NCBI GenBank assembly: GCA_902812365.1
Contig: CADDZC010000015.1
Location: 1-56,519 of the forward strand
Source of the DNA: Acidobacteriota bacterium
GTDB taxonomy: Bacteria; Acidobacteriota; Terriglobia; UBA7540
Length of the DNA stretch: 56,519 nt
Direction: 5' to 3'
The position numbers were made by a program, and so were the translations under genes. Shown here piece after piece: positions 1-56,519 of this stretch. Under the pieces are notes generated by a model. That model ran no database searches and was not told the DNA's origin. It saw only the letters and a program-made list of their open reading frames with translations. Every line of letters begins with the position of its first letter. Position 1 is the first letter of the stretch.

Positions 1-117
1 ACCTCCTCCATAAAATGTTGAAATTGCTCCGTCCATCGGAATATCCTCCCCATCGGGGTGTAAGTCCCCTTTTCATAGAATTTGGTTCTTCCTGACCAGC
101 AGAACCAACTTACACCC
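1..117. mobile_element. Possible insertion-sequence edge, cut by the window
   Basis: GGGTGTAAGT at 56-65 is the exact reverse complement of 108-117. Inside it, TTGGTTCT at 82-89 pairs with AGAACCAA at 101-108, so the segment can fold into a long interrupted hairpin. On the minus strand a reading frame with a protein-like composition (Trp-Thr-Glu-Gln-Phe, then Met-Glu-Glu) runs off the left edge. This would suit the border of a transposable element, but no transposase domain can be recognised in so few residues. It could also be an ordinary hairpin. Confidence is low. Confidence 0.25.
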
Positions 118-163
118 TCCCCCTTTTACACACTCAAATTTACGTCACCTGATCCCCCTGCAT

Positions 164-394
164 GTGGGCCGGTGGATTCTGAGGCAGCAAGGCGCATCGC
201 GTCGGATCGTCCAGATTGCCGGCGTCGATCCGGCCGCGAGTATGACGGTGAGGGTGGGTCCCTATGCTGTCACCGTCTCCAATGGAACCGGGACCGTCCC
301 AGTTGCAGGCTGGCTATCATCGATCCCGGGTGGTATGTTGGTTCAAGTCGATCCCATGGATCCAAACTACTATTCCGTGCCATTGATGACGTAA
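164..394 (+). CDS. Short ORF, possible C-terminal gene fragment
   Basis: A 76-codon frame opens at GTG 164 and stays open upstream to about 140, with no ribosome-binding site at the GTG. The product is hydrophilic to mixed, without a signal peptide, and contains a stretch of alternating small and beta-branched residues (VRVGPYAVTVSNGTG) that looks like beta-strand structure rather than a random frame. It sits directly after the putative mobile-element edge, so it may be the surviving 3' end of an interrupted gene. I do not recognise a family. The rest of 395-652 shows only the repeat described next. Confidence 0.25.
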   Translation: MGRWILRQQGASRRIVQIAGVDPAASMTVRVGPYAVTVSNGTGTVPVAGWLSSIPGGMLVQVDPMDPNYYSVPLMT

Positions 395-453
395 TGCTCC
401 TTGACTTCTCGTCCTTCCTATCACGCCCGCTCTTCACTCCCTGGTTATCTCTG

Positions 454-515
454 CTGCCACCGAAAGTCACCATACTGCCATTTCAACCCTACATTACTGC
501 CACGGAAAGTCACCA
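454..515. repeat. Two 19-bp direct repeats, 43 bp apart
   Basis: CTGCCACCGAAAGTCACCA at 454-472 recurs as CTGCCACGGAAAGTCACCA at 497-515, an 18/19 match, with start points 43 bp apart. A shorter ACTGCCA unit also precedes the second copy. Spaced near-identical 20-bp repeats are typical of IS21-family ends, where IstA binds several copies, so this may be a degraded element end. That link is inference; a regulatory protein-binding array would look similar. Confidence 0.45.
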
Positions 516-652
516 CCCACAGCGGCTTCCGTGCTTCTTGGTCGCCGTTGTGTGTTATAGTGCTTGCGTCTCGGACGCCAGCCCAGCAACATCACCGGGT
601 GAAGCTACACTTGGGTTTGCGGGCCAAAGCCGAGTGAATGAGGAGCAAGGTC

Positions 653-2365
653 ATGGCTGCCGATAGTGTTAAGGGCACGGCTTCGTTCCGGCGGAAACCG
701 GAAACTGGCATGGGTGGTTTCGGAGACAAGACACGAGCCACTGAAATCGGGTGTGACTTCGGCTTTGCTCCTCTCGGCACGGCAATCAAGGTGTTGATGA
801 TTTGGCCCCGGTTCCCGTCGTCCTTCTGGAGCTTTAGTGGGCTGATGGAACTGATCCCCGAAGAGACCATTCATCCTCCTCTGGGGCTGCTGACGGTTGC
901 CGCCCTGTGCCCTGAGGGCTGGACGATCAGGCTCATCGACCGCAGCTTCGAAGACCTCACCGATGGGGATATTCTCTGGGCGGACCTGGTGATGCTCAGC
1001 GGTATGCGCGTGCAGAAAAACGATATGTGTGAAACGCTTCGGCGCGCCCGCGCGCTGGGCAAGCGCACCATGGTGGGTGGTCCGTACGCCAGCAGCGAAC
1101 CCGAGGTGCTGTTGAAGTGCGCCGACCACGTAGTGGTCGGGGAGCCGGATGAGGTCTTCGCCGACATCGCCGCTGATCTGGAGCGCGGCTCGGCCAAACG
1201 GCTTTACGAGATTAAGGACAAGCCGGATGTGAGCAAGACTCCGGTTCCGCGCTTCGATCTGCTTAAGATCAAGAAGTACGCATCGATGGCGGTGCAATTT
1301 TCGCGCGGCTGTCCCTTTCAGTGCGAGTTTTGCGACATTATCACCATTTACGGACGGAGGCCTCGGACGAAGACCCCAGGTCAGTTGATGGCGGAGCTGG
1401 ACGCTTTGTATGCGCTCGGCTGGCGCGACCAAGTCTTCATCGTCGATGACAACTTCATTGGCAATCACAAGCGCGCGCTGGAACTGGCTCAGAGTCTGCA
1501 GGAATGGCAACGCTCGCGCGGAACTCCGTTCTTGTTTTACACCGAGGCTTCGATGGATTTGGCGCAAAGGCCAGAATTGATCGAGGCCATGGTGAGGGCG
1601 AATTTTTTTTACGTCTTCGTAGGAATCGAAAGCCCGTCCAAAGAGTCATTGGCCGAGGCCAAGAAGTTTCAGAATCTGCGGCGTGATCCTCTCGACTGCG
1701 TTCGTACGATCCAAAGTCAAGGCCTGTGGGTGACGGGAGGGTTTATCCTCGGCTTCGATTCGGATACGGAAGATATTTTCGAACAGCAAAGGGACTTCAT
1801 CGAGCGCGCGGCCATCCCCTGGGCCATGGCCGGTTTTTTGCAGGCACCGGCGACGACTCCTCTGCATGCCCGCATGTTGGAGGAGGGCCGCATGTTGCAC
1901 GGCAACGATGCAACCAGCAATTTCGACGCTCCCAATTTCCGTACCCTGCTTCCGCTCCCAGTTTTGTTGCAAGGTTTCCGTGACACGCTGGCTGCTCTTT
2001 ACGCTCCGGCGGCGTTCTACGATCGCGCTGATCGCTCGCTGCGGCAATGGCAGGTGAGGGAATGTCAGAAGGCGACGGATTACCCGCTCCGGTCCATGCT
2101 GGGTATTCTCGCACGGTCGCTGGTGCACCAAGGGATACTCTCCAGTTATCGGAGGGCGTACTGGAAATTTCTGATTCAGATCCTCCGGAACTGGTCCGGC
2201 AATCCACCCAAACTGAGCCTGGGGATCACGATCCTGCTGTCCGGGCATCACTTCATCCGCTACGCAAAGAATCTGGTGGCCCACCTGGATTCCGAGCTCC
2301 GAAAACTCCAGATTGAGCGCCCAGCAGCCGTTGATTCGGCGGTGGCTGACCGAGTATCAGCTTGA
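653..2365 (+). CDS. B12-binding-domain radical SAM protein
   Basis: This is a 570-residue radical SAM enzyme of the cobalamin-binding class. A Rossmann-like B12-binding domain spans about residues 45-190. The radical SAM core follows, with CX3CX2C at Cys220, Cys224 and Cys227 for the 4Fe-4S cluster that cleaves S-adenosylmethionine. The C-terminal part (about 400-570) resembles the DUF4070 region of this family. Relatives methylate or rearrange lipids, hopanoids and antibiotics; the substrate cannot be read from the sequence. I chose ATG 653 because AGGAG at 641-645 lies 7 nt upstream; ATG 638 lacks such a site. The N-terminus carries about 45 residues before the first beta strand, longer than usual, so a later start is possible. 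The Crp/Fnr gene follows in the same direction after 168 bp. Confidence 0.88.
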   Translation: MAADSVKGTASFRRKPETGMGGFGDKTRATEIGCDFGFAPLGTAIKVLMIWPRFPSSFWSFSGLMELIPEETIHPPLGLLTVAALCPEGWTIRLIDRSFEDLTDGDILWADLVMLSGMRVQKNDMCETLRRARALGKRTMVGGPYASSEPEVLLKCADHVVVGEPDEVFADIAADLERGSAKRLYEIKDKPDVSKTPVPRFDLLKIKKYASMAVQFSRGCPFQCEFCDIITIYGRRPRTKTPGQLMAELDALYALGWRDQVFIVDDNFIGNHKRALELAQSLQEWQRSRGTPFLFYTEASMDLAQRPELIEAMVRANFFYVFVGIESPSKESLAEAKKFQNLRRDPLDCVRTIQSQGLWVTGGFILGFDSDTEDIFEQQRDFIERAAIPWAMAGFLQAPATTPLHARMLEEGRMLHGNDATSNFDAPNFRTLLPLPVLLQGFRDTLAALYAPAAFYDRADRSLRQWQVRECQKATDYPLRSMLGILARSLVHQGILSSYRRAYWKFLIQILRNWSGNPPKLSLGITILLSGHHFIRYAKNLVAHLDSELRKLQIERPAAVDSAVADRVSA

Positions 2366-2533
2366 GATTGCGAATATCCTCGCGGAAGGATTGATGGGAG
2401 GAGAGAAGATCGCCGGGGCGCTGTAAGCCCGTCAGTGTGAACGCCGGTTGCCATCGACAGATCAGTTCATACTGGCGGACGGCCAATCCCTGGGCAAGGT
2501 CGAAACCTCCCGTGCACGAGCCCGGGGGTCATC

Positions 2534-3193
2534 ATGGCCATCAAGAAGAGTCCGACCGTGGATTGGGATAGCATCCTCGCCGAGATCTCTGGAGCGAAGA
2601 CTCTCGGCTTGGAGTACGGGGCCAACCGCAATATTTTCCGGCAAGGCGACCCAGCTGATTCTGTATTGTATCTGCGTCGAGGCAAAGTGAAGATTTCCGT
2701 GACCTCCCAAGGGGGGAAGGAGGCGATCGTCGCTATTCTGGACTCTGGCGAGTTCTTCGGCGAGGGTTGCCTGGCGGGCCAGGCGCTGCGGATTGCGTCG
2801 GCGACAGCGATGACCGATTGCGGCTTGCTGCGGATCCATAAGCCCATGATGGTGCGCATGCTCCATGAGCACCACGAATTCTGGGAATTGTTCGTAAGAC
2901 ACCTTCTCTCGCGCAACATCCGATACGAGGAGGATCTAACCGACCAGCTTTTCAATTCGAGCGAGAAGCGCTTAGCTCGGGTACTCCTGCTTCTCGCTCA
3001 CTTCGGCAAGGAAAGTACGTCTGAAACAATCCTGCCTAGTATCAATCAGGAGAACCTGGCGCAGATGGTGGGCACCACCCGTTCGCGCGTCAGCCACTTC
3101 ATGAATAAGTTTAGGAAGCTTGGCTTCGTCGATTACGAAGGTGGCGCCTTGACCGTCAAGAGCGGCCTGCTCAGCTTGCTTTTACACGACTAA
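2534..3193 (+). CDS. Crp/Fnr-family transcriptional regulator
   Basis: This 219-residue protein has an N-terminal cyclic-nucleotide-binding beta-roll (about residues 20-125), a dimerisation helix and a C-terminal winged helix-turn-helix (about 150-215). The recognition-helix region contains TTRSRVSHFMNKF, the usual Crp/Fnr layout. The four-cysteine N-terminal pattern of oxygen-sensing FNR is absent, and the Cys residues present are scattered, so it is not an obvious 4Fe-4S sensor. The effector and targets are unknown. A G-rich ribosome-binding site lies just upstream of the ATG. It follows the radical SAM gene and may regulate it or the small stress-type genes downstream, which is only inference from position. 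Confidence 0.93.
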   Translation: MAIKKSPTVDWDSILAEISGAKTLGLEYGANRNIFRQGDPADSVLYLRRGKVKISVTSQGGKEAIVAILDSGEFFGEGCLAGQALRIASATAMTDCGLLRIHKPMMVRMLHEHHEFWELFVRHLLSRNIRYEEDLTDQLFNSSEKRLARVLLLLAHFGKESTSETILPSINQENLAQMVGTTRSRVSHFMNKFRKLGFVDYEGGALTVKSGLLSLLLHD

Positions 3194-3420
3194 CCTTCGC
3201 GTTCTGAATTCTGGGTCATCCTTCCGGTTTCACGCCGTCGTCTCTCTTTTCGCCCTGAATGAGCAATTTTGATCGAGTCCGTGAGCGGCATTGAACTGAC
3301 TCCCTATGGACTGAGCGATATCAAGAGATTGGCCTTCGTGAGAAATCCGGGTTCGGCTTTCAAGACGGCGCCGGCCGAACCTCGTTCAAATCCGGCCAGA
3401 AGTTCGGGAAGGGAGCTACC

Positions 3421-3687
3421 GTGAAGAGGAGAGCTCGGCGAGACAGGTTTTGGGAAAGCTTCGTGACTAGTGAACTGGGGAGAAGTTTGGAGCTTCTGAT
3501 TCTGGCCGGCAATGAACGGATTGGCGGGAACGCGGGGGTTGCCAGCCGTGAGGAATTGGTCGCACAGAGGGCTTATCAGGAAGCGTTGCACCTGTCCACT
3601 GTACTGCGCTCGCAGATTGGCAAGGCGGGAGTGAGGCGTCTGGGGATCACCATTCAACAGATTCGCGACGCCATGGACAACGCCTAG
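3421..3687 (+). CDS. Small hypothetical protein
   Basis: An 88-codon frame starts at GTG 3421, preceded by GGGAG at a normal spacing. The product is basic at the N-terminus, then alternates helix-like segments rich in Leu, Ala, Glu and Arg. It has no signal peptide, membrane segment or recognised motif. A longer antisense frame (3304-3900) covers the same DNA but has a less protein-like composition. The GC-rich DNA makes chance frames of this length common, so it may not be expressed. The flanking stretches 3194-3420 and 3688-3840 hold nothing I can support. Confidence 0.35.
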   Translation: MKRRARRDRFWESFVTSELGRSLELLILAGNERIGGNAGVASREELVAQRAYQEALHLSTVLRSQIGKAGVRRLGITIQQIRDAMDNA

Positions 3688-3840
3688 CACACGCCAGCTT
3701 TTGTTGGCCTGGCGGGGCCCGCCAGCCTGCCGCCGAGATGATCGAAGGCCTCTATTCGGCGGCCAAGTGAACGAGCAATATTGACCAAAGATCTGAGCCA
3801 CAGTGGGCAGACATTCGATAAGACAAATCTTATAAACATG

Positions 3841-3913
3841 CATGCCTCTGAAAGTAGCCTTGAGAGGCATGGCTGCCGGGCGCTCCTGCCCCCTGCCCAA
3901 GCAAGCGCCCGGC
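3841..3913. repeat. Two consecutive stem-loops
   Basis: CATGCCTCT (3841-3849) pairs exactly with AGAGGCATG (3863-3871) around a 13-nt loop. Immediately after, GCCGGGCGCT (3875-3884) pairs exactly with AGCGCCCGGC (3904-3913) around a 19-nt loop. No T-run follows either stem. They lie about 100 bp upstream of the DUF5670 gene and could be a terminator pair for upstream transcription or a structured 5' leader. Confidence 0.5.
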
Positions 3914-4010
3914 GCTTACGTCAAGGTGGACGGGACTGGAGCGCCCGGCCCGTCGGCCTTAGACGAGCGCCGTCAGCAAGCGTAACTCTCGAAGGAGAAG
4001 GGAGGTTGAT

Positions 4011-4160
4011 ATGTTTCTGATTCTGTTCATCGTGTTGCTGATGGCGTGGCTGCTAGGCTGGGGTGCTTTTCACGTGGCCGGCGGATTGATCCACCTTTTG
4101 TTGATCGTCGCGGTCATTGCCTTGATTGTCCATTTCGTCCGATGCCGGCGAGCCTACTGA
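4011..4160 (+). CDS. DUF5670 / Lmo0937-type membrane micro-protein
   Basis: This 49-residue protein has two hydrophobic segments, about residues 1-19 and 24-44, separated by a short turn with Gly-Ala and His, and ends in a basic tail (Arg-Cys-Arg-Arg-Ala-Tyr). That pattern matches the Lmo0937/DUF5670 family of tiny inner-membrane proteins common in Acidobacteria and Firmicutes. Their function is unknown; they often sit near stress genes. A strong AAGGAGAAGGGAGG ribosome-binding region at 3991-4004 precedes the ATG. The ferritin-like gene follows closely, so the two may be co-transcribed. Confidence 0.85.
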   Translation: MFLILFIVLLMAWLLGWGAFHVAGGLIHLLLIVAVIALIVHFVRCRRAY

Positions 4161-4288
4161 CGGCCGAGCGGAAATGCCACGGCGGAGGTCGGGTCCGCTG
4201 AGTAGGCATTCGGGACGTACCGACCATAATCGATACGTTCCCGGTCGGATGCGGCGGCGCTCCAGTAGCCTTTTTAAGGAGAGAACCA

Positions 4289-4902
4289 ATGAATGCTGGA
4301 GTCGTTTCCCCGAAAAAAGTCCGTTCCTGAGGGAGATTGAGGAGATCCGGCGGAGGGTGCAACGATACATGGAGAAGGGTGCGGCGACAAGGGGCTGCCA
4401 AGGTGAGGTGAAGATCGTTGTGCGTGTGCTCAGCGAAGCCCTTGCCACCGAGCTGGTTTGTGTCTCGCGTTACAAGCATCACCATGAACTGGCGAAGAGC
4501 ATCCACTCCCAGGCCGTGGCGGCGCAGTTCCTTGAACACGCCAACGAGGAACGCAGACACGCGGATCAAATCGTTGAGAGAATCAGACAACTGGGCGGGA
4601 AGCCGAACTTTAGCCCGCACGGAATGTTCACGCGCAGACACTCTGAAGATGTGGGAGGAGAAACGTTTTTCGATATGATTCGAGAGGATCTCCTCGCGGA
4701 ACGCATCATTATCGAATGCTACTCGGAGATTGTCGGTTATCTCGGTGACACCGATCCGGCCAGCCGCTGGATGATGGGAGCAGTCCTTGGCAACGAGGAG
4801 CAGCACGCCGCTGAGATCACAAGCTTGTTCGAAACCATCGAACCGGACGAGCGGTGGAGCGCGCGCGGGGCCGGCGGGCGGCTCCGCGGCCACGGTTACT
4901 GA
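4289..4902 (+). CDS. Ferritin-like (bacterioferritin/Dps-type) protein, apparent N-terminal frameshift
   Basis: The main frame encodes a four-helix-bundle ferritin-like protein. Carboxylate and histidine positions typical of di-iron sites are visible: Glu in EALATELV, ExxH in EHANEERRH, and a second ExxH in NEEQH. Such proteins bind or store iron and protect against oxidative stress. The best start signal, AAGGAG upstream of ATG 4289, leads into a frame that ends after 13 codons at TGA 4328. The continuing frame picks up at LREIEEIRRR, just past that stop. One missing base near 4305-4328 (an A run or CC) would join them. Without it, ATG 4369 gives 177 residues. The last 15 or so codons overlap, in another frame, the SYLF relic that follows, so the native C-terminus may be altered. 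The frameshift could be real or a sequencing error. Confidence 0.75.
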
Positions 4903-5041
4903 GACCCAGCTCCACGCTGAAATTTTCCGCTATTCGAGCCCCCGGGGGCGGCTCGCCGGGACGTTGCTCAACGGAGCCGTTTCGAAGCAAGACGATAACC
5001 GGCAACTCTGGGGACGGTGGGCCACGGCGAAACAGATTCTG
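4859..5041 (+). pseudogene. SYLF/Ysc84 domain relic
   Basis: Read in the frame of the following gene, this segment encodes about 61 residues that align with the C-terminal part of the two SYLF proteins at 42985-44501. Shared features are an Ala-Gly-Pro-x-Gly-x-Ser-Ala start, HAEI followed by a Tyr-Ser pair, RGxxAG, a Gly-Ala-Val then Lys-Gln-Asp, and a final Thr/Ala-Ala-Lys-x-Ile-Leu. Roughly half the positions match by eye. The first two thirds of the domain and the tail are missing. The fragment starts inside the 3' end of the ferritin-like gene and runs without a stop into the next ORF. It looks like the leftover of a deletion that removed most of a SYLF gene. Confidence 0.75.
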
Positions 5042-5059
5042 AAGACGCGGAGTTCGAGT

Positions 5060-5920
5060 ATGAAATATGGGGCCTGGTGCCTGGCTGTTTTGTCCGCGGC
5101 ACTCGTAGCGATGGCACGTTTTGGATGTTTAGCCCAGCAGCCCAGTTCAGAAACGAGTGTACCGCCGACGGCAGGGCGGGGCGGCAATTCGAGAACCGTC
5201 CTTTTCTCTCAAGCCCATGTGAAGCCGGTGGCGCCGAGCCTCGATACCCTTGTGGCTCAAATGCTGCAGGCCGCGAATCGAAATGCGGCGCACTTTCATC
5301 GGTACACTCTGACGCGGGAATACGAACTGTTTGTGCGAGACCGCGACAGCGCGAGAACGGAGGTAATCGCAAACATCACCTTTATTCCTCGCGACACCAG
5401 GAATTATACCGTTCGGCGAACCGAGGGCAGCGCGATCGGGGAGATGATCGTCCGTCGAGTCTTGGGACGCGAGGCAGCGATCGCTAAAGGCAGGGGATCG
5501 AGCGACATCACGTCGGATAATTACCGCTTTCGACTTTTCGGCGAAGAAGTTGTGGCGGGCCACCGCTGTTACCTTCTTCAGCTGATGCCCAAGCGGCGGG
5601 ATCCGAATCTGCTTCGCGGGACGGCGTGGGTTGATGCCGACACCTACTTAATTCGTCGTATCGAAGGCCAGCCCGAGAAAAACCCTTCGTGGTGGGAGCG
5701 CGACGTGTGCGTTGATTTGATCTTCGCTGATCTCGGGGGAATGTGGTTGCCGACTTCGTCTCAATACTCGGCCAATGTGCGGCTGCTCGGCGCATCCGTT
5801 ATGATTGCGCGTGATCTGAGCTACGGCGACCTCCGGCCTGCTGTGGCGGCGCCGAGTTTCTCCGAGGACTCGGAAGGGCGGGGAAGACTTCGCGCTTCAT
5901 ACTCGTGTCCCACCCCATGA
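5060..5920 (+). CDS. LolA-like periplasmic protein
   Basis: This 286-residue protein begins with a basic N-terminus, a hydrophobic stretch and an Ala-rich cleavage region ending near Ala-Gln-Gln, so it is probably exported. The mature part resembles the LolA/LppX fold: a long amphipathic beta sheet with a motif of the type YRFRLFGEEVVAGH, then DADTYLIRRIEG and a C-terminal GGMWLP segment, seen in outer-membrane lipoprotein-sorting-like proteins. Function in this subfamily is unknown. The frame is open upstream to 4787 through the SYLF relic, but ATG 5060 is preferred because it places the signal peptide at the N-terminus. The ribosome-binding site is weak, so expression may depend on the upstream gene. 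Confidence 0.7.
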   Translation: MKYGAWCLAVLSAALVAMARFGCLAQQPSSETSVPPTAGRGGNSRTVLFSQAHVKPVAPSLDTLVAQMLQAANRNAAHFHRYTLTREYELFVRDRDSARTEVIANITFIPRDTRNYTVRRTEGSAIGEMIVRRVLGREAAIAKGRGSSDITSDNYRFRLFGEEVVAGHRCYLLQLMPKRRDPNLLRGTAWVDADTYLIRRIEGQPEKNPSWWERDVCVDLIFADLGGMWLPTSSQYSANVRLLGASVMIARDLSYGDLRPAVAAPSFSEDSEGRGRLRASYSCPTP

Positions 5921-6104
5921 GGCGCATTGAGTCAATTTGATTCACACGGCGCTGTTGTTGATGGTGATGGTGGTTTTGTTCTGGTTCGTCAACAGACACC
6001 TCGGTACGGCCCGCCTTCTAAAAACGATCTTAAGGGGTGTGGTCGTAATTGCCGCGGTTCAGTTCCGCATTTCCAGGGCGCGGGCGTCGCGAGCCGGGCG
6101 CAAC

Positions 6105-7655
6105 CTATTTCAAGAACTCGATGAGAGCAAGAGCCCAAGGTTGCAGCGTGATCTCGAGAGGCTGGTTCGAAAGCGGTTCAATGCGGGCCGGCGGCATGCC
6201 GACCGCGCGCAACTCCCGCTGCTGCTCGCGACTTGGGAAGTCTGGTCTCCCCATTTCCTCCCAGGTGGCGAGTGGGGAGCCATGATCGCGATCCACCACC
6301 TGGATTCGCACCCGCCTTAGGCTGGGGTCGCCTCGGAGTGAGAGCGTGAAGTGGCGAGGAGCGGCTTCTCCCTCTGGCGGCGCGTAATTCCACAGGGCGA
6401 TGGCGAGCGATCCGTCAGCGCGCCGCGTGACGAGGGCCGTGTCCGAACCCGAGGCCAGGCGTTGCCCGCCGAGAAGATGGAGGAGTTGAAATGCGTTGAA
6501 GGCGGCCTTGGGGATGCTTCCGGCAGCGATCAGGCCAAAACCGCCGTAAAAGGGACGCTTGACCACGCCTTGCTCCTCAAAAACATCTGAAAATGTCCAG
6601 TAAGCCAAAATGTCCGCCAGGCCGTCGCACTGGCGGATGGTATTTGCCAGCCACGGCCCCATGAACGGAGAGTCAGTGACATCGACCTCATTCCGATAAC
6701 TGGCGTTGTACTCGGAGATGATGAGGGGTAGATCGGGACGCGCCGACGCCTTTACCTGCTCATGAACTTTTTTCACGGCGCGGTAGACCATCTGGTCGCG
6801 CCCGATCGGCTCGTTCGTGCCGAAAACATCTCGAGCGCTGTCGTTGCCGTATACGTGGGTGGAAACGAAGTCGACCGGGACGCCTTTGGTTACACAGTGC
6901 TGGATGAACCGATCCATCCAGGCGGCCTGCGCCGTGGCCGGCCCGCCGACTCGCAGCCGCGGGCTGACACGCTTCAGGGCTCGCGCCGTCACGTCGTAGA
7001 GCTGGTAGTACGTGGTTTCCTTGGGGTCGCCGGACCAAAAGTCGATATTGGGCTCGTTCCATACCTCAAAATACCACTGGGACACCTCGTTAATACCGTA
7101 GCGCTCCACCAGATGCCGGCCAAATTGCTCGATCAGGTCGCCCCAGCGCTTCCAGTCCTTGGGAGGAGCCGTGTACGGGTGATACCAGAACGGATGCTCG
7201 ATGAGTTTCGAGGCCAGCTTTCGAGGCATGAAACTCAACTCGACGAATGGCCGAACGCCGTTGGCCAGAAGTCCGTCGTAAATCTGGTCGACGTAAGAAA
7301 AGTTGTACGAGGGTTTCCCTCGCTCGTCTTCGTCGTACAGGCCGACTTCGTCGTGAAAAATGGCGTGAAACCGCACGTACTGGAAATCGGTGGCGCGCTT
7401 GACTTGGCGAAGATCATTGCGATAACTCTCCCGCAGCGAGAGGATAGCGCGGCCGGAACCGAACATTCGCTCCCAGTAGTGCGGGAACGGCCGCGCCGGA
7501 GCGCGGGCGTCAATGACAAGGGTCTGGCTCCTGGTTGAGGGCGCTGAATGCGCCGGTAACGCAAAACGCGCCGGCCAGAGCAGCAGAACCAGGATCAGCG
7601 TGACCCTCGACTGGTTCGGGCGACAGCAGCGCGTCCCCATGGCGTCAAACCTCAT
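6105..7655 (-). CDS. GH39-like glycoside hydrolase (beta-xylosidase type)
   Basis: This 516-residue exported enzyme has an N-terminal signal peptide (hydrophobic segment about 18-36) and a TIM barrel of clan GH-A. The acid/base glutamate is Glu201 in Trp-Asn-Glu-Pro-Asn. The nucleophile candidate is Glu315 in IISEYNAS, the order and spacing expected for family GH39. A small C-terminal beta domain (about 400-516) follows. GH39 enzymes release xylose, arabinose or iduronate from oligosaccharides; the exact substrate is not evident. It is the last gene of a minus-strand set with the TPR and TonB-receptor genes, which suggests a role in polysaccharide use. Its 3' end faces the LolA-like gene. Confidence 0.88.
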   Translation of the reverse strand: MRFDAMGTRCCRPNQSRVTLILVLLLWPARFALPAHSAPSTRSQTLVIDARAPARPFPHYWERMFGSGRAILSLRESYRNDLRQVKRATDFQYVRFHAIFHDEVGLYDEDERGKPSYNFSYVDQIYDGLLANGVRPFVELSFMPRKLASKLIEHPFWYHPYTAPPKDWKRWGDLIEQFGRHLVERYGINEVSQWYFEVWNEPNIDFWSGDPKETTYYQLYDVTARALKRVSPRLRVGGPATAQAAWMDRFIQHCVTKGVPVDFVSTHVYGNDSARDVFGTNEPIGRDQMVYRAVKKVHEQVKASARPDLPLIISEYNASYRNEVDVTDSPFMGPWLANTIRQCDGLADILAYWTFSDVFEEQGVVKRPFYGGFGLIAAGSIPKAAFNAFQLLHLLGGQRLASGSDTALVTRRADGSLAIALWNYAPPEGEAAPRHFTLSLRGDPSLRRVRIQVVDRDHGSPLATWEEMGRPDFPSREQQRELRAVGMPPARIEPLSNQPLEITLQPWALALIEFLK

Positions 7656-7829
7656 TGCCGTTCCCCCAATCGTGCGGGCGCGGCGAAACTGCTTTTAGGC
7701 CCGGCTCCGCGGTTCAAGCGAAAGGGAGTTTAGTCAGCCCGAAGAAAAACCCCGCCACGAGAATCTACCCAACGCTCTTTGCCGGGCATTATGCCCGGTC
7801 GGCGCGGTCGCGTGATTCGCCGGCTGGCC

Positions 7830-9095
7830 TCACTGAAGAGGCTCGCTGTCCCCCCCGGGTCCAAGCCTGCCGGCTCCCGTGCCATCCCGCCCTCCTCCGC
7901 TGGTGTGGGCGGAGAGGCTTGGCGAGTTCGGTCGCTTCAGCCGGACAAAGATGGCCCGAGCTTGCGCTGCTTCCTGCTTGCGTCCGACGTGGGCATAGGC
8001 GCTCGCCAGCGCGAAATAAATGGGAGCTTGGCGGGGAGAGGCGCGTCGGGCTATCTCAAGCTCCCGGATAGCTTGTTGGTAATTGCGGGTATCGAGAAGC
8101 AACAACCCTAACAGATAATGAGTGAAGGCAAGCTTGGGATTGAGCCTGACTGCCTCCTCGGCATACGGCAGGCCCCCGGGAGAGTCGACTCGGTACTTTG
8201 CCGCCGCAATCTCCAGCCGGGCGAACACGTGATCGGGGTAGTTGAGGATTTCCCTTTGGAATTCCGTCACCGCCGCCGCCGCGTCGTGAGCCGATAGCAA
8301 GAGTTTTCCATAAGCATAATGAATGTTCGGATATTGCGGGTAAGCCTTGACGAGCTCGGCGTATTCCCTCCTCGCTTCATCAAATTTGTCTTGCGCGGCG
8401 AGACATTCAGCGCGGCCGAGGCCGGCGATGATCGTGGCCTCCGGTGTTCCCTTCGCCGCCGGGCGACTCCCGGGCACGCGGAGCGCCACCATACCCAGCT
8501 CCCGTGTGAGGTCGTCGTTCCGAATGCTGTCACGACATAGCGCCGCCAGAGCTTCGTGCGCGCTCTCGAAGTTCCCTCTTCGCTGCTGCAGCACGCCGAT
8601 GTGGTAGAGCATCACATGCCGCAATTGCGGGTCGTCGGCAACCCCGATTTGCCGGCCTTCTTCAAGGTGGCGGAGCGCGCTCAAGTCCTGGCCCTGCTCG
8701 AATTCACACAGTCCCAGCATGACTTTCGCCGTCCCAGCGTTCGGATCCAGCGCGATCACCCGTGCAAACGCCTTCCCCGCATCCCGATAAGCACTCCGGT
8801 CATACTCGACCGTGCCCAACGACCACCAGCCTTCCCTCCAGTTGGGTTGCAAGGCCAACGCCCGGCGGTACAAAAGAACGGCGTCATCCAACCGGTTGGC
8901 GTCTCGCGCACGGTCCGCCTGGGCGGATAGGGTGGCAAACTCGGAAGCGGCTAAGGCTGGCTCTTGCACCCCGGCCGATAATCCTCGGAGGATCACCAGC
9001 GCGATCAGCGCTGTGGCTGGAACGCTGACGCCGCACCGTCTCGAACCGGTGACGAGGAGGAACCGCCGCAAGCTGACGCGTCCACTGCTCTTCAC
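7830..9095 (-). CDS. Exported TPR-repeat protein
   Basis: This 421-residue protein has an N-terminal hydrophobic segment (about 25-42, probably a signal peptide or anchor) followed by tetratricopeptide repeats. Several 34-residue units with the Trp-x-x-Leu-Gly and Ala-x-x-x-Tyr/Phe pattern are visible around residues 52-155 and 225-390. Such scaffolds mediate protein-protein contacts. In Bacteroidota, SusD is a helical TPR-rich partner of the TonB receptor; no SusD is present here, so this protein might serve a similar or sensing role, which is speculative. The C-terminus is a low-complexity Gly/Arg/Ser tail. It lies between the TonB receptor and the GH39-like gene on the same strand. Confidence 0.85.
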   Translation of the reverse strand: MKSSGRVSLRRFLLVTGSRRCGVSVPATALIALVILRGLSAGVQEPALAASEFATLSAQADRARDANRLDDAVLLYRRALALQPNWREGWWSLGTVEYDRSAYRDAGKAFARVIALDPNAGTAKVMLGLCEFEQGQDLSALRHLEEGRQIGVADDPQLRHVMLYHIGVLQQRRGNFESAHEALAALCRDSIRNDDLTRELGMVALRVPGSRPAAKGTPEATIIAGLGRAECLAAQDKFDEARREYAELVKAYPQYPNIHYAYGKLLLSAHDAAAAVTEFQREILNYPDHVFARLEIAAAKYRVDSPGGLPYAEEAVRLNPKLAFTHYLLGLLLLDTRNYQQAIRELEIARRASPRQAPIYFALASAYAHVGRKQEAAQARAIFVRLKRPNSPSLSAHTSGGGRDGTGAGRLGPGGDSEPLQ

Positions 9096-9173
9096 GGTGC
9101 CATTTTACAACACGCTCAGGCGTCCCCTGAGCGAAACTAGTACGAGCCGCTCACGGCATTACCGATGTCCCAT

Positions 9174-9210
9174 TTGAGGGCACGCTCCAAGAAGTGGAGC
9201 GTGCCCTCAA
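9174..9210. terminator. Perfect 16-bp stem-loop after the TonB receptor gene
   Basis: TTGAGGGCACGCTCCA (9174-9189) and TGGAGCGTGCCCTCAA (9195-9210) are exact reverse complements around a 5-nt loop. The hairpin begins 10 bp past the stop codon of the TonB receptor gene. It lacks a clear T-run on the minus strand, so it could be a terminator, an mRNA-stabilising 3' structure or a dispersed palindromic repeat. Confidence 0.6.
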
Positions 9211-9219
9211 CCACAAAAA

Positions 9220-12200
9220 CTAAAAGCTGAACCGGGCGAGCAACTCGATGACCCGCGCACCGAGCGCCCCCTGAGCTTGGCCGAATCCCGTATTCGGGGT
9301 AAACGACGTGATTTTATTCGTGGTCTGATCCAAGGTGATGCTGCCTAAGAACTGCTGCGAACCCAAGGGTTGGAGATTGAGCGTATTGAACAGATTGTAA
9401 AAACTGGCGCGCAAGGAGAGCTTGGCATTCTCGCCCAGAATCTTCGTGGACGGCAGGCCAAAATCCTTGCCCAGCATCAAATCGAGGTCGTGGTAGTGCG
9501 GCCCGCGGAAGAAATTGCGTTGGACTCCGGGGAAGGGCGGCACGCCTGTCGACGACAATGTGGGAAGGGTGAAGTAAGCATTCGGGTTGGTAGCCAGGTT
9601 GGGAAAATTGCCGTAAGGCCTCTGGAACGTGGAATTGCTGAAGTCGTTGCCAGCCCCGCCGGTGTAGGCGGCCGGCTCGGCATTGCAGAAACCACTGTTC
9701 GGATAGATGAGGCTGCAGCCGCCAACGTTAGAAGCTGGCGGGTAAACAACGTTCACGCCGTAGAAGGGCGTGAACGGGAATCCGGTGTGATACGTGTAGA
9801 TCGGGCTCAGGTCCCATCCACCCAAGACTTTCTCCTTCCAGTCGTGCGATCCCGAGAACAGGCGGGGCGTCCAGATTCCGAACGCCTTGAGGGAATGGGT
9901 GGTGTCGAAATCACAGTGACCATAAGACGCCGAGACGTTAAACGGATAGGGGTCGGCGTAGTAGTCCTGGGAGCCGTGGTCCATGCATGAGCTGAGGGTG
10001 TACTGAGCATCGGCCTCAAACGATTTGGAGAATCGATGCTCAATTTCAGCCAACAGCGCATTGTAGTGAGCATTGGCGTCGTTGGTGTAGAAGTCGACGC
10101 CCTGCACGGCGGGATTCAAATTCGGGTAGTACAGCCAATCCAAGTTGATGATCTGGCGCGTGAAATGGCGGCTCTGGCTCCCCTGATACCCAACCGTGGC
10201 CACCCAGTTCTGCCCCAGGTTGTATTGCCCTTCGACCGAGTAACGATAAACGACCGGCGTCGGCAGGTTTAGATCGAAAGCGGTGAGGCTGACGGGCGCG
10301 CAGGTAGCCGGGGCGCAGGTCGGGAGGCCCGTGGTGGCGGAAAACGTCTGTATAGCCGCCGGATTCGATGGGTAGCCGTAAATGTCATGAGGTGCGTCGG
10401 CCAGTGCGTATTTGATGTTGGACCCGGTCAGGAAGAGATTGGCCACCAAGGGCGGGTTGAACCGCCCGTTGAGCGTGATGGCCTCCTGCATGCGGTTATA
10501 TGCGATGCCGGCGCCACCCCGCAAAACGAACCGATCGCCGAGCGGGCGGCCGAAAACTTCTCTTGGGCTCCAGGCAAATCCGAGTTGGGGACCGAAGTTG
10601 TGGTAGCTGGAGTTGTACAGGGCTCCGCCCGTCCGGATTCTGAGGCCGGATAAGGCGCTGGCGCCACTGCCCAGGATGACCGTGCTCAGGTTGTTGTATT
10701 TTTCATGAAGCGGGCTGAAGTACTCCCAGCGCAAGCCAAGGTTGAGCGTGAGATTGGGTTTCACCTTGTAATTGTCTTGGATGAACAAAGCGTAAATGCT
10801 CGAGCGGATGTACTTTGTGCTGGAGGTCGGCCTGCCCGTGCGCGGATCAAAGTTTACCTGCTCGGAGATGGGCGCGTCGTTGCCGAAGTCCCACAGGTCG
10901 TTGAATTGGTAGTTGGGAATTCCTGCCCAGGTCGTTACATCGTTATCCTGCTCCTTGTAGATGTCGGTTCCTAACTTGAGCGAATGGCTGTTCACGACCT
11001 TTGACAAAGTATCGCGCACATTGTAAGTGGTCTGATAGAAGACGCCCGGGCCGGGAGCGCCGAACACCGGACAGCAGGCCAGACCGACCTGTCCAATGCT
11101 GTTGAGGTTGTCTGCCGGAAAGCCAAACGGCTCCTGGGGGTTCGACTTCACCTCATCGAAGTACCAGCGCGTGACGCCGGCGCGGGCTTCGTTGATAAGA
11201 GTGGGTGAGAACGTGTGCTCCCACAGCAACAGACCGGCGTAGTTCAGCCGATTGCTATGCCACAGATTGGACGTGCGAGCGGGACCGTTAAAGAAGGTGC
11301 TGTCGTTCGGAACCCAGTAAAAGCTGTAGGCGATCAAATCTCGGCTGGTCGCCTGCCAGTCCACGCGGCCGTTGTACTGCGTGGCGGTTTGCTGGAAAGG
11401 GAGCGTGGTGGTGACATTAAAGACGTCAGGGACGCCGTCGAGTCCGCCGCCGATTCCAAACGGCGTGGCCGGTTGCCCGTAAGTAGCGTCCCGGCTCCCG
11501 GCTGCGACCCCTTTCATAAGCGAGCCAACATCCAGACCGAGCGGGTTGCCGCTGGCGTCGGTGACGGTTTGGCACTGAGTGGACGGCAGGGCGACTTGAG
11601 CGCAGGTCACGGGGTTAATGTGGCTGAAAACCACCCCGACACCGGGGAACGAAGCATACTTCGAAGCAATTGGGGCGGCCGATTGCAATTGGTTGAGGAG
11701 CTGCGGCGTAACGTACCAGCCAGACCCCTGGCTGACAGACTGGTTGCGGAGAGTGTCGTAAGAGAGGAAAAAGAACAAGTGGTTTCTCACGATCGGCCCG
11801 CCCAGGCTCCCCCCAAATTGATTGAAACGGTTGTCATCGCGCTGGGGCTGGCCAAACGGACCGTTCCAGCGCTGGTAGGCGTCAAGCCCGGGGCGGTGAA
11901 ATTTGAAAAACGCGCTGCCGTGAAAATTGTTGGTGCCATTTTTTGAGACCACCAACACCTGCGCCCCGCTGTTCCGCCCATTCTCCGCGCTGTACGGATT
12001 GGCCTGAATCTGCACCTCCTTGATGGATTCTTCGTTGGGGGTGATAACGGCGGAGCCTCCCCACGCCAGGCTGTTTACCTCGACGCCGTCGATTTGGTAG
12101 CTGTTGCCGTTGTTGCGGGTACCGCCGGCCACGATCTGAGGCTGGTTCTCGGTCATAAAAATGCTGTCCGTCGAGCCGGATGAGCTTTGATTGCTGCCCG

Positions 12201-12750
12201 GTAAAGCCGTGCCGCTGCCCCCGGCTCCGGTAGCTCCGTCGCCGAACACGCCGGGGGCCAGACGGAGCAAGCGGTAAGGGTCGCTGCCGAAGGAGGGCAA
12301 CAACTGAATCTCCTGGCTGGTCAGCGTGCCAGCGACGTTTCCGGTCTCGGTGTCAATCAAGGGTGCCACCGAAGCGCTGACGGTGACAGACTGGGTGACC
12401 TGGCCGAGCTCGAGTTGCACGTTAAACGCATTCATTTGTTCGGCGGCGACCACCACGTCAGCGTAAATCTTCTTCTGGAAGCCTGACTTTTCCACCGTTA
12501 ACGAATAGTCGCCCGGGGCCAGGCCCGTGAACGCGTAAACCCCACGGCTGTCGGTCGTCGCCGTCCGAGTGACGTTGGTATCTTTACTGGTTAGCGTGAC
12601 GGTGGCGCCTGAGACGGCTGCTCCCTGCGGGTCCGTGACCGTTCCCTGGATGCCCGCACGGTACTGCGCCAGCGCTGCCGAGCCCACGAACACGCAGCAG
12701 CCGAGGGACAGAAGAATGGACCTGCTAACGCAAATCTTCGAGTAATTCAT
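9220..12750 (-). CDS. Oar-type TonB-dependent outer-membrane receptor
   Basis: This 1176-residue protein starts with a signal peptide ending near Ala-Leu-Ala-Gln. A carboxypeptidase-regulatory-like beta-sandwich follows (about 30-115, containing GTVTDPQGAAVSGA), then a plug domain (about 125-330) and a long 22-strand-type barrel that ends in an aromatic Phe-Ser-Phe. These giant Oar-like receptors are abundant in Acidobacteria and are thought to import glycans or peptides with TonB energy. ATG 12750 was chosen because GGAGG lies 6-7 nt upstream; a start seven codons earlier has no such site. The gene is divergent from the LacI regulator and is followed on the same strand by TPR and GH39-like genes, giving a polysaccharide-utilisation-like locus without SusD. 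Confidence 0.93.
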   Translation of the reverse strand: MNYSKICVSRSILLSLGCCVFVGSAALAQYRAGIQGTVTDPQGAAVSGATVTLTSKDTNVTRTATTDSRGVYAFTGLAPGDYSLTVEKSGFQKKIYADVVVAAEQMNAFNVQLELGQVTQSVTVSASVAPLIDTETGNVAGTLTSQEIQLLPSFGSDPYRLLRLAPGVFGDGATGAGGSGTALPGSNQSSSGSTDSIFMTENQPQIVAGGTRNNGNSYQIDGVEVNSLAWGGSAVITPNEESIKEVQIQANPYSAENGRNSGAQVLVVSKNGTNNFHGSAFFKFHRPGLDAYQRWNGPFGQPQRDDNRFNQFGGSLGGPIVRNHLFFFLSYDTLRNQSVSQGSGWYVTPQLLNQLQSAAPIASKYASFPGVGVVFSHINPVTCAQVALPSTQCQTVTDASGNPLGLDVGSLMKGVAAGSRDATYGQPATPFGIGGGLDGVPDVFNVTTTLPFQQTATQYNGRVDWQATSRDLIAYSFYWVPNDSTFFNGPARTSNLWHSNRLNYAGLLLWEHTFSPTLINEARAGVTRWYFDEVKSNPQEPFGFPADNLNSIGQVGLACCPVFGAPGPGVFYQTTYNVRDTLSKVVNSHSLKLGTDIYKEQDNDVTTWAGIPNYQFNDLWDFGNDAPISEQVNFDPRTGRPTSSTKYIRSSIYALFIQDNYKVKPNLTLNLGLRWEYFSPLHEKYNNLSTVILGSGASALSGLRIRTGGALYNSSYHNFGPQLGFAWSPREVFGRPLGDRFVLRGGAGIAYNRMQEAITLNGRFNPPLVANLFLTGSNIKYALADAPHDIYGYPSNPAAIQTFSATTGLPTCAPATCAPVSLTAFDLNLPTPVVYRYSVEGQYNLGQNWVATVGYQGSQSRHFTRQIINLDWLYYPNLNPAVQGVDFYTNDANAHYNALLAEIEHRFSKSFEADAQYTLSSCMDHGSQDYYADPYPFNVSASYGHCDFDTTHSLKAFGIWTPRLFSGSHDWKEKVLGGWDLSPIYTYHTGFPFTPFYGVNVVYPPASNVGGCSLIYPNSGFCNAEPAAYTGGAGNDFSNSTFQRPYGNFPNLATNPNAYFTLPTLSSTGVPPFPGVQRNFFRGPHYHDLDLMLGKDFGLPSTKILGENAKLSLRASFYNLFNTLNLQPLGSQQFLGSITLDQTTNKITSFTPNTGFGQAQGALGARVIELLARFSF

Positions 12751-12903
12751 TTGAGCCTCCTTCTCCGACACATTCCCTTTCGTTTTGCTCTGCGACCCAG
12801 CACTGCCCCGTTCCAGAAGGATGTAACCGCAAGTGAGGAGCTGGCATGTTGTACCGCCGGTTGTACGGTTTCTTCTCCAGCCTCAAAAGTGAGCCCAGCA
12901 TTC

Positions 12904-12921
12904 AAACGTTTTAGTAAAACG
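12904..12921. promoter_or_regulatory. Candidate LacI-family operator
   Basis: AAACGTTT at 12904-12911 is a perfect palindrome with the central CG typical of LacI-family operators. It overlaps a second perfect inverted repeat, CGTTTTA-G-TAAAACG, at 12907-12921. The site lies in the 321-bp region between the divergent TonB-receptor gene and the LacI-type regulator, about 155 bp upstream of each start. Binding by the neighbouring regulator is an inference. Confidence 0.55.
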
Positions 12922-12950
12922 ATTGAACTCTACCAGCATCCGGCTTTTGA

Positions 12951-13008
12951 TGTAAACAAAAATTTTTTATGCGCCTTGTATTTTATTGATAATACAAGGC
13001 CGTTTACA
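12951..13008. promoter_or_regulatory. Nested inverted repeat in an AT-rich segment
   Basis: An outer pair TGTAAAC (12951-12957) and GTTTACA (13002-13008) encloses an inner perfect 10-bp pair GCCTTGTATT (12973-12982) and AATACAAGGC (12991-13000) with an 8-nt loop. The segment is markedly AT-rich compared with its surroundings, so promoter elements for the LacI gene, the TonB gene or both probably lie here. A second regulator site or a transcript hairpin would both fit. Confidence 0.5.
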
Positions 13009-13071
13009 GCTCTGCGGCCGCCCACCACGCAGGCATCGACAGAAAGTTCCACTGTGTGCCACACTGACCCC

Positions 13072-14154
13072 ATGAACGGGCGAAAGCGAGCACGCCGTCA
13101 CCGGTCCGAACGCTCCGGCACGGTGGGCCAGCCGGTCAACCTCAAAGCCTTGGCAGACCATTTGGGCCTCTCGCCGGCCACGCTTTCGCTGGTACTCAAC
13201 CGAGCCCCGGGGGCAAAATCGATCCCGCGGGAAACTAAGCAGAGAATATTTGAAGCGGCCCGGAAGTTCAGCTATCACCCTAACTTCGTTGCCCGCGCCC
13301 TGCGGGCGCGCAGGAGTTATACGATCGGTGTCATCGTGCCCGAGGTCAGCGAAGGTTACGAGGCGCTTGTGTTGAGTGGGATTGAAGACTATCTGTTGCA
13401 GGCGGGCTACGTCTATTTCGTTGCCAGCCACCGTCACCGAATGGATCTGATCGACGAATACCCCCGGCTGCTGCTGGCCCGGTCGGTGGAGGGCCTGATC
13501 CTGGTTGACACGCCCTGTCACCACGCGCTGCCGGTTCCGGTGGTGACCGTCTCGGCCCATACGGACTCCGAGGGCTTTACCAGCATCGAGCTCGATCACC
13601 ACCGCGCCGCGACCCTGGTTCTCCAGCACCTGGTTCAACTTGGCCATCGGCGGATCGCCATCATTAAGGGACAGTCGTTCAGTTCTGACACGGAGGTGCG
13701 ATGGCAAACGCTGGCTCAGGAAGCCTCCCGCCTCGGGCTGGAGTCTCCTGAAGAGCTGACGGCGCAGTTAGTGGGTGATTCCCCCTCGCCTTTTCTAGGC
13801 TACGTCGCGACTCAGAAGTTACTGGCCAGCACGGTACCGTTCACCGCCTTGGTGGCCTTTAACGACGTCTCGGCCATTGGCGCCATCCGCGCCCTGCGCG
13901 AGGCCGGCCGTCGAGTCCCGGAAGACGTTTCGGTGGTGGGGTTTGACGACATCCAGAGCGCCGCCTTCCAGAACCCAGCTTTGACCACGGTGCGCCAACC
14001 CCTGTGGAAGATGGGAGCGCTGGCGGCGGAAACTCTCCTCAAGCGCATCGCCGCCGGCGCGGGGGCGGATTACCCACGGCGGCTGACCGTTGAGCCAGAA
14101 CTTGTAGTTCGTGAATCGACTGGGCCGGCTCCCGCCCAGGAACGGAGCGAGTGA
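13072..14154 (+). CDS. LacI-family transcriptional regulator
   Basis: This 360-residue protein has a LacI-type helix-turn-helix at about residues 22-45 (LKALADHLGLSPATLSLVLN) and a hinge at 65-82. A periplasmic-binding-protein-like effector domain (about 84-345) includes the typical VVGFDD and TTVRQP motifs. It should bind DNA as a dimer and release it on binding a sugar. I placed the start at ATG 13072, where the homologous region begins; the frame is open 107 codons further upstream with implausible composition. It is divergent from the TonB receptor and 72 bp ahead of an MFS transporter, so it likely controls the locus. Confidence 0.93.
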   Translation: MNGRKRARRHRSERSGTVGQPVNLKALADHLGLSPATLSLVLNRAPGAKSIPRETKQRIFEAARKFSYHPNFVARALRARRSYTIGVIVPEVSEGYEALVLSGIEDYLLQAGYVYFVASHRHRMDLIDEYPRLLLARSVEGLILVDTPCHHALPVPVVTVSAHTDSEGFTSIELDHHRAATLVLQHLVQLGHRRIAIIKGQSFSSDTEVRWQTLAQEASRLGLESPEELTAQLVGDSPSPFLGYVATQKLLASTVPFTALVAFNDVSAIGAIRALREAGRRVPEDVSVVGFDDIQSAAFQNPALTTVRQPLWKMGALAAETLLKRIAAGAGADYPRRLTVEPELVVRESTGPAPAQERSE

Positions 14155-14226
14155 CGGGCTCCCCATCAGTGCCCGCTGCCGGTTCAGGCGTTCGCCGCCG
14201 GGCGACAGCGATTGGCGCAGTGCCGT

Positions 14227-15441
14227 ATGCCATTATCTCCTTCGGCGAGGCCAGCCAAATCGTCCAATTCCACCCGCCCCAAGGTCATTTATACGGGTTT
14301 TGTCCTGACCGGCATGGTGACCACGCTGCTCGGCCCCATTCTGCCGCCTCTTGCGGTGCGCTGGTCCTTAACCGACGCTCAGGCCGGCTCCTTGTTCACC
14401 GCCCAGTTCGTGGGATCCACCCTCGGAGTTCTGCTGTCGGCGGCGATCCTCCCCAAGCTTGGCTTGGCAGCGTCGCTGCCGGCCGGGTATGCGGTGATGA
14501 GCCTCGGGGTGAGTGCTCTTAGCGCGAGCGCTTGGCCCAGCGGGCTGGTCTCAGTATTTGCTTACGGCCTCGGCCTCGGGATCGTGATTCCGGCCAGCAA
14601 TCTTCTGATTGCCGAGGCCAACCCCTCGCATCGAGCGGCTGAGCTGAACATCTTGAACTTAGCCTGGGGGCTGGGCGCTGTCGGCTGTCCCCCGTTCGTG
14701 GCAGTTCTGCTTGCCAGGACCGGGGGCACGGCCGGCGTTCTGCGCGCTCTGGCATTACCGCTGGCGATCGTTGCGACCGCTTTGCTCTTTCAGCCCCCCA
14801 CTAACCTGGGATTGACGGCGGTGGGCCGGGCGGTTTGGCCAGACTCAATCTTGCACGGCCGCTTCCTGGCCGTGCTGGCCACGATCTTCTTCCTATACGT
14901 CGGAACCGAAAACTCCCTCGCCGGTTGGATCGCTTCGTACGCGCGACGACTCAGTACTCCCCCGGGCCGGCTATGGGTGCTCATGCCTTCCTTCTTCTGG
15001 GCTTCCCTCTTGGCGGGTCGTGCCGTCGCGCCCGGCATCCTTCGCCGCGTCACGGAAGCGAAGCTCCTGGTGACGGGTCTAGCGGTGGCCGGGGTCGGTG
15101 TGGCCGCGCTGCTGGCTGGGAATGACGTGACCGCAATCGGCCTGGGCGTGTCGCTGGCCGGATTGGGTTTGGCGGGCGTATTTCCGATCGCCATCGCGAT
15201 GTTATCCGAGCATGGCGGGTCTTTGGCGCTGCGAACCACCGGCGTAGCCTTTGCGCTGGCCGGCCTGGGGGGTGCAACCCTGCCTTGGCTGGTCGGAGTG
15301 TTGTCGACGCGTTTCGGCGGCCTCAAGGCTGGTCTTGCCGTCCCTCTCGCCGCGATCGCAGCGCTGATGGTGTTGCAGCCCTATGCCTCGCTGCCAAAAA
15401 GCGCGACGGATCCTTCGAAAACTGGACCTGCCGACGCGTGA
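14227..15441 (+). CDS. MFS transporter
   Basis: About 404 residues with roughly twelve hydrophobic segments, beginning near residue 20 and ending near 390, in two six-helix halves. The character is that of the major facilitator superfamily, fucose-permease/YbjJ-like side, with Gly-rich helices. ATG 14227 is chosen; a TTG five codons earlier is possible. Coming just after the LacI regulator, it probably imports the mono- or oligosaccharide released by the neighbouring hydrolase. The substrate is not identifiable. It converges with the peroxiredoxin gene across 64 bp. Confidence 0.88.
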   Translation: MPLSPSARPAKSSNSTRPKVIYTGFVLTGMVTTLLGPILPPLAVRWSLTDAQAGSLFTAQFVGSTLGVLLSAAILPKLGLAASLPAGYAVMSLGVSALSASAWPSGLVSVFAYGLGLGIVIPASNLLIAEANPSHRAAELNILNLAWGLGAVGCPPFVAVLLARTGGTAGVLRALALPLAIVATALLFQPPTNLGLTAVGRAVWPDSILHGRFLAVLATIFFLYVGTENSLAGWIASYARRLSTPPGRLWVLMPSFFWASLLAGRAVAPGILRRVTEAKLLVTGLAVAGVGVAALLAGNDVTAIGLGVSLAGLGLAGVFPIAIAMLSEHGGSLALRTTGVAFALAGLGGATLPWLVGVLSTRFGGLKAGLAVPLAAIAALMVLQPYASLPKSATDPSKTGPADA

Positions 15442-15505
15442 GTTGCCGGACTCTAAAGGCCATTGAGCGCCGCGGGAAGGAGCCGTCGCCACCAATTCTA
15501 CCGCG

Positions 15506-15988
15506 CTAGCGGATGTTCTTCAGCACGGCCAGTATTTCGCCGACGTCTGGCACCTCCTTGAGCTCGTAAATCTTCGACCATGCGACCTTGCCCTGTTGAT
15601 CCACCACAAAAACCGCGCGATCGTTAATGAACGGCACCGAGTGTTTTGCCGGCGGAAAAATTCCGTAGGCCCCCGCGGTTCCGGCGTAAGGCCAGCGATC
15701 CGAGGCCAGCGGAAAGCTGAGACCGCCAAGAGATTTCTGGTAAGCCACGTGGCAGGGAACTGAATCGGTGTTGACGCCCACGACCTGGGCGTTCAAGCCG
15801 GCGAACTCCGCCAGATGGGCTTCGATCGCCGACAACTCATCCCGTCAGACCGGGGTGAAATCGAGCGCGTAAAAGCACACCACCACATTCTTTCCCCGCC
15901 AGCTTGACAGTTGGAACTCGCCCTGCGTCTCACCCGCAGCGGAGCTCAGCTTGAAGTCTGGAGCCACGTCACCTTTCGTTAAAGCCAT
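15506..15988 (-). CDS. Peroxiredoxin (AhpC/TSA), probable selenoprotein with in-frame TGA
   Basis: ATG 15988, after a GGGGGA ribosome-binding site, opens a peroxiredoxin frame that meets TGA at 15847-15845 and continues in the same frame to TAG at 15506. Reading the TGA as selenocysteine gives 160 residues, a normal length. The TGA is codon 48, in Phe-Thr-Pro-Val-[TGA]-Arg-Asp-Glu-Leu, exactly where AhpC/TSA proteins carry the peroxidatic cysteine. The Thr three residues before it is kept. The downstream half is intact, with a further Cys79 and a normal Trx-fold C-terminus. These proteins reduce hydroperoxides; Sec versions are an established selenoprotein family. A read-through-dead pseudogene is the alternative, but the single stop at the catalytic position and clean frame argue against it. 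No selA, selB or selC is visible in the window. Confidence 0.85.
15810..15844 (-). promoter_or_regulatory. Candidate bacterial SECIS element
   Basis: On the coding strand just after the TGA, GGATG (bases +3 to +7) can pair with CATCT (+28 to +32). Inside, TCG (+13 to +15) can pair with CGA (+21 to +23), leaving an apical loop GCGAT that starts with G at +16. Bacterial SECIS hairpins place a G-containing apical loop about 16-37 nt after UGA, so the position fits. The pairing is weak and was judged by eye only. Confidence 0.35.
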
Positions 15989-16272
15989 GAATCCCCCGGA
16001 TGTGTCAATTTGTCTGCGTCCGCCTGAATGAATGCGCACCCTGTCAGGCCCCTGCATTGTAGCCTGGGTCGAGGGTAAACGCCAAAACAGCGGGAATTGC
16101 CCCGGGACTGCCGCACCCGCCCGTCGTCCGGCGCAGAGCCCGAGGGTCACCGGCCGCCGTTCCGGAATCGTCGTCGAGGACAAATGATCCGCCGGCTTCC
16201 AGGCTTTGCCGTATAATAGCGCGTCCTAAAGGAAGATTCTTTTTGGACGAAACGCCCTTCCGAGGTCCCGAC

Positions 16273-17562
16273 ATGAACCGACGTCGATTTCTACAAACCG
16301 GTGCCGCCGCGAGCCTGGCTCTTAAGGGCTTTCCGGCGATTCTCGGTGACACGCCGCAAAGGTTTCGCACGGCCTTGATTGGTGCGGGATGGTGGGGCAT
16401 GAACATCGGCCATGTCGCGATGCAGTCGGGTGCCTCCAAAATCGTGGCCCTGTGCGACGTGGACGAGAACCAGTTGCGGCCGGCCGTGGAAAATGTAGAA
16501 AGACTTTCGGGCGACCGCCCGCGGGTTTACAAAGACTTTCGGGACTTGCTCGCCAAAGAAAAGCCCGATATCGCCATTGTCGCGACTCCTGACCATTGGC
16601 ATCCCCTCATCGCCATCGCGGCGGTCAAGGCCGGAGCTCATGTTTATGTGGAAAAGCCCGTCAGCCACACGATCCTGGAGGGCAAGGCGATGGTGAGGGC
16701 CGCCCGGGAATCCGATCGCGTGATGCAGGTGGATTTGTGGCGGCGTGTCTCCCCGGATCATGTCGCGGGTATGGAGTTTCTAAAATCCGGAAAGGCCGGC
16801 AAGATCGGCATGGTGCGCGCCTTTGTTCATTATCCAGGGGGACCGGGAGAGCCGACGCCGGATTCGGACCCGCCGCCCGGCCTCGACTGGGACCTGTGGT
16901 GCGGTCCCGCGCCCTACCGGAATTTTAACCGCGCCATTCACCCCAAAGGGTTTCGCCAGTTCCTCGAATACGCCAACGGGCAACTTGGTGACTGGGGCGT
17001 CCATTGGATGGACCAAATCCTATGGTGGACGGAGGAAAAATATCCGCGCAAGGTCTATTCGACCGGTGGACGTTGGATCAAACGCGACTCGACGAACGCC
17101 CCGGACACCCAAATCGTCGCCTTCGAGTTCGAGACGTTCACAGCGCACTGGGAGCATCGCCTCTACGCTGGCAACCGGGCGGAGAAAGCTTACGTGGGGT
17201 GCTATTTTTATGGAACGGAAGGTACGTTTCATATGGGGTGGACCGATGGCTGGACGTTTTACCCGGACACCGACAACAAGCCGCTGGTCCACATGGACGC
17301 CCATCTGGACGAGCCCGACGATCAGAACATCGCGCTGCTGTGGGCCAATTTTATTGACGCCATTCGCTCCCGCCAGCGTCCGGTGCGAGACATTGAGATC
17401 GGCCATCGTTCGACCAACATGAGCTTGCTAGGGATGCTCTCCCTCAAGCTCGGGCGCTCCATCGAATGGGATGGCGAGAAGGAAGAAGTGGTCGGCGACC
17501 CCGAGGCGAACAGGCTGCTCCGCCGCGAATACCGCAGCCCGTGGAAGTATCCGGAGGTGTGA
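16273..17562 (+). CDS. Tat-exported Gfo/Idh/MocA oxidoreductase
   Basis: This 429-residue protein begins with a twin-arginine-type leader (MNRRRFLQTG, then an Ala/Leu-rich stretch). A Rossmann NAD(P)-binding domain starts at about residue 34 with GAGWWGMN, and the family EKP motif follows at about 130. The C-terminal substrate-binding domain contains the conserved DWGVHWMDQ helix with its histidine. Family members oxidise sugars or inositols with a tightly bound cofactor, and glucose-fructose-oxidoreductase relatives work in the periplasm after Tat export. The specific sugar is unknown. ATG 16273 is used because it begins the Tat leader. A LolA-like gene follows after 30 bp. Confidence 0.9.
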   Translation: MNRRRFLQTGAAASLALKGFPAILGDTPQRFRTALIGAGWWGMNIGHVAMQSGASKIVALCDVDENQLRPAVENVERLSGDRPRVYKDFRDLLAKEKPDIAIVATPDHWHPLIAIAAVKAGAHVYVEKPVSHTILEGKAMVRAARESDRVMQVDLWRRVSPDHVAGMEFLKSGKAGKIGMVRAFVHYPGGPGEPTPDSDPPPGLDWDLWCGPAPYRNFNRAIHPKGFRQFLEYANGQLGDWGVHWMDQILWWTEEKYPRKVYSTGGRWIKRDSTNAPDTQIVAFEFETFTAHWEHRLYAGNRAEKAYVGCYFYGTEGTFHMGWTDGWTFYPDTDNKPLVHMDAHLDEPDDQNIALLWANFIDAIRSRQRPVRDIEIGHRSTNMSLLGMLSLKLGRSIEWDGEKEEVVGDPEANRLLRREYRSPWKYPEV

Positions 17563-17592
17563 TCGGGGGCGCAAGAGTTCTGAGGAGGGTTC

Positions 17593-18378
17593 ATGAGGAA
17601 GAAGGAGGGAAGGTTTTGGGTCTGCGGGCTGGTGGCTTTTTGCCTGGCCGGCCCCATCCGCCTGTCAGCGGGCGATCGCAAAGACCCGAAGGCTGTCGAG
17701 GTTGCCCAGGCGCTTCGGCAGGCGCTCGGCGGAGACGACGCTTGGCAAAAGGCGCACTTTGTGCGTTTCGACTTCATTGTGGCACAAGGGCCGGCCACGC
17801 TCGTCGATCGTTCCCATCTTTGGGATCAGTGGACCGGCCGCTATCGTTACGAAGAACGGCTGAAAGATGGCAGGGTCAAAATCGTGCTCTTCAACACGGC
17901 CACGAAGAAAGGTCAGGTTTTCTTAGGGGGAACGCGGGTACCGGATGGGGAGGCTAAGAGGGACCTGGACGATGCCTACGCGGCGTACATCAACGACATG
18001 TGGTGGCTGGCCATGCCCTGGAAATGGATGGACCCGGGCGTCAATCTGAAATACCTGGGCTCGACAACGCGCGGCCATGAAACGGATGATGAAGTCGAGT
18101 TAACCTTCAATCATGTCGGCCTCACGCCGGGCGACCGTTATCACGCCTTGGTCTCGCGGAAATCGCATCTCATGACGCATTGGGACTACGTGTTGCAAAG
18201 CCACGAAAAAGGTTCGTGGGACTGGGAATACGGCGAAACACACGGTATGAAACTGGCGAGCAATCACAGGAGCTCCGATGGCAAGACGACCATCAACATG
18301 GGCGTGGTGCGCGTGCTGGACGCAATCGACGATGCGTTCTTCACCGATCCGGCGCGCCGGCTGGCGGAGCTGAAATGA
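17593..18378 (+). CDS. Exported LolA-like protein (DUF6503-type)
   Basis: This 261-residue protein has a short basic N-terminus and hydrophobic segment ending around Leu-Ser-Ala-Gly, consistent with a signal peptide. The mature part shows an ALGGDDAW helix, a long beta-rich region and the segment DMWWLAMPWKWMDPGVNL, which recalls the DUF6503/LolA-like group that carries a Tyr/Trp-Trp-Leu-Met-Pro motif. These are outer-membrane lipoprotein-carrier-like folds of unknown role. GGAGGG lies 5-10 nt upstream of the ATG. It follows the Gfo/Idh gene closely and precedes the glutaredoxin-like gene on the same strand, so the three may form an operon. Confidence 0.7.
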   Translation: MRKKEGRFWVCGLVAFCLAGPIRLSAGDRKDPKAVEVAQALRQALGGDDAWQKAHFVRFDFIVAQGPATLVDRSHLWDQWTGRYRYEERLKDGRVKIVLFNTATKKGQVFLGGTRVPDGEAKRDLDDAYAAYINDMWWLAMPWKWMDPGVNLKYLGSTTRGHETDDEVELTFNHVGLTPGDRYHALVSRKSHLMTHWDYVLQSHEKGSWDWEYGETHGMKLASNHRSSDGKTTINMGVVRVLDAIDDAFFTDPARRLAELK

Positions 18379-18430
18379 AGCCCGGGAGAACTGGGCGGAG
18401 CCGAGCGTTATGGTTCGGCGGGGAGAAATA

Positions 18431-18685
18431 ATGGCGCGTCCACCCATTCGGATCTACACCCGAAGCTGGTGCGAAGATTCGCAAGCCGCCAAAGAGTTCC
18501 TGCAGAAACTGCACCTGACTTTCGAGGAGATCGACATCGAGCAAGAACCGGAAGCCGCCAGGTTTGTCGAGCGCGTGAACCAAGGCAAGCGAAGAACCCC
18601 GACGCTCGACGTGGGCGGCCGCACGTTCGCCTGCTCGCCGTTTGACGAACAGAAGCTTCGCCGTGAACTGGGCTTGCCTGAATAG
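18431..18685 (+). CDS. Glutaredoxin-like protein, CxxS active site
   Basis: An 84-residue thioredoxin-fold protein in which the redox site is Cys14-Glu-Asp-Ser17, a monothiol variant of CxxC. A cis-proline in Arg-Thr-Pro-Thr lies at about residue 57, with a Gly-Gly turn after it. Glutaredoxins of this size reduce mixed disulfides or carry glutathione-type adducts. ATG 18431 is preceded by GGGGAGAA and removes seven poorly conserved residues from the longest frame. It is the third gene of the Gfo/Idh set and converges with tolC. Confidence 0.85.
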   Translation: MARPPIRIYTRSWCEDSQAAKEFLQKLHLTFEEIDIEQEPEAARFVERVNQGKRRTPTLDVGGRTFACSPFDEQKLRRELGLPE

Positions 18686-18690
18686 CCTGT

Positions 18691-18719
18691 GTCGCCCCGC
18701 AGAAGACACGGTGGGCGAC
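18691..18719. terminator. GC-rich stem-loop between convergent genes
   Basis: GTCGCCC (18691-18697) pairs with GGGCGAC (18713-18719) around a 15-nt loop, starting six bases past the glutaredoxin-like stop codon. No T-run follows, so termination is only plausible. The rest of 18720-18916 shows nothing further. Confidence 0.3.
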
Positions 18720-18916
18720 CACCCCGGGGCCTTTCGAGGATGACCCAGCGTACCGCGCCGGGTGGGCCATCTCCCGCGCCGTCACTTTGGGGGTAAGCAA
18801 TTTGGCATTCGGGCGGCTGCCGGAGCGCGGAGTCGGAGAGTCCGATGGCAGGGAATCTGCGACTCCATGCTGTCCCGTTCAGGGCGATCCATGGACCGGC
18901 TTTGCCCAGCGCTGGA

Positions 18917-20944
18917 TCAGTTCGAAGCCGGAGGAGTCGAGGCGGGCGGCGCGCCGGGTATGTTGGGAATCCGGTTCGCTTCCCCGCGCCGCGCCGCGGC
19001 CATCTGGATGTGGTGTTTATCCAGGATGGTGCCGGTGGCCTGTTGGAACTGCACCAGGGCCTGCGCATAGGCGGCGCGGGCCTTGGCTTCGTTGCCCTCG
19101 GCGGTGGTAAGGTCCCGCTCGGTTAGAATCACGTTGAGGGTGGTGGATTCGCCCAGTTTAAACTTTTTCTGTTCAGCCTCCAGCGTCTGCTGGGCTAGAA
19201 TTCTAGCCTTGACGGCGGCGTCAATCTGGGCCTTGGCCTGAGTCACGGCAATTTCGGCGTTGCGCACGTCTTGTTCGATGGCGTTTTTTGTCCGCTGCAG
19301 TTGGGTCTCAAGCTGGCGACGTTGCAACAGCGCCGTGGTGGCGTCGGCCTGGGCCTGGCGATTGCGAATCGGGATGGTCAGCGTCAGCCCGATCGAATAA
19401 TCGGGATAGGTACCGTGGAGCAACTGGGTCAGCGACTGCAAAGATCCTCCCTTCTGAATGCCGACTACCGGCGGCGGAATAATTCGACCGCCCACGTTGC
19501 ATTGCAAGCGCGTGGGATCAAAGGTAGCCCCGGCCGGGCAACTTCCGAAGACGGGCCGGTTACCCGCCAAGCCAAAATCGGCGAAAGAAGCGAAGGCGTT
19601 CAGGGAGGGAAGCAGGCCGTTGCGAGTGAATTGGATCGTCAGGTCCTGATTCCGGAGGTTGAGCAGCGTCTGCTCAATCTCGGGACGGTTCTTGGCGGCC
19701 TCCGCCAGAGCCTCCGGCAGGGGGGGGAGGTCGCTCGGCTGTGGCTCCGGAAGTGAGTCCGTGGGCTCCACCTCAACCCCCGCCAGCTCGGAGTCCACGC
19801 GCTTGGAGAGCGCCGTTTTAAGTTTCTCGCCGTCCTCCCGATAAGTGGTTTGGGCCACAATCAGGGCTTGCTGGTCGGCGGCGAGCTCAGATTCAGCCCG
19901 CACGACTTCGATCGGAGCGAGCGTGCCGATCTGTACCTGCTTCTTGTTGTCGTCCAAAAGCTTCTGGGAATAATTCACGGCCTGTTGTGCGACTCGCACG
20001 TTCTCGCGGTCGGCGAGCAAGGTGTAGTAAAGGATGAGAATCTGCCCCACGGTCGTAATGACCTGCTGACGAAAGGCGCTGTCCGTTACTTTCAGGTCGT
20101 TGCGCGCGATGCGGAGTTGGGCCGCATTGGCACGATAACCGAAGCCTTTCAAAAGCGGCTGGCTGACCGTGATCCCGAAAAAGGCGGGCACGTAAGGATT
20201 AAACAATTGGAACTGTTGGTTGTTAGACTGGCGGCTCCCGTTGACGCTTAAGACGTAGCTCGTGCCGGTCCGGAAGCCCTGGCCGAAAAAGGTGCCGTAC
20301 TGGGCGCTGTGAAACGTAGAGACGGGGATGCCGCTGAGGACCAGGGAGTTGAGCGGCGTCGAACTCTGGTCCAGCGCCGCACTGAAGCCGGCGAACGGAT
20401 CGCAGCAGCCAGCCGATCCCAGATTGACGGCCCCGCCACCACCTGAAAAGCCGCCGGCGTTTCCGGTACCGCCTCCGCCCGCGCTCGTTGAGTTACCACC
20501 GATTGCTCCGGCGAACAGGGCGTTGGAAATCTGAGTGATCCCCGATACGCCGCGAGCCGCGCCGCCCGCCTTCGTGCGAAGGTAGTCCGCCTGCGCCAGC
20601 GGAATGTCATACCGGGCGACGGCAATATCCAGATTGTTTTCAAGCGCGAGAGAGATAGCATCCTCGAGCGAAAGCTCCAGCTTGCCTTTCTGGATGAGCG
20701 CATGGAGCAACTCCGAGTTGCTCATCGAAGGCTCGGGTACGGGGAGGCTGTGAAAGGCGTCAAAGAAGTTCGGAAACGCCCGCCCCTGCGAGTAGTTCAT
20801 GTCCATCACATTGGTCGAGGACGCCGGCGAGCGCGACGGCGGCGAAGATTGTTGGGCGAGGAGACCGGTGCCCCCTGGCAAGACGCCGATCAGGCTTCCG
20901 GCCAGAGCCATGGCCATCCACCGCGAATCAAATACCCTCATCAT
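18917..20944 (-). CDS. TolC-family outer-membrane efflux protein
   Basis: This 675-residue protein has a signal peptide (hydrophobic segment about 11-31, ending at Ala-Gln-Gln) and two TolC-type repeats made of long coiled-coil helices. Typical TolC helix patterns are visible at about 90-125 and 400-650, with QADATTALLQRRQLETQLQ-type heptads. A Gly/Ser-rich insertion with a Cys-Cys pair lies at about 150-190 in the first barrel hairpin. TolC proteins form the trimeric exit duct of RND, MFS or ABC efflux and type I secretion systems. No membrane-fusion or pump gene is adjacent, so its partner is encoded elsewhere. AAGGAGAAAG precedes the ATG. Confidence 0.9.
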   Translation of the reverse strand: MMRVFDSRWMAMALAGSLIGVLPGGTGLLAQQSSPPSRSPASSTNVMDMNYSQGRAFPNFFDAFHSLPVPEPSMSNSELLHALIQKGKLELSLEDAISLALENNLDIAVARYDIPLAQADYLRTKAGGAARGVSGITQISNALFAGAIGGNSTSAGGGGTGNAGGFSGGGGAVNLGSAGCCDPFAGFSAALDQSSTPLNSLVLSGIPVSTFHSAQYGTFFGQGFRTGTSYVLSVNGSRQSNNQQFQLFNPYVPAFFGITVSQPLLKGFGYRANAAQLRIARNDLKVTDSAFRQQVITTVGQILILYYTLLADRENVRVAQQAVNYSQKLLDDNKKQVQIGTLAPIEVVRAESELAADQQALIVAQTTYREDGEKLKTALSKRVDSELAGVEVEPTDSLPEPQPSDLPPLPEALAEAAKNRPEIEQTLLNLRNQDLTIQFTRNGLLPSLNAFASFADFGLAGNRPVFGSCPAGATFDPTRLQCNVGGRIIPPPVVGIQKGGSLQSLTQLLHGTYPDYSIGLTLTIPIRNRQAQADATTALLQRRQLETQLQRTKNAIEQDVRNAEIAVTQAKAQIDAAVKARILAQQTLEAEQKKFKLGESTTLNVILTERDLTTAEGNEAKARAAYAQALVQFQQATGTILDKHHIQMAAARRGEANRIPNIPGAPPASTPPASN

Positions 20945-21444
20945 GGAACTTTCTCCTTGTGGGCGGAAGTCACGATACGTCCCGGCCTCACAAACAGTTT
21001 ACGAAACTTTCCGACGTCGAGTTTCATCCTCGGGTTAGCATCACGCCTTGTTGACGTCTCCGATCCATCTCATGAACGTTCGGCGGGTTGCGTCACGAAA
21101 CCGGGTCTTGAGCGTTGCGACCCCCATGGGCTCCCGCAGGTGGTGGGAATGATCGGCCGACGGGGAACAAATACCACCTCAGTCTACCAGAACCCGAGCG
21201 AGCGCGGAACATTCGGAGTCCACCGGAAACAGGTGGAAGTTCTCGGCTTGAAAGGATTATGCCATGGGCACATTCGGTGCCAACCCACAACTCATCGTAA
21301 GTGATTCACTTTACTGACCGTTACGAGCCACGGTAGAGGTTTGGGCGATATCGCCGTGCCCGTTTCTAGGACGAGACTGTCCGCAAACGGACACCGACCC
21401 CCGGGGTTGCTCGTCGCTAGCGGTTGGTTGTACCGTAACCATCG
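20945..21444. other. 500-bp intergenic region between divergent tolC and truA
   Basis: No convincing gene lies here; short frames on both strands lack ribosome-binding sites and protein-like composition. It must hold the promoters of the two divergent genes. A near-palindrome GTAAGTGATTCACTTTAC occurs at 21297-21314. Nothing else stands out. Confidence 0.5.
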
Positions 21445-22314
21445 ATGGCTGATTATCCGAAGACCGCCAGCAACCCATGGCGGAATATTCGACTGACCCT
21501 GGCTTACGACGGCACCGACTTTTACGGGTGGCAGCGGCAGCCAAACGTGCCCACGGTTCAGGGCTTGTTGGAAGAGAGGCTCGGGCGCATCCTCGGCGAA
21601 ACCGTGTCGATTAACGGCTCGGGAAGAACTGACGCCGGGGTGCATGCAGTTGGGCAGGTGGCAAACTTCAAGACGACCTGTCCCATCCCGTGCCCCAATC
21701 TGGTCGTTGCGCTCAACCACTCGTTGCCACCGGCGATTCGGATCCACCAGGCCTCCGACGTACCGCCGGATTTTCATGCCCGCCATGACGCCCGATCCAA
21801 AACATATCGGTACCGGATTCTTCGGGCGCACGTCTGCTCACCCTTTTTGTGGCGCTTTGTCTGGCATTGCCCTCATCCCCTGCTTGATCACGAAAGAATG
21901 GCCGAAGCAGCCAAGTTGTTTGAAGGCGAATACGATTTTCGATCCTTCGCCGCCGGGGATGGCCAGGCGCGAGAAGATCTTGCCGGGTCTTCGTCGCCGG
22001 AGCATGATAGGGGTGTGCACGGGAGAGGGGGGACGACGGTTCGAATCATCTTCCGTTCTCGCCTATTCTGGCACACGCGGACCAGAATGCTGGTGTACGA
22101 GGTGACGGGGAGCGGTTTTCTGCATCGGATGGTGAGAAACATGGTGGGTACGATGATCGAAGTGGGGCGGCAAAAACTCGCCCCGGCGGACATCCCGCGC
22201 CTTCTCGCGGCGCGTGAACGGAGACTGGCCGGTCCGACGGCTCCCCCGCAGGGTCTGTGTCTTATGAAGGTCGAGTATGGTGGGATCGTGCCGGGGTCTG
22301 ACATGTCGGGATGA
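21445..22314 (+). CDS. truA: tRNA pseudouridine synthase A
   Basis: This 289-residue enzyme converts uridine to pseudouridine at positions 38-40 of the tRNA anticodon arm. The catalytic Asp63 lies in the signature [11 protein letters not shown]. Upstream is the family's [14 protein letters not shown] segment, and the C-terminal half has the [12 protein letters not shown] motif. Length is slightly above average because of an Asp/Gly/Arg-rich loop around residues 170-195. Acting in the cytoplasm, it is a housekeeping gene. The stop codon is 7 bp ahead of trpG, so the two are probably co-transcribed. Confidence 0.96.
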
Positions 22315-22321
22315 CACCCCT

Positions 22322-22885
22322 ATGGTACTCGTAATCGACAACTACGACTCGTTTACCTACAACCTAGTCCAGTACCTCGGCGAGTTGGGCGCGGCGGTTG
22401 AGGTCCGGCGCAACGATCAGACGACCGTGGAGGAGATCGAGCGCCTGGCTCCTGAGCGTATCGTCATTTCCCCTGGCCCGAAGACGCCAAGCGAGGCGGG
22501 AATCTGCCTGGATCTGATCCGAAGATGTTCCGGACGCTTCCCCATCCTCGGCGTGTGCCTTGGGCACCAAGCGATCGGCCAAGCGTTCGGCGGCAAAGTG
22601 ATCCGGGCGCCGGAAATTATGCACGGCAAGGTCAGCAATATTGAACACGACGGCCGGACGATTTTTTCCGGCCTCCCCAACCCCTTCTCGGCCACTCGTT
22701 ACCATTCGCTGATCGTCGAGCGCGAGACGCTGCCCGCCTGCCTCGAAATCTCCGCGACCTCGGCGCGCGGTCTCATCATGGGACTGCGTCACAAGGAGAT
22801 GAAGGTGGAAGGAGTTCAGTTCCATCCCGAGTCAGTGCTGACGGATGCCGGGAAACAGTTACTGGCAAACTTCCTGAAGCTCTAA
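22322..22885 (+). CDS. trpG: Anthranilate/aminodeoxychorismate synthase glutaminase subunit
   Basis: This 187-residue class I glutamine amidotransferase supplies ammonia to TrpE for anthranilate, or to PabB for p-aminobenzoate. The catalytic triad is visible: Cys79 in GVCLGHQ, and His168 with Glu170 in FHPES. The N-terminal [11 protein letters not shown] signature is present. ATG 22322 is chosen since homologues begin at this point; the frame extends 15 codons into truA. No trpE or pabB is next to it, so it may serve both pathways, and pabA would be an equally valid name. It converges with trpD across 101 bp. Confidence 0.94.
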
Positions 22886-22986
22886 TTACCATCCTGGCCC
22901 GTGGAAAGCGCACGGCTTCCGAGCGGATACAACGGCTGAACCGGTTGCCGCCGGTGTTGTTGGTTCGCGGTCCATCGAAGACGCCA

Positions 22987-24039
22987 TCACGCCCGGAATT
23001 TCCGCGTGAACTCGGCAAGCGCGGTGAGCTTGCCGCGGGCCGCGCCCGAATCGATGGCGCGGGCAGCTATCGCGAGACCCTCGACAAGGTTCTGGGCCTT
23101 GCCCGCGACGACCAGCGCCGCCGAGGCATTGGCCAGCACCGCATCGCGCTGCGGCCCCGGCTCGCCGCTCAGGAGGCGATCCAGCAGCTCGGCGTTGCGA
23201 ACGACGTCTCCACCTTCGAGCGAGCCTGGGGCGGCCCGCGGTAAGCCAAAATGTTCGGGAGTGATCTCGCCGGTCCGGATGTCGTGGCCCTGGAACTCGG
23301 AAAACCGCGTGGGGCCGGTGGTCGAGATTTCATCCATGCCTTCCCAGCTGTGCACCACCCAAGCGCGTCGCGCGCCGACGGCGGCCAGGGCCCGGGCCAT
23401 CAACTCGGTGTGGCCAGCGTCGTACACCCCCACCAGTTGTACGGACGCCCGAAGAGGGTTCGTGAGCGGACCGAGCAGGTTAAAGACCGTCTTCGTCTTA
23501 AGCGCCCGCCGGGCGTTCATGACGTGCTTCATCGCCAGGTGCAGATGAGGCGCAAAAAGAAATACCATCCCGACGGTTTCCAGACACTCGCCGATGCGCT
23601 CCAAAGGTAAGTCAACGATCACTCCCAAGGCTTCTAACACGTCGGCGCTCCCGCAGCGGCTCGAGATCGAACGATTGCCGTGTTTCGCCACTCGCACACC
23701 GGCCGCAGCGGCAACGATCGCCGTCGCGGTTGAAACATTGAAGGTGCCGAGGCCGTCCCCACCCGTGCCGCAGGTATCCAGCAGCGGCTCGCCCCCTCGG
23801 CTTCCGTTGGCGCGAACGCCGGCCTGTTCCAACACCTGGGCCGCCTTGGCCCGCATGACTTCGGCAAAGCCTACCAGCTCCTCGACCTGCTCGCCTTTTT
23901 CGCGCAACGCGAGGAGGAACTCAATGATCTCGGCATCGGACACAGAGCCGGAAAGCAGGCTCTCCATCACCGCCCGCGCCTCCGCGCGCGTCAGGTGCTC
24001 GCGCTGCTTCAACCGCGCTGTGACTCCTGCGATCTCCAT
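22987..24039 (-). CDS. trpD: Anthranilate phosphoribosyltransferase
   Basis: This 350-residue enzyme transfers phosphoribose from PRPP to anthranilate, the second step of tryptophan synthesis. Family signatures are clear: DTCGTGGDG with FNVST for [25 protein letters not shown], and NLLGPLTNP. Length is normal, with a helical N-terminal domain of about 75 residues. It lies tail-to-tail with trpG instead of in a trp operon, and its 5' end is divergent from the sigma54 activator gene. No regulatory leader or attenuator is evident in the short upstream gap. Confidence 0.96.
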
Positions 24040-24167
24040 CTCACCGAATTATATCGTTTTTCGCTCTTATAGGACGCCGAACAGCGGAGAATGTGCACTT
24101 GTCGCGCCAACCGACTCCACCGTATACTTCGAACGATGGAAGTCGGCCTGAAGCGGGCGCACAGCCT

Positions 24168-26093
24168 ATGACACCCAAGCTGATTGCCATTTCCGGACCT
24201 CTGAAGGGCAGCTCCTTTCCGCTTTCTGACGCCGAAATCAGCATTGGGCGTGCCCAGTCCAATCGTGTCTGCATTGCGGATATTGCCGTGTCTCGCCGCC
24301 ATTGTGTAGTGAGGAAGGAGGGCGACCAGTTCCGGCTGACCGATCTTGAAAGCCGCAACGGTTCGTTTGTGAACGGTGTGCCCGTCAAGCAGCACGATCT
24401 GAGACACGGTGACCGCATCGAGATCGGCGACTCACTGTTCTTGTTCCTCACCGAAGACGGTGACGTGAGCTCCCCGGCCGGTCCCGTGGAGCTGACCGAT
24501 AGCGGCAGCATCTCTCACCCGACCGTCCGATTGCGGCGTGAAGACGCGCTCTACCTGCAGCCTGACAAGGTGCTGGGCACCCTGCCGGCGTCGCGCAAAG
24601 CCCGCGACCTCAAAGTTTTGCTCGAAATCAGTACGGCTATCAACTCGATCCGCGGCCTGGAGGCCTTGCAGCGCCGGCTGCTGGAGCTTATCTGCGGAGC
24701 CATTCCGGCCGAACGCGGGGCCATCCTGATGCTGGGTGAGAACCCGAACGATTTTTCCTCGGTTTTCGGCTGGGACAAGCTGCCGGGAACGATGCGGCCG
24801 GTGCAGGTCAGCCGCACGATCATCCGTCAAGTGATGCAGGAGCGGGTAGCCATTCTCAGCAACGACATTCCGGACACGGCTGCGTTGAGCTCCTCGGAAA
24901 GCCTGGTCATCTCGCGCGTCAGCTCGCTACTGGCTGTGCCGCTGATGGTGTTCGAGAGGCTGGTGGGGATCATCTATCTTGACACCAGCAATCCTGCCGG
25001 CCGTTTCGACGAAGATCATCTGCAACTGCTGACCGGCATTGCCGGTATCGCTTCTGTGGCCCTTGAAAACGCTCGGCGTATCGAATGGCTGGAAAGTGAG
25101 AATCAGCGCCTGCAGGCAGAGATCAAGGTTGAGCATAACATGGTCGGCGAGAGCGAGCGGATGCGGGAGGTCCATCAGTTCATCGCCAAGGTGGCGCCGC
25201 GAGATTCCACCGTGCTCATCTCGGGCGAAACCGGGACTGGCAAGGAGCTCGTGGCGCGGGCCATTCACCAGAACAGCCCCCGGGCCGCGAAGCCATTTGT
25301 CGCGATCAATTGCGCCGCGCTGACAGAAACTTTGCTCGAAAGCGAACTGTTCGGCTACGAAAAGGGAGCCTTTACCGGGGCCCTCGGCCAGAAGAAAGGC
25401 AAGATCGAGGTGGCCGATGGCGGCACGCTGTTTCTGGATGAGATCGGAGAACTAGTACCCGCGCTCCAGGCAAAGCTACTCCGGGTGCTTCAGGAGCGCG
25501 AATTTGAACGCGTCGGCGGAACGCGACCGATCAAAGTGGATGTGCGCTTCATTGCCGCCACCAACCGCAACTTGGAAGAAGCCAGTCAAAGGGGGATGTT
25601 CCGCCAGGACCTGTTCTTTCGCCTCAACGTCGTTTCGCTCACGATGCCGCCGCTACGCGAGCGGCGGGACGATATCCCCCTGTTAGCCAGTTACTTCGCA
25701 GCTAAATACAGCCGCAAATGCAATCGTCGCCTCATGGGTATCTCGCCCGAGGCTCGTGCCGCGCTGATGCAATATGACTGGCCGGGTAACGTCCGCGAGC
25801 TTGAAAACGCCCTCGAACGTGCTGTGGTGCTGGGATCGGGCGATTTAATCTTGCCCGAAGACTTGCCCGAAGGAATCCTCGAGACCGAACCTGCCGAAGG
25901 GGTTGCGGTTGCCCGCTATCACGAGGCGGTTAAGGAGACCAAGAAGCAGCTCATTGCCAGGGCCGTCGAGCAGGCCGGAGGCAATTACACGGAGGCCGCA
26001 AAGCTGCTCGGAGTTCACCCCAATTATCTGCACCGCCTCATTCGCAATCTCAACCTCCGAGCCGACCTGAAGAGAATTGAAGTCAGAAAATAG
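24168..26093 (+). CDS. FHA-GAF-AAA+-Fis sigma54-dependent activator
   Basis: This protein of about 641 residues has an N-terminal FHA domain (about 20-95; Arg28, Ser42, His45 and Asn64 fit phosphothreonine binding). A GAF domain follows (about 145-315), then a short coiled coil. The AAA+ domain has Walker A GETGTGKE near 352, the sigma54-contact GAFTGA near 400 and Walker B LFLDEIGE near 423. A Fis-type helix-turn-helix occupies about 595-640. It should remodel sigma54-RNA polymerase, probably gated by a Ser/Thr kinase through the FHA domain and by a ligand through GAF. The start is placed at ATG 24168, just ahead of the FHA fold; ATG 24093 adds 25 unlikely residues. Its target promoters are unknown. 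Confidence 0.93.
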
Positions 26094-26154
26094 GTGTGGA
26101 ACACGATGGCCTAGCGGCCCGGACGGGCGCCTGCGCTGTCCGCTCGCGGTCTCG

Positions 26155-27315
26155 CTAGCGCACCGAACGACGGCCGGTCGTCCCCAAGCGCGCGCGGGCA
26201 GCGTTCCGGAGCTCCGCATCGACCGCCTTCTCGAAAGTTTCGGGTGTCAGTGTGGCCTGCATCTTGCCGTTGATGAAAAAAGTGGGTGTCCGCGTAATGC
26301 CCAAAAGCTTGCCCTCCTTCAAGTTTTCCTCGACGCGCGACTGGCTCGCCTGGGAACTCAGGCAGGCGGCCAGCTCGGTCCGATCTATGCCCGCCTGTTG
26401 AGCATAATCTAACAGCATTTCCCGCACGGTCGAGAGATTGGCGGACGAAGCCACCGTATCGATATCGTCCTGATGGCGAAAGATCAGGGTGCGGTAGGGC
26501 AGAAACGCCCGGGCGTCGACTTGGTACGCACACTCATTTGCCAGCGCCGCCGTAAACGCCCAATTGTGGCTGGCCAGTGGAAATTCTTTGAAGATCAGCT
26601 GGACTTTGTTCCTGTACTTGGGCAGAAAATCGCGCTCTAAGAATTTGTGCATCTGCGCGCAATAAGGGCACTGGAGGTCGGCGTATTCCACGATCGTTAC
26701 CGGAGCATGCACCAGACCGGCACTGGGCTGATCCGCAAGCGCAACCGTAAGGCGGAAATACTCTTCGGGGTGGTCAGGGAGGGCAAAGATCTCGCCGACC
26801 ACCAGCGCTCGCTGATCGGCCGTGAGATAGTACTCTTCGGAGCGGCCGTTGGTAGCCGTAAGCTGGATCGAATAAAACCCCGGATAAATTGATTTCTGGG
26901 GAGCCGCGGCCGTCAGACGGATATTCGCGGGAAGCTTGAAGAGTCCATGGACGGTTTGCGTGATTTCCTGAGCCGAGCCCGGCTGAGCAAGTGCGAATAC
27001 GTGCCCGACCACGAGAAAGCGGCCATTTTTCGACAAGTAAACAGGCTGTGTCTTCTTGTCTTGCGGCTTGCCGTCGTCGATCGTCACGATGGTTTCGTAA
27101 AACTCAGCTGCGTCCGCGTCGTGCAGCCCGCCGGTAGTCATCTTGATGTCATCAGGAATGCCGTAATGCTCGCGAAGATACAGGATTACGTTTTCGGTGT
27201 CGGCTGGCCTTCCGTACACACGATTCGGCGGAATTGCGGAATACAGCAGCAAGTTTAGCGTCATCCATGCTGCCCCAGCCAAGTTAGTCACAAGTGCGAT
27301 CCTTGTTTGCGCCAA
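26155..27315 (-). CDS. Periplasmic DsbA-type thioredoxin protein with duplicated N-terminal region
   Basis: This 386-residue protein has an N-terminal hydrophobic segment (about 6-28) for export or anchoring. The C-terminal half is a DsbA/DsbG-type thioredoxin domain with Cys216-Pro-Tyr-Cys219 and a cis-Pro in RTPTFFING, so it should catalyse disulfide exchange in the periplasm. The N-terminal half contains two copies of a motif of the kind PVYLSKNGRFLVVGHVFAL (about 91-109 and 162-179), which recalls the DsbC/DsbG dimerisation segment. Two such copies in one chain are unusual. It converges with the sigma54 activator gene across 61 bp. Confidence 0.88.
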   Translation of the reverse strand: MAQTRIALVTNLAGAAWMTLNLLLYSAIPPNRVYGRPADTENVILYLREHYGIPDDIKMTTGGLHDADAAEFYETIVTIDDGKPQDKKTQPVYLSKNGRFLVVGHVFALAQPGSAQEITQTVHGLFKLPANIRLTAAAPQKSIYPGFYSIQLTATNGRSEEYYLTADQRALVVGEIFALPDHPEEYFRLTVALADQPSAGLVHAPVTIVEYADLQCPYCAQMHKFLERDFLPKYRNKVQLIFKEFPLASHNWAFTAALANECAYQVDARAFLPYRTLIFRHQDDIDTVASSANLSTVREMLLDYAQQAGIDRTELAACLSSQASQSRVEENLKEGKLLGITRTPTFFINGKMQATLTPETFEKAVDAELRNAARARLGTTGRRSVR

Positions 27316-27498
27316 AGTATGAAACTCCTTCTACGGGTCGACTCCCCTCAAATTCTAGCCAACACAATCCGCTCAGGGCAACTCGGCCGGTCCTCACGAG
27401 GCGCTTCGGGACCGAGCCCTAACGGAAGTTGTTTTCGCGCCGTCGCCGCGCCGTCAGGGTTTGCCACGGGTTCGATCTACGACCCGTCTCGGCGTAGA

Positions 27499-27870
27499 AT
27501 GCCGATCCAGTATGAGTTCGCCGGGGAAAGGCGGCAGGTCGATAGTGCTGATGTTGACTGCGCGGCGGCAGTCGGTTCCGAAAGCAACGATTCGGAATGG
27601 CATCTGCGGTTCACAGTGCGCAAGGACGGCGACCAGGTCTTCGTTTCGACCCTCAGGTGGCGATCGGGAGGTTCAGCCGAGGCGGGCACTGAGGGCTGGC
27701 CGAGAACGATCGCGTCCCGAAACCGTGACGTGCTATTGGAGGTGAATCATGGAGCTGAACATTCGAAAACGGGCGTGGTTCATCTGCTGGGTGGCGGCAA
27801 CGGTGGCCGGAGGGCCGGCTTCGCCAGCACGAGCAATGATGAAACTCTATGTGACCAACAGCCTCGGTGA
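27499..27870 (+). CDS. Possible small hypothetical protein
   Basis: A 123-codon frame from ATG 27499 encodes a mixed, soluble, beta-rich-looking N-terminal part (QYEFAGERRQV, WHLRFTVRKDG, STLRWRSGG). The last 40 codons overlap the well-supported beta-propeller gene in another frame and look like shadow sequence. There is no clear ribosome-binding site. It could be a real gene with an altered 3' end or a chance frame. The remaining gap 27316-27498 contains only the promoter region for the divergent DsbA-like gene. Confidence 0.25.
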   Translation: MPIQYEFAGERRQVDSADVDCAAAVGSESNDSEWHLRFTVRKDGDQVFVSTLRWRSGGSAEAGTEGWPRTIASRNRDVLLEVNHGAEHSKTGVVHLLGGGNGGRRAGFASTSNDETLCDQQPR

Positions 27871-28789
27871 CGATATCACGGTCATTGACTTGGGAACGTT
27901 TCGCGCCACCGGTGACATCAAGGTGGGCAACCACGTGCACGGGTTGTGCGCGCCAGCGGACGGCACGAAGCTGTTTACCACCATCGAGTCGGAGGATAAC
28001 CTCAAGGTAATCGATACGACCAATGACCGCGTGATCGCTACGATTCCTCTGACCGGGCGGCCGAATCAGTGCGCGGCCACGCCGGACGGGCGCTTTGTGG
28101 TCGTGCCGATCCGCGACCGGAACGGTGCCGACATCGTGGACATGGCCGCCAACCAAGTGGTGAAGGTTTTGCCGATCAAGGTGCCGCACAATGCCTACGA
28201 TGCCGGGAACAACAGCAAGGTTTTCATTTCGTCGATGGGAGATCACGAGATCGACGCCATCGATTTGAGACGGATGGAGTATACCGAGAGGATTCCGCTT
28301 GGGGGCGTGCCGCGCCCCTACGCCGTGTCGAAAGACGAAAAGACGATGTATGTTGCCCTGAGCGACCTTCACGGTTTCGTCATCGCCAGCATCCCTCGCC
28401 GCCGCGTGATAGGTCGGGTGGAACTGCCCGGGGCGCCTCCGTCGATTTGCCCGCTTGAGCCGCACACGCCGACGCATGGTCTAGAACTGTCTCCGGATGG
28501 CAAGGAGGTTTGGGTCACCAGTCTGCCGGATGGCGGTGTATACGTTTACGATTTGGCGACCAAACAACTCTCTCCCGAAATTCGCACGGGAAAGTGTCCG
28601 AACTGGATTGCATTTTCGCCCGACGGGAGATATGGCTGTGTAAGCAACAGCGGCAGCGACGACTGCTCCGTTATCGACGTCCGGTCGCGGCGAGAAGTCG
28701 CGCGGATTCGGGTCGGCGAAGGTCCTAAACGGCTGCTGGTTGTCGATGTCGATGGGAGTCCGGCCGGAACCGCGCGGTCTCCACGATAA
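27749..28789 (+). CDS. Exported YVTN-type beta-propeller protein
   Basis: This 346-residue protein has a signal peptide (residues about 1-29, ending Ala-Arg-Ala) followed by repeated blades of the YVTN/NHL type. Each has patterns such as VIDLGTFRATGDIKVGNHVHG, VIDTTNDRVIATIPLTG and DVRSRREVARIRVGEGP. Seven-bladed propellers of this sort bind ligands or partner proteins in the periplasm, and some are linked to quinoprotein dehydrogenases. GGAGG lies about 9 nt upstream of ATG 27749. The gene leads into the cytochrome/PHM-like and CRTAC1 genes with short gaps, suggesting one transcription unit. Confidence 0.88.
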   Translation: MELNIRKRAWFICWVAATVAGGPASPARAMMKLYVTNSLGDDITVIDLGTFRATGDIKVGNHVHGLCAPADGTKLFTTIESEDNLKVIDTTNDRVIATIPLTGRPNQCAATPDGRFVVVPIRDRNGADIVDMAANQVVKVLPIKVPHNAYDAGNNSKVFISSMGDHEIDAIDLRRMEYTERIPLGGVPRPYAVSKDEKTMYVALSDLHGFVIASIPRRRVIGRVELPGAPPSICPLEPHTPTHGLELSPDGKEVWVTSLPDGGVYVYDLATKQLSPEIRTGKCPNWIAFSPDGRYGCVSNSGSDDCSVIDVRSRREVARIRVGEGPKRLLVVDVDGSPAGTARSPR

Positions 28790-28827
28790 CTTGACAAATT
28801 CGCCCCTCAAGAACTACGTTTTCAAGA

Positions 28828-30162
28828 GTGACCGTCAGATCGGCTCCATGCTTGACGAGATCGTGCCCGGCCTGCCTTCTGCCGCATCCGATCGCTGCCT
28901 GCTCCGCTCTCATTCTGGCGCTTGCCTGCGTCTCCGTGGCTGCGACGCGGCCGCTTGAACAAGCTCCCGCCGATCGGCAGGCTGCAGTCCGGGTGACGTT
29001 CAACAAAGACGTCGCCCCGATCATCTTCGCGCATTGCACCACGTGCCATCGTCCCGGCGAAGTCGCACCGTTTCCGTTGCTTACTTACCAGGATGCGAAG
29101 AGCCGTGCGCCTCTCATGGCGAAGGTGGTTGCGAGTCGCCTCATGCCCCCCTGGAAACCGGTTCCTGGCTACGGCGAGTTTCTAGGAAATCGCCGCTTGA
29201 CGGACGCACAAATCCGCGTCATCGGACAGTGGGTGAGGGAGGGTGCGCCCGAGGGCGATCCCCACGACCTCCCACAGGCACCCCGGTTTGTCTCAGGATG
29301 GCAGCTCGGCCAACCGGATCTCGTGCTCAAAATGGCGCGCCCTTTTAACGTGCCGGCCACGGGCGACGATGTTTATCACTGCTTCGTTCTTCGTACGGGA
29401 CTGACCGAGGACAAATACGTGGTCGGGTTTGAGGAGCGGCCCAGTAACCGACGTGTGGTGCACCACTCGATTATCGTTCAGGACGAACACGGAGCCGCGC
29501 GGCGGCTGGCCCACGGCTCGGACGTTGGTTATCCGTGTTTCGGCGGCTTCGGCTTTCCCGCCCCGGGCTATCTTGGCTTCTGGACTCCTGGCGCCGTGCC
29601 GCACCGTCAGCCTCCGGGGATTGCGGAGATCCTGAAAAAACGTGCTGACTTGGTGCTTCAAACACATTTTCACCCCGACGGGCGGCCCGAAGAGGAACAG
29701 ACCACGATCGGCCTCTACTTCGCTCAGCGGCCGCCGCGGGAGGTTCCAATGGACCTTACCGTGGGAAGCGTTGATATTGACATCCCGGCTGGCGACGCGC
29801 ACTACAAGGTGGCAAGCTTTGCTTACGTGCCGGGAGACGTGGAGGTGATCAGCATCATTCCGCACTGTCATCTGCTCTGTCGCGAGGTGATGGCCAACGC
29901 CACGTTGCCAGATGGCGGCACGAAGCCCCTCATCTGGATCAAGGATTGGGAGTTCAACTGGCAACAGCAATATTGGTACCGGACACCCGTCAAATTGCCC
30001 GCCGGTACGCGCGTGGATATGGAGATGATCTATGACAACTCGTCGCGAAATCCGCGCAATCCTCATCATCCGCCCGAGCGCGTGACCTGGGGGGAGCAAT
30101 CGACCGATGAGATGGCGGAAGTACATCTCGAGGTCGTGCCGGAGCAACGACGGGGCCACTAA
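28828..30162 (+). CDS. Cytochrome c fused to PHM-like copper monooxygenase domains
   Basis: This 444-residue exported protein (hydrophobic segment about 23-40) has one c-type haem site, Cys70-x-x-Cys73-His74, then two domains resembling peptidylglycine alpha-hydroxylating monooxygenase. Likely copper ligands are His212-His213, His280 and His282 in a His-x-His pair, His346 and His348 in a second one, and a Met near 400. PHM-like enzymes hydroxylate with copper and an electron donor, so a haem donor on the same chain is sensible. The substrate is unknown. The start is GTG 28828; no ATG fits. It sits 38 bp after the propeller gene and 9 bp ahead of the first CRTAC1 gene, a grouping common in Acidobacteria. 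Confidence 0.85.
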   Translation: MTVRSAPCLTRSCPACLLPHPIAACSALILALACVSVAATRPLEQAPADRQAAVRVTFNKDVAPIIFAHCTTCHRPGEVAPFPLLTYQDAKSRAPLMAKVVASRLMPPWKPVPGYGEFLGNRRLTDAQIRVIGQWVREGAPEGDPHDLPQAPRFVSGWQLGQPDLVLKMARPFNVPATGDDVYHCFVLRTGLTEDKYVVGFEERPSNRRVVHHSIIVQDEHGAARRLAHGSDVGYPCFGGFGFPAPGYLGFWTPGAVPHRQPPGIAEILKKRADLVLQTHFHPDGRPEEEQTTIGLYFAQRPPREVPMDLTVGSVDIDIPAGDAHYKVASFAYVPGDVEVISIIPHCHLLCREVMANATLPDGGTKPLIWIKDWEFNWQQQYWYRTPVKLPAGTRVDMEMIYDNSSRNPRNPHHPPERVTWGEQSTDEMAEVHLEVVPEQRRGH

Positions 30163-30171
30163 ACGCCCATC

Positions 30172-31938
30172 ATGCCCAGAATCGTCACGCGTCGCCAACT
30201 TCTACAGATGGCCGGTTTGGGTGGAGCCGCCAGCCTCGCTGTGGCCTTTCCTCCGCGCCCCCGACTTCCGCTAACAGCGAGCCTGCGGCCCACGGTGCCG
30301 CCGTTGGGGGTAAGCTTCATCGACGTCGGAAGGCAAGCTGGCATCCATCATCGGACCGTTTATGGCGGGGAGAAAAGGAACATCTATTTGCTCGAAACCA
30401 CCGGTTGCGGAGTCGCGTTCTTTGATTACGATAACGACGGCTGGCTCGATCTTTTTTTCGTCAATGGCACGCGCCTCGAAGGCTTCCCGAAGGGCCTGGA
30501 ACCCACGAATCATCTTTACAAGAACAACCGCGACGGCACATTCACAGATGTCACTGCCCGAGCGGGCCTGAAGCGGAGCGGCTGGGGCCAGGGCGTCTGT
30601 ATCGGCGATTACGATAACGACGGCTTCGAGGACTTGTTCCTCACTTATTGGGGCAGAAACGTTTTATATCACAACAATGGGGATGGCACGTTTACGGATG
30701 TGTCGGAGAAGGCGGGTGTGGCGGGTAGCCGGGTTCGCTGGAGCACGGGATGCGCTTTTCTCGACTATGATCGCGACGGGCACCTTGACTTGTTTGTCGC
30801 CAATTACTGTGACTTTGCCGACTTCAAAAACTGGCCGCTGCCTGACTCTGGGCCATGTCTGTTTAAGGGCGTCGTCGTCGCATGCGGCCCCCCGGGATTG
30901 CCGGGCGGGAAGAACATCGTCTATCACAACAATGGCGACGGCACGTTTACGGACGTCTCGGAAAAGGCGGGGATTCTGCGCGAGAACGGCACCTATGGGC
31001 TGGGCGTCTTGACGGCCGACTTCGATAACGACGGTTGGCCGGATATTTACGTGGCCAACGATTCCCAGCCCAGCGCGCTCTATCACAACAATGGCGACGG
31101 GACATTTACCGATATCGGCATCATGGCCGGTTGCGCTTACAGCCAGGACGGCAAACCCCAGGCGGGCATGGGCGCCGCGGCCGGCGATTACGATTGTGAC
31201 GGCTGGCTGGATATCTTCAAGACCAATTTTTCCGAAGACACATCGTCCCTCTATCACAACACGGGCCATGCTGTGTTCGATGACGTGACGTTTGCGGCCG
31301 GTCTGGGCCTCAACACCCGATACCTGGGCTGGGGTTGCGGATTCTTCGATTTGGATAACGATGGCTGGCCGGACATTTTCTGTTCGAATGGCCACATCTA
31401 TCCTGAGATCCGAACACTGTCGCTGGATATCCGGTACGACGAGCCGAAGGTCGTCTACTACAACTTGCGGGATGGCCGCTTCCAAGATATCTCCAAAGTA
31501 CTGGGCGGCGCCATTCTCGAGCCGGTGTCGTCTCGGGGATGTGCCTTCGGTGACTTTGATAACGACGGCGATGTGGACGTCGTCGTGAACACGGTGAACG
31601 ATTTCCCTCAGCTTCTGCGTCTGGACTCGGCCACGGGCCATCACTGGATCAAAGTACGCACGCAAGGCACCAAGTCGAATCGCAGCGGAATCGGAGCCCG
31701 CATCAAGTGTGTGACCGGTAACCACCAGCAGATCGACGAGGTTCGCAGCGGAGGCAGCTATGCTTCGCAAAGCGATCTGCGCGTCCATTTCGGCTTAGGC
31801 GACGCCGTCAAGGTCGATCGGATCGAAATTGAGTGGCCGAGTGGCCACGTGGATGTGCTGGCCGACGTCCCGGCAGACCAGGTTATTTACGTGGAGGAGG
31901 GCAGGGGCTTGGTGCGGTCGATCAGCTTCAAAAGGTGA
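30172..31938 (+). CDS. CRTAC1-family FG-GAP/ASPIC-UnbV protein, copy 1
   Basis: This 588-residue exported protein begins with a Tat-like leader (RRQLLQMAG, then an Ala/Leu-rich stretch). It carries many FG-GAP/VCBS repeats, each built on a calcium-binding Asp-Tyr-Asp-Asn-Asp-Gly-Trp core, forming an integrin-like beta-propeller at about 45-480. An ASPIC/UnbV domain lies at the C-terminus (about 500-575; RSGIGARI, SGGSY, HFGLG). Such proteins are extracellular or periplasmic adhesion or binding proteins of unclear role. It follows the cytochrome/PHM-like gene by 9 bp and is followed by a paralogue. Confidence 0.92.
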   Translation: MPRIVTRRQLLQMAGLGGAASLAVAFPPRPRLPLTASLRPTVPPLGVSFIDVGRQAGIHHRTVYGGEKRNIYLLETTGCGVAFFDYDNDGWLDLFFVNGTRLEGFPKGLEPTNHLYKNNRDGTFTDVTARAGLKRSGWGQGVCIGDYDNDGFEDLFLTYWGRNVLYHNNGDGTFTDVSEKAGVAGSRVRWSTGCAFLDYDRDGHLDLFVANYCDFADFKNWPLPDSGPCLFKGVVVACGPPGLPGGKNIVYHNNGDGTFTDVSEKAGILRENGTYGLGVLTADFDNDGWPDIYVANDSQPSALYHNNGDGTFTDIGIMAGCAYSQDGKPQAGMGAAAGDYDCDGWLDIFKTNFSEDTSSLYHNTGHAVFDDVTFAAGLGLNTRYLGWGCGFFDLDNDGWPDIFCSNGHIYPEIRTLSLDIRYDEPKVVYYNLRDGRFQDISKVLGGAILEPVSSRGCAFGDFDNDGDVDVVVNTVNDFPQLLRLDSATGHHWIKVRTQGTKSNRSGIGARIKCVTGNHQQIDEVRSGGSYASQSDLRVHFGLGDAVKVDRIEIEWPSGHVDVLADVPADQVIYVEEGRGLVRSISFKR

Positions 31939-31963
31939 TTCGGCTCGGAGATGTTGGTCACGG

Positions 31964-33766
31964 ATGGTGACGCGAAGACAATTTCTAGCTCGCTTCGCTG
32001 CGGGTAGCTTAGGGGGTTGCATCGCCTTCCCGGCGCGGAATGTTGGCGCGCTAGGAGTTGGCCTCTCCGGGTCGGTGGTGTCCTCTGCAGCACCGTTCGC
32101 CGCCAAGCTCATCGACGTGGCAGGCCAGGCGGGACTGGCCGGCGTCTGTGTGTCGGGCCCCCCGGACGCCAAACGTTGGATCGTGGAGACAACCGGGTGT
32201 GGCATTGCGTTCTTCGACTACGACAACGACGGCTGGCTGGACATTTTTCAGGTCAATGGTACAACGCTTGAACTATCCGGTCCTCCGCTCCCGAGGGGGA
32301 TTGCGAAATCGAGACTCGCGTCTATCCGTCTCCCCACGTGCCATCTGTACCACAACAATCGCGACGGGACCTTCACGGACATGACCGCTCGTGCCGGGCT
32401 CGCGCATGTCGGCTGGGGACAAGGCGTCGCCGTCGGCGATTATGACAACGACGGGTGGGACGATCTTTTTGTCACCTGTTGGGGTCAAAACACGCTGTAC
32501 CGGAATAACGGCAACGGAACCTTCACCGACGTGACCGCGAGAGTCGGCCTACTCCAGCAGGCGCCGCGCCCGCGGTGGAACACAGGCTGTTGTTTCGTCG
32601 ACTACGATCGTGATGGCCACCTGGATCTGTTCGTGGCCAATTACGTTGACCTGGATCTGGCGGCAACCCCGGCCACGGGGTCCGGCCCTTACTGCCATTG
32701 GAAAGGCGTTCCGGTGATGTGCGGGCCGCGGGGGCTGCCGCCGGCGGCGAATTTTCTTTATCACAACAACGGCAATGGAACGTTTACCGACGTGACGGAG
32801 AAGGCGGGTATCCTCCGCACGCCCGGGCATTACTCGCTCACGGCGCTCACCGGCGACTTTGACAACGACGGCTGGCCCGACATCTACGTGGCTTGTGATT
32901 CGACCCCGAGCATTCTCTATCACAACAACCACGACGGCACGTTCACCGATATCGCCATCCCGGCAGGCTGCGCCTTCAACGAAGACGGGCGAGCGCAGGC
33001 GGGTATGGGCGCCACTGCCGGAGATTACGATGGCGACGGCTGGCTGGACATCTTCAAGACCAACTTCTCGGACGATACCTCCAGCCTCTACCGCAACAAC
33101 GGCGACGGCACGTTTTCGGATGCAACGTTTTCTGCCGGACTCGGCCTCAACACCAAGTGGCTCGGCTGGGGGTGCGGTTTCGCGGATCTTGACAACGACG
33201 GTTGGCCGGATATCTTCCTGGCCAATGGTCATGTCTACCCGGAGCTCGAGAAAGCCGGTCTGGACGATTACAAGGAGCCTAAAGTCGTCTATCGTAATCT
33301 TGGCAACGGCCAGTTCGAGGACGTCTCGAAGGCGGCCGGGCCTGGCGTGCAACTGCGGCGCTCGGCGCGCGGCGTTGCCTTCGGGGATTTCGACAATGAC
33401 GGCGACATCGACATCGTTATCAACAACATGAATGACCCTCCGACCCTGCTCCGCAACGACTTGGCTTCGCCGAACCACTGGCTCAAGATTAAGGTGGTCG
33501 GCACCCGATCGAACCGCAGCGGAATCGGTGCCCGAGTCCGCGTTGTGACCGGCAACCACGCTCAGATCGACGAGGTTCGCAGCGGCGGCAGTTACGTTTC
33601 CCAGAATGATCTGCGCCTGCACTTCGGCTTGGGCGGAGCGCCCAAAGCCGACATGGTGGAGATACGCTGGCCGAGCGGCACCGTCGACACGCTGCGAGAC
33701 GTCGAGGCCGATCAGATCATATGGGTCGAGGAAGGCAAGGGAGCGTCGAACCGTTGCTATCGATAG
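31964..33766 (+). CDS. CRTAC1-family FG-GAP/ASPIC-UnbV protein, copy 2
   Basis: A 600-residue paralogue of the preceding gene with the same plan: Tat-like leader (TRRQFLARF), FG-GAP repeats (DYDNDGW cores) and a C-terminal ASPIC/UnbV domain. The two share long near-identical stretches around Ser-Gly-Ile-Gly-Ala-Arg and the GSY-HFGLG segment, so they arose by tandem duplication. A main difference is an insertion after the first repeat (Leu-Ser-Gly-Pro-Pro-rich, about 100-120). ATG 31964 is used because the Tat leader begins there; the frame is open further back over copy 1. The start is 25 bp after copy 1 ends. Confidence 0.92.
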   Translation: MVTRRQFLARFAAGSLGGCIAFPARNVGALGVGLSGSVVSSAAPFAAKLIDVAGQAGLAGVCVSGPPDAKRWIVETTGCGIAFFDYDNDGWLDIFQVNGTTLELSGPPLPRGIAKSRLASIRLPTCHLYHNNRDGTFTDMTARAGLAHVGWGQGVAVGDYDNDGWDDLFVTCWGQNTLYRNNGNGTFTDVTARVGLLQQAPRPRWNTGCCFVDYDRDGHLDLFVANYVDLDLAATPATGSGPYCHWKGVPVMCGPRGLPPAANFLYHNNGNGTFTDVTEKAGILRTPGHYSLTALTGDFDNDGWPDIYVACDSTPSILYHNNHDGTFTDIAIPAGCAFNEDGRAQAGMGATAGDYDGDGWLDIFKTNFSDDTSSLYRNNGDGTFSDATFSAGLGLNTKWLGWGCGFADLDNDGWPDIFLANGHVYPELEKAGLDDYKEPKVVYRNLGNGQFEDVSKAAGPGVQLRRSARGVAFGDFDNDGDIDIVINNMNDPPTLLRNDLASPNHWLKIKVVGTRSNRSGIGARVRVVTGNHAQIDEVRSGGSYVSQNDLRLHFGLGGAPKADMVEIRWPSGTVDTLRDVEADQIIWVEEGKGASNRCYR

Positions 33767-33884
33767 GCGGCGGCTGACGTCGCTGCCGGCCCGCGCCTCG
33801 AAAGGCTTGAGAACCGGAAAGCCAAACATTCCATGGAGCATCATCGGGCACCAGGAAGTGCCGATTTCGAAGGAGAAAGGAGAA

Positions 33885-35270
33885 ATGATTTCTCGCGGCA
33901 GGATGTCGAGACGTGATTCGCTGAAGTGGATGGGGATGAACGCGGCGGCAGCGGCCGCGGGATCGCTACCGGCGCCGTGCCGAGTGGTCACTCCGGCGGC
34001 GCCGGCCGCGCGCGAGCGCGGAATCGAGCCTCAGGAGGCTCCAGAGCTTATCGCCGACCGCGAGCGTCGAATGCAGTGGTGGCACGCCGCGAAGTTCGGC
34101 ATGTTTATCCACTGGGGACTCTACAGCGTTTACGGCCATCACGAGTGGGCCATGGAAGACGAAGGGATCCCCGTAGCCGAATATGAGCAGTTGGCCCGGC
34201 AGTTCAAACCCAAGCCGAACGCCGCGCGCGCGTGGGCGTGGCTGGCCAAGCGGGCCGGCCAGAAATACATGGTCATGACCACCAAGCATCACGAGGGCTT
34301 CTGCAACTTCGCCACCCAGCTCACCAATTACTGTGCCCCGCGGCAAGGCCCGGGGCGTGACCTGGTCGCCGAATATGTCGAAGCCGCCCGCGCCGAAGGG
34401 CTGCGAGTGGGATTCTATTACTCACTCATGGACTGGCACCATCCCGACGGCGCCCGCTGCGCCACCGATGAGGCTGCTCGCCGGCGCTTCGTGGAATATA
34501 CACACGGCCTGATCCGTGAGCTGATGACCAACTACGGAAAGATTGACATCCTGTGGTACGACGTGGCCTGGCCGCTCGATGCCGCGGGCTGGGAGTCCGA
34601 AAGGATGAATGAGATGGTCTTTAAACTCCAGCCCGAGATTATCGTCAACAATCGGAATGGCCTGCCCGGCGATTTTTCAACTCCTGAACAACACATCACG
34701 GCGGCCGAAGCCGGGCGGGCCTGGGAGACCTGCATGACGATGAATGACAGTTGGGGTTACCAGCGCGCCGACGATAATTGGAAGACAACGAAGACGCTCG
34801 TGCGAAACCTCGTCGAATGTGCTCAGGGCGGCGGCAATTACCTGCTCAACATTGGGCCGAGAGGGGACGGTTCAATCCCGGAGCCATCGATCGAGCGGCT
34901 GAGCGAGGTCGGCGACTGGATGGACAAGCATGGTTCCACCATTTACGAGGCTGAACGGTGTAACGTCAATCGTTCGGTCATGGCCGGCTTCACGCGCCAC
35001 GGCAATAGGCTTTACATCCACGTGTACAACTGGCCCGGCGGCACCGTGGCTGTCGGTGGCCTCAAAACGAAAATCCACGCCGCCCGGCTTTATGCCACCG
35101 GCCGGCCGGTCACCGTGAAGCAGGAAGAGTTCCGTGTGCAGTTCACCGGTATGCCGGAGACGGCTCCCGAGACGCCCATCACGACCATCGAGGCGGAGTG
35201 TGACGGCGAGCCGGTGCAGGATACTCTCTGGGTGCGCGAGTGTCGCCCGCGGCGGGGTGTTGGAGTTTAA
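33885..35270 (+). CDS. Alpha-L-fucosidase (GH29), exported
   Basis: This 461-residue enzyme has a twin-arginine-type leader (SRRDSLKWMG, then an Ala-rich stretch), a GH29 TIM barrel (about 60-350) and a C-terminal beta domain. The nucleophile candidate is Asp226 in Ile-Leu-Trp-Tyr-Asp, and the family's FGMFIHWGLYS and TTKHHEGFC segments are present. It would remove terminal L-fucose from glycans in the periplasm or at the surface. The start is ATG 33885, preceded by AAGGAGAAAGGAG; the frame is open upstream over the CRTAC1 gene. It is the first of a series of carbohydrate genes. Confidence 0.92.
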   Translation: MISRGRMSRRDSLKWMGMNAAAAAAGSLPAPCRVVTPAAPAARERGIEPQEAPELIADRERRMQWWHAAKFGMFIHWGLYSVYGHHEWAMEDEGIPVAEYEQLARQFKPKPNAARAWAWLAKRAGQKYMVMTTKHHEGFCNFATQLTNYCAPRQGPGRDLVAEYVEAARAEGLRVGFYYSLMDWHHPDGARCATDEAARRRFVEYTHGLIRELMTNYGKIDILWYDVAWPLDAAGWESERMNEMVFKLQPEIIVNNRNGLPGDFSTPEQHITAAEAGRAWETCMTMNDSWGYQRADDNWKTTKTLVRNLVECAQGGGNYLLNIGPRGDGSIPEPSIERLSEVGDWMDKHGSTIYEAERCNVNRSVMAGFTRHGNRLYIHVYNWPGGTVAVGGLKTKIHAARLYATGRPVTVKQEEFRVQFTGMPETAPETPITTIEAECDGEPVQDTLWVRECRPRRGVGV

Positions 35271-35495
35271 CGGTGTCGTCATTGGATAGAGAGCGGTTCG
35301 CGTGAAACGTCTACACCTCTCGTGCACCACATCAACTGCAACGGCGTTGCCATCCCCACACAGCCGCCGATTCAAACGGAGGGGTTTGAACGAGCGAGCC
35401 CTGGTCAAGAACGGTTGATTACCCATTCTCCGATATCAATTTGTGTTGCAAGCCGGAAGGCTGTGTGATGGCGTGCCTCCAGATCAGTTCATCAG

Positions 35496-36170
35496 ATGGG
35501 AGGTAGTCATGAGAAAGGCTTCGCCCTGCGGCCTTGGGTGGTATTGGCGTGCCTTTGGCCGTTGACCGTGTCAGCCGTGACGGCTTCCGCGCTGCTTACG
35601 CCTGATGGGCAAGTGACGGGCCCACTGAAACTGGAGGATGGCACTCCGGTGAAAATCCGGCTGCAGCGAACTATTTCGCCTGCCGACGCCCAGGTAGATG
35701 ATCGAGTCGATTCCGATGTGCTCGAAGAAATCAAAGTGGGCAACGTGCTCGTCATACCGAAGGGCAGCGTGGCGTGGGGGACGGTGACGGACGCCCAGCC
35801 CAAGAGAAGAATGGGGCGCGGCGGTAAGCTGGATGTTAATATCGATGCAGTACGGCTCGCGGACGGGGAGAAAGCCGCCCTGCGCGGTATGAAGGACGTG
35901 AAGGACGGAGGCCACACCGACGCCGTGCGCCGAAAAATCGCTATAACCTTGATGCTCCTCGGCCGCCCGGAGGAGGCGCAGAAGTATCAGGAGTTGGCGG
36001 CTGCGGAAGGTGAGAATTGCCGCGTACCAGGGGAACGCGTCACCGCGGCACCTCGACCTCCGCTCCGCGCCGCTCGGCGGAGACATACCCGGCGTACAGC
36101 ACCGCAACCGTATCGCGCGCCAGCTCTCCTCCGGCAAGCGGCTGGCGGTCACGGGCGATTGCTTCCATGA
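35496..36170 (+). CDS. Exported hypothetical protein with altered C-terminus
   Basis: The frame encodes a hydrophobic leader, then a domain at about 45-140 with the run GTPVKIRLQRTISPADAQ, an IPKGS turn and a MGRGGKLDV strand; acidobacterial proteins of this kind are exported and of unknown function. After about residue 140 it changes to a TPR-like helix (about 148-170) and then to Arg/Pro-rich sequence that is antisense to the Gfo/Idh gene, with a 131-bp tail overlap. The true protein may end earlier, or two gene pieces have been joined. The ribosome-binding site GGGAGG fits ATG 35509 in another frame, whose product would need one added base to enter this frame, so the start may be damaged too. 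Confidence 0.5.
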   Translation: MGGSHEKGFALRPWVVLACLWPLTVSAVTASALLTPDGQVTGPLKLEDGTPVKIRLQRTISPADAQVDDRVDSDVLEEIKVGNVLVIPKGSVAWGTVTDAQPKRRMGRGGKLDVNIDAVRLADGEKAALRGMKDVKDGGHTDAVRRKIAITLMLLGRPEEAQKYQELAAAEGENCRVPGERVTAAPRPPLRAARRRHTRRTAPQPYRAPALLRQAAGGHGRLLP

Positions 36171-37218
36171 AATCCTGAAATTCCTGCGGATACCCGTGCT
36201 GCCAGTCTTCATCCGGCGCGGGATTCGACCATCCCTGCTTGGTGCCGATCTTTTCCGTTACATAGACGTCCTTGAACTGCTCTTCTCTGGGGTTGTAGGT
36301 TTCCAGCGCGTTGATGGGATTCAGGTTACAGCGCGTGCGGTGGTTGTTGGCGAAGACCTCGAGCCAGTTGTGGACGCCTCCGAGCACCAGTTCGGAGGAA
36401 AAAATGTCGGCCACCGTGCCGTCGTCAAAAGTGATGTGCGCTTGGACGTAGTCTTCAACATCGCCGTAGTCGGTGCGCAGGAATCCCGCGTCGCGAAACG
36501 TGGCGAGCCGCGTGATCTCATGCGTGCGGGCGCTGACTGTGGCCGGTCTGATGGGCTTGCCGTCGCGGGCTTCACCCTCCGCGCGCTTAAGGTGGAGGGC
36601 CGCCGTGAGCGGGTGGCAGCCTTTCCCGACCAACGAGCCGCCACCGGCAAACTTCCAAATGCCGTAGTACGGCGAGTGGGACCCGCTGTGCGATTCGTCG
36701 CCGATCAGCCACAGAATCTGCCCACCGCTTTTGGTGAGGATTTCCCGCTCTTTCTGGACCGCGGGAGCATACACCCAATTTTCGGCGTAGCAGACCTGTT
36801 TTCTGGCCGAGCGGGCCGCCTCAAGAATCCGGTTGCAGCTCGCCATGGCCTCGCGCAGCATGGTTTCCTTGGGAAACGTGTCGCCGCGAAAATCCTCGCT
36901 GCCGCCGGGGCCGTAGTAGCCGGTGAAAGGCTTTTCAATGACCACATGCTTGCCGCGCTCGAGCGCCGCGACGGCCAAGGTTTCGTGCAAGTACCCGGGC
37001 GCGCAGACGTCGATCACGTCGACGGCATCGCACAAAGCCTCGAGCGTCGGATAGGCATTCACACCGTTCTCCCGCGCAAAGGCCTCGCGCGACTCGGCGG
37101 ATCTTGACGTGACGCCCACCACCTCCACCGGAACCCCATAGACGCGGCGGTAGCCGTTCAGGTGGAAGCGGGCGGCAAATCGTGCTCCGACGATGCCCAC
37201 TCGGATTGTACGCAGCAT
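36040..37218 (-). CDS. Gfo/Idh/MocA family oxidoreductase
   Basis: This 392-residue protein starts almost directly with the Rossmann NAD(P)-binding fold (VGIVGARFAARFH) and has the family EKP motif at about 95. The C-terminal domain is of the GFO_IDH_MocA_C type. No signal peptide is visible, so it is probably cytoplasmic, unlike the other two members of the family in the window. It should oxidise or epimerise a sugar or sugar derivative. ATG 37218 has GAGGG 6 nt upstream and is preferred over ATG 37245. Its 5' end is divergent from the sugar isomerase gene at 37374. Confidence 0.9.
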   Translation of the reverse strand: MLRTIRVGIVGARFAARFHLNGYRRVYGVPVEVVGVTSRSAESREAFARENGVNAYPTLEALCDAVDVIDVCAPGYLHETLAVAALERGKHVVIEKPFTGYYGPGGSEDFRGDTFPKETMLREAMASCNRILEAARSARKQVCYAENWVYAPAVQKEREILTKSGGQILWLIGDESHSGSHSPYYGIWKFAGGGSLVGKGCHPLTAALHLKRAEGEARDGKPIRPATVSARTHEITRLATFRDAGFLRTDYGDVEDYVQAHITFDDGTVADIFSSELVLGGVHNWLEVFANNHRTRCNLNPINALETYNPREEQFKDVYVTEKIGTKQGWSNPAPDEDWQHGYPQEFQDFMEAIARDRQPLAGGELARDTVAVLYAGYVSAERRGAEVEVPR

Positions 37219-37373
37219 AGGCGACCCTCGATGGCAGAAGTTCAACGGCCAGATTCCGCTTGACGGCCGGGCTTAACGCGAAGGATTCTATCACCAGGCC
37301 ATGGGCGGACGGCACCCGATTGGTCGGCCGGGCCTTCAGGATATGGGCTGGCGGCTCGTTAGGATGGCTGGAG

Positions 37374-38318
37374 ATGACCAAGCGATTGCGGCGCGATTTT
37401 CTGAAGCGGTGCGGTATGGTGGTGGCAGGTCTTGCCGGCCCGACGCCGCCCCTTTTCGCCAGCCAACCGCACATGGTCTTTCCTGCCCAGCCCCGGGACC
37501 GGCTGGGCGTGGCTTCATATCCGTTTCGGGCGCAGTTCCATACGGCGCACAATTGGGAGCGCGACCACAGCCTGCCGACGATGGATTTGAAGGAATTCGC
37601 CACCATGGTCGTCGAGCGCTTCAGAATCCGCAACATCGAGCCCCTGGACGCACATTTCCGCTCGCTCGATGCGGCCTATCTGGAAGATCTTCGGAATGCC
37701 TGGGAGAAGGCGGGCGTGAAGGTGATCAACATACCCGTCGGTGGTCATTATAGCTTTTATGATCCTGACGCCTCACGGCGGGCCCGCGCTGTCGATTTCG
37801 CCCGGCGTTGGGTGGACGTCGCCGTCAAGGTCGGCTCGCCCAGCATTCGCACTCACATTGCCGGCGTCCGGGGCATGCGACCTGATGTGGGCCGCGCGGC
37901 CGAAAGCCTGCGAAAGGTGGCGGATTACGGTGCCGAAAAGGACGTACAGATCAACCTGGAAAATGACGATCTTGTGACTGAAGACGCCTTTTTCATTGTT
38001 CAGGTTATCGAGAGAGTTGCTCATCCCTACTTACACGCTCTGCCTGACTTTGGCAATTCGATGATGGCCGGAGATGCCGAGTTCAACTACCGCGCCGTCG
38101 CCGCGATGTTTCAGCACGCCTACAATATCTCTCATTGTAAAGATGGCGAGGTGAACGGCCGGGGCGAATTTGTGCCGGTCGACTTGGCCCGCACGTTCGC
38201 GATCGCTAAGGCGGCGGGGTACCGAGGCTACTTCTCCATGGAGTGGGAGGGGAAGGGAAGCCCTTACGACGGCACCGGCAGGCTGATCGCGGAGAGCCTG
38301 AAGTACCTCTCCTCCTGA
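37374..38318 (+). CDS. Tat-leadered sugar phosphate isomerase/epimerase (AP endonuclease 2-like TIM barrel)
   Basis: This 314-residue protein has a Tat-type leader (LRRDFLKRCGM with a short hydrophobic stretch) and a xylose-isomerase-like TIM barrel. Candidate metal ligands are Glu in NLENDD, Asp in ALPDFGNS, His in ISHCKD and Glu in SMEWEG. Such proteins isomerise or epimerise keto sugars or inosose. ATG 37374 is the point where the Tat leader begins; the frame is open further upstream. It is divergent from the Gfo/Idh gene, and such pairs often work together on the same sugar. Confidence 0.88.
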   Translation: MTKRLRRDFLKRCGMVVAGLAGPTPPLFASQPHMVFPAQPRDRLGVASYPFRAQFHTAHNWERDHSLPTMDLKEFATMVVERFRIRNIEPLDAHFRSLDAAYLEDLRNAWEKAGVKVINIPVGGHYSFYDPDASRRARAVDFARRWVDVAVKVGSPSIRTHIAGVRGMRPDVGRAAESLRKVADYGAEKDVQINLENDDLVTEDAFFIVQVIERVAHPYLHALPDFGNSMMAGDAEFNYRAVAAMFQHAYNISHCKDGEVNGRGEFVPVDLARTFAIAKAAGYRGYFSMEWEGKGSPYDGTGRLIAESLKYLSS

Positions 38319-38962
38319 GGAGCGCGAGCGTCGAGAGTGTTCCGCCGCCGCGCGTCCGAGCACCAGCGGCGCGTCTGGCGCGAGCCCGCGCTCATCCGCA
38401 GCGGCGTCAGGGTAAAGCTACTCTGTAGCCTAGGTGCTGGTGCATAGTCTTGACAAATGTCCCGCCGGCGTTTACCTTGGTGAAGGTGATGGTTGTGGCT
38501 TTCCGTCTGAGGATCTTGGAATCCGGAGGAAGGCAACCCCCATACGGCGAAGGCCACCGAGATCGGGGGCGCGCGGAGAGTGGTTTATAGCTGGGGTTAG
38601 GGCGGGCGGCAAGAACCGAGCCGGCTGTTGTGGCTCACGGATTGGCGGAGCGCCCTGCCCGATGGCTGAGCGGTTGTGGATCTAGACCCCAGGGGCACGG
38701 GGACGGTATTGGTGAGTCTCGGAGGCAAGACCCTGCTCCTCGATAGGTCGGGTATGTTTAAGAAAAAAAATAAGTTAATAAAGGATCAGCCTTCTCGCCC
38801 AAGGGCACGCCTTGGCCGGCTCCGATTTTCTGTGACTGGCTCGGTGGACCCTGACATCACCCGTTGAGCAGCCGCAATACGGTATGATGGCCGGCGGGAA
38901 GCCACGTCCGTTGCGGCGCGGAGAGAATCCGGCGGAAAGAGGGGCGGGGGAGGAAACCGTTC
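38319..38962. other. 644-bp intergenic region without a supported gene
   Basis: Short frames here have no ribosome-binding sites and no family resemblance. The stretch contains a TTGACA element at 38450, described separately, and an unusually AT-rich block at 38753-38785 in a GC-rich setting. A tRNA-like arrangement near 38656-38754 was considered and rejected. A promoter for the NYN gene, an untranslated leader or a small RNA could lie here. Confidence 0.5.
38450..38478 (+). promoter_or_regulatory. Weak sigma70-like promoter candidate
   Basis: TTGACA at 38450-38455 is a perfect -35 element, followed after 17 bp by TACCTT, which matches only three of six -10 bases. The nearest downstream gene starts 484 bp further on, so it would give a long leader or an uncharted short transcript. 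Confidence 0.3.
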
Positions 38963-40432
38963 GTGGTTGAGGAGCGACTGAAAATAGCCGTTTTCATTGA
39001 CTTTGACAACATCCAGATCGGCGTCAAAGACACTCTGGGCAAAGATTTTGACGTGTCGCTGGTGCTGGAAGCGCTCAAGGAGCGCGGTGAGGTGGTGACC
39101 AAGGTTGCCTATGGAGACTGGCCTCGAGCTGGCGACCATAGCCGCCAAATGACCCAGCACGCCGTGCAAATGGTTCAGCGCAACGTGACACCGCGCGGCG
39201 ACAAGAACGGAGCTGACATTAACTTGGCCCTCGATGCACTCGAGATGGCGTTTACCCGCCATCATATCAATGCTTTCGCCATTGTGGGTGGCGATAGTGA
39301 TTTTATGGCGTTAGTCGAGAAGCTGAAGCAGTATGACAAACGGGTGCTCGTGATCGGTGGTCGAGCCTTTACGTCCAACATCCTGCAACGCAACTGCACG
39401 GAATTCATCGCTTACGAAAACCTGCTGAAAAGCTACGCTTCGCGCACCCCCCGGGGGGGGCGGCGCGGGGAGTCAGCGGCGCGCGGAACTTCAGAAGTTC
39501 GGCCCCTTTCCGACGCCCTGCCCAACCTGCAGCGGGCGCTGAAAATTTTGGCAGAAAGGGAGGTCTCGCCTCAGATCGGCCTGCTTAAAAGCACGCTTCT
39601 GCAACTCGATTCGACCTTCAGCGAGCGGGACTACGGTGCGAATTCGTTCCTCGAATTCATGCAGAAGATGGAGCAGGCGGGCTTGGTGCACTTGCGGCGT
39701 ATCGATCGCGGGTATTTGGTGGAGCTCGCAGAAGGTGGCGAGGAGGCCGTCGCGGCTCCCGCTGGTGTCGAAAGTGAGTCGCCTTCCGACGGCCACGAAG
39801 CCGGCGCGCCAGAGGCTCCTGCCGCCGCCCGCGGGCGCACAATGACCGGGGCGGAGGCAATGGGTGTCCTCCAGCAGGCAATGGCCGCGGTCACCGAAAA
39901 GTCTCCTAACCGCCCTCTATACCTGCGACATATCCGCCAAGGCCTTAAAGGAATCGACAAGGATTTCGACGAGCGGCAAGCCGGCTTCCATGGCATTCTT
40001 GACTTTCTCCATCAGGCGCAGCGCGAGGGCCTGCTCCGATTGCAACGCGACCGTAAAGGGGTCTGGCGGGTGTTCCCAGCCGCCCCAGGTCCGGCGCCTT
40101 TGCTTGGCCCTTCAGAATCCACCCCAGTCGAGACGGGCTTGGCTGGCCCGGCGCTCAGTGGGGATGCCGCGGATTCGTCGGGGCCAGCCGACGGAAGCGG
40201 CCCGCTGGCGGCTGCTGAGCTACCTTCGGAGCCAGCAGCCGTAATCGAGGAAGCGCTGCCCGAGGTTCGATCCCCTGGCCCGGAAGGGGCTGGCTCCGAC
40301 CAGGTCAAGGCTAGTGACGAGCCTGCCGTCCAGAAAGCTCGGAAGCGCCCGGCCCGGGGTGGCGGTAAGACGCGGCGGGCGACCTCACGCCGGCGAACCA
40401 AGGAGCCGGCCGAAGACTCAGGAGAATCATAG
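38963..40432 (+). CDS. NYN-domain nuclease with tandem OST-HTH/LOTUS domains
   Basis: This 489-residue protein has an N-terminal NYN (PIN-like) RNase domain. Acidic catalytic residues are visible at Asp13 and Asp15 (FIDFDN), Asp85 (GADIN) and Asp111/Asp113 (GGDSDF). It has two OST-HTH/LOTUS modules, at about 185-255 and 300-370, which in other proteins bind RNA. A low-complexity Pro/Ala/Ser region follows (about 375-465) and the C-terminus is basic (Arg/Lys-rich). Together this suggests RNA cleavage with nucleic-acid tethering. The start is GTG 38963. It stands alone, with the DUF6807 gene converging on it. Confidence 0.93.
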   Translation: MVEERLKIAVFIDFDNIQIGVKDTLGKDFDVSLVLEALKERGEVVTKVAYGDWPRAGDHSRQMTQHAVQMVQRNVTPRGDKNGADINLALDALEMAFTRHHINAFAIVGGDSDFMALVEKLKQYDKRVLVIGGRAFTSNILQRNCTEFIAYENLLKSYASRTPRGGRRGESAARGTSEVRPLSDALPNLQRALKILAEREVSPQIGLLKSTLLQLDSTFSERDYGANSFLEFMQKMEQAGLVHLRRIDRGYLVELAEGGEEAVAAPAGVESESPSDGHEAGAPEAPAAARGRTMTGAEAMGVLQQAMAAVTEKSPNRPLYLRHIRQGLKGIDKDFDERQAGFHGILDFLHQAQREGLLRLQRDRKGVWRVFPAAPGPAPLLGPSESTPVETGLAGPALSGDAADSSGPADGSGPLAAAELPSEPAAVIEEALPEVRSPGPEGAGSDQVKASDEPAVQKARKRPARGGGKTRRATSRRRTKEPAEDSGES

Positions 40433-40461
40433 GAAACGGTTCGAGATGCGGCCGGCGCCCT

Positions 40462-41517
40462 CTAAGGCTGTCGTTCGCGGGGTACGGGTCCGTCGTTCCC
40501 GGGTGTGGAGTGTGCGTATTGCTCGTAAGCCTTCGCAACCTTAGCCTGGGCGGCGGTGCCGTGATGGATGTAGACCCGGTAACGCAGCCGTAGGAATTGG
40601 CCAGGCGAGATCGTGTAACCACCGTTCACCTGGCTGAGGGGCTTGTTGAGGAAGTCGTGGAGACCGAAGGGGTTGACGGCAAACAGGCCATAGCCACGCG
40701 CATGCCACGTGGTCGGATGGCGGAAATTGGCGGGATGGTCAAAGATGGCGACACCCAGTTCCTCGCCGGCGACGTTGCCGGAGTAATCGACCCAGTCGGC
40801 ACGCTGGCCCCAGATTGCTTGCTCTCCCACGCCGCCGTTGGAGTTGAGCATCTGCCCGGTTGGCTCTTCGAGAGCCTTTACCAGCCGGATGGCAAACGTG
40901 CCCTCCTTGGTGTCTCCCAGGTGGAGTGACACATTCCGATCGGCGCGAAGTGTAAACTCGCAGTCGATGGTTCGGGTCGATTCGTCACCGCGAAACAAGT
41001 AGCTCTGAACTTCCGAACCGATCGCTTTCCCGTTGGGGCCGACCAGGTCGAAATCAGCGCTAACAGCACCCCACGCGGTGCCTGTTTCCATTTCGAGGAG
41101 CTGGTGAAACGCGGTGCGGCCTTTGGGCAGGTTTTCGCTCGAGTAAAACTTGCCATGCGCCGTCTGGGCCCGTTGACTCTCCCGCTGCTCGCCCCAAAAA
41201 TCAATGCCGTTGATATCGCCATGGGCAAAGAACAGAGCGCGATGATGCGGGTGGTCGTGGCTTTCGCCCGAAATGGTTTTCACCATGGGCCAGCCGCGCG
41301 TGACAATCGTGCCCTGGGCGCTGCGGAGGGGATGGAGGTAGGGCTTGGGTGATTCCGGGCCGAAGTAGTAGGTCGTGAAGGGCTTCCCGCCGACGAGGAC
41401 TTCGATGGAGTCGCCGCGACGCTCGAGCGTCACCGGCTCGTCGGACCGCGCCGCTCCGGACAACGTGATCGCGGCGATGGCGGCCCATAGGGCAATCCGC
41501 ATCGTTCGCGCATTCAT
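40462..41517 (-). CDS. PmoA/DUF6807 family exported protein
   Basis: This 351-residue protein has a signal peptide (about 1-25, ending Ala-Arg-Ser) and the DUF6807/PmoA-type hallmark: HDHPHHRALFFAHGDINGIDFW at about 87-108, a His-rich site that probably holds a metal. The family is frequent next to Gfo/Idh and sugar isomerase genes in Acidobacteria and Planctomycetes. The name refers to a methane monooxygenase annotation and does not imply that activity. GAGGTG lies 6 nt upstream of ATG 41517. It is divergent from the NIPSNAP gene across a 302-bp gap that shows no other feature. Confidence 0.88.
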   Translation of the reverse strand: MNARTMRIALWAAIAAITLSGAARSDEPVTLERRGDSIEVLVGGKPFTTYYFGPESPKPYLHPLRSAQGTIVTRGWPMVKTISGESHDHPHHRALFFAHGDINGIDFWGEQRESQRAQTAHGKFYSSENLPKGRTAFHQLLEMETGTAWGAVSADFDLVGPNGKAIGSEVQSYLFRGDESTRTIDCEFTLRADRNVSLHLGDTKEGTFAIRLVKALEEPTGQMLNSNGGVGEQAIWGQRADWVDYSGNVAGEELGVAIFDHPANFRHPTTWHARGYGLFAVNPFGLHDFLNKPLSQVNGGYTISPGQFLRLRYRVYIHHGTAAQAKVAKAYEQYAHSTPGNDGPVPRERQP

Positions 41518-41819
41518 GGACGCACCTCAATCCTGCCTTAGTTTGAGTCGCAGACGATTATACACGCCGCTCAGCCTGTCGACGACCGCCGCCTGGCGTG
41601 CAACGCGGCGATTCTGACCCGGTCGGCAGCTCCCCGGCCGTTGGAACGGTTGGCCGCGAGCGGAAGACCTGGGCAACGCCATTTCGGCTCCCGGCGAGTT
41701 CGGTATCGACAGCGCTGAAACACTCGGATCAAATCCGCACACGTGATCGGAAATTCTCGCGTATACTGGCAGTCCGGTGGTGGCGAGAAACGCCGGGACT
41801 TCGAGCGTGGAGAATCGGG

Positions 41820-42626
41820 ATGAAACGGCGAGACTTCTTGGCCTCTTCGGTAGCCGCCTCGGCCCTCGGCGGGCTTGGGCCCGCTGAGACCGCTCCGGGC
41901 ACGCCGCCGGACGCGACGTTGAGGCCCGAATACTATCAACTTCGAGTGCATCATTTACGCCGCGGCCCCCAGCAGCAGCGGATGGATGACTTTCTTCGTG
42001 AGGCGGCGATTCCGGCCCTCAACCGCGCTGGGCGCAGGCCGATCGGTGTATTTAACGTGATGATCGGCCCCGAAAACCCCAGCGTTTACGTCCTGATTCC
42101 GTACCCCACGCTGGACTCCATCATGATCACGGCGGAGCGACTGGCTGCCGACCAGGAGTATTTGGAGCGCGGCGCCTCGTTTCTGAACGCGCCGGCAACG
42201 ACGCCCGCGTTCGAACGAGTTGACGTGGAGTTGATGGTGGCGTTCGAGGGTTTCCCGCGACTTGAAGTACCGCTTGGGGCGCCACACCGCCTCTCCCGGA
42301 TCTTTGAATTGCGCACTTATGAGAGTCACAGTGAAAAGGCCAACGCCACCAAGATCCGGATGTTTAACGAGGGTGAGATTGCCATCTTTCGCCGTACCGG
42401 CCTGCATCCAGTTTTTTTTGGCAAGAAACTGGTAGGCTCGCGAATGCCTAACCTGACGTACATGCTGGCTTTTGAGAGCATGGAAGAGCGCGACAAAAAC
42501 TGGAGTGTGTTCGTGGCCGACCCGGAGTGGAAGAAATTGAGTGCTACGCCCGGATATACCGATGCGGAGATTGTATCGAGCATCAGCAACATCTTTTTGA
42601 GCCCCACTCCCTACTCTCAAATCTGA
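41820..42626 (+). CDS. Tat-leadered NIPSNAP-family protein
   Basis: This 268-residue protein has a Tat-type leader (MKRRDFLASSVAAS) and two ferredoxin-like NIPSNAP domains (about 40-145 and 165-262). The conserved features are YYQLRVHHL and the related ELRTYE, with an arginine/aspartate pattern. NIPSNAP proteins are dimeric alpha-beta barrels of unknown substrate, often found in sugar and aromatic catabolic clusters. The start is the ATG of the Tat leader; the frame is open upstream. Confidence 0.9.
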   Translation: MKRRDFLASSVAASALGGLGPAETAPGTPPDATLRPEYYQLRVHHLRRGPQQQRMDDFLREAAIPALNRAGRRPIGVFNVMIGPENPSVYVLIPYPTLDSIMITAERLAADQEYLERGASFLNAPATTPAFERVDVELMVAFEGFPRLEVPLGAPHRLSRIFELRTYESHSEKANATKIRMFNEGEIAIFRRTGLHPVFFGKKLVGSRMPNLTYMLAFESMEERDKNWSVFVADPEWKKLSATPGYTDAEIVSSISNIFLSPTPYSQI

Positions 42627-42984
42627 GCCCGGTTGTCCTGTGCGGTGATCTTCGAAGGCGCGGATCGAACTCGGCAATCGAGTTGCATAGCTCGCGGCGG
42701 ATGCCTGGGGGCGGAAAGTTAGAGGGCTTAGGGATGACGGCCCGTAGTGTGGCGCGCGGTACGGCGAGTGAGCCGTGGGGGACAGCAGATGCTGGATGTG
42801 ACGGAAATCAGAGGACTTACGGGCGCAATGAGCGTCGGCGTCGGCGGCAGCCAGCATGGCCGAGGTGACAATCCTGGCCGGGGGCTGAAGCGGCGATCCA
42901 AGGCTGGGAAAAATTTACATGGGTGGAGGTGTTTCGCCGTAGTGGGCACTGCCGTGCGGGGCCACGTTCCGAACGGAGGTTGAA
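42627..42984. other. 358-bp intergenic region before the SYLF genes
   Basis: No gene, repeat or structured RNA could be supported here. It must contain the promoter of the SYLF pair. GGAGG lies 5-7 nt ahead of the downstream ATG. Confidence 0.5.
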
Positions 42985-43689
42985 ATGAAACGATGGCTGA
43001 TTGTCGGAATATGCTTGCTATCCTGTGCCGAGGCGCTGGCCAAAGAGACCGACAAGGAGGCCAAGCGCTTGGAAAAGTCCGCCGAAGTGATCAGCGAGAT
43101 CATGCAGACTCCCGAGAAGGGTATTCCTCGGGATCTGCTCGACAAAGCCGTGTGTGTCGGCATTATTCCTTCCGAACTCAAGTTCGCTTTTGGAGTCGGC
43201 GGCAATTTTGGCCGTGGCGTTCTGGTTTGCCGTCGGGGCGGCAACGGAGCCTGGGGAGCGCCTTCCCTGTTTACGCTCGGCGGGGGGAGTTTTGGCTTTC
43301 AAATCGGAGGCTCATCGACCGATATCGTATTCATTGTGATGAACCCGGGAGGCGCACAGAAACTCATCCAGAGCAAGGTCGAGTTGGGTGGCGACGCTTC
43401 CGTGGCGGCCGGTCCGGTGGGGCGATCGGCAGCTGGAGCGACGGATGCGCAGATGCACGCCGAAATCCTGAGTTATTCCCGCGCGCGCGGTCTTTTCGCC
43501 GGCATCGCCCTGAAGGGGGCTGTCCTCAAGCAAGACGGCGACGGCAACGAAAAGCTTTACGGACGGAAGGTGACGGCGAAAGAGATTCTGATTGACGGGA
43601 AGGTCCGGGTGCCTCCGGCCGCGCGTATTTTGGCCGAGACTCTGGCGAAATATTCCCCGCGGGGCGGCGCGCCGTTTCCTAAGGCCTAG
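42985..43689 (+). CDS. SYLF/Ysc84-domain lipid-binding protein, copy 1
   Basis: This 234-residue protein has a signal peptide (about 1-19) and a single SYLF domain (about 35-215). Typical elements are an amphipathic N-terminal helix, IPSELKFAFGVGG, a Gly-rich sheet (GGGSFGFQIGG) and HAEILSYSRARGLFAG near the end. SYLF domains bind phosphoinositides in eukaryotes; bacterial versions are secreted and may associate with membranes. A paralogue follows 86 bp downstream, and a relic lies at 4859. Confidence 0.92.
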   Translation: MKRWLIVGICLLSCAEALAKETDKEAKRLEKSAEVISEIMQTPEKGIPRDLLDKAVCVGIIPSELKFAFGVGGNFGRGVLVCRRGGNGAWGAPSLFTLGGGSFGFQIGGSSTDIVFIVMNPGGAQKLIQSKVELGGDASVAAGPVGRSAAGATDAQMHAEILSYSRARGLFAGIALKGAVLKQDGDGNEKLYGRKVTAKEILIDGKVRVPPAARILAETLAKYSPRGGAPFPKA

Positions 43690-43775
43690 GAGGACGGTAC
43701 GGGCCGCGGGGCGGGGACCCGCGCAGCTATGGTCCGCGACACCCAGCCCGGCTTTCAGACAGGAAAAGGTGCAAC

Positions 43776-44501
43776 ATGAAGAGATCAAAGTCATGTCTGG
43801 CGATTCTTCTCGGCCTCTGGATGAGTACCGCGGCGTTTGGTGCGACCGAGAGCAAGGAGGCGGAGCGGCTGCGAAACGCAACTTTCGTGATTAACGAGGT
43901 GATGCAAACGCCGGAGAACGGCATTCCCATGGACCTACTCAACCGCGCCGTGTGCGTCGGTATCGTTCCCTCCGAGAAGAAAGGTGCGTTTATCGTGGGC
44001 GGCCAGTTCGGTCGCGGAGCGCTGGTGTGCCGCAAAGGAGGGAATGGCCCGTGGTGGGCGCCTTCCATGTTTACTTTGGGGGGTGCCAGCTACGGGCTGC
44101 AAATCGGGGGTCAATCGACCGATATCGTGTTTATCGTGATGAACACCGGAGGTGTGCGCAAGCTTCTGGCAAGCGAAGTGAAGCTGGGCGCCGACGCCTC
44201 CGTGGCCGCTGGACCTGTCGGACGCAAGGCCGAGGCGGCCACCGACGTTCTACTCCATTCCGAGATCCTCAGCTATTCTCGCTCCCGGGGCCTGTTTGCC
44301 GGAGTTTCCCTGAGCGGAGCGGTGATCCGGCAGGACGATGAGGCCAACAGGCGACTCTATGGAAGGTATTACACGCCGGAGCAGATTCTGATTGATGCTG
44401 AAGTGAATCCTCCGGATGCCGCCAAGCCTCTTGACTCCATTCTGACGCGATTTTCCCCCCACGGCGGAGCTCCCTTCGTTACCAGCACGGCGGCAAAATG
44501 A
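43776..44501 (+). CDS. SYLF/Ysc84-domain lipid-binding protein, copy 2
   Basis: A 241-residue tandem paralogue of the preceding gene with the same plan: signal peptide (about 1-22), the SYLF elements (IPSEKKGAFIVGGQFG, LGGASYGLQIGG, HSEILSYSRSRGLFAG) and a Ser/Pro C-terminus. Differences are spread evenly along the chain, which fits an old duplication with both copies under selection. It probably shares a promoter with copy 1. It converges with the aldolase gene. Confidence 0.92.
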   Translation: MKRSKSCLAILLGLWMSTAAFGATESKEAERLRNATFVINEVMQTPENGIPMDLLNRAVCVGIVPSEKKGAFIVGGQFGRGALVCRKGGNGPWWAPSMFTLGGASYGLQIGGQSTDIVFIVMNTGGVRKLLASEVKLGADASVAAGPVGRKAEAATDVLLHSEILSYSRSRGLFAGVSLSGAVIRQDDEANRRLYGRYYTPEQILIDAEVNPPDAAKPLDSILTRFSPHGGAPFVTSTAAK

Positions 44502-44530
44502 AGCTTCGCCCCCACCCAGCCGGAGGGGAC

Positions 44531-44569
44531 GGCTCTCCTCTTCGCGGTGGGCTTCCGCCGTGGGGAGCC
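44531..44569. terminator. Stem-loop between convergent genes
   Basis: GGCTCTCC (44531-44538) pairs with GGGGAGCC (44562-44569) with one G-T pair, and an inner GCGG (44544-44547) pairs with CCGC (44555-44558). It lies between the stops of the SYLF and aldolase genes and could serve as a bidirectional terminator, though no T-run follows. Confidence 0.4.
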
Positions 44570-44597
44570 ACCGGCCGGTCATCAAAGACAAGTTCGC

Positions 44598-45584
44598 CTA
44601 TTTAATCTCCCCGGCATAGATCTTCATGATGGTCTGCAAAAACCGGATGGCGTGGTCGCGCGGTCGCTGGAACGAATTTCGACCGATAATGGAGCCGAAA
44701 CCTCCGCCGTCGCGAATGGCGCGGGCTTCATCAAAAACGTCCTCATCATTGGGTTTGGTCGCGCCACCGGAAAAAATGACGATCCGCCGTCCGTCGAAAG
44801 CGCTTTGCACGACGTGGCGGACCCTTTCCGCCAAGGTGGAAAGGGGTACTCCGGCTGCCGTATAAGCCTTTTGCGCTTCTGCCTGTTCGATGTGATCGGT
44901 CGGCAGTTTCACTTTGATAATGTGGGCTCCCAGTTGGGCGGCAATGTGGGCGGCGTAAGCGACCACGTCAATGGCGGTTTCTCCCGCCTTACTCAGGGAA
45001 GACCCGCGCGGGTAGGACCACACGACCACGGCCAAGCCGTTCTCTTTTGCCTTTTCGGCGAGCGCCCGCAGTTGCTCGTACATCGTGGCGGCTTGAGCGG
45101 AACCGGGATAAATCGTGAACCCGATGGCCACACAGCCCAGTCGCAAGGCTTCGGCCACCCCCGACGTCACCGCTGACAGCGGGTCTTTTTCCTCGTGAAG
45201 CAGATCGTGGTTGTTGACTTTAAGAATCAGCGGAATCTCGCCCGCGTGTCGGGCTGCCGCGGCCTCGATAAACCCCAACGGCGCCGCGTAGGCATTGCAT
45301 CCGGATTCGATGGCAACCTCGAAATGATAATTGGGATCGTAGGCGGCGGGATTAATAGCGAAGCTACGTGCTGGTCCGTGCTCGAAACCCTGGTCGACGG
45401 GAAGGATCACTAGCTTGCCGGTGCCCGCCAGGTACCCATGGTTGAGCAACCGGGCGATGTTGGTCTTGGTACCCGGATTGTCACTCTCATACCAGCTCAA
45501 AATCTCCCTGACCCGGTTCGTTAGGTACCGGCTTTCAGCGGGGCGTGCCACTGCAGGCGCAACATCTAGGACGGCCATAGGCAT
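44598..45584 (-). CDS. fbaB: Class I fructose-bisphosphate aldolase (FbaB/DhnA type)
   Basis: This 328-residue aldolase belongs to the FbaB/DhnA branch of class I enzymes, which split fructose 1,6-bisphosphate through a lysine Schiff base. The candidate lysines are Lys224 and Lys226 in HIIKVKLPTD, and the phosphate-binding GGATKPNDEDV with IIGRNSFQRP is present. Acting in the cytoplasm, it links the sugar-catabolic genes around it to glycolysis. ATG 45584 has AAGGAG 4 nt upstream; ATG 45578, two codons later, has a more usual 10-nt spacing and is an alternative. The longest frame extends 77 codons further with poor composition. It is divergent from the Gfo/Idh gene at 45715. Confidence 0.93.
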   Translation of the reverse strand: MPMAVLDVAPAVARPAESRYLTNRVREILSWYESDNPGTKTNIARLLNHGYLAGTGKLVILPVDQGFEHGPARSFAINPAAYDPNYHFEVAIESGCNAYAAPLGFIEAAAARHAGEIPLILKVNNHDLLHEEKDPLSAVTSGVAEALRLGCVAIGFTIYPGSAQAATMYEQLRALAEKAKENGLAVVVWSYPRGSSLSKAGETAIDVVAYAAHIAAQLGAHIIKVKLPTDHIEQAEAQKAYTAAGVPLSTLAERVRHVVQSAFDGRRIVIFSGGATKPNDEDVFDEARAIRDGGGFGSIIGRNSFQRPRDHAIRFLQTIMKIYAGEIK

Positions 45585-45714
45585 TTCTCTCCTTGAGGTA
45601 GAACCCTTGCTTAGTTTACCACGAGTGGCGGCCAGCCGAACCCGAGGTGAAAACCGGGTGGAAAATTTCGGGCGCTTTTGGGAGTATAATCTTTGCCCGG
45701 TGGGAGGTGGATTC

Positions 45715-47178
45715 ATGCACAACGAAGCGGAGATCACTCGTCGGGATTTTTTGAAAAAGGGCGGGACCGGTGCGGGCGTCGGTCTGGCGGCGCTGAGTGG
45801 AATTAGTTTCATCACTCATCCGGAAAGGGTCTTCGGAGCCAACAGCCGGGTCAGTATCGCCATTTGCGGACTCCACGGCCGGGGCTGGGATCACGTTCGC
45901 GAGTACCACAGGATTTCACAGGCCCAGATCGTGGCCCTCTGTGATGTCGACCAGAACGTGCTGAACCAGCGGCTGCGGCAAATCGAGAGGCTCGGGATGC
46001 CCGCGCCCAAAACCTACGTGGATGTTCGGAAGTTGCTGGAAGACAAATCCGTCGATGCCATTTCCATTGCGACTCCGAACCACTGGCACTCGCTCATGGC
46101 GATCTGGGCGTGCCAGGCCGACAAAGATGTGTATTGCGAAAAGCCGTGTTCGCATAACTGGTGGGAGGGCAAGCAGCTGGTGGAGGCGGTTAACCGATAC
46201 AACCGAATCGTTCAGCACGGCACGCAGAGCCGCTCGAGTCGCGGGATTCGGGAGGGCATTCAGAGATTGCGCGACGGCGTGATCGGCGATGTTTACTTGT
46301 CGCGGGGACTCTGCTATAAGTGGCGCGATACGATCGGGCATGCTCCAGTGGAACCAGTTCCCAGCGGCGTCGACTATAACTTGTGGACCGGACCGGCTCC
46401 CCTGCAGCCGTTCACTCGTAACCGTTTCCATTACAACTGGCACTGGTTTTGGGACACCGGCAACGGTGACATCGGCAACCAAGGCATTCATGAGATGGAC
46501 ATTGCGCGCTGGGGACTGGGTGTGGGATTCCCCAACAAGGTATCGGCCATCGGCGGCCATTTCATGTTTGACGATGACCAGCAGACGCCGAACACGCTGA
46601 ATGTGGCCTACGAATTCGATCTGCCGGACGGCAAACGCAAGATGCTTGAATTCGAGGTCCGGCACTGGATCACCAACCATGAGGCTGAGATCGGCAGCCC
46701 AGCGTTTGGCAGTCACGGCGCCCCGCCTCCGGCCGGCTTGGCGGCGGCGCAAGCCTCGCTGCAAACACCGAAGCGCAGCCACCCGAAGCTTGGACCGAGC
46801 GCCGGCGATCACAATACGATCGGCAACATCTTTTATGGCTCCAAAGGGTATCTGGCGATGGACGGCTACGACGGATACAAGACGTGGCTGGGCAAGGAGC
46901 AGGAGCCGGGTCCGAGCGGTCACGGGGGCGAGAACCATTTTCAGAACTTCATCGACTGCGTCATCAGCCGCAAAAAGGAGGACCTTCGCGCCCCAATCGA
47001 AGAGGGGCATATCTCGTGTACCCTGGTGCATCTGGCCAACGCCTCCTACCGGCTGGGCCGTACACTGCAGTTTGATCCGGCGACCCAGCAGGTGGTCAAC
47101 GACGATGAGGCCAATCGCCTGTTGTGCGAGATGGACCGGGGATACCGGCGGCCTTTTTATATTCCCGAGCAGGTATAG
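45715..47178 (+). CDS. Tat-exported Gfo/Idh/MocA oxidoreductase
   Basis: This 487-residue protein has a Tat leader (TRRDFLKKGG followed by a hydrophobic Ala/Leu stretch) and a Rossmann fold (IAICGLHGRGW at about 48-58). The EKP motif is at about 145 and the C-terminal domain has GNQGIHEMDIARWG at about 260. These features match exported Gfo/Idh enzymes in Acidobacteria and Planctomycetes. GGGAGG lies just upstream of the ATG. It opens the long plus-strand cluster that ends at 56385. Confidence 0.92.
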   Translation: MHNEAEITRRDFLKKGGTGAGVGLAALSGISFITHPERVFGANSRVSIAICGLHGRGWDHVREYHRISQAQIVALCDVDQNVLNQRLRQIERLGMPAPKTYVDVRKLLEDKSVDAISIATPNHWHSLMAIWACQADKDVYCEKPCSHNWWEGKQLVEAVNRYNRIVQHGTQSRSSRGIREGIQRLRDGVIGDVYLSRGLCYKWRDTIGHAPVEPVPSGVDYNLWTGPAPLQPFTRNRFHYNWHWFWDTGNGDIGNQGIHEMDIARWGLGVGFPNKVSAIGGHFMFDDDQQTPNTLNVAYEFDLPDGKRKMLEFEVRHWITNHEAEIGSPAFGSHGAPPPAGLAAAQASLQTPKRSHPKLGPSAGDHNTIGNIFYGSKGYLAMDGYDGYKTWLGKEQEPGPSGHGGENHFQNFIDCVISRKKEDLRAPIEEGHISCTLVHLANASYRLGRTLQFDPATQQVVNDDEANRLLCEMDRGYRRPFYIPEQV

Positions 47179-47202
47179 CATTCCGCCGGCTCCTGAGGCC
47201 AA

Positions 47203-48147
47203 GTGAACCTGGCCGCCGGGGTGCACTGCCCGCTCATCCGAGGAGAAGAAGCCGTAATTTCACGAAGAACATTCCTGTTGTCTTGCGCCGCGGGCGCGGC
47301 CCTGCCTGGTGAGGGCGCGGCGAAGCGGGGCCGTGTCGAAGTCGGCGTTTGCGCCGGCCCGGGCGACCTGGATGACGTCGTGCACTACGGCTTTGACTAT
47401 CTGGAGCCCGGGGCCGCCCAGATTGCCGAGATGGACGAGGCGACGTTCCAGGCATTCCGAGCCCGCGTCGCTGCGTCGCCGGTCCGCTGCGAGGCGTTCA
47501 ACAGTTTTATCCGTACCCTGCGCGTGGTGGGAGACGATGTTCAATCAAAGAGGCTGGACGACTACGTTGAATTTACCCTGGACCGCTGCCGGCAGTTGGG
47601 CGGCACGGTCGTGGTCTGGGGCAGCGCCGGCTCCCGGAACGTGCCAACCGGATATTCGCGCGAGCGGGCGTGGGCGCAAATCAAGCGCTTTCTGGGCCGG
47701 GCGGGCGATATCGCGCGCTCCTATCGAATGACTATTGCCATCGAGCCGCTGCGACGGCAGGAGAGCAACATCATCAACACCGGAGCGGATGCCTGGCGTT
47801 TGGTACGCGAGGTGAACCATCCAAACGTGAAGATGATCATCGATTATTACCATCTCCGCCAAGAGCACGAAGATCTCGAAATCATTTGGACAGCGCGCAA
47901 GGAAATCGTTCATTTCCATTTCGCCAATCCCAACGGACGGCTTTGGCCGCACAGCCTCTCCGAAGACGCCGACTACGGTCGGTTTTTCGAGCTGGTGAAG
48001 AGAATCCGCTTCGAGGGCGGTATCTCGATTGAAGGCCGGGGAACATTTCAGAAGGATGCGGCGGCAAGCCTGGCATTTTTTCGCCAGGGCCTCGGTTCCA
48101 CCTCCGGTGTGGCCCGGGTATTTCCAATGGAAGGTCTCGCGTCATGA
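47203..48147 (+). CDS. Sugar phosphate isomerase/epimerase, exported, start uncertain
   Basis: A xylose-isomerase-like TIM barrel of about 295 residues. Likely metal ligands are Glu in IAIEPL, Asp in IIDYYH, His in IVHFHF and Glu in ISIEGRG. The Tat-type leader ISRRTFLLSCAAG begins at ATT 47257. The ribosome-binding site AGGAG is at 47241-47245, which would suit GTA 47254 or ATT 47257, neither a usual start. GTG 47203 is a formal start but lies before the ribosome-binding site and adds 17 poor residues. The gene may use a rare start or have lost one by mutation. The stop overlaps the next ATG (ATGA), so the pair is translated together. Confidence 0.8.
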   Translation: MNLAAGVHCPLIRGEEAVISRRTFLLSCAAGAALPGEGAAKRGRVEVGVCAGPGDLDDVVHYGFDYLEPGAAQIAEMDEATFQAFRARVAASPVRCEAFNSFIRTLRVVGDDVQSKRLDDYVEFTLDRCRQLGGTVVVWGSAGSRNVPTGYSRERAWAQIKRFLGRAGDIARSYRMTIAIEPLRRQESNIINTGADAWRLVREVNHPNVKMIIDYYHLRQEHEDLEIIWTARKEIVHFHFANPNGRLWPHSLSEDADYGRFFELVKRIRFEGGISIEGRGTFQKDAAASLAFFRQGLGSTSGVARVFPMEGLAS

Positions 48148-49097
48148 CGGATGCATTGCAGGCCCACCGGCGCCGGGAGTTCCTGCAGCGAGTCGGAGGT
48201 ATTGCCTTAGGTTGGGCGTCTGGGGTTTTACCGCCCGCCTCAGCCGCCGCGGAAACGTTACCGAACCCGGTGGGCTACGCGACGATTTCATGGCCCCGGC
48301 GCGAGTTCGAGCCGGCTCTCCAGACGATTTCACGGTTGGGCTTCAAGGGCGTTCAGATGCTGGGCTGGGTTCGCGACGCCTATTCGGGGACTAAGGCCGC
48401 TGAACTCAAACAGCGCCTGGACACCTTGAAACTGGAGCCAGCGGCTCTTTCGGCATCCCGGGTTCGGCTGAACCCGGCGCAGCTAGAGGATCAAACCGCT
48501 GAATTCAAGGCTTATGCCGATTTTCAGCGGCAGCTCGGCGGACTCTATTTGCAGGTAACCGACGGCGGGAATCCGCACGGCGCTTACCGTCCGGATGCGA
48601 TTAAAGCGCTGGGCGAGCAGATGAATAAGCTCGGGAGGATCGCCAGCGATGGGGGGCTGGCCATGGGTTATCACCCGCACTTTGGTACGCTGGGAGAGAC
48701 GCGAGAAGGCCTGGGCAGAGTGCTTGACGCCACCGATCCCGTCTACGTCAAGCTGATCGCCGACGTCGCCCACCTGACGCTGGGCGGCTCGGACCCGGCT
48801 GAGGTAATCCGCACTTATCATGACCGCCTGATCTTCACTCACTTTAAAGACGTGCGAAAGGACGTGGCGATGCTGGCCCGCCAAAATCGTGACCGGGTGC
48901 GCCACAGCCGGTACCATTTCTGCGAGATGGGCGAAGGCGTGGTGGACTTCCCGGCCATTCAGCGAGCGTTCAAAGAGGTGGGTTTTAAGGGCTGGGTGAT
49001 CGTCGAGCTCGACGGGTATGAAGCGCCGCCGGGGGGTCCGGATGAGAGCGCGCGGATCAACCGCGACGCGATGAGGAGGCTGGGTTTCAACGTATAG
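48144..49097 (+). CDS. Sugar phosphate isomerase/epimerase, exported
   Basis: This 317-residue TIM barrel has a Tat-type leader (RRREFLQRVGG, then a hydrophobic stretch ending near Ala-Ala-Ala). Likely metal ligands are His in GYHPHFG, Asp in IADVAHL, His in FTHFKD and Glu in IVELDGYE. Such inosose/keto-sugar isomerases often follow Gfo/Idh dehydrogenases. It overlaps the preceding gene by four bases and is 46 bp before the IolB-like gene. Confidence 0.9.
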   Translation: MTDALQAHRRREFLQRVGGIALGWASGVLPPASAAAETLPNPVGYATISWPRREFEPALQTISRLGFKGVQMLGWVRDAYSGTKAAELKQRLDTLKLEPAALSASRVRLNPAQLEDQTAEFKAYADFQRQLGGLYLQVTDGGNPHGAYRPDAIKALGEQMNKLGRIASDGGLAMGYHPHFGTLGETREGLGRVLDATDPVYVKLIADVAHLTLGGSDPAEVIRTYHDRLIFTHFKDVRKDVAMLARQNRDRVRHSRYHFCEMGEGVVDFPAIQRAFKEVGFKGWVIVELDGYEAPPGGPDESARINRDAMRRLGFNV

Positions 49098-49143
49098 GCC
49101 AGAGCGTTGTTGCCGTTGGCTCCAGCTCTCGGGCGAGGCTGCT

Positions 49144-49962
49144 ATGGAACGTCACATCCAATCGAAATCCGACGGAAAGTTTCAGTCCATCGTGGCCCCG
49201 GGGACGATGCGCTTTCTGGATTTTGCCCGGCTGAATTTGGCCGCGGGCGAGCGGCATGCGTTTTCGACCGGCGGGCGAGAATACGTGCTGGATCTGTTTT
49301 CCGGCATGGCTTCGATTCTTGTTGAAACCGCTGACGGAAAACGTTGCCGTTTTCCCGCGGCCGGGGGACGCCCGGATGTCTTCAGCGGGCCGCCGGTTAT
49401 GGTCTACATTCCGCCGCAATCTCGCTCCGAAGTGGAGGCCGTCTCTGATCGGCTTGACGCCGGCCTGTTTTCCGCGCCGTCGCGAACCGCTCAGGTCGCG
49501 CCGACGTTGATCCAAGGCCCATCCGTCATTGCCCATCAAGTCGGTAGGGCCAACTGGCAGCGCACGGTCTATTCGGCACTACGCGAGGATCTTCCGGCGG
49601 AACGATTGCTGGCCGGCGAGACGCTGAATCCGCCCGGAAATTGGTCTAGCTACCCTCCTCACAAGCATGATCGCCGAAACCCACCGCAGGAGGCGGTGCT
49701 CGAAGAGATTTATTTTTTTCGCGTCAAGCCGTCCCAGGGCTTTGGTTTTATCTACACCTATACAGCTCCGGACGATCCCGAGGGTTTCGCAGACGTTTTC
49801 GTCGTGCGAGATGGTGATACGGTCCTGCTGCCGAAGGGTTATCATCCGGTGGTCGCGGCACCCGGTTACGCGTTGCATTACACCTGGGTGCTCGCCGGCG
49901 AAGAGCGCCGCTATGGGGCCTGGACCGATGATCCCCGGCACGCCTGGGTAAAGAACGCCTGA
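49144..49962 (+). CDS. iolB: 5-deoxy-glucuronate isomerase (IolB-like)
   Basis: This 272-residue bicupin protein matches IolB of inositol catabolism, which converts 5-deoxy-D-glucuronate to 5-keto-2-deoxygluconate. The metal-site signature NPPGNWSSYPPHKHD is at about 163-177, and a Glu in the EEIYFF segment is a further ligand candidate. No leader is present, so it acts in the cytoplasm. No other iol gene with a sure identity (iolC, iolD, iolE) is in the window, so the substrate may be a related hexuronate. It is 46 bp after the preceding isomerase gene. Confidence 0.88.
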   Translation: MERHIQSKSDGKFQSIVAPGTMRFLDFARLNLAAGERHAFSTGGREYVLDLFSGMASILVETADGKRCRFPAAGGRPDVFSGPPVMVYIPPQSRSEVEAVSDRLDAGLFSAPSRTAQVAPTLIQGPSVIAHQVGRANWQRTVYSALREDLPAERLLAGETLNPPGNWSSYPPHKHDRRNPPQEAVLEEIYFFRVKPSQGFGFIYTYTAPDDPEGFADVFVVRDGDTVLLPKGYHPVVAAPGYALHYTWVLAGEERRYGAWTDDPRHAWVKNA

Positions 49963-50154
49963 TCGGCGACGCGCTGAGCCCGCGTGGAAACCGTGGCGCC
50001 CAAGCGTCCTCGTTGGCCGACAGGCCCTCTCCGCGCCGTTTTGCAGCCGCCCGCACGAGGGCGCGGTGATGGCTGCTCGGACATTGACCATGCGGGCTCA
50101 GGTCCCAGGATCTGGAAAACCGTCTCGTGTTCGCCACCGGGTTCGCTGGCTTCC

Positions 50155-51477
50155 ATGAGGATCCCATTTTCGTACGCTGATGTTGCCGCCCTCGATGTGC
50201 CAGAACAGAACCTGCTGGCGTGTCTGGAGCCGCGCTCGTGCGAAACCGCGGGCGCGGTCGAGCAGTTGGTGAACGCGGCCCTGGACCAGCCGGTCAACTC
50301 GCCGCCCATCGAGCAACTGGCTTCGCCCGCCAGCCGCGTCCTGCTGCTGGTGGATGATGCCACACGGCAGACACCCGCATCGCTCTTGCTTCCGGCACTG
50401 CTCCGGCGTCTTGAAAGCGCCGGTGTGGCCCGGCCCAGGATCAACATTCTGATCGCCGCCGGGACGCACTCGCGAATGAGCCCGAAAGAGGTCGAACAAA
50501 AACTCGGAGCCGCCGTGGCCAGCCGCTATGCGGTGACGCTCCACTATTGGAAGTCAGAAGAGACCCTCGCCCGCATTGGACATACCGCGGACGGGACTCC
50601 GATCCGCGTGAACCGAATGCTGCAACAAGCCGACCTGGTGATCGGAGTCGGGCAGATTGTGCCGCACCGCGTCATGGGTTACACCGGCGGCGCCACGATC
50701 GTGCAACCCGGCGTCTCGGGTCCGGAGATAACCGGTTACACCCATTGGCGGAGCGCCCTATTCTCGGGCGACAAGATTCTTGGCGTTGCGGAGAACCCGG
50801 TGCGGCTCGAGGTCGAGGAAATCGCGCGTCGGGCGGGGTTGCGCTTCATCGTGAACGTCGTGCTGGATGCCCGCCATCGGGTGACCCAGGTGGTGGCCGG
50901 GGACCCGGTGGCCGCGCATCGCCAGGGGGCGGGATACGCCCGGCAGATCTGGGGCGTCGCGCAGCCGGCGGCGGCCGATATTGTCGTGGCCGAATCGTTC
51001 CCGGCCGACTACGATCTCTGGCAGGCGGCCAAGGGCATTTATGCGTCGGAGCTTTCGGTGCGGCCGGGAGGCGTGGTTATTCTGGTGACGCCGTGCCTGC
51101 ACGGAGTGAGCGGGGAACATCCGGAGGTAGAGAGGATCGGTTATCACGGTTTCGATGACGTCCGGCGGCGTGTGGAGCGGAAGGAGATCACCGACTTGGT
51201 GGCCGCCGCCCATCTGGTCCACGTGGGGCGGGTGATCTGCGACAAGGCCCGTGGAATCATGGTTTCGCCCGGCATCCCCCGCAGCACGCAGCAGCAAATC
51301 GGTTTTACTCCGGCGGAGAGCCCCCAGCAAGCGCTCAGCCTGGCGTTGGAACGGGTCGGCGCGCGGGCTCAGGTGGTGGTGCTTCGTCGGGGAGGCAATG
51401 TCCTGCCCGTGGTTGAACGGGTTGAGGCTCGCGCGCCGGACTCCCGCGGCGCCGAGTCGAGCGACAGAAGCGGTTGA
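50155..51477 (+). CDS. LarA-like nickel-dependent racemase (DUF2088), cofactor lysine replaced
   Basis: This 440-residue protein belongs to the LarA superfamily of lactate and sugar-acid racemases, which use a nickel pincer nucleotide. His105, His171 and His197 align with His108, His174 and His200 of Lactobacillus plantarum LarA with a constant offset of three. The position of the cofactor-attached Lys184 is Thr181 here, within GGATIV. The fold otherwise looks complete (DDATRQT, PHRVMGYTGG, SFPADYDLWQAAKG). It may bind its cofactor without the covalent link or act on another substrate. ATG 50155 is used; the frame is open 57 codons upstream, and 49963-50154 has no separate gene. No larB, larC or larE is present. 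Confidence 0.88.
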   Translation: MRIPFSYADVAALDVPEQNLLACLEPRSCETAGAVEQLVNAALDQPVNSPPIEQLASPASRVLLLVDDATRQTPASLLLPALLRRLESAGVARPRINILIAAGTHSRMSPKEVEQKLGAAVASRYAVTLHYWKSEETLARIGHTADGTPIRVNRMLQQADLVIGVGQIVPHRVMGYTGGATIVQPGVSGPEITGYTHWRSALFSGDKILGVAENPVRLEVEEIARRAGLRFIVNVVLDARHRVTQVVAGDPVAAHRQGAGYARQIWGVAQPAAADIVVAESFPADYDLWQAAKGIYASELSVRPGGVVILVTPCLHGVSGEHPEVERIGYHGFDDVRRRVERKEITDLVAAAHLVHVGRVICDKARGIMVSPGIPRSTQQQIGFTPAESPQQALSLALERVGARAQVVVLRRGGNVLPVVERVEARAPDSRGAESSDRSG

Positions 51478-51550
51478 GGCTCGAATTCGCCCGCCAGCGT
51501 CACTCGGAAGTTAGCGCCTCGGCGCGAACGGCCGCCTCGGAGCTGAATGG

Positions 51551-52870
51551 ATGACTTCTTCCACCGCCAGAGTTCACCCGATACGGTCGGCGGCGCAGCG
51601 CTTCACCATCCCCCACCTGCGCTGGTATATCTGTGCCTTACTTTTCTTCGGCTCCACGGTCAATTACGTCGACCGGGGCACCATCGCCATCCTGGCCCCC
51701 TACCTGCAGAGGATTTTCCGCTGGACGGAAAGCGATTATGGCTGGATCGTGTTCGCCTTCCAGTTGGCTTATACCATCATGATGATGGTCGCGGGCGGAG
51801 TCATCGACCGGCTCGGCGCTCGCCTCGGCTATGCGCTGTCGATGGCTTGGTGGTCGATCGCGGCGGCGGGACACGCTCTGGCGCGAAGTGTGGTCGCCTT
51901 TGGAGCGGCTCGATTTCTGTTGGGGGCCGGCGAAGCCGGTAACTTCCCCGCCTCCATTAAGAGCGTGGCCGAATGGTTCCCGAAGCGGGAACGCGCCTTG
52001 GCCACCGGCATCTTCAACTCGGGCACGAACGTCGGAGCCGTCGTCGCCTACCCGCTGGTGGGCTGGATTTTTGCTCGCTGGGGATGGCAGGCGGCGTTTA
52101 TCGGCACGGGGGGCCTGGGAATTGTGGCCCTTGGGTTGTGGCTGCTGTTTTACCGCCCGCCCGAGCGCCACCCCTGGATCACCGCGGCGGAACTCGCCTC
52201 CGTGAAGGAGCGCCAGTCCCCCAGCGCGCTCGCAGAAGAGGACGAGCCCCGGATCCCCTGGCGCCGATTGCTCGCTTACCGCCAAGCCTGGGGCTTCTTC
52301 CTGGCCAAATTTCTGACGGATCCCATCTGGTGGTTTTACATCTTCTGGCTTCCCAAGTATCTGACCCAGGCCCGCGGCTTTTCGCTTCACACCCTCGAGC
52401 TCTTTGGTATGATCCCCTTCCTCGGTGCCAGCCTTGGGAGCGTCGCCGGCGGCTGGCTGTCGGGTTTTCTGATGAGGCGGGGTTGGTCTCTGAATGCGGG
52501 GCGCAAAACGGCGATGGCCGTCTGCGCGTTCTCCATGCCCACCGGAATTGTGGCCGTGTTCTCGCACAATCCGTGGGTGGCTCTGGCGCTCATTTCGGTG
52601 TCCACTTCGGCTCATCAGGGCTGGTCGGCGAATCTGTTCACCCTCGCCTCCGACCTGTTTCCGAAGAAGGCGGTGGCGTCCGTGGTGGGCATCGGCGGCG
52701 CGGCGGGCGCCATCGGCGGCATGATGATGGCGCCGATGACGGGGTACGTTCTCCAATGGTTTCACACCTACGTCCCCTTGTTCATCCTTGCCGGCGTCAT
52801 GCATCCGCTGGCCCTCGGCATCGTGCACCGGCTCGTGCCGACCATCCAGAGAGTGGACGCCGCGTCCTAG
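51551..52870 (+). CDS. MFS transporter, hexuronate/ACS type
   Basis: This 439-residue protein has about twelve membrane segments and the anion:cation symporter pattern of the MFS, with NYVDRGTIA in the first helix and a GAGEAGNFPA motif in helix 4, as in ExuT-type hexuronate and sugar-acid carriers. It would bring the substrate of this cluster into the cell. It is 73 bp after the LarA-like gene and 42 bp before the RraA-like gene. Confidence 0.93.
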   Translation: MTSSTARVHPIRSAAQRFTIPHLRWYICALLFFGSTVNYVDRGTIAILAPYLQRIFRWTESDYGWIVFAFQLAYTIMMMVAGGVIDRLGARLGYALSMAWWSIAAAGHALARSVVAFGAARFLLGAGEAGNFPASIKSVAEWFPKRERALATGIFNSGTNVGAVVAYPLVGWIFARWGWQAAFIGTGGLGIVALGLWLLFYRPPERHPWITAAELASVKERQSPSALAEEDEPRIPWRRLLAYRQAWGFFLAKFLTDPIWWFYIFWLPKYLTQARGFSLHTLELFGMIPFLGASLGSVAGGWLSGFLMRRGWSLNAGRKTAMAVCAFSMPTGIVAVFSHNPWVALALISVSTSAHQGWSANLFTLASDLFPKKAVASVVGIGGAAGAIGGMMMAPMTGYVLQWFHTYVPLFILAGVMHPLALGIVHRLVPTIQRVDAAS

Positions 52871-52912
52871 CCGCGGCGGCCGTGTTTTCGATTCTCATTG
52901 GGGAGGTGGCTG

Positions 52913-53818
52913 ATGACGAGCCTGCTTCGGTCGGTTCTAATGCTCGGCTTGGGCGGCGCCGTGGCGACTTCGGGTTATGCCCAGCTCGGCCTGTTTTCGA
53001 AGGCGCAACGGGTCGAGTTGACTCAGGCCTGGAAAGGGGAGCGTTTCCCCGACGGCCGTCCCCAAGTGCCGGATTCGGTGCTCACCATGCTGAAGGACGT
53101 GGACGCCGAAGAAGCCTGGGGCGTGCTCCGCCAGCATGGATTCTCCAACCAGTTCGAGGGCAACTGGCATGTCATCAACGCCGGCCCGCGGTTCGTCGGG
53201 CGGGCCGTCACGGCGGTCTTCATGCCCCTGCGTCCCGATGTCAACGCCGTCATCGAGGAGCACGGGCGGCAAGAAGGCCGCATCGGCGCCGAGAACTCCT
53301 GGGTGATTGACACGCTCCAGAGCGGCGACGTGCTGGTGGTGGACCTGTTCGGCAAGATCAAGGACGGAACCTTCGCCGGCGACAACCTCGGCACCTCGAT
53401 CTATGCCAAGACTCACAACGGCCTCGTCGTCGACGGATCGGTGCGCGACGAAACCGGCCTGCGGGAAATCAAGGGATTTCAGGTTTACGTGCGCGGCGTC
53501 GATCCGTCGGCTCTGGCCGGCGTCATGCTGATGGGCATCAATGTTCCCATCCGCATCGGGCAGGCCACGGTCATGCCGGGCGACGTCGTCGTCAGCGATC
53601 CGGAAGGAGTGACCTTTATTCCCCCCCAACTGGCCGAAGAGGTGGCGACTCGCGCCCAAATGACCCACTTCGTGGACGAGTGGGGCCACCTGATGCTGCG
53701 GGAGGGCAGGTACACTCCGGGCCAGATCGACGGCCCCTGGACCCGGCCCATGGTTGAAGAGTTCAACCGCTGGCTCGAGCACAAGGGCTCGAAACTGCGG
53801 ATGAAGGTGCCCGAGTGA
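52913..53818 (+). CDS. RraA-like lyase with a signal peptide
   Basis: This 301-residue protein has a hydrophobic leader (about 1-23, ending Tyr-Ala-Gln) and an RraA/HMG-aldolase-type domain. The family site appears as VVDGSVRD, with an upstream GDNLGTSI motif and a conserved Asp. Members cleave 4-hydroxy-2-oxo acids such as 4-hydroxy-4-methyl-2-oxoglutarate, and some are labelled RNase E regulators without that role. The leader and an extra N-terminal part of about 60 residues make it longer than classical RraA. GGGGAGG precedes ATG 52913. Its stop overlaps the next gene's GTGA start. Confidence 0.88.
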   Translation: MTSLLRSVLMLGLGGAVATSGYAQLGLFSKAQRVELTQAWKGERFPDGRPQVPDSVLTMLKDVDAEEAWGVLRQHGFSNQFEGNWHVINAGPRFVGRAVTAVFMPLRPDVNAVIEEHGRQEGRIGAENSWVIDTLQSGDVLVVDLFGKIKDGTFAGDNLGTSIYAKTHNGLVVDGSVRDETGLREIKGFQVYVRGVDPSALAGVMLMGINVPIRIGQATVMPGDVVVSDPEGVTFIPPQLAEEVATRAQMTHFVDEWGHLMLREGRYTPGQIDGPWTRPMVEEFNRWLEHKGSKLRMKVPE

Positions 53819-55125
53819 GAACGATGGCGGCGGGTGGGCGCAGCCGGATTCGCTGGCTGCTCGTCTTCTGGATCTTCGTGATCAGCGTCGTGGCGTTCCT
53901 TGACCGCACCAACGTCGCCATCGCCGGCATCGACATCATGAAGGAATACCGACTCACGAATACCGAGCTGGGGCTGTTCTCGACGGCCTTTCTGCTCGGC
54001 TATGCGCTGTCTCAGGCTCCGGGCGGGTGGCTGGCGGATTGGCTGGGCCCGCGCCGCGTGCTGGCCGGAGCGGTGGTTTGGTGGGGCCTGTTCACGGCCC
54101 TCACGGCCGCCGTCCCCGCCGGCACCGGGCACGCCCTCGCCCTGTTTGCTGGTGTCCGCTTTCTGCTCGGCGTGGGAGAGGCCGTGATGTACCCGGCCTC
54201 GAACCAATTCGTGGCCCGCTGGATTCCGTCTCACGAGCGCGGCTTGGCCAACGGCTGGATCTTCGCCGGCGTGGGCGTCGGATCGGGGATCACGCCCCCG
54301 TTGATCACCGCCGTAACGCTTCGCGCCGGCTGGCGCTGGTCGTTTTGGATCAGCGCCGCGCTGGGAATGGTTGTCGGCATCGTTTGGTGGGCGATCGCCC
54401 GCGACCAGCCGGCGGAACATCCGCGCGTATCGGCGGCGGAACTGGAGGAGATCGCGGCCGGCCTGACGCTGGGCGGGGCGGTGCCGGGCCGCGCGCCGCG
54501 GCCGCCCTGGCGGAAAATCTTCCGCAGCCGCGACGTCCTGGCCATCACTCTCAGCTACTTCAGCTACGGCTATACGGCCTGGATTTTCTTCAGCTGGTTC
54601 TTTATCTACCTGGCCCGGGTTCGCGGTCTCAATCTCCGCACCAGTTCCTATTACGCCATGCTGCCGTTCTTGGCGATGGCGGTCGGCTGCTATGCCGGGG
54701 GCTGGCTCAGCGACGTCCTCACCCGCCGGTATGGGAAGCGCGTGGGCCGCTGCGGCGTGGCCGGGCTGGGAATCGGACTCTGCGCGGTGTTGATCGCCGT
54801 CGGCGCGCGGGTGGCCGGCCCGGCCGCCGCCAGCCTGGTTCTCGCCGGAGGCGTCGGCGCGCTCTACCTCGCGCAGAGCTCGTTCTGGGCCGTCACAGCC
54901 GACCTGGCCGGAGAGTTCTCCGGCACGGTGTCCGGAATCATGAATATGGGGGCGCAGTTCGGCGGAGCGCTCACCGCCTTCCTCACCCCGATGATGGCCG
55001 AGCGCTTCGGTTGGACGGCGTCGTTCATGGTGGCCGCCGCCTGCTGCGCGGCCGGCTCCTTGTTGTGGCTGGTCGTCAATCCTGACCGCCGCCTCGTTCG
55101 CCCGCCGGAGCCCGCCTGGGGGTAA
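53815..55125 (+). CDS. MFS transporter, sugar-acid type
   Basis: This 436-residue carrier has about twelve membrane segments, an FLDRTNVA motif in the first helix and GVGEAVMYPASNQ in the fourth, placing it with the anion:cation symporters (glucarate, galactonate and hexuronate carriers). It is the second such transporter in the cluster. GTG 53815 overlaps the upstream stop by four bases; ATG 53824 is an alternative. The next gene starts 30 bp after its stop. Confidence 0.93.
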   Translation: MRTMAAGGRSRIRWLLVFWIFVISVVAFLDRTNVAIAGIDIMKEYRLTNTELGLFSTAFLLGYALSQAPGGWLADWLGPRRVLAGAVVWWGLFTALTAAVPAGTGHALALFAGVRFLLGVGEAVMYPASNQFVARWIPSHERGLANGWIFAGVGVGSGITPPLITAVTLRAGWRWSFWISAALGMVVGIVWWAIARDQPAEHPRVSAAELEEIAAGLTLGGAVPGRAPRPPWRKIFRSRDVLAITLSYFSYGYTAWIFFSWFFIYLARVRGLNLRTSSYYAMLPFLAMAVGCYAGGWLSDVLTRRYGKRVGRCGVAGLGIGLCAVLIAVGARVAGPAAASLVLAGGVGALYLAQSSFWAVTADLAGEFSGTVSGIMNMGAQFGGALTAFLTPMMAERFGWTASFMVAAACCAAGSLLWLVVNPDRRLVRPPEPAWG

Positions 55126-55155
55126 AGGCGGGGAGCTCCCTCGGAGGATCAACTC

Positions 55156-56385
55156 ATGCAACGCCGATCGTTTTTGCGAACCGTGGGAACGGGAGGCGCG
55201 GCCCTGGCGGCGGGAGCGCCGAACCTGGCCGCCGCGGCCCCGCCGCCCCTGAAGATCACCCGCGTCCGCTTCTATCACAACCCGAACTCGCCGCTCCACT
55301 TTAACCAGAGCTTCCACATCGTGACGGTCGAGACCGACCAAGGCCTTACCGGCATCGGCGAAGGGGGATCGCCCGACACCGTGCGCCAGTGCGCGGCGAT
55401 GATCATCGGCGAAAACCCGTTTCGCACCGACCGCCTGTGGCAGATGATGTTCCGCGGCTACTTTTACCCCGCCGGCCGCGAAAAGCTCGACGCCCTGGGA
55501 GCGATCGACCTGGCGCTGTGGGACATCAAGGGCAAGGCGCTCGGCGTGCCGGTGTACGAGCTGCTGGGGGGCTTGGCCCGCGACCACGTCGAGTGTTATG
55601 CCACCGGCTTTCCCCGCCAGGGATCGCTCCGGGACACCGCCCGAGCCTGCATCGAGGCCGGATTCCGCGCCTTCCGCCACGCCACGGCCGACCCGGCTAC
55701 CGGCCGCCCCTTCAACTCCCATCAGGCCGTCCGCCAGACGTATGAAGACTGCGTGGCCATTCGGGAGGGGGTGGGGAAGGACGGCGATTGGGCCCTCGAT
55801 TATCACACCCGCTTTGATTTTCCCGACGCCGTGCGCCTCAGCACGCTGATCGAGCCGCTCGAGCCGTATTTCGCCGAGGACTTGATCCGCTCGGAGAATC
55901 CCGAGGTCTATCGCCAGCTGCGCGGTCACGTCAAGGTTCCGATTGCGGTCGGAGAGCAGTTTGGCAGCAAGTGGGACATCAACCGGTTGATCGAGCGGCA
56001 ATGGATCGACTACGCCCGCGTGACGCTCCCCAACGTCGGCGGCATCACCGAGTATATGAAGATTCAGGCCCTGGCCGAAACCCATTACGTGGGGCTGATT
56101 CCGCACTTCACGGGGCCGGTGTCGGAAGCCGCCCTGGTCCATGCCTGCGGCGTGTTTTCCGGCCCGGTGATGATGGAGATGCTCGGCGGCGGACCCCGCC
56201 CGGCCGATTGGCCCCACCTCCCCGAGTGCTATGATTTCCACCAGGGCAAGATGTGGCCCAATGGCCGGCCCGGACTCGGGGTCACCCTTGATACCCGGCC
56301 GCTTCAACTCGTGCTCGAAGTCACCGAGCGGGTGCGGCCCATCCCCATTTTTGAGCGGCCCGACGGTTCGATCACGAATTGGTGA
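55156..56385 (+). CDS. Galactonate-dehydratase-like enolase-superfamily enzyme, Tat-exported
   Basis: This 409-residue protein has a Tat-type leader (QRRSFLRTVG, then an Ala-rich stretch) ahead of the mandelate racemase/enolase capping domain and barrel. Asp215, Glu241 and Glu267 are spaced like the metal ligands Asp183, Glu209 and Glu235 of E. coli galactonate dehydratase. His217 and His317 fall at the positions of its His185 and His285. This strongly suggests dehydration of a galactonate-type sugar acid. A Tat leader on this otherwise cytoplasmic family is unusual. It is the last gene of the cluster. Confidence 0.9.
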   Translation: MQRRSFLRTVGTGGAALAAGAPNLAAAAPPPLKITRVRFYHNPNSPLHFNQSFHIVTVETDQGLTGIGEGGSPDTVRQCAAMIIGENPFRTDRLWQMMFRGYFYPAGREKLDALGAIDLALWDIKGKALGVPVYELLGGLARDHVECYATGFPRQGSLRDTARACIEAGFRAFRHATADPATGRPFNSHQAVRQTYEDCVAIREGVGKDGDWALDYHTRFDFPDAVRLSTLIEPLEPYFAEDLIRSENPEVYRQLRGHVKVPIAVGEQFGSKWDINRLIERQWIDYARVTLPNVGGITEYMKIQALAETHYVGLIPHFTGPVSEAALVHACGVFSGPVMMEMLGGGPRPADWPHLPECYDFHQGKMWPNGRPGLGVTLDTRPLQLVLEVTERVRPIPIFERPDGSITNW

Positions 56386-56432
56386 ACGGGATCGGAGGGT
56401 GAAAAAACCCATAGGCGGCCGGCGGCCGGCTG

Positions 56433-56519
56433 GCGTACAATCGGCGGCGGCCCAGATCGTTCGCTGTCACCACCGGGCGGCTTCGGCCACGGGCTGGGCG
56501 GGCGCCGCCGATTGTACGC
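56433..56519. repeat. Perfect 17-bp inverted repeat at the right edge
   Basis: GCGTACAATCGGCGGCG (56433-56449) is the exact reverse complement of 56503-56519, the last 17 bases of the window, with 53 bp between. The pairing may continue beyond the edge. It could be a terminator-like hairpin, the ends of a small mobile element, or a fold-back that stopped an assembly. Confidence 0.6.

Follow-up and report, generated by a model that had tools for sequence, protein, structure and literature searches.

A Selenocysteine Peroxiredoxin Gene of an Acidobacterium with a Predicted SECIS Hairpin Distal to Its UGA Codon

Bacterial peroxiredoxins that carry selenocysteine (Sec) in a TxxU motif have long been known (PMC1088965, PMC1794560, PMC13188914), as an earlier note on this DNA pointed out, and four selenoproteins were counted in Acidobacteria in 2006 (PMC1794560). 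Published bacterial SECIS elements mostly place the loop 16–37 nt from the UGA (PMC13188914, PMC10778597). The acidobacterial gene described here shares with the known Sec peroxiredoxins (PMC13188914, PMC1794560, PMC1088965) the AhpC/TSA fold, a peroxidatic UGA (TPVU in this case), and the common occurrence of Cys homologues, but it belongs to a short AhpE-like subfamily, falls far below the PrxU model, and is accompanied by a distal SECIS-like hairpin, P2. Like elements that fit the bSECIS model (PMC13188914), P2 is a coding-region hairpin downstream of the UGA, with a 7-bp stem, a stable fold, and a small loop in which GG occupies the first two positions. In contrast to that model, its loop starts 59 nt after the UGA, outside the canonical 16–37 nt spacing, and a second conserved helix, P1, lies in between. 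Because TxxU Sec peroxiredoxins are already known, the protein alone belongs to a known kind, and the new part is the RNA, namely, the distal P2 with the intervening P1. No earlier account of a bacterial SECIS this far from the UGA, with a helix in between, turned up in our search of the open-access literature.

The window, that is, the whole stretch of 56,519 nucleotides that was analyzed, corresponds to contig C15 in a draft genome of 3.5 Mb and 123 contigs, 96.7% complete. The assembly, like those of its relatives, was probably derived from a metagenome, and those of its close relatives that have names belong to the Acidobacteriota (Terriglobia, subdivision 13). The Sec-peroxiredoxin gene, which encodes a short AhpE-like member of the AhpC/TSA family, occupies positions 15506–15988 on the minus strand when translated with TGA as U. 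A single frame had been proposed for it, and translation from the ATG at 15988 to the TAG stop ending at 15506 confirms that the sole internal stop is the TGA of codon 48 (15845–15847, minus strand), in the context FTPV-U-RDE. The Sec-containing product, MALTKGDVAPDFKLSS...YALDFTPVURDELSA..., has 160 residues. A candidate ribosome-binding site read from the sequence, GGGGGA (15992–15997, minus strand), lies 3 nt upstream of the ATG. It is flanked by a convergent MFS transporter gene (window positions 14212–15441) and a divergent GFO/IDH/MocA oxidoreductase gene (16243–17562), both on the plus strand. No redox partner gene is adjacent; the Sec-peroxiredoxin gene stands by itself.

We then compared the codon at this site in 116 homologues that cover it, searching for Cys or TGA as the earlier note had suggested. 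The codon is TGA in 77 of them and TGC or TGT in the other 39, with no other codon found. Some loci were retrieved from both of the collections used; the distinct homologues number 84 (57 TGA and 27 Cys). After near duplicates were dropped, the set comprised 53 Sec and 26 Cys genes that align without gaps from the site over the following ~80 nt. Their hosts are mostly Acidobacteriota and also include Nitrospirota, Chloroflexota, and Myxococcota; relatives were found in 41 of 61 genomes. Conservation is unbroken on either side of the TGA in relatives with up to 74% identity, in agreement with the proposal that the frame remains protein-like beyond it. A tree of 78 proteins indicates at least nine switches between Sec and Cys; an Acetoanaerobium plasmid match considered as an outgroup was a Cys form and not useful. 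One homologue (L056, on contig C20 of genome G013) has TGC at the active site, and at residue 100 a TAG stands where a Trp codon is otherwise conserved. A UAG-Sec reading was rejected on the basis of these positions, and the TAG is probably an assembly error or the mark of a broken or decaying gene.

The host genome contains selA (577 bits), selB (330 bits, together with the SelB winged-helix domains wing_2 and wing_3), selD (371 bits, itself with an in-frame TGA), and a tRNA-Sec with a UCA anticodon (70 bits), so that every component of the Sec machinery named for look-up is present. The tRNA-Sec also occurs in all 18 of the 18 high-quality genomes of the family. TGA terminates 9 of the 15 long window frames examined; UGA is thus an ordinary stop for neighboring genes, and a changed genetic code is not the explanation. 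With the Sec machinery in the same genome and only TGA, TGC, or TGT at the site, the selenoprotein reading of the earlier note stands: it is almost certain that the TGA of this gene encodes selenocysteine.

The read-through protein matches PF00578 (AhpC-TSA) with E = 1.6e-28 over residues 6–137 (profile 2–123 of 124). This match and the conserved sequence around the site bear out the claim that the TGA falls exactly at the AhpC/TSA peroxidatic position. An AlphaFold model built with an alignment of 26 relatives has a pLDDT of 95, and the top structures retrieved with it by Foldseek are peroxiredoxins (TM 0.85–0.90). Both the TPxxC(U) active site and the conserved Arg of AhpC/TSA peroxiredoxins are present, with T45, P46, residue 48, and R124 invariant or at least 90% conserved (alignments A1 and A4). 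The NCBIfam PrxU model (NF040737) gives 67 bits, below its curated cut-off of 270. The PDB sequence neighbors include 2-Cys peroxiredoxins and Mycobacterium tuberculosis AhpE (Rv2238c; PDB 4x0x, 1xxu), which is among the best matches (E ~2e-18), has a similar length, and aligns through the PLxSDxWP segment, but has Cys where the acidobacterial predicted peroxidase has Sec. When the acidobacterial model is compared by fold, the top-ranked chains are 2-Cys peroxiredoxins of the Prx1 type. The resolving Cys typical of 2-Cys peroxiredoxins is not conserved among the 53 Sec proteins, 23 of which have no Cys at all in the aligned part. Cys79 was ruled out as a conserved resolving residue, as this position is Ser in 38 of the 53 and Cys in 9. 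Because no resolving Cys is conserved, an external reductant would have to regenerate the Sec48 selenol, and the protein is likely a one-Sec peroxidase reduced by an external thiol.

Besides this gene, the host genome carries three further TGA selenoprotein genes. The first is a second Sec peroxiredoxin (L220, G000:C67:14934-16934, with relatives L203–L219), which has an FTGGU or FTPGU motif, a signal-peptide-like N-terminal extension, and a conventional SECIS, GGCGTATCAGGCTGATATCGCC, that hardly varies. The RNA model gives two matches ~600 bases apart in many relatives, which suggests tandem copies. A third peroxiredoxin, Bcp/PrxQ-like (L222, G000:C64:9635-10090), has TPGU, with TGA in most relatives in the family; its downstream RNA is conserved and unlike that of the other two peroxiredoxins. 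Finally, the in-frame TGA of selD (L024, G000:C1; KAAGUAAKL) is followed by a 10-bp hairpin.

Two helices follow the TGA of the C15 gene. Helix P1 (15797–15833, minus strand; arms 15833–15827 and 15803–15797), supported by covariation, starts 11 nt after the UGA and encloses 23 variable nt. Hairpin P2 (15774–15792, minus strand; arms 15792–15786 and 15780–15774, loop GGUCG at 15785–15781), supported by covariation and synonymous conservation, follows P1 after 4 nt. When the U of UGA is numbered 0, P1 pairs positions 14–20 with 44–50, and P2 pairs 55–61 with 67–73. The loop of P2, of the type A[GGUCG]U, begins at 60 rather than 59 nt in some relatives, and the hairpin folds with −13.1 kcal/mol when short flanks are included. 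Compared with shuffles of the window gene, the P1 region (15836–15795) has z = −2.62 and P2 has z = −3.07. The weak stem-loop previously placed 3–32 nt after the TGA did not survive this comparison: 15844–15813 folds with −8.1 kcal/mol at z = −0.24 against dinucleotide shuffles. It was rejected as the SECIS, being no better than shuffled sequence, and the conserved helices are P1 and P2.

Pairing in these helices separates Sec from Cys genes. The proportion of cells paired in the 53 Sec genes is 97.6% for P2, compared with 64% in the Cys genes, and 80% for P1, compared with 43%. Compensatory changes occur at six of the seven P1 pairs, and one P2 pair of the Sec genes is U-A in 30 sequences and C-G in 21. 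For P1 and P2 together, 88.9% of cells are paired in the Sec genes versus 33–47% in slid versions of the structure; two-sided changes are seen at 8 pairs, and five measures all exceed all 500 shuffles. In the Cys genes, 53.6% of cells are paired, and neither any measure nor covariation rises above the shuffles. Since the shuffles ignore relatedness, more weight falls on the tree and on the slid and Cys controls. P2 is intact in all 53 Sec genes and in 7 of 25 Cys rows. Across six supported independent pairs on the tree, P2 tracks Sec in 4.6 on average and the reverse never occurs, a small sample for which the sign test is borderline (median p 0.06). P1 is less uniform than P2, with at least five of seven pairs in the common register in 41 of the 53 Sec genes, and in several Sec genes of other lineages it is absent or in a shifted register.

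The one feature in the RNAalifold consensus of the 53 Sec sequences was a small hairpin where P2 lies, with a covariation term near nil; the helices were assessed instead by counting pairs on a stated structure. No matching family exists in Rfam. Our covariance model R1 detects the Sec homologues as well as homologous Cys genes and sister genes, so that R1 alone cannot separate the two SECIS types.

Synonymous codon identity provides a further view of these regions. In the Sec genes, it exceeds expectation at codons +5 (0.80 vs 0.32), +7, +15, and +19 to +23, with the strongest excess at +19 to +23 (GCC CAG GTC GTG GGC; 0.73–0.96 vs 0.31–0.79 expected). The excess in the Cys genes at those codons is far smaller or absent. 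In the P1 interior (codons +8 to +12), the Sec genes show identity at expectation. On the 5′ side, GTT is over-represented directly before the UGA of Sec genes (codon −1, window 15850–15848; identity 0.49 vs 0.31 expected) and not in Cys genes, while the window gene itself has GTC. A possible explanation would involve a 5′ context effect.

Two other genes of the same genome allow the loop of P2 to be compared with hairpins at conventional spacing. The selD hairpin, GAGUCCAA-GGAUU-UUGGACUC, has its loop 19 nt after the UGA. The sister peroxiredoxin (C67, FTGGU), which can be aligned across the site with the C15 gene, has the hairpin GGCGUAUCAGGCUGAUAUCGCC at a conventional distance, nearly invariant in ~15 genomes. 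The loop types are A[GGAUU]U in selD and A[GGC]U in the sister gene, and in all three hairpins, P2 included, the loop begins with GG and is closed by an A-U pair. P2 therefore looks like the SelB target of the C15 gene. The SECIS loop of Escherichia coli fdhF is similar, A[GGUC]U. Within the fdhF loop, G23 and U24 are required according to a review (PMC8659212).

We weighed these observations against other readings of the locus. A conventional proximal SECIS could lie within the P1 region, with P2 accessory or unrelated. Bacterial loops have been described at 16–37 nt (PMC13188914), the sister peroxiredoxin uses such a hairpin, and the window gene contains a 7-bp hairpin whose AGU loop starts 37 nt after the UGA. 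That hairpin is not conserved, however, and hairpins that follow the bSECIS rule at 16–37 nt occur in 12 of the 53 Sec genes (23%), close to the 18% found in synonymous shuffles, with loops that are unlike one another. Hairpins with a G in the loop at 50–70 nt occur in 47 of the 53 (39% in synonymous shuffles), and the excess synonymous conservation of the P2 loop and stem has no counterpart inside P1. We therefore regard a proximal SECIS as unlikely.

It is considerably less probable that P1 and P2 are kept for some other RNA function, such as slowing of the ribosome or a selenium-dependent mRNA level. While the evidence for the two helices is conservation, their loss follows the replacement of Sec by Cys, and the loop of P2 is of the type seen in the SECIS elements of selD and the sister gene. 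A sequencing error or pseudogene mutation, with a protein ending at residue 47, might be expected of a fragmented draft genome of probable metagenomic origin. Against this reading, which we consider extremely improbable, TGA recurs at the same codon in most homologues across many assemblies with Cys as the sole alternative, conservation extends to either side of it, and the Sec machinery is complete.

In the reading that we prefer and hold to be quite probable, UGA48 is decoded as Sec by the SelA, SelB, SelD, and tRNA-Sec of the host, with the distal P2 as the SECIS. The mRNA tunnel of the ribosome hides ~11 nt (PMC4513850), and the upper SECIS stem of E. coli begins 11 nt after the UGA (PMC8659212). 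P1, near the edge of the ribosome-hidden mRNA, would fold away 37 nt, leaving P2 near the ribosome entry when the UGA is in the A site, and SelB with GTP and Sec-tRNA would then bind the P2 loop and deliver Sec. Without the 37 P1-folded nucleotides, the P2 loop is ~22 nt from the UGA, inside the 16–37 nt range. On this basis, we infer that P2 is a SelB-binding SECIS displaced distally and that P1 brings it close, keeping it within reach of the ribosome. As P1 is less uniform than P2, we are less certain of its bridging role than of P2. The selenol of Sec48 would then reduce peroxide and be regenerated by the external reductant.

Judged from these comparative data, the Sec peroxiredoxins of Acidobacteriota, and also those of Nitrospirota, Chloroflexota, and Myxococcota, fairly probably share a new class of bacterial SECIS, in which a SelB-binding hairpin ~60 nt after the UGA is combined with an additional conserved helix that reduces the effective distance. 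Bacterial SECIS elements are assumed to sit directly after the UGA, and search programs rely on a 16–37 nt spacing, a model from which, as reviews concede, some selenoprotein genes depart. Natural controls are available in the Sec/Cys gene pairs and in the sister gene of the same genome with its conventional spacing. If the proposed class is real, it would raise the question of how SelB reaches the UGA from a greater distance, and hairpins placed distally behind a bridging helix would form a concrete class, open to testing, that might account for genes missed by such programs and show annotators where to search.
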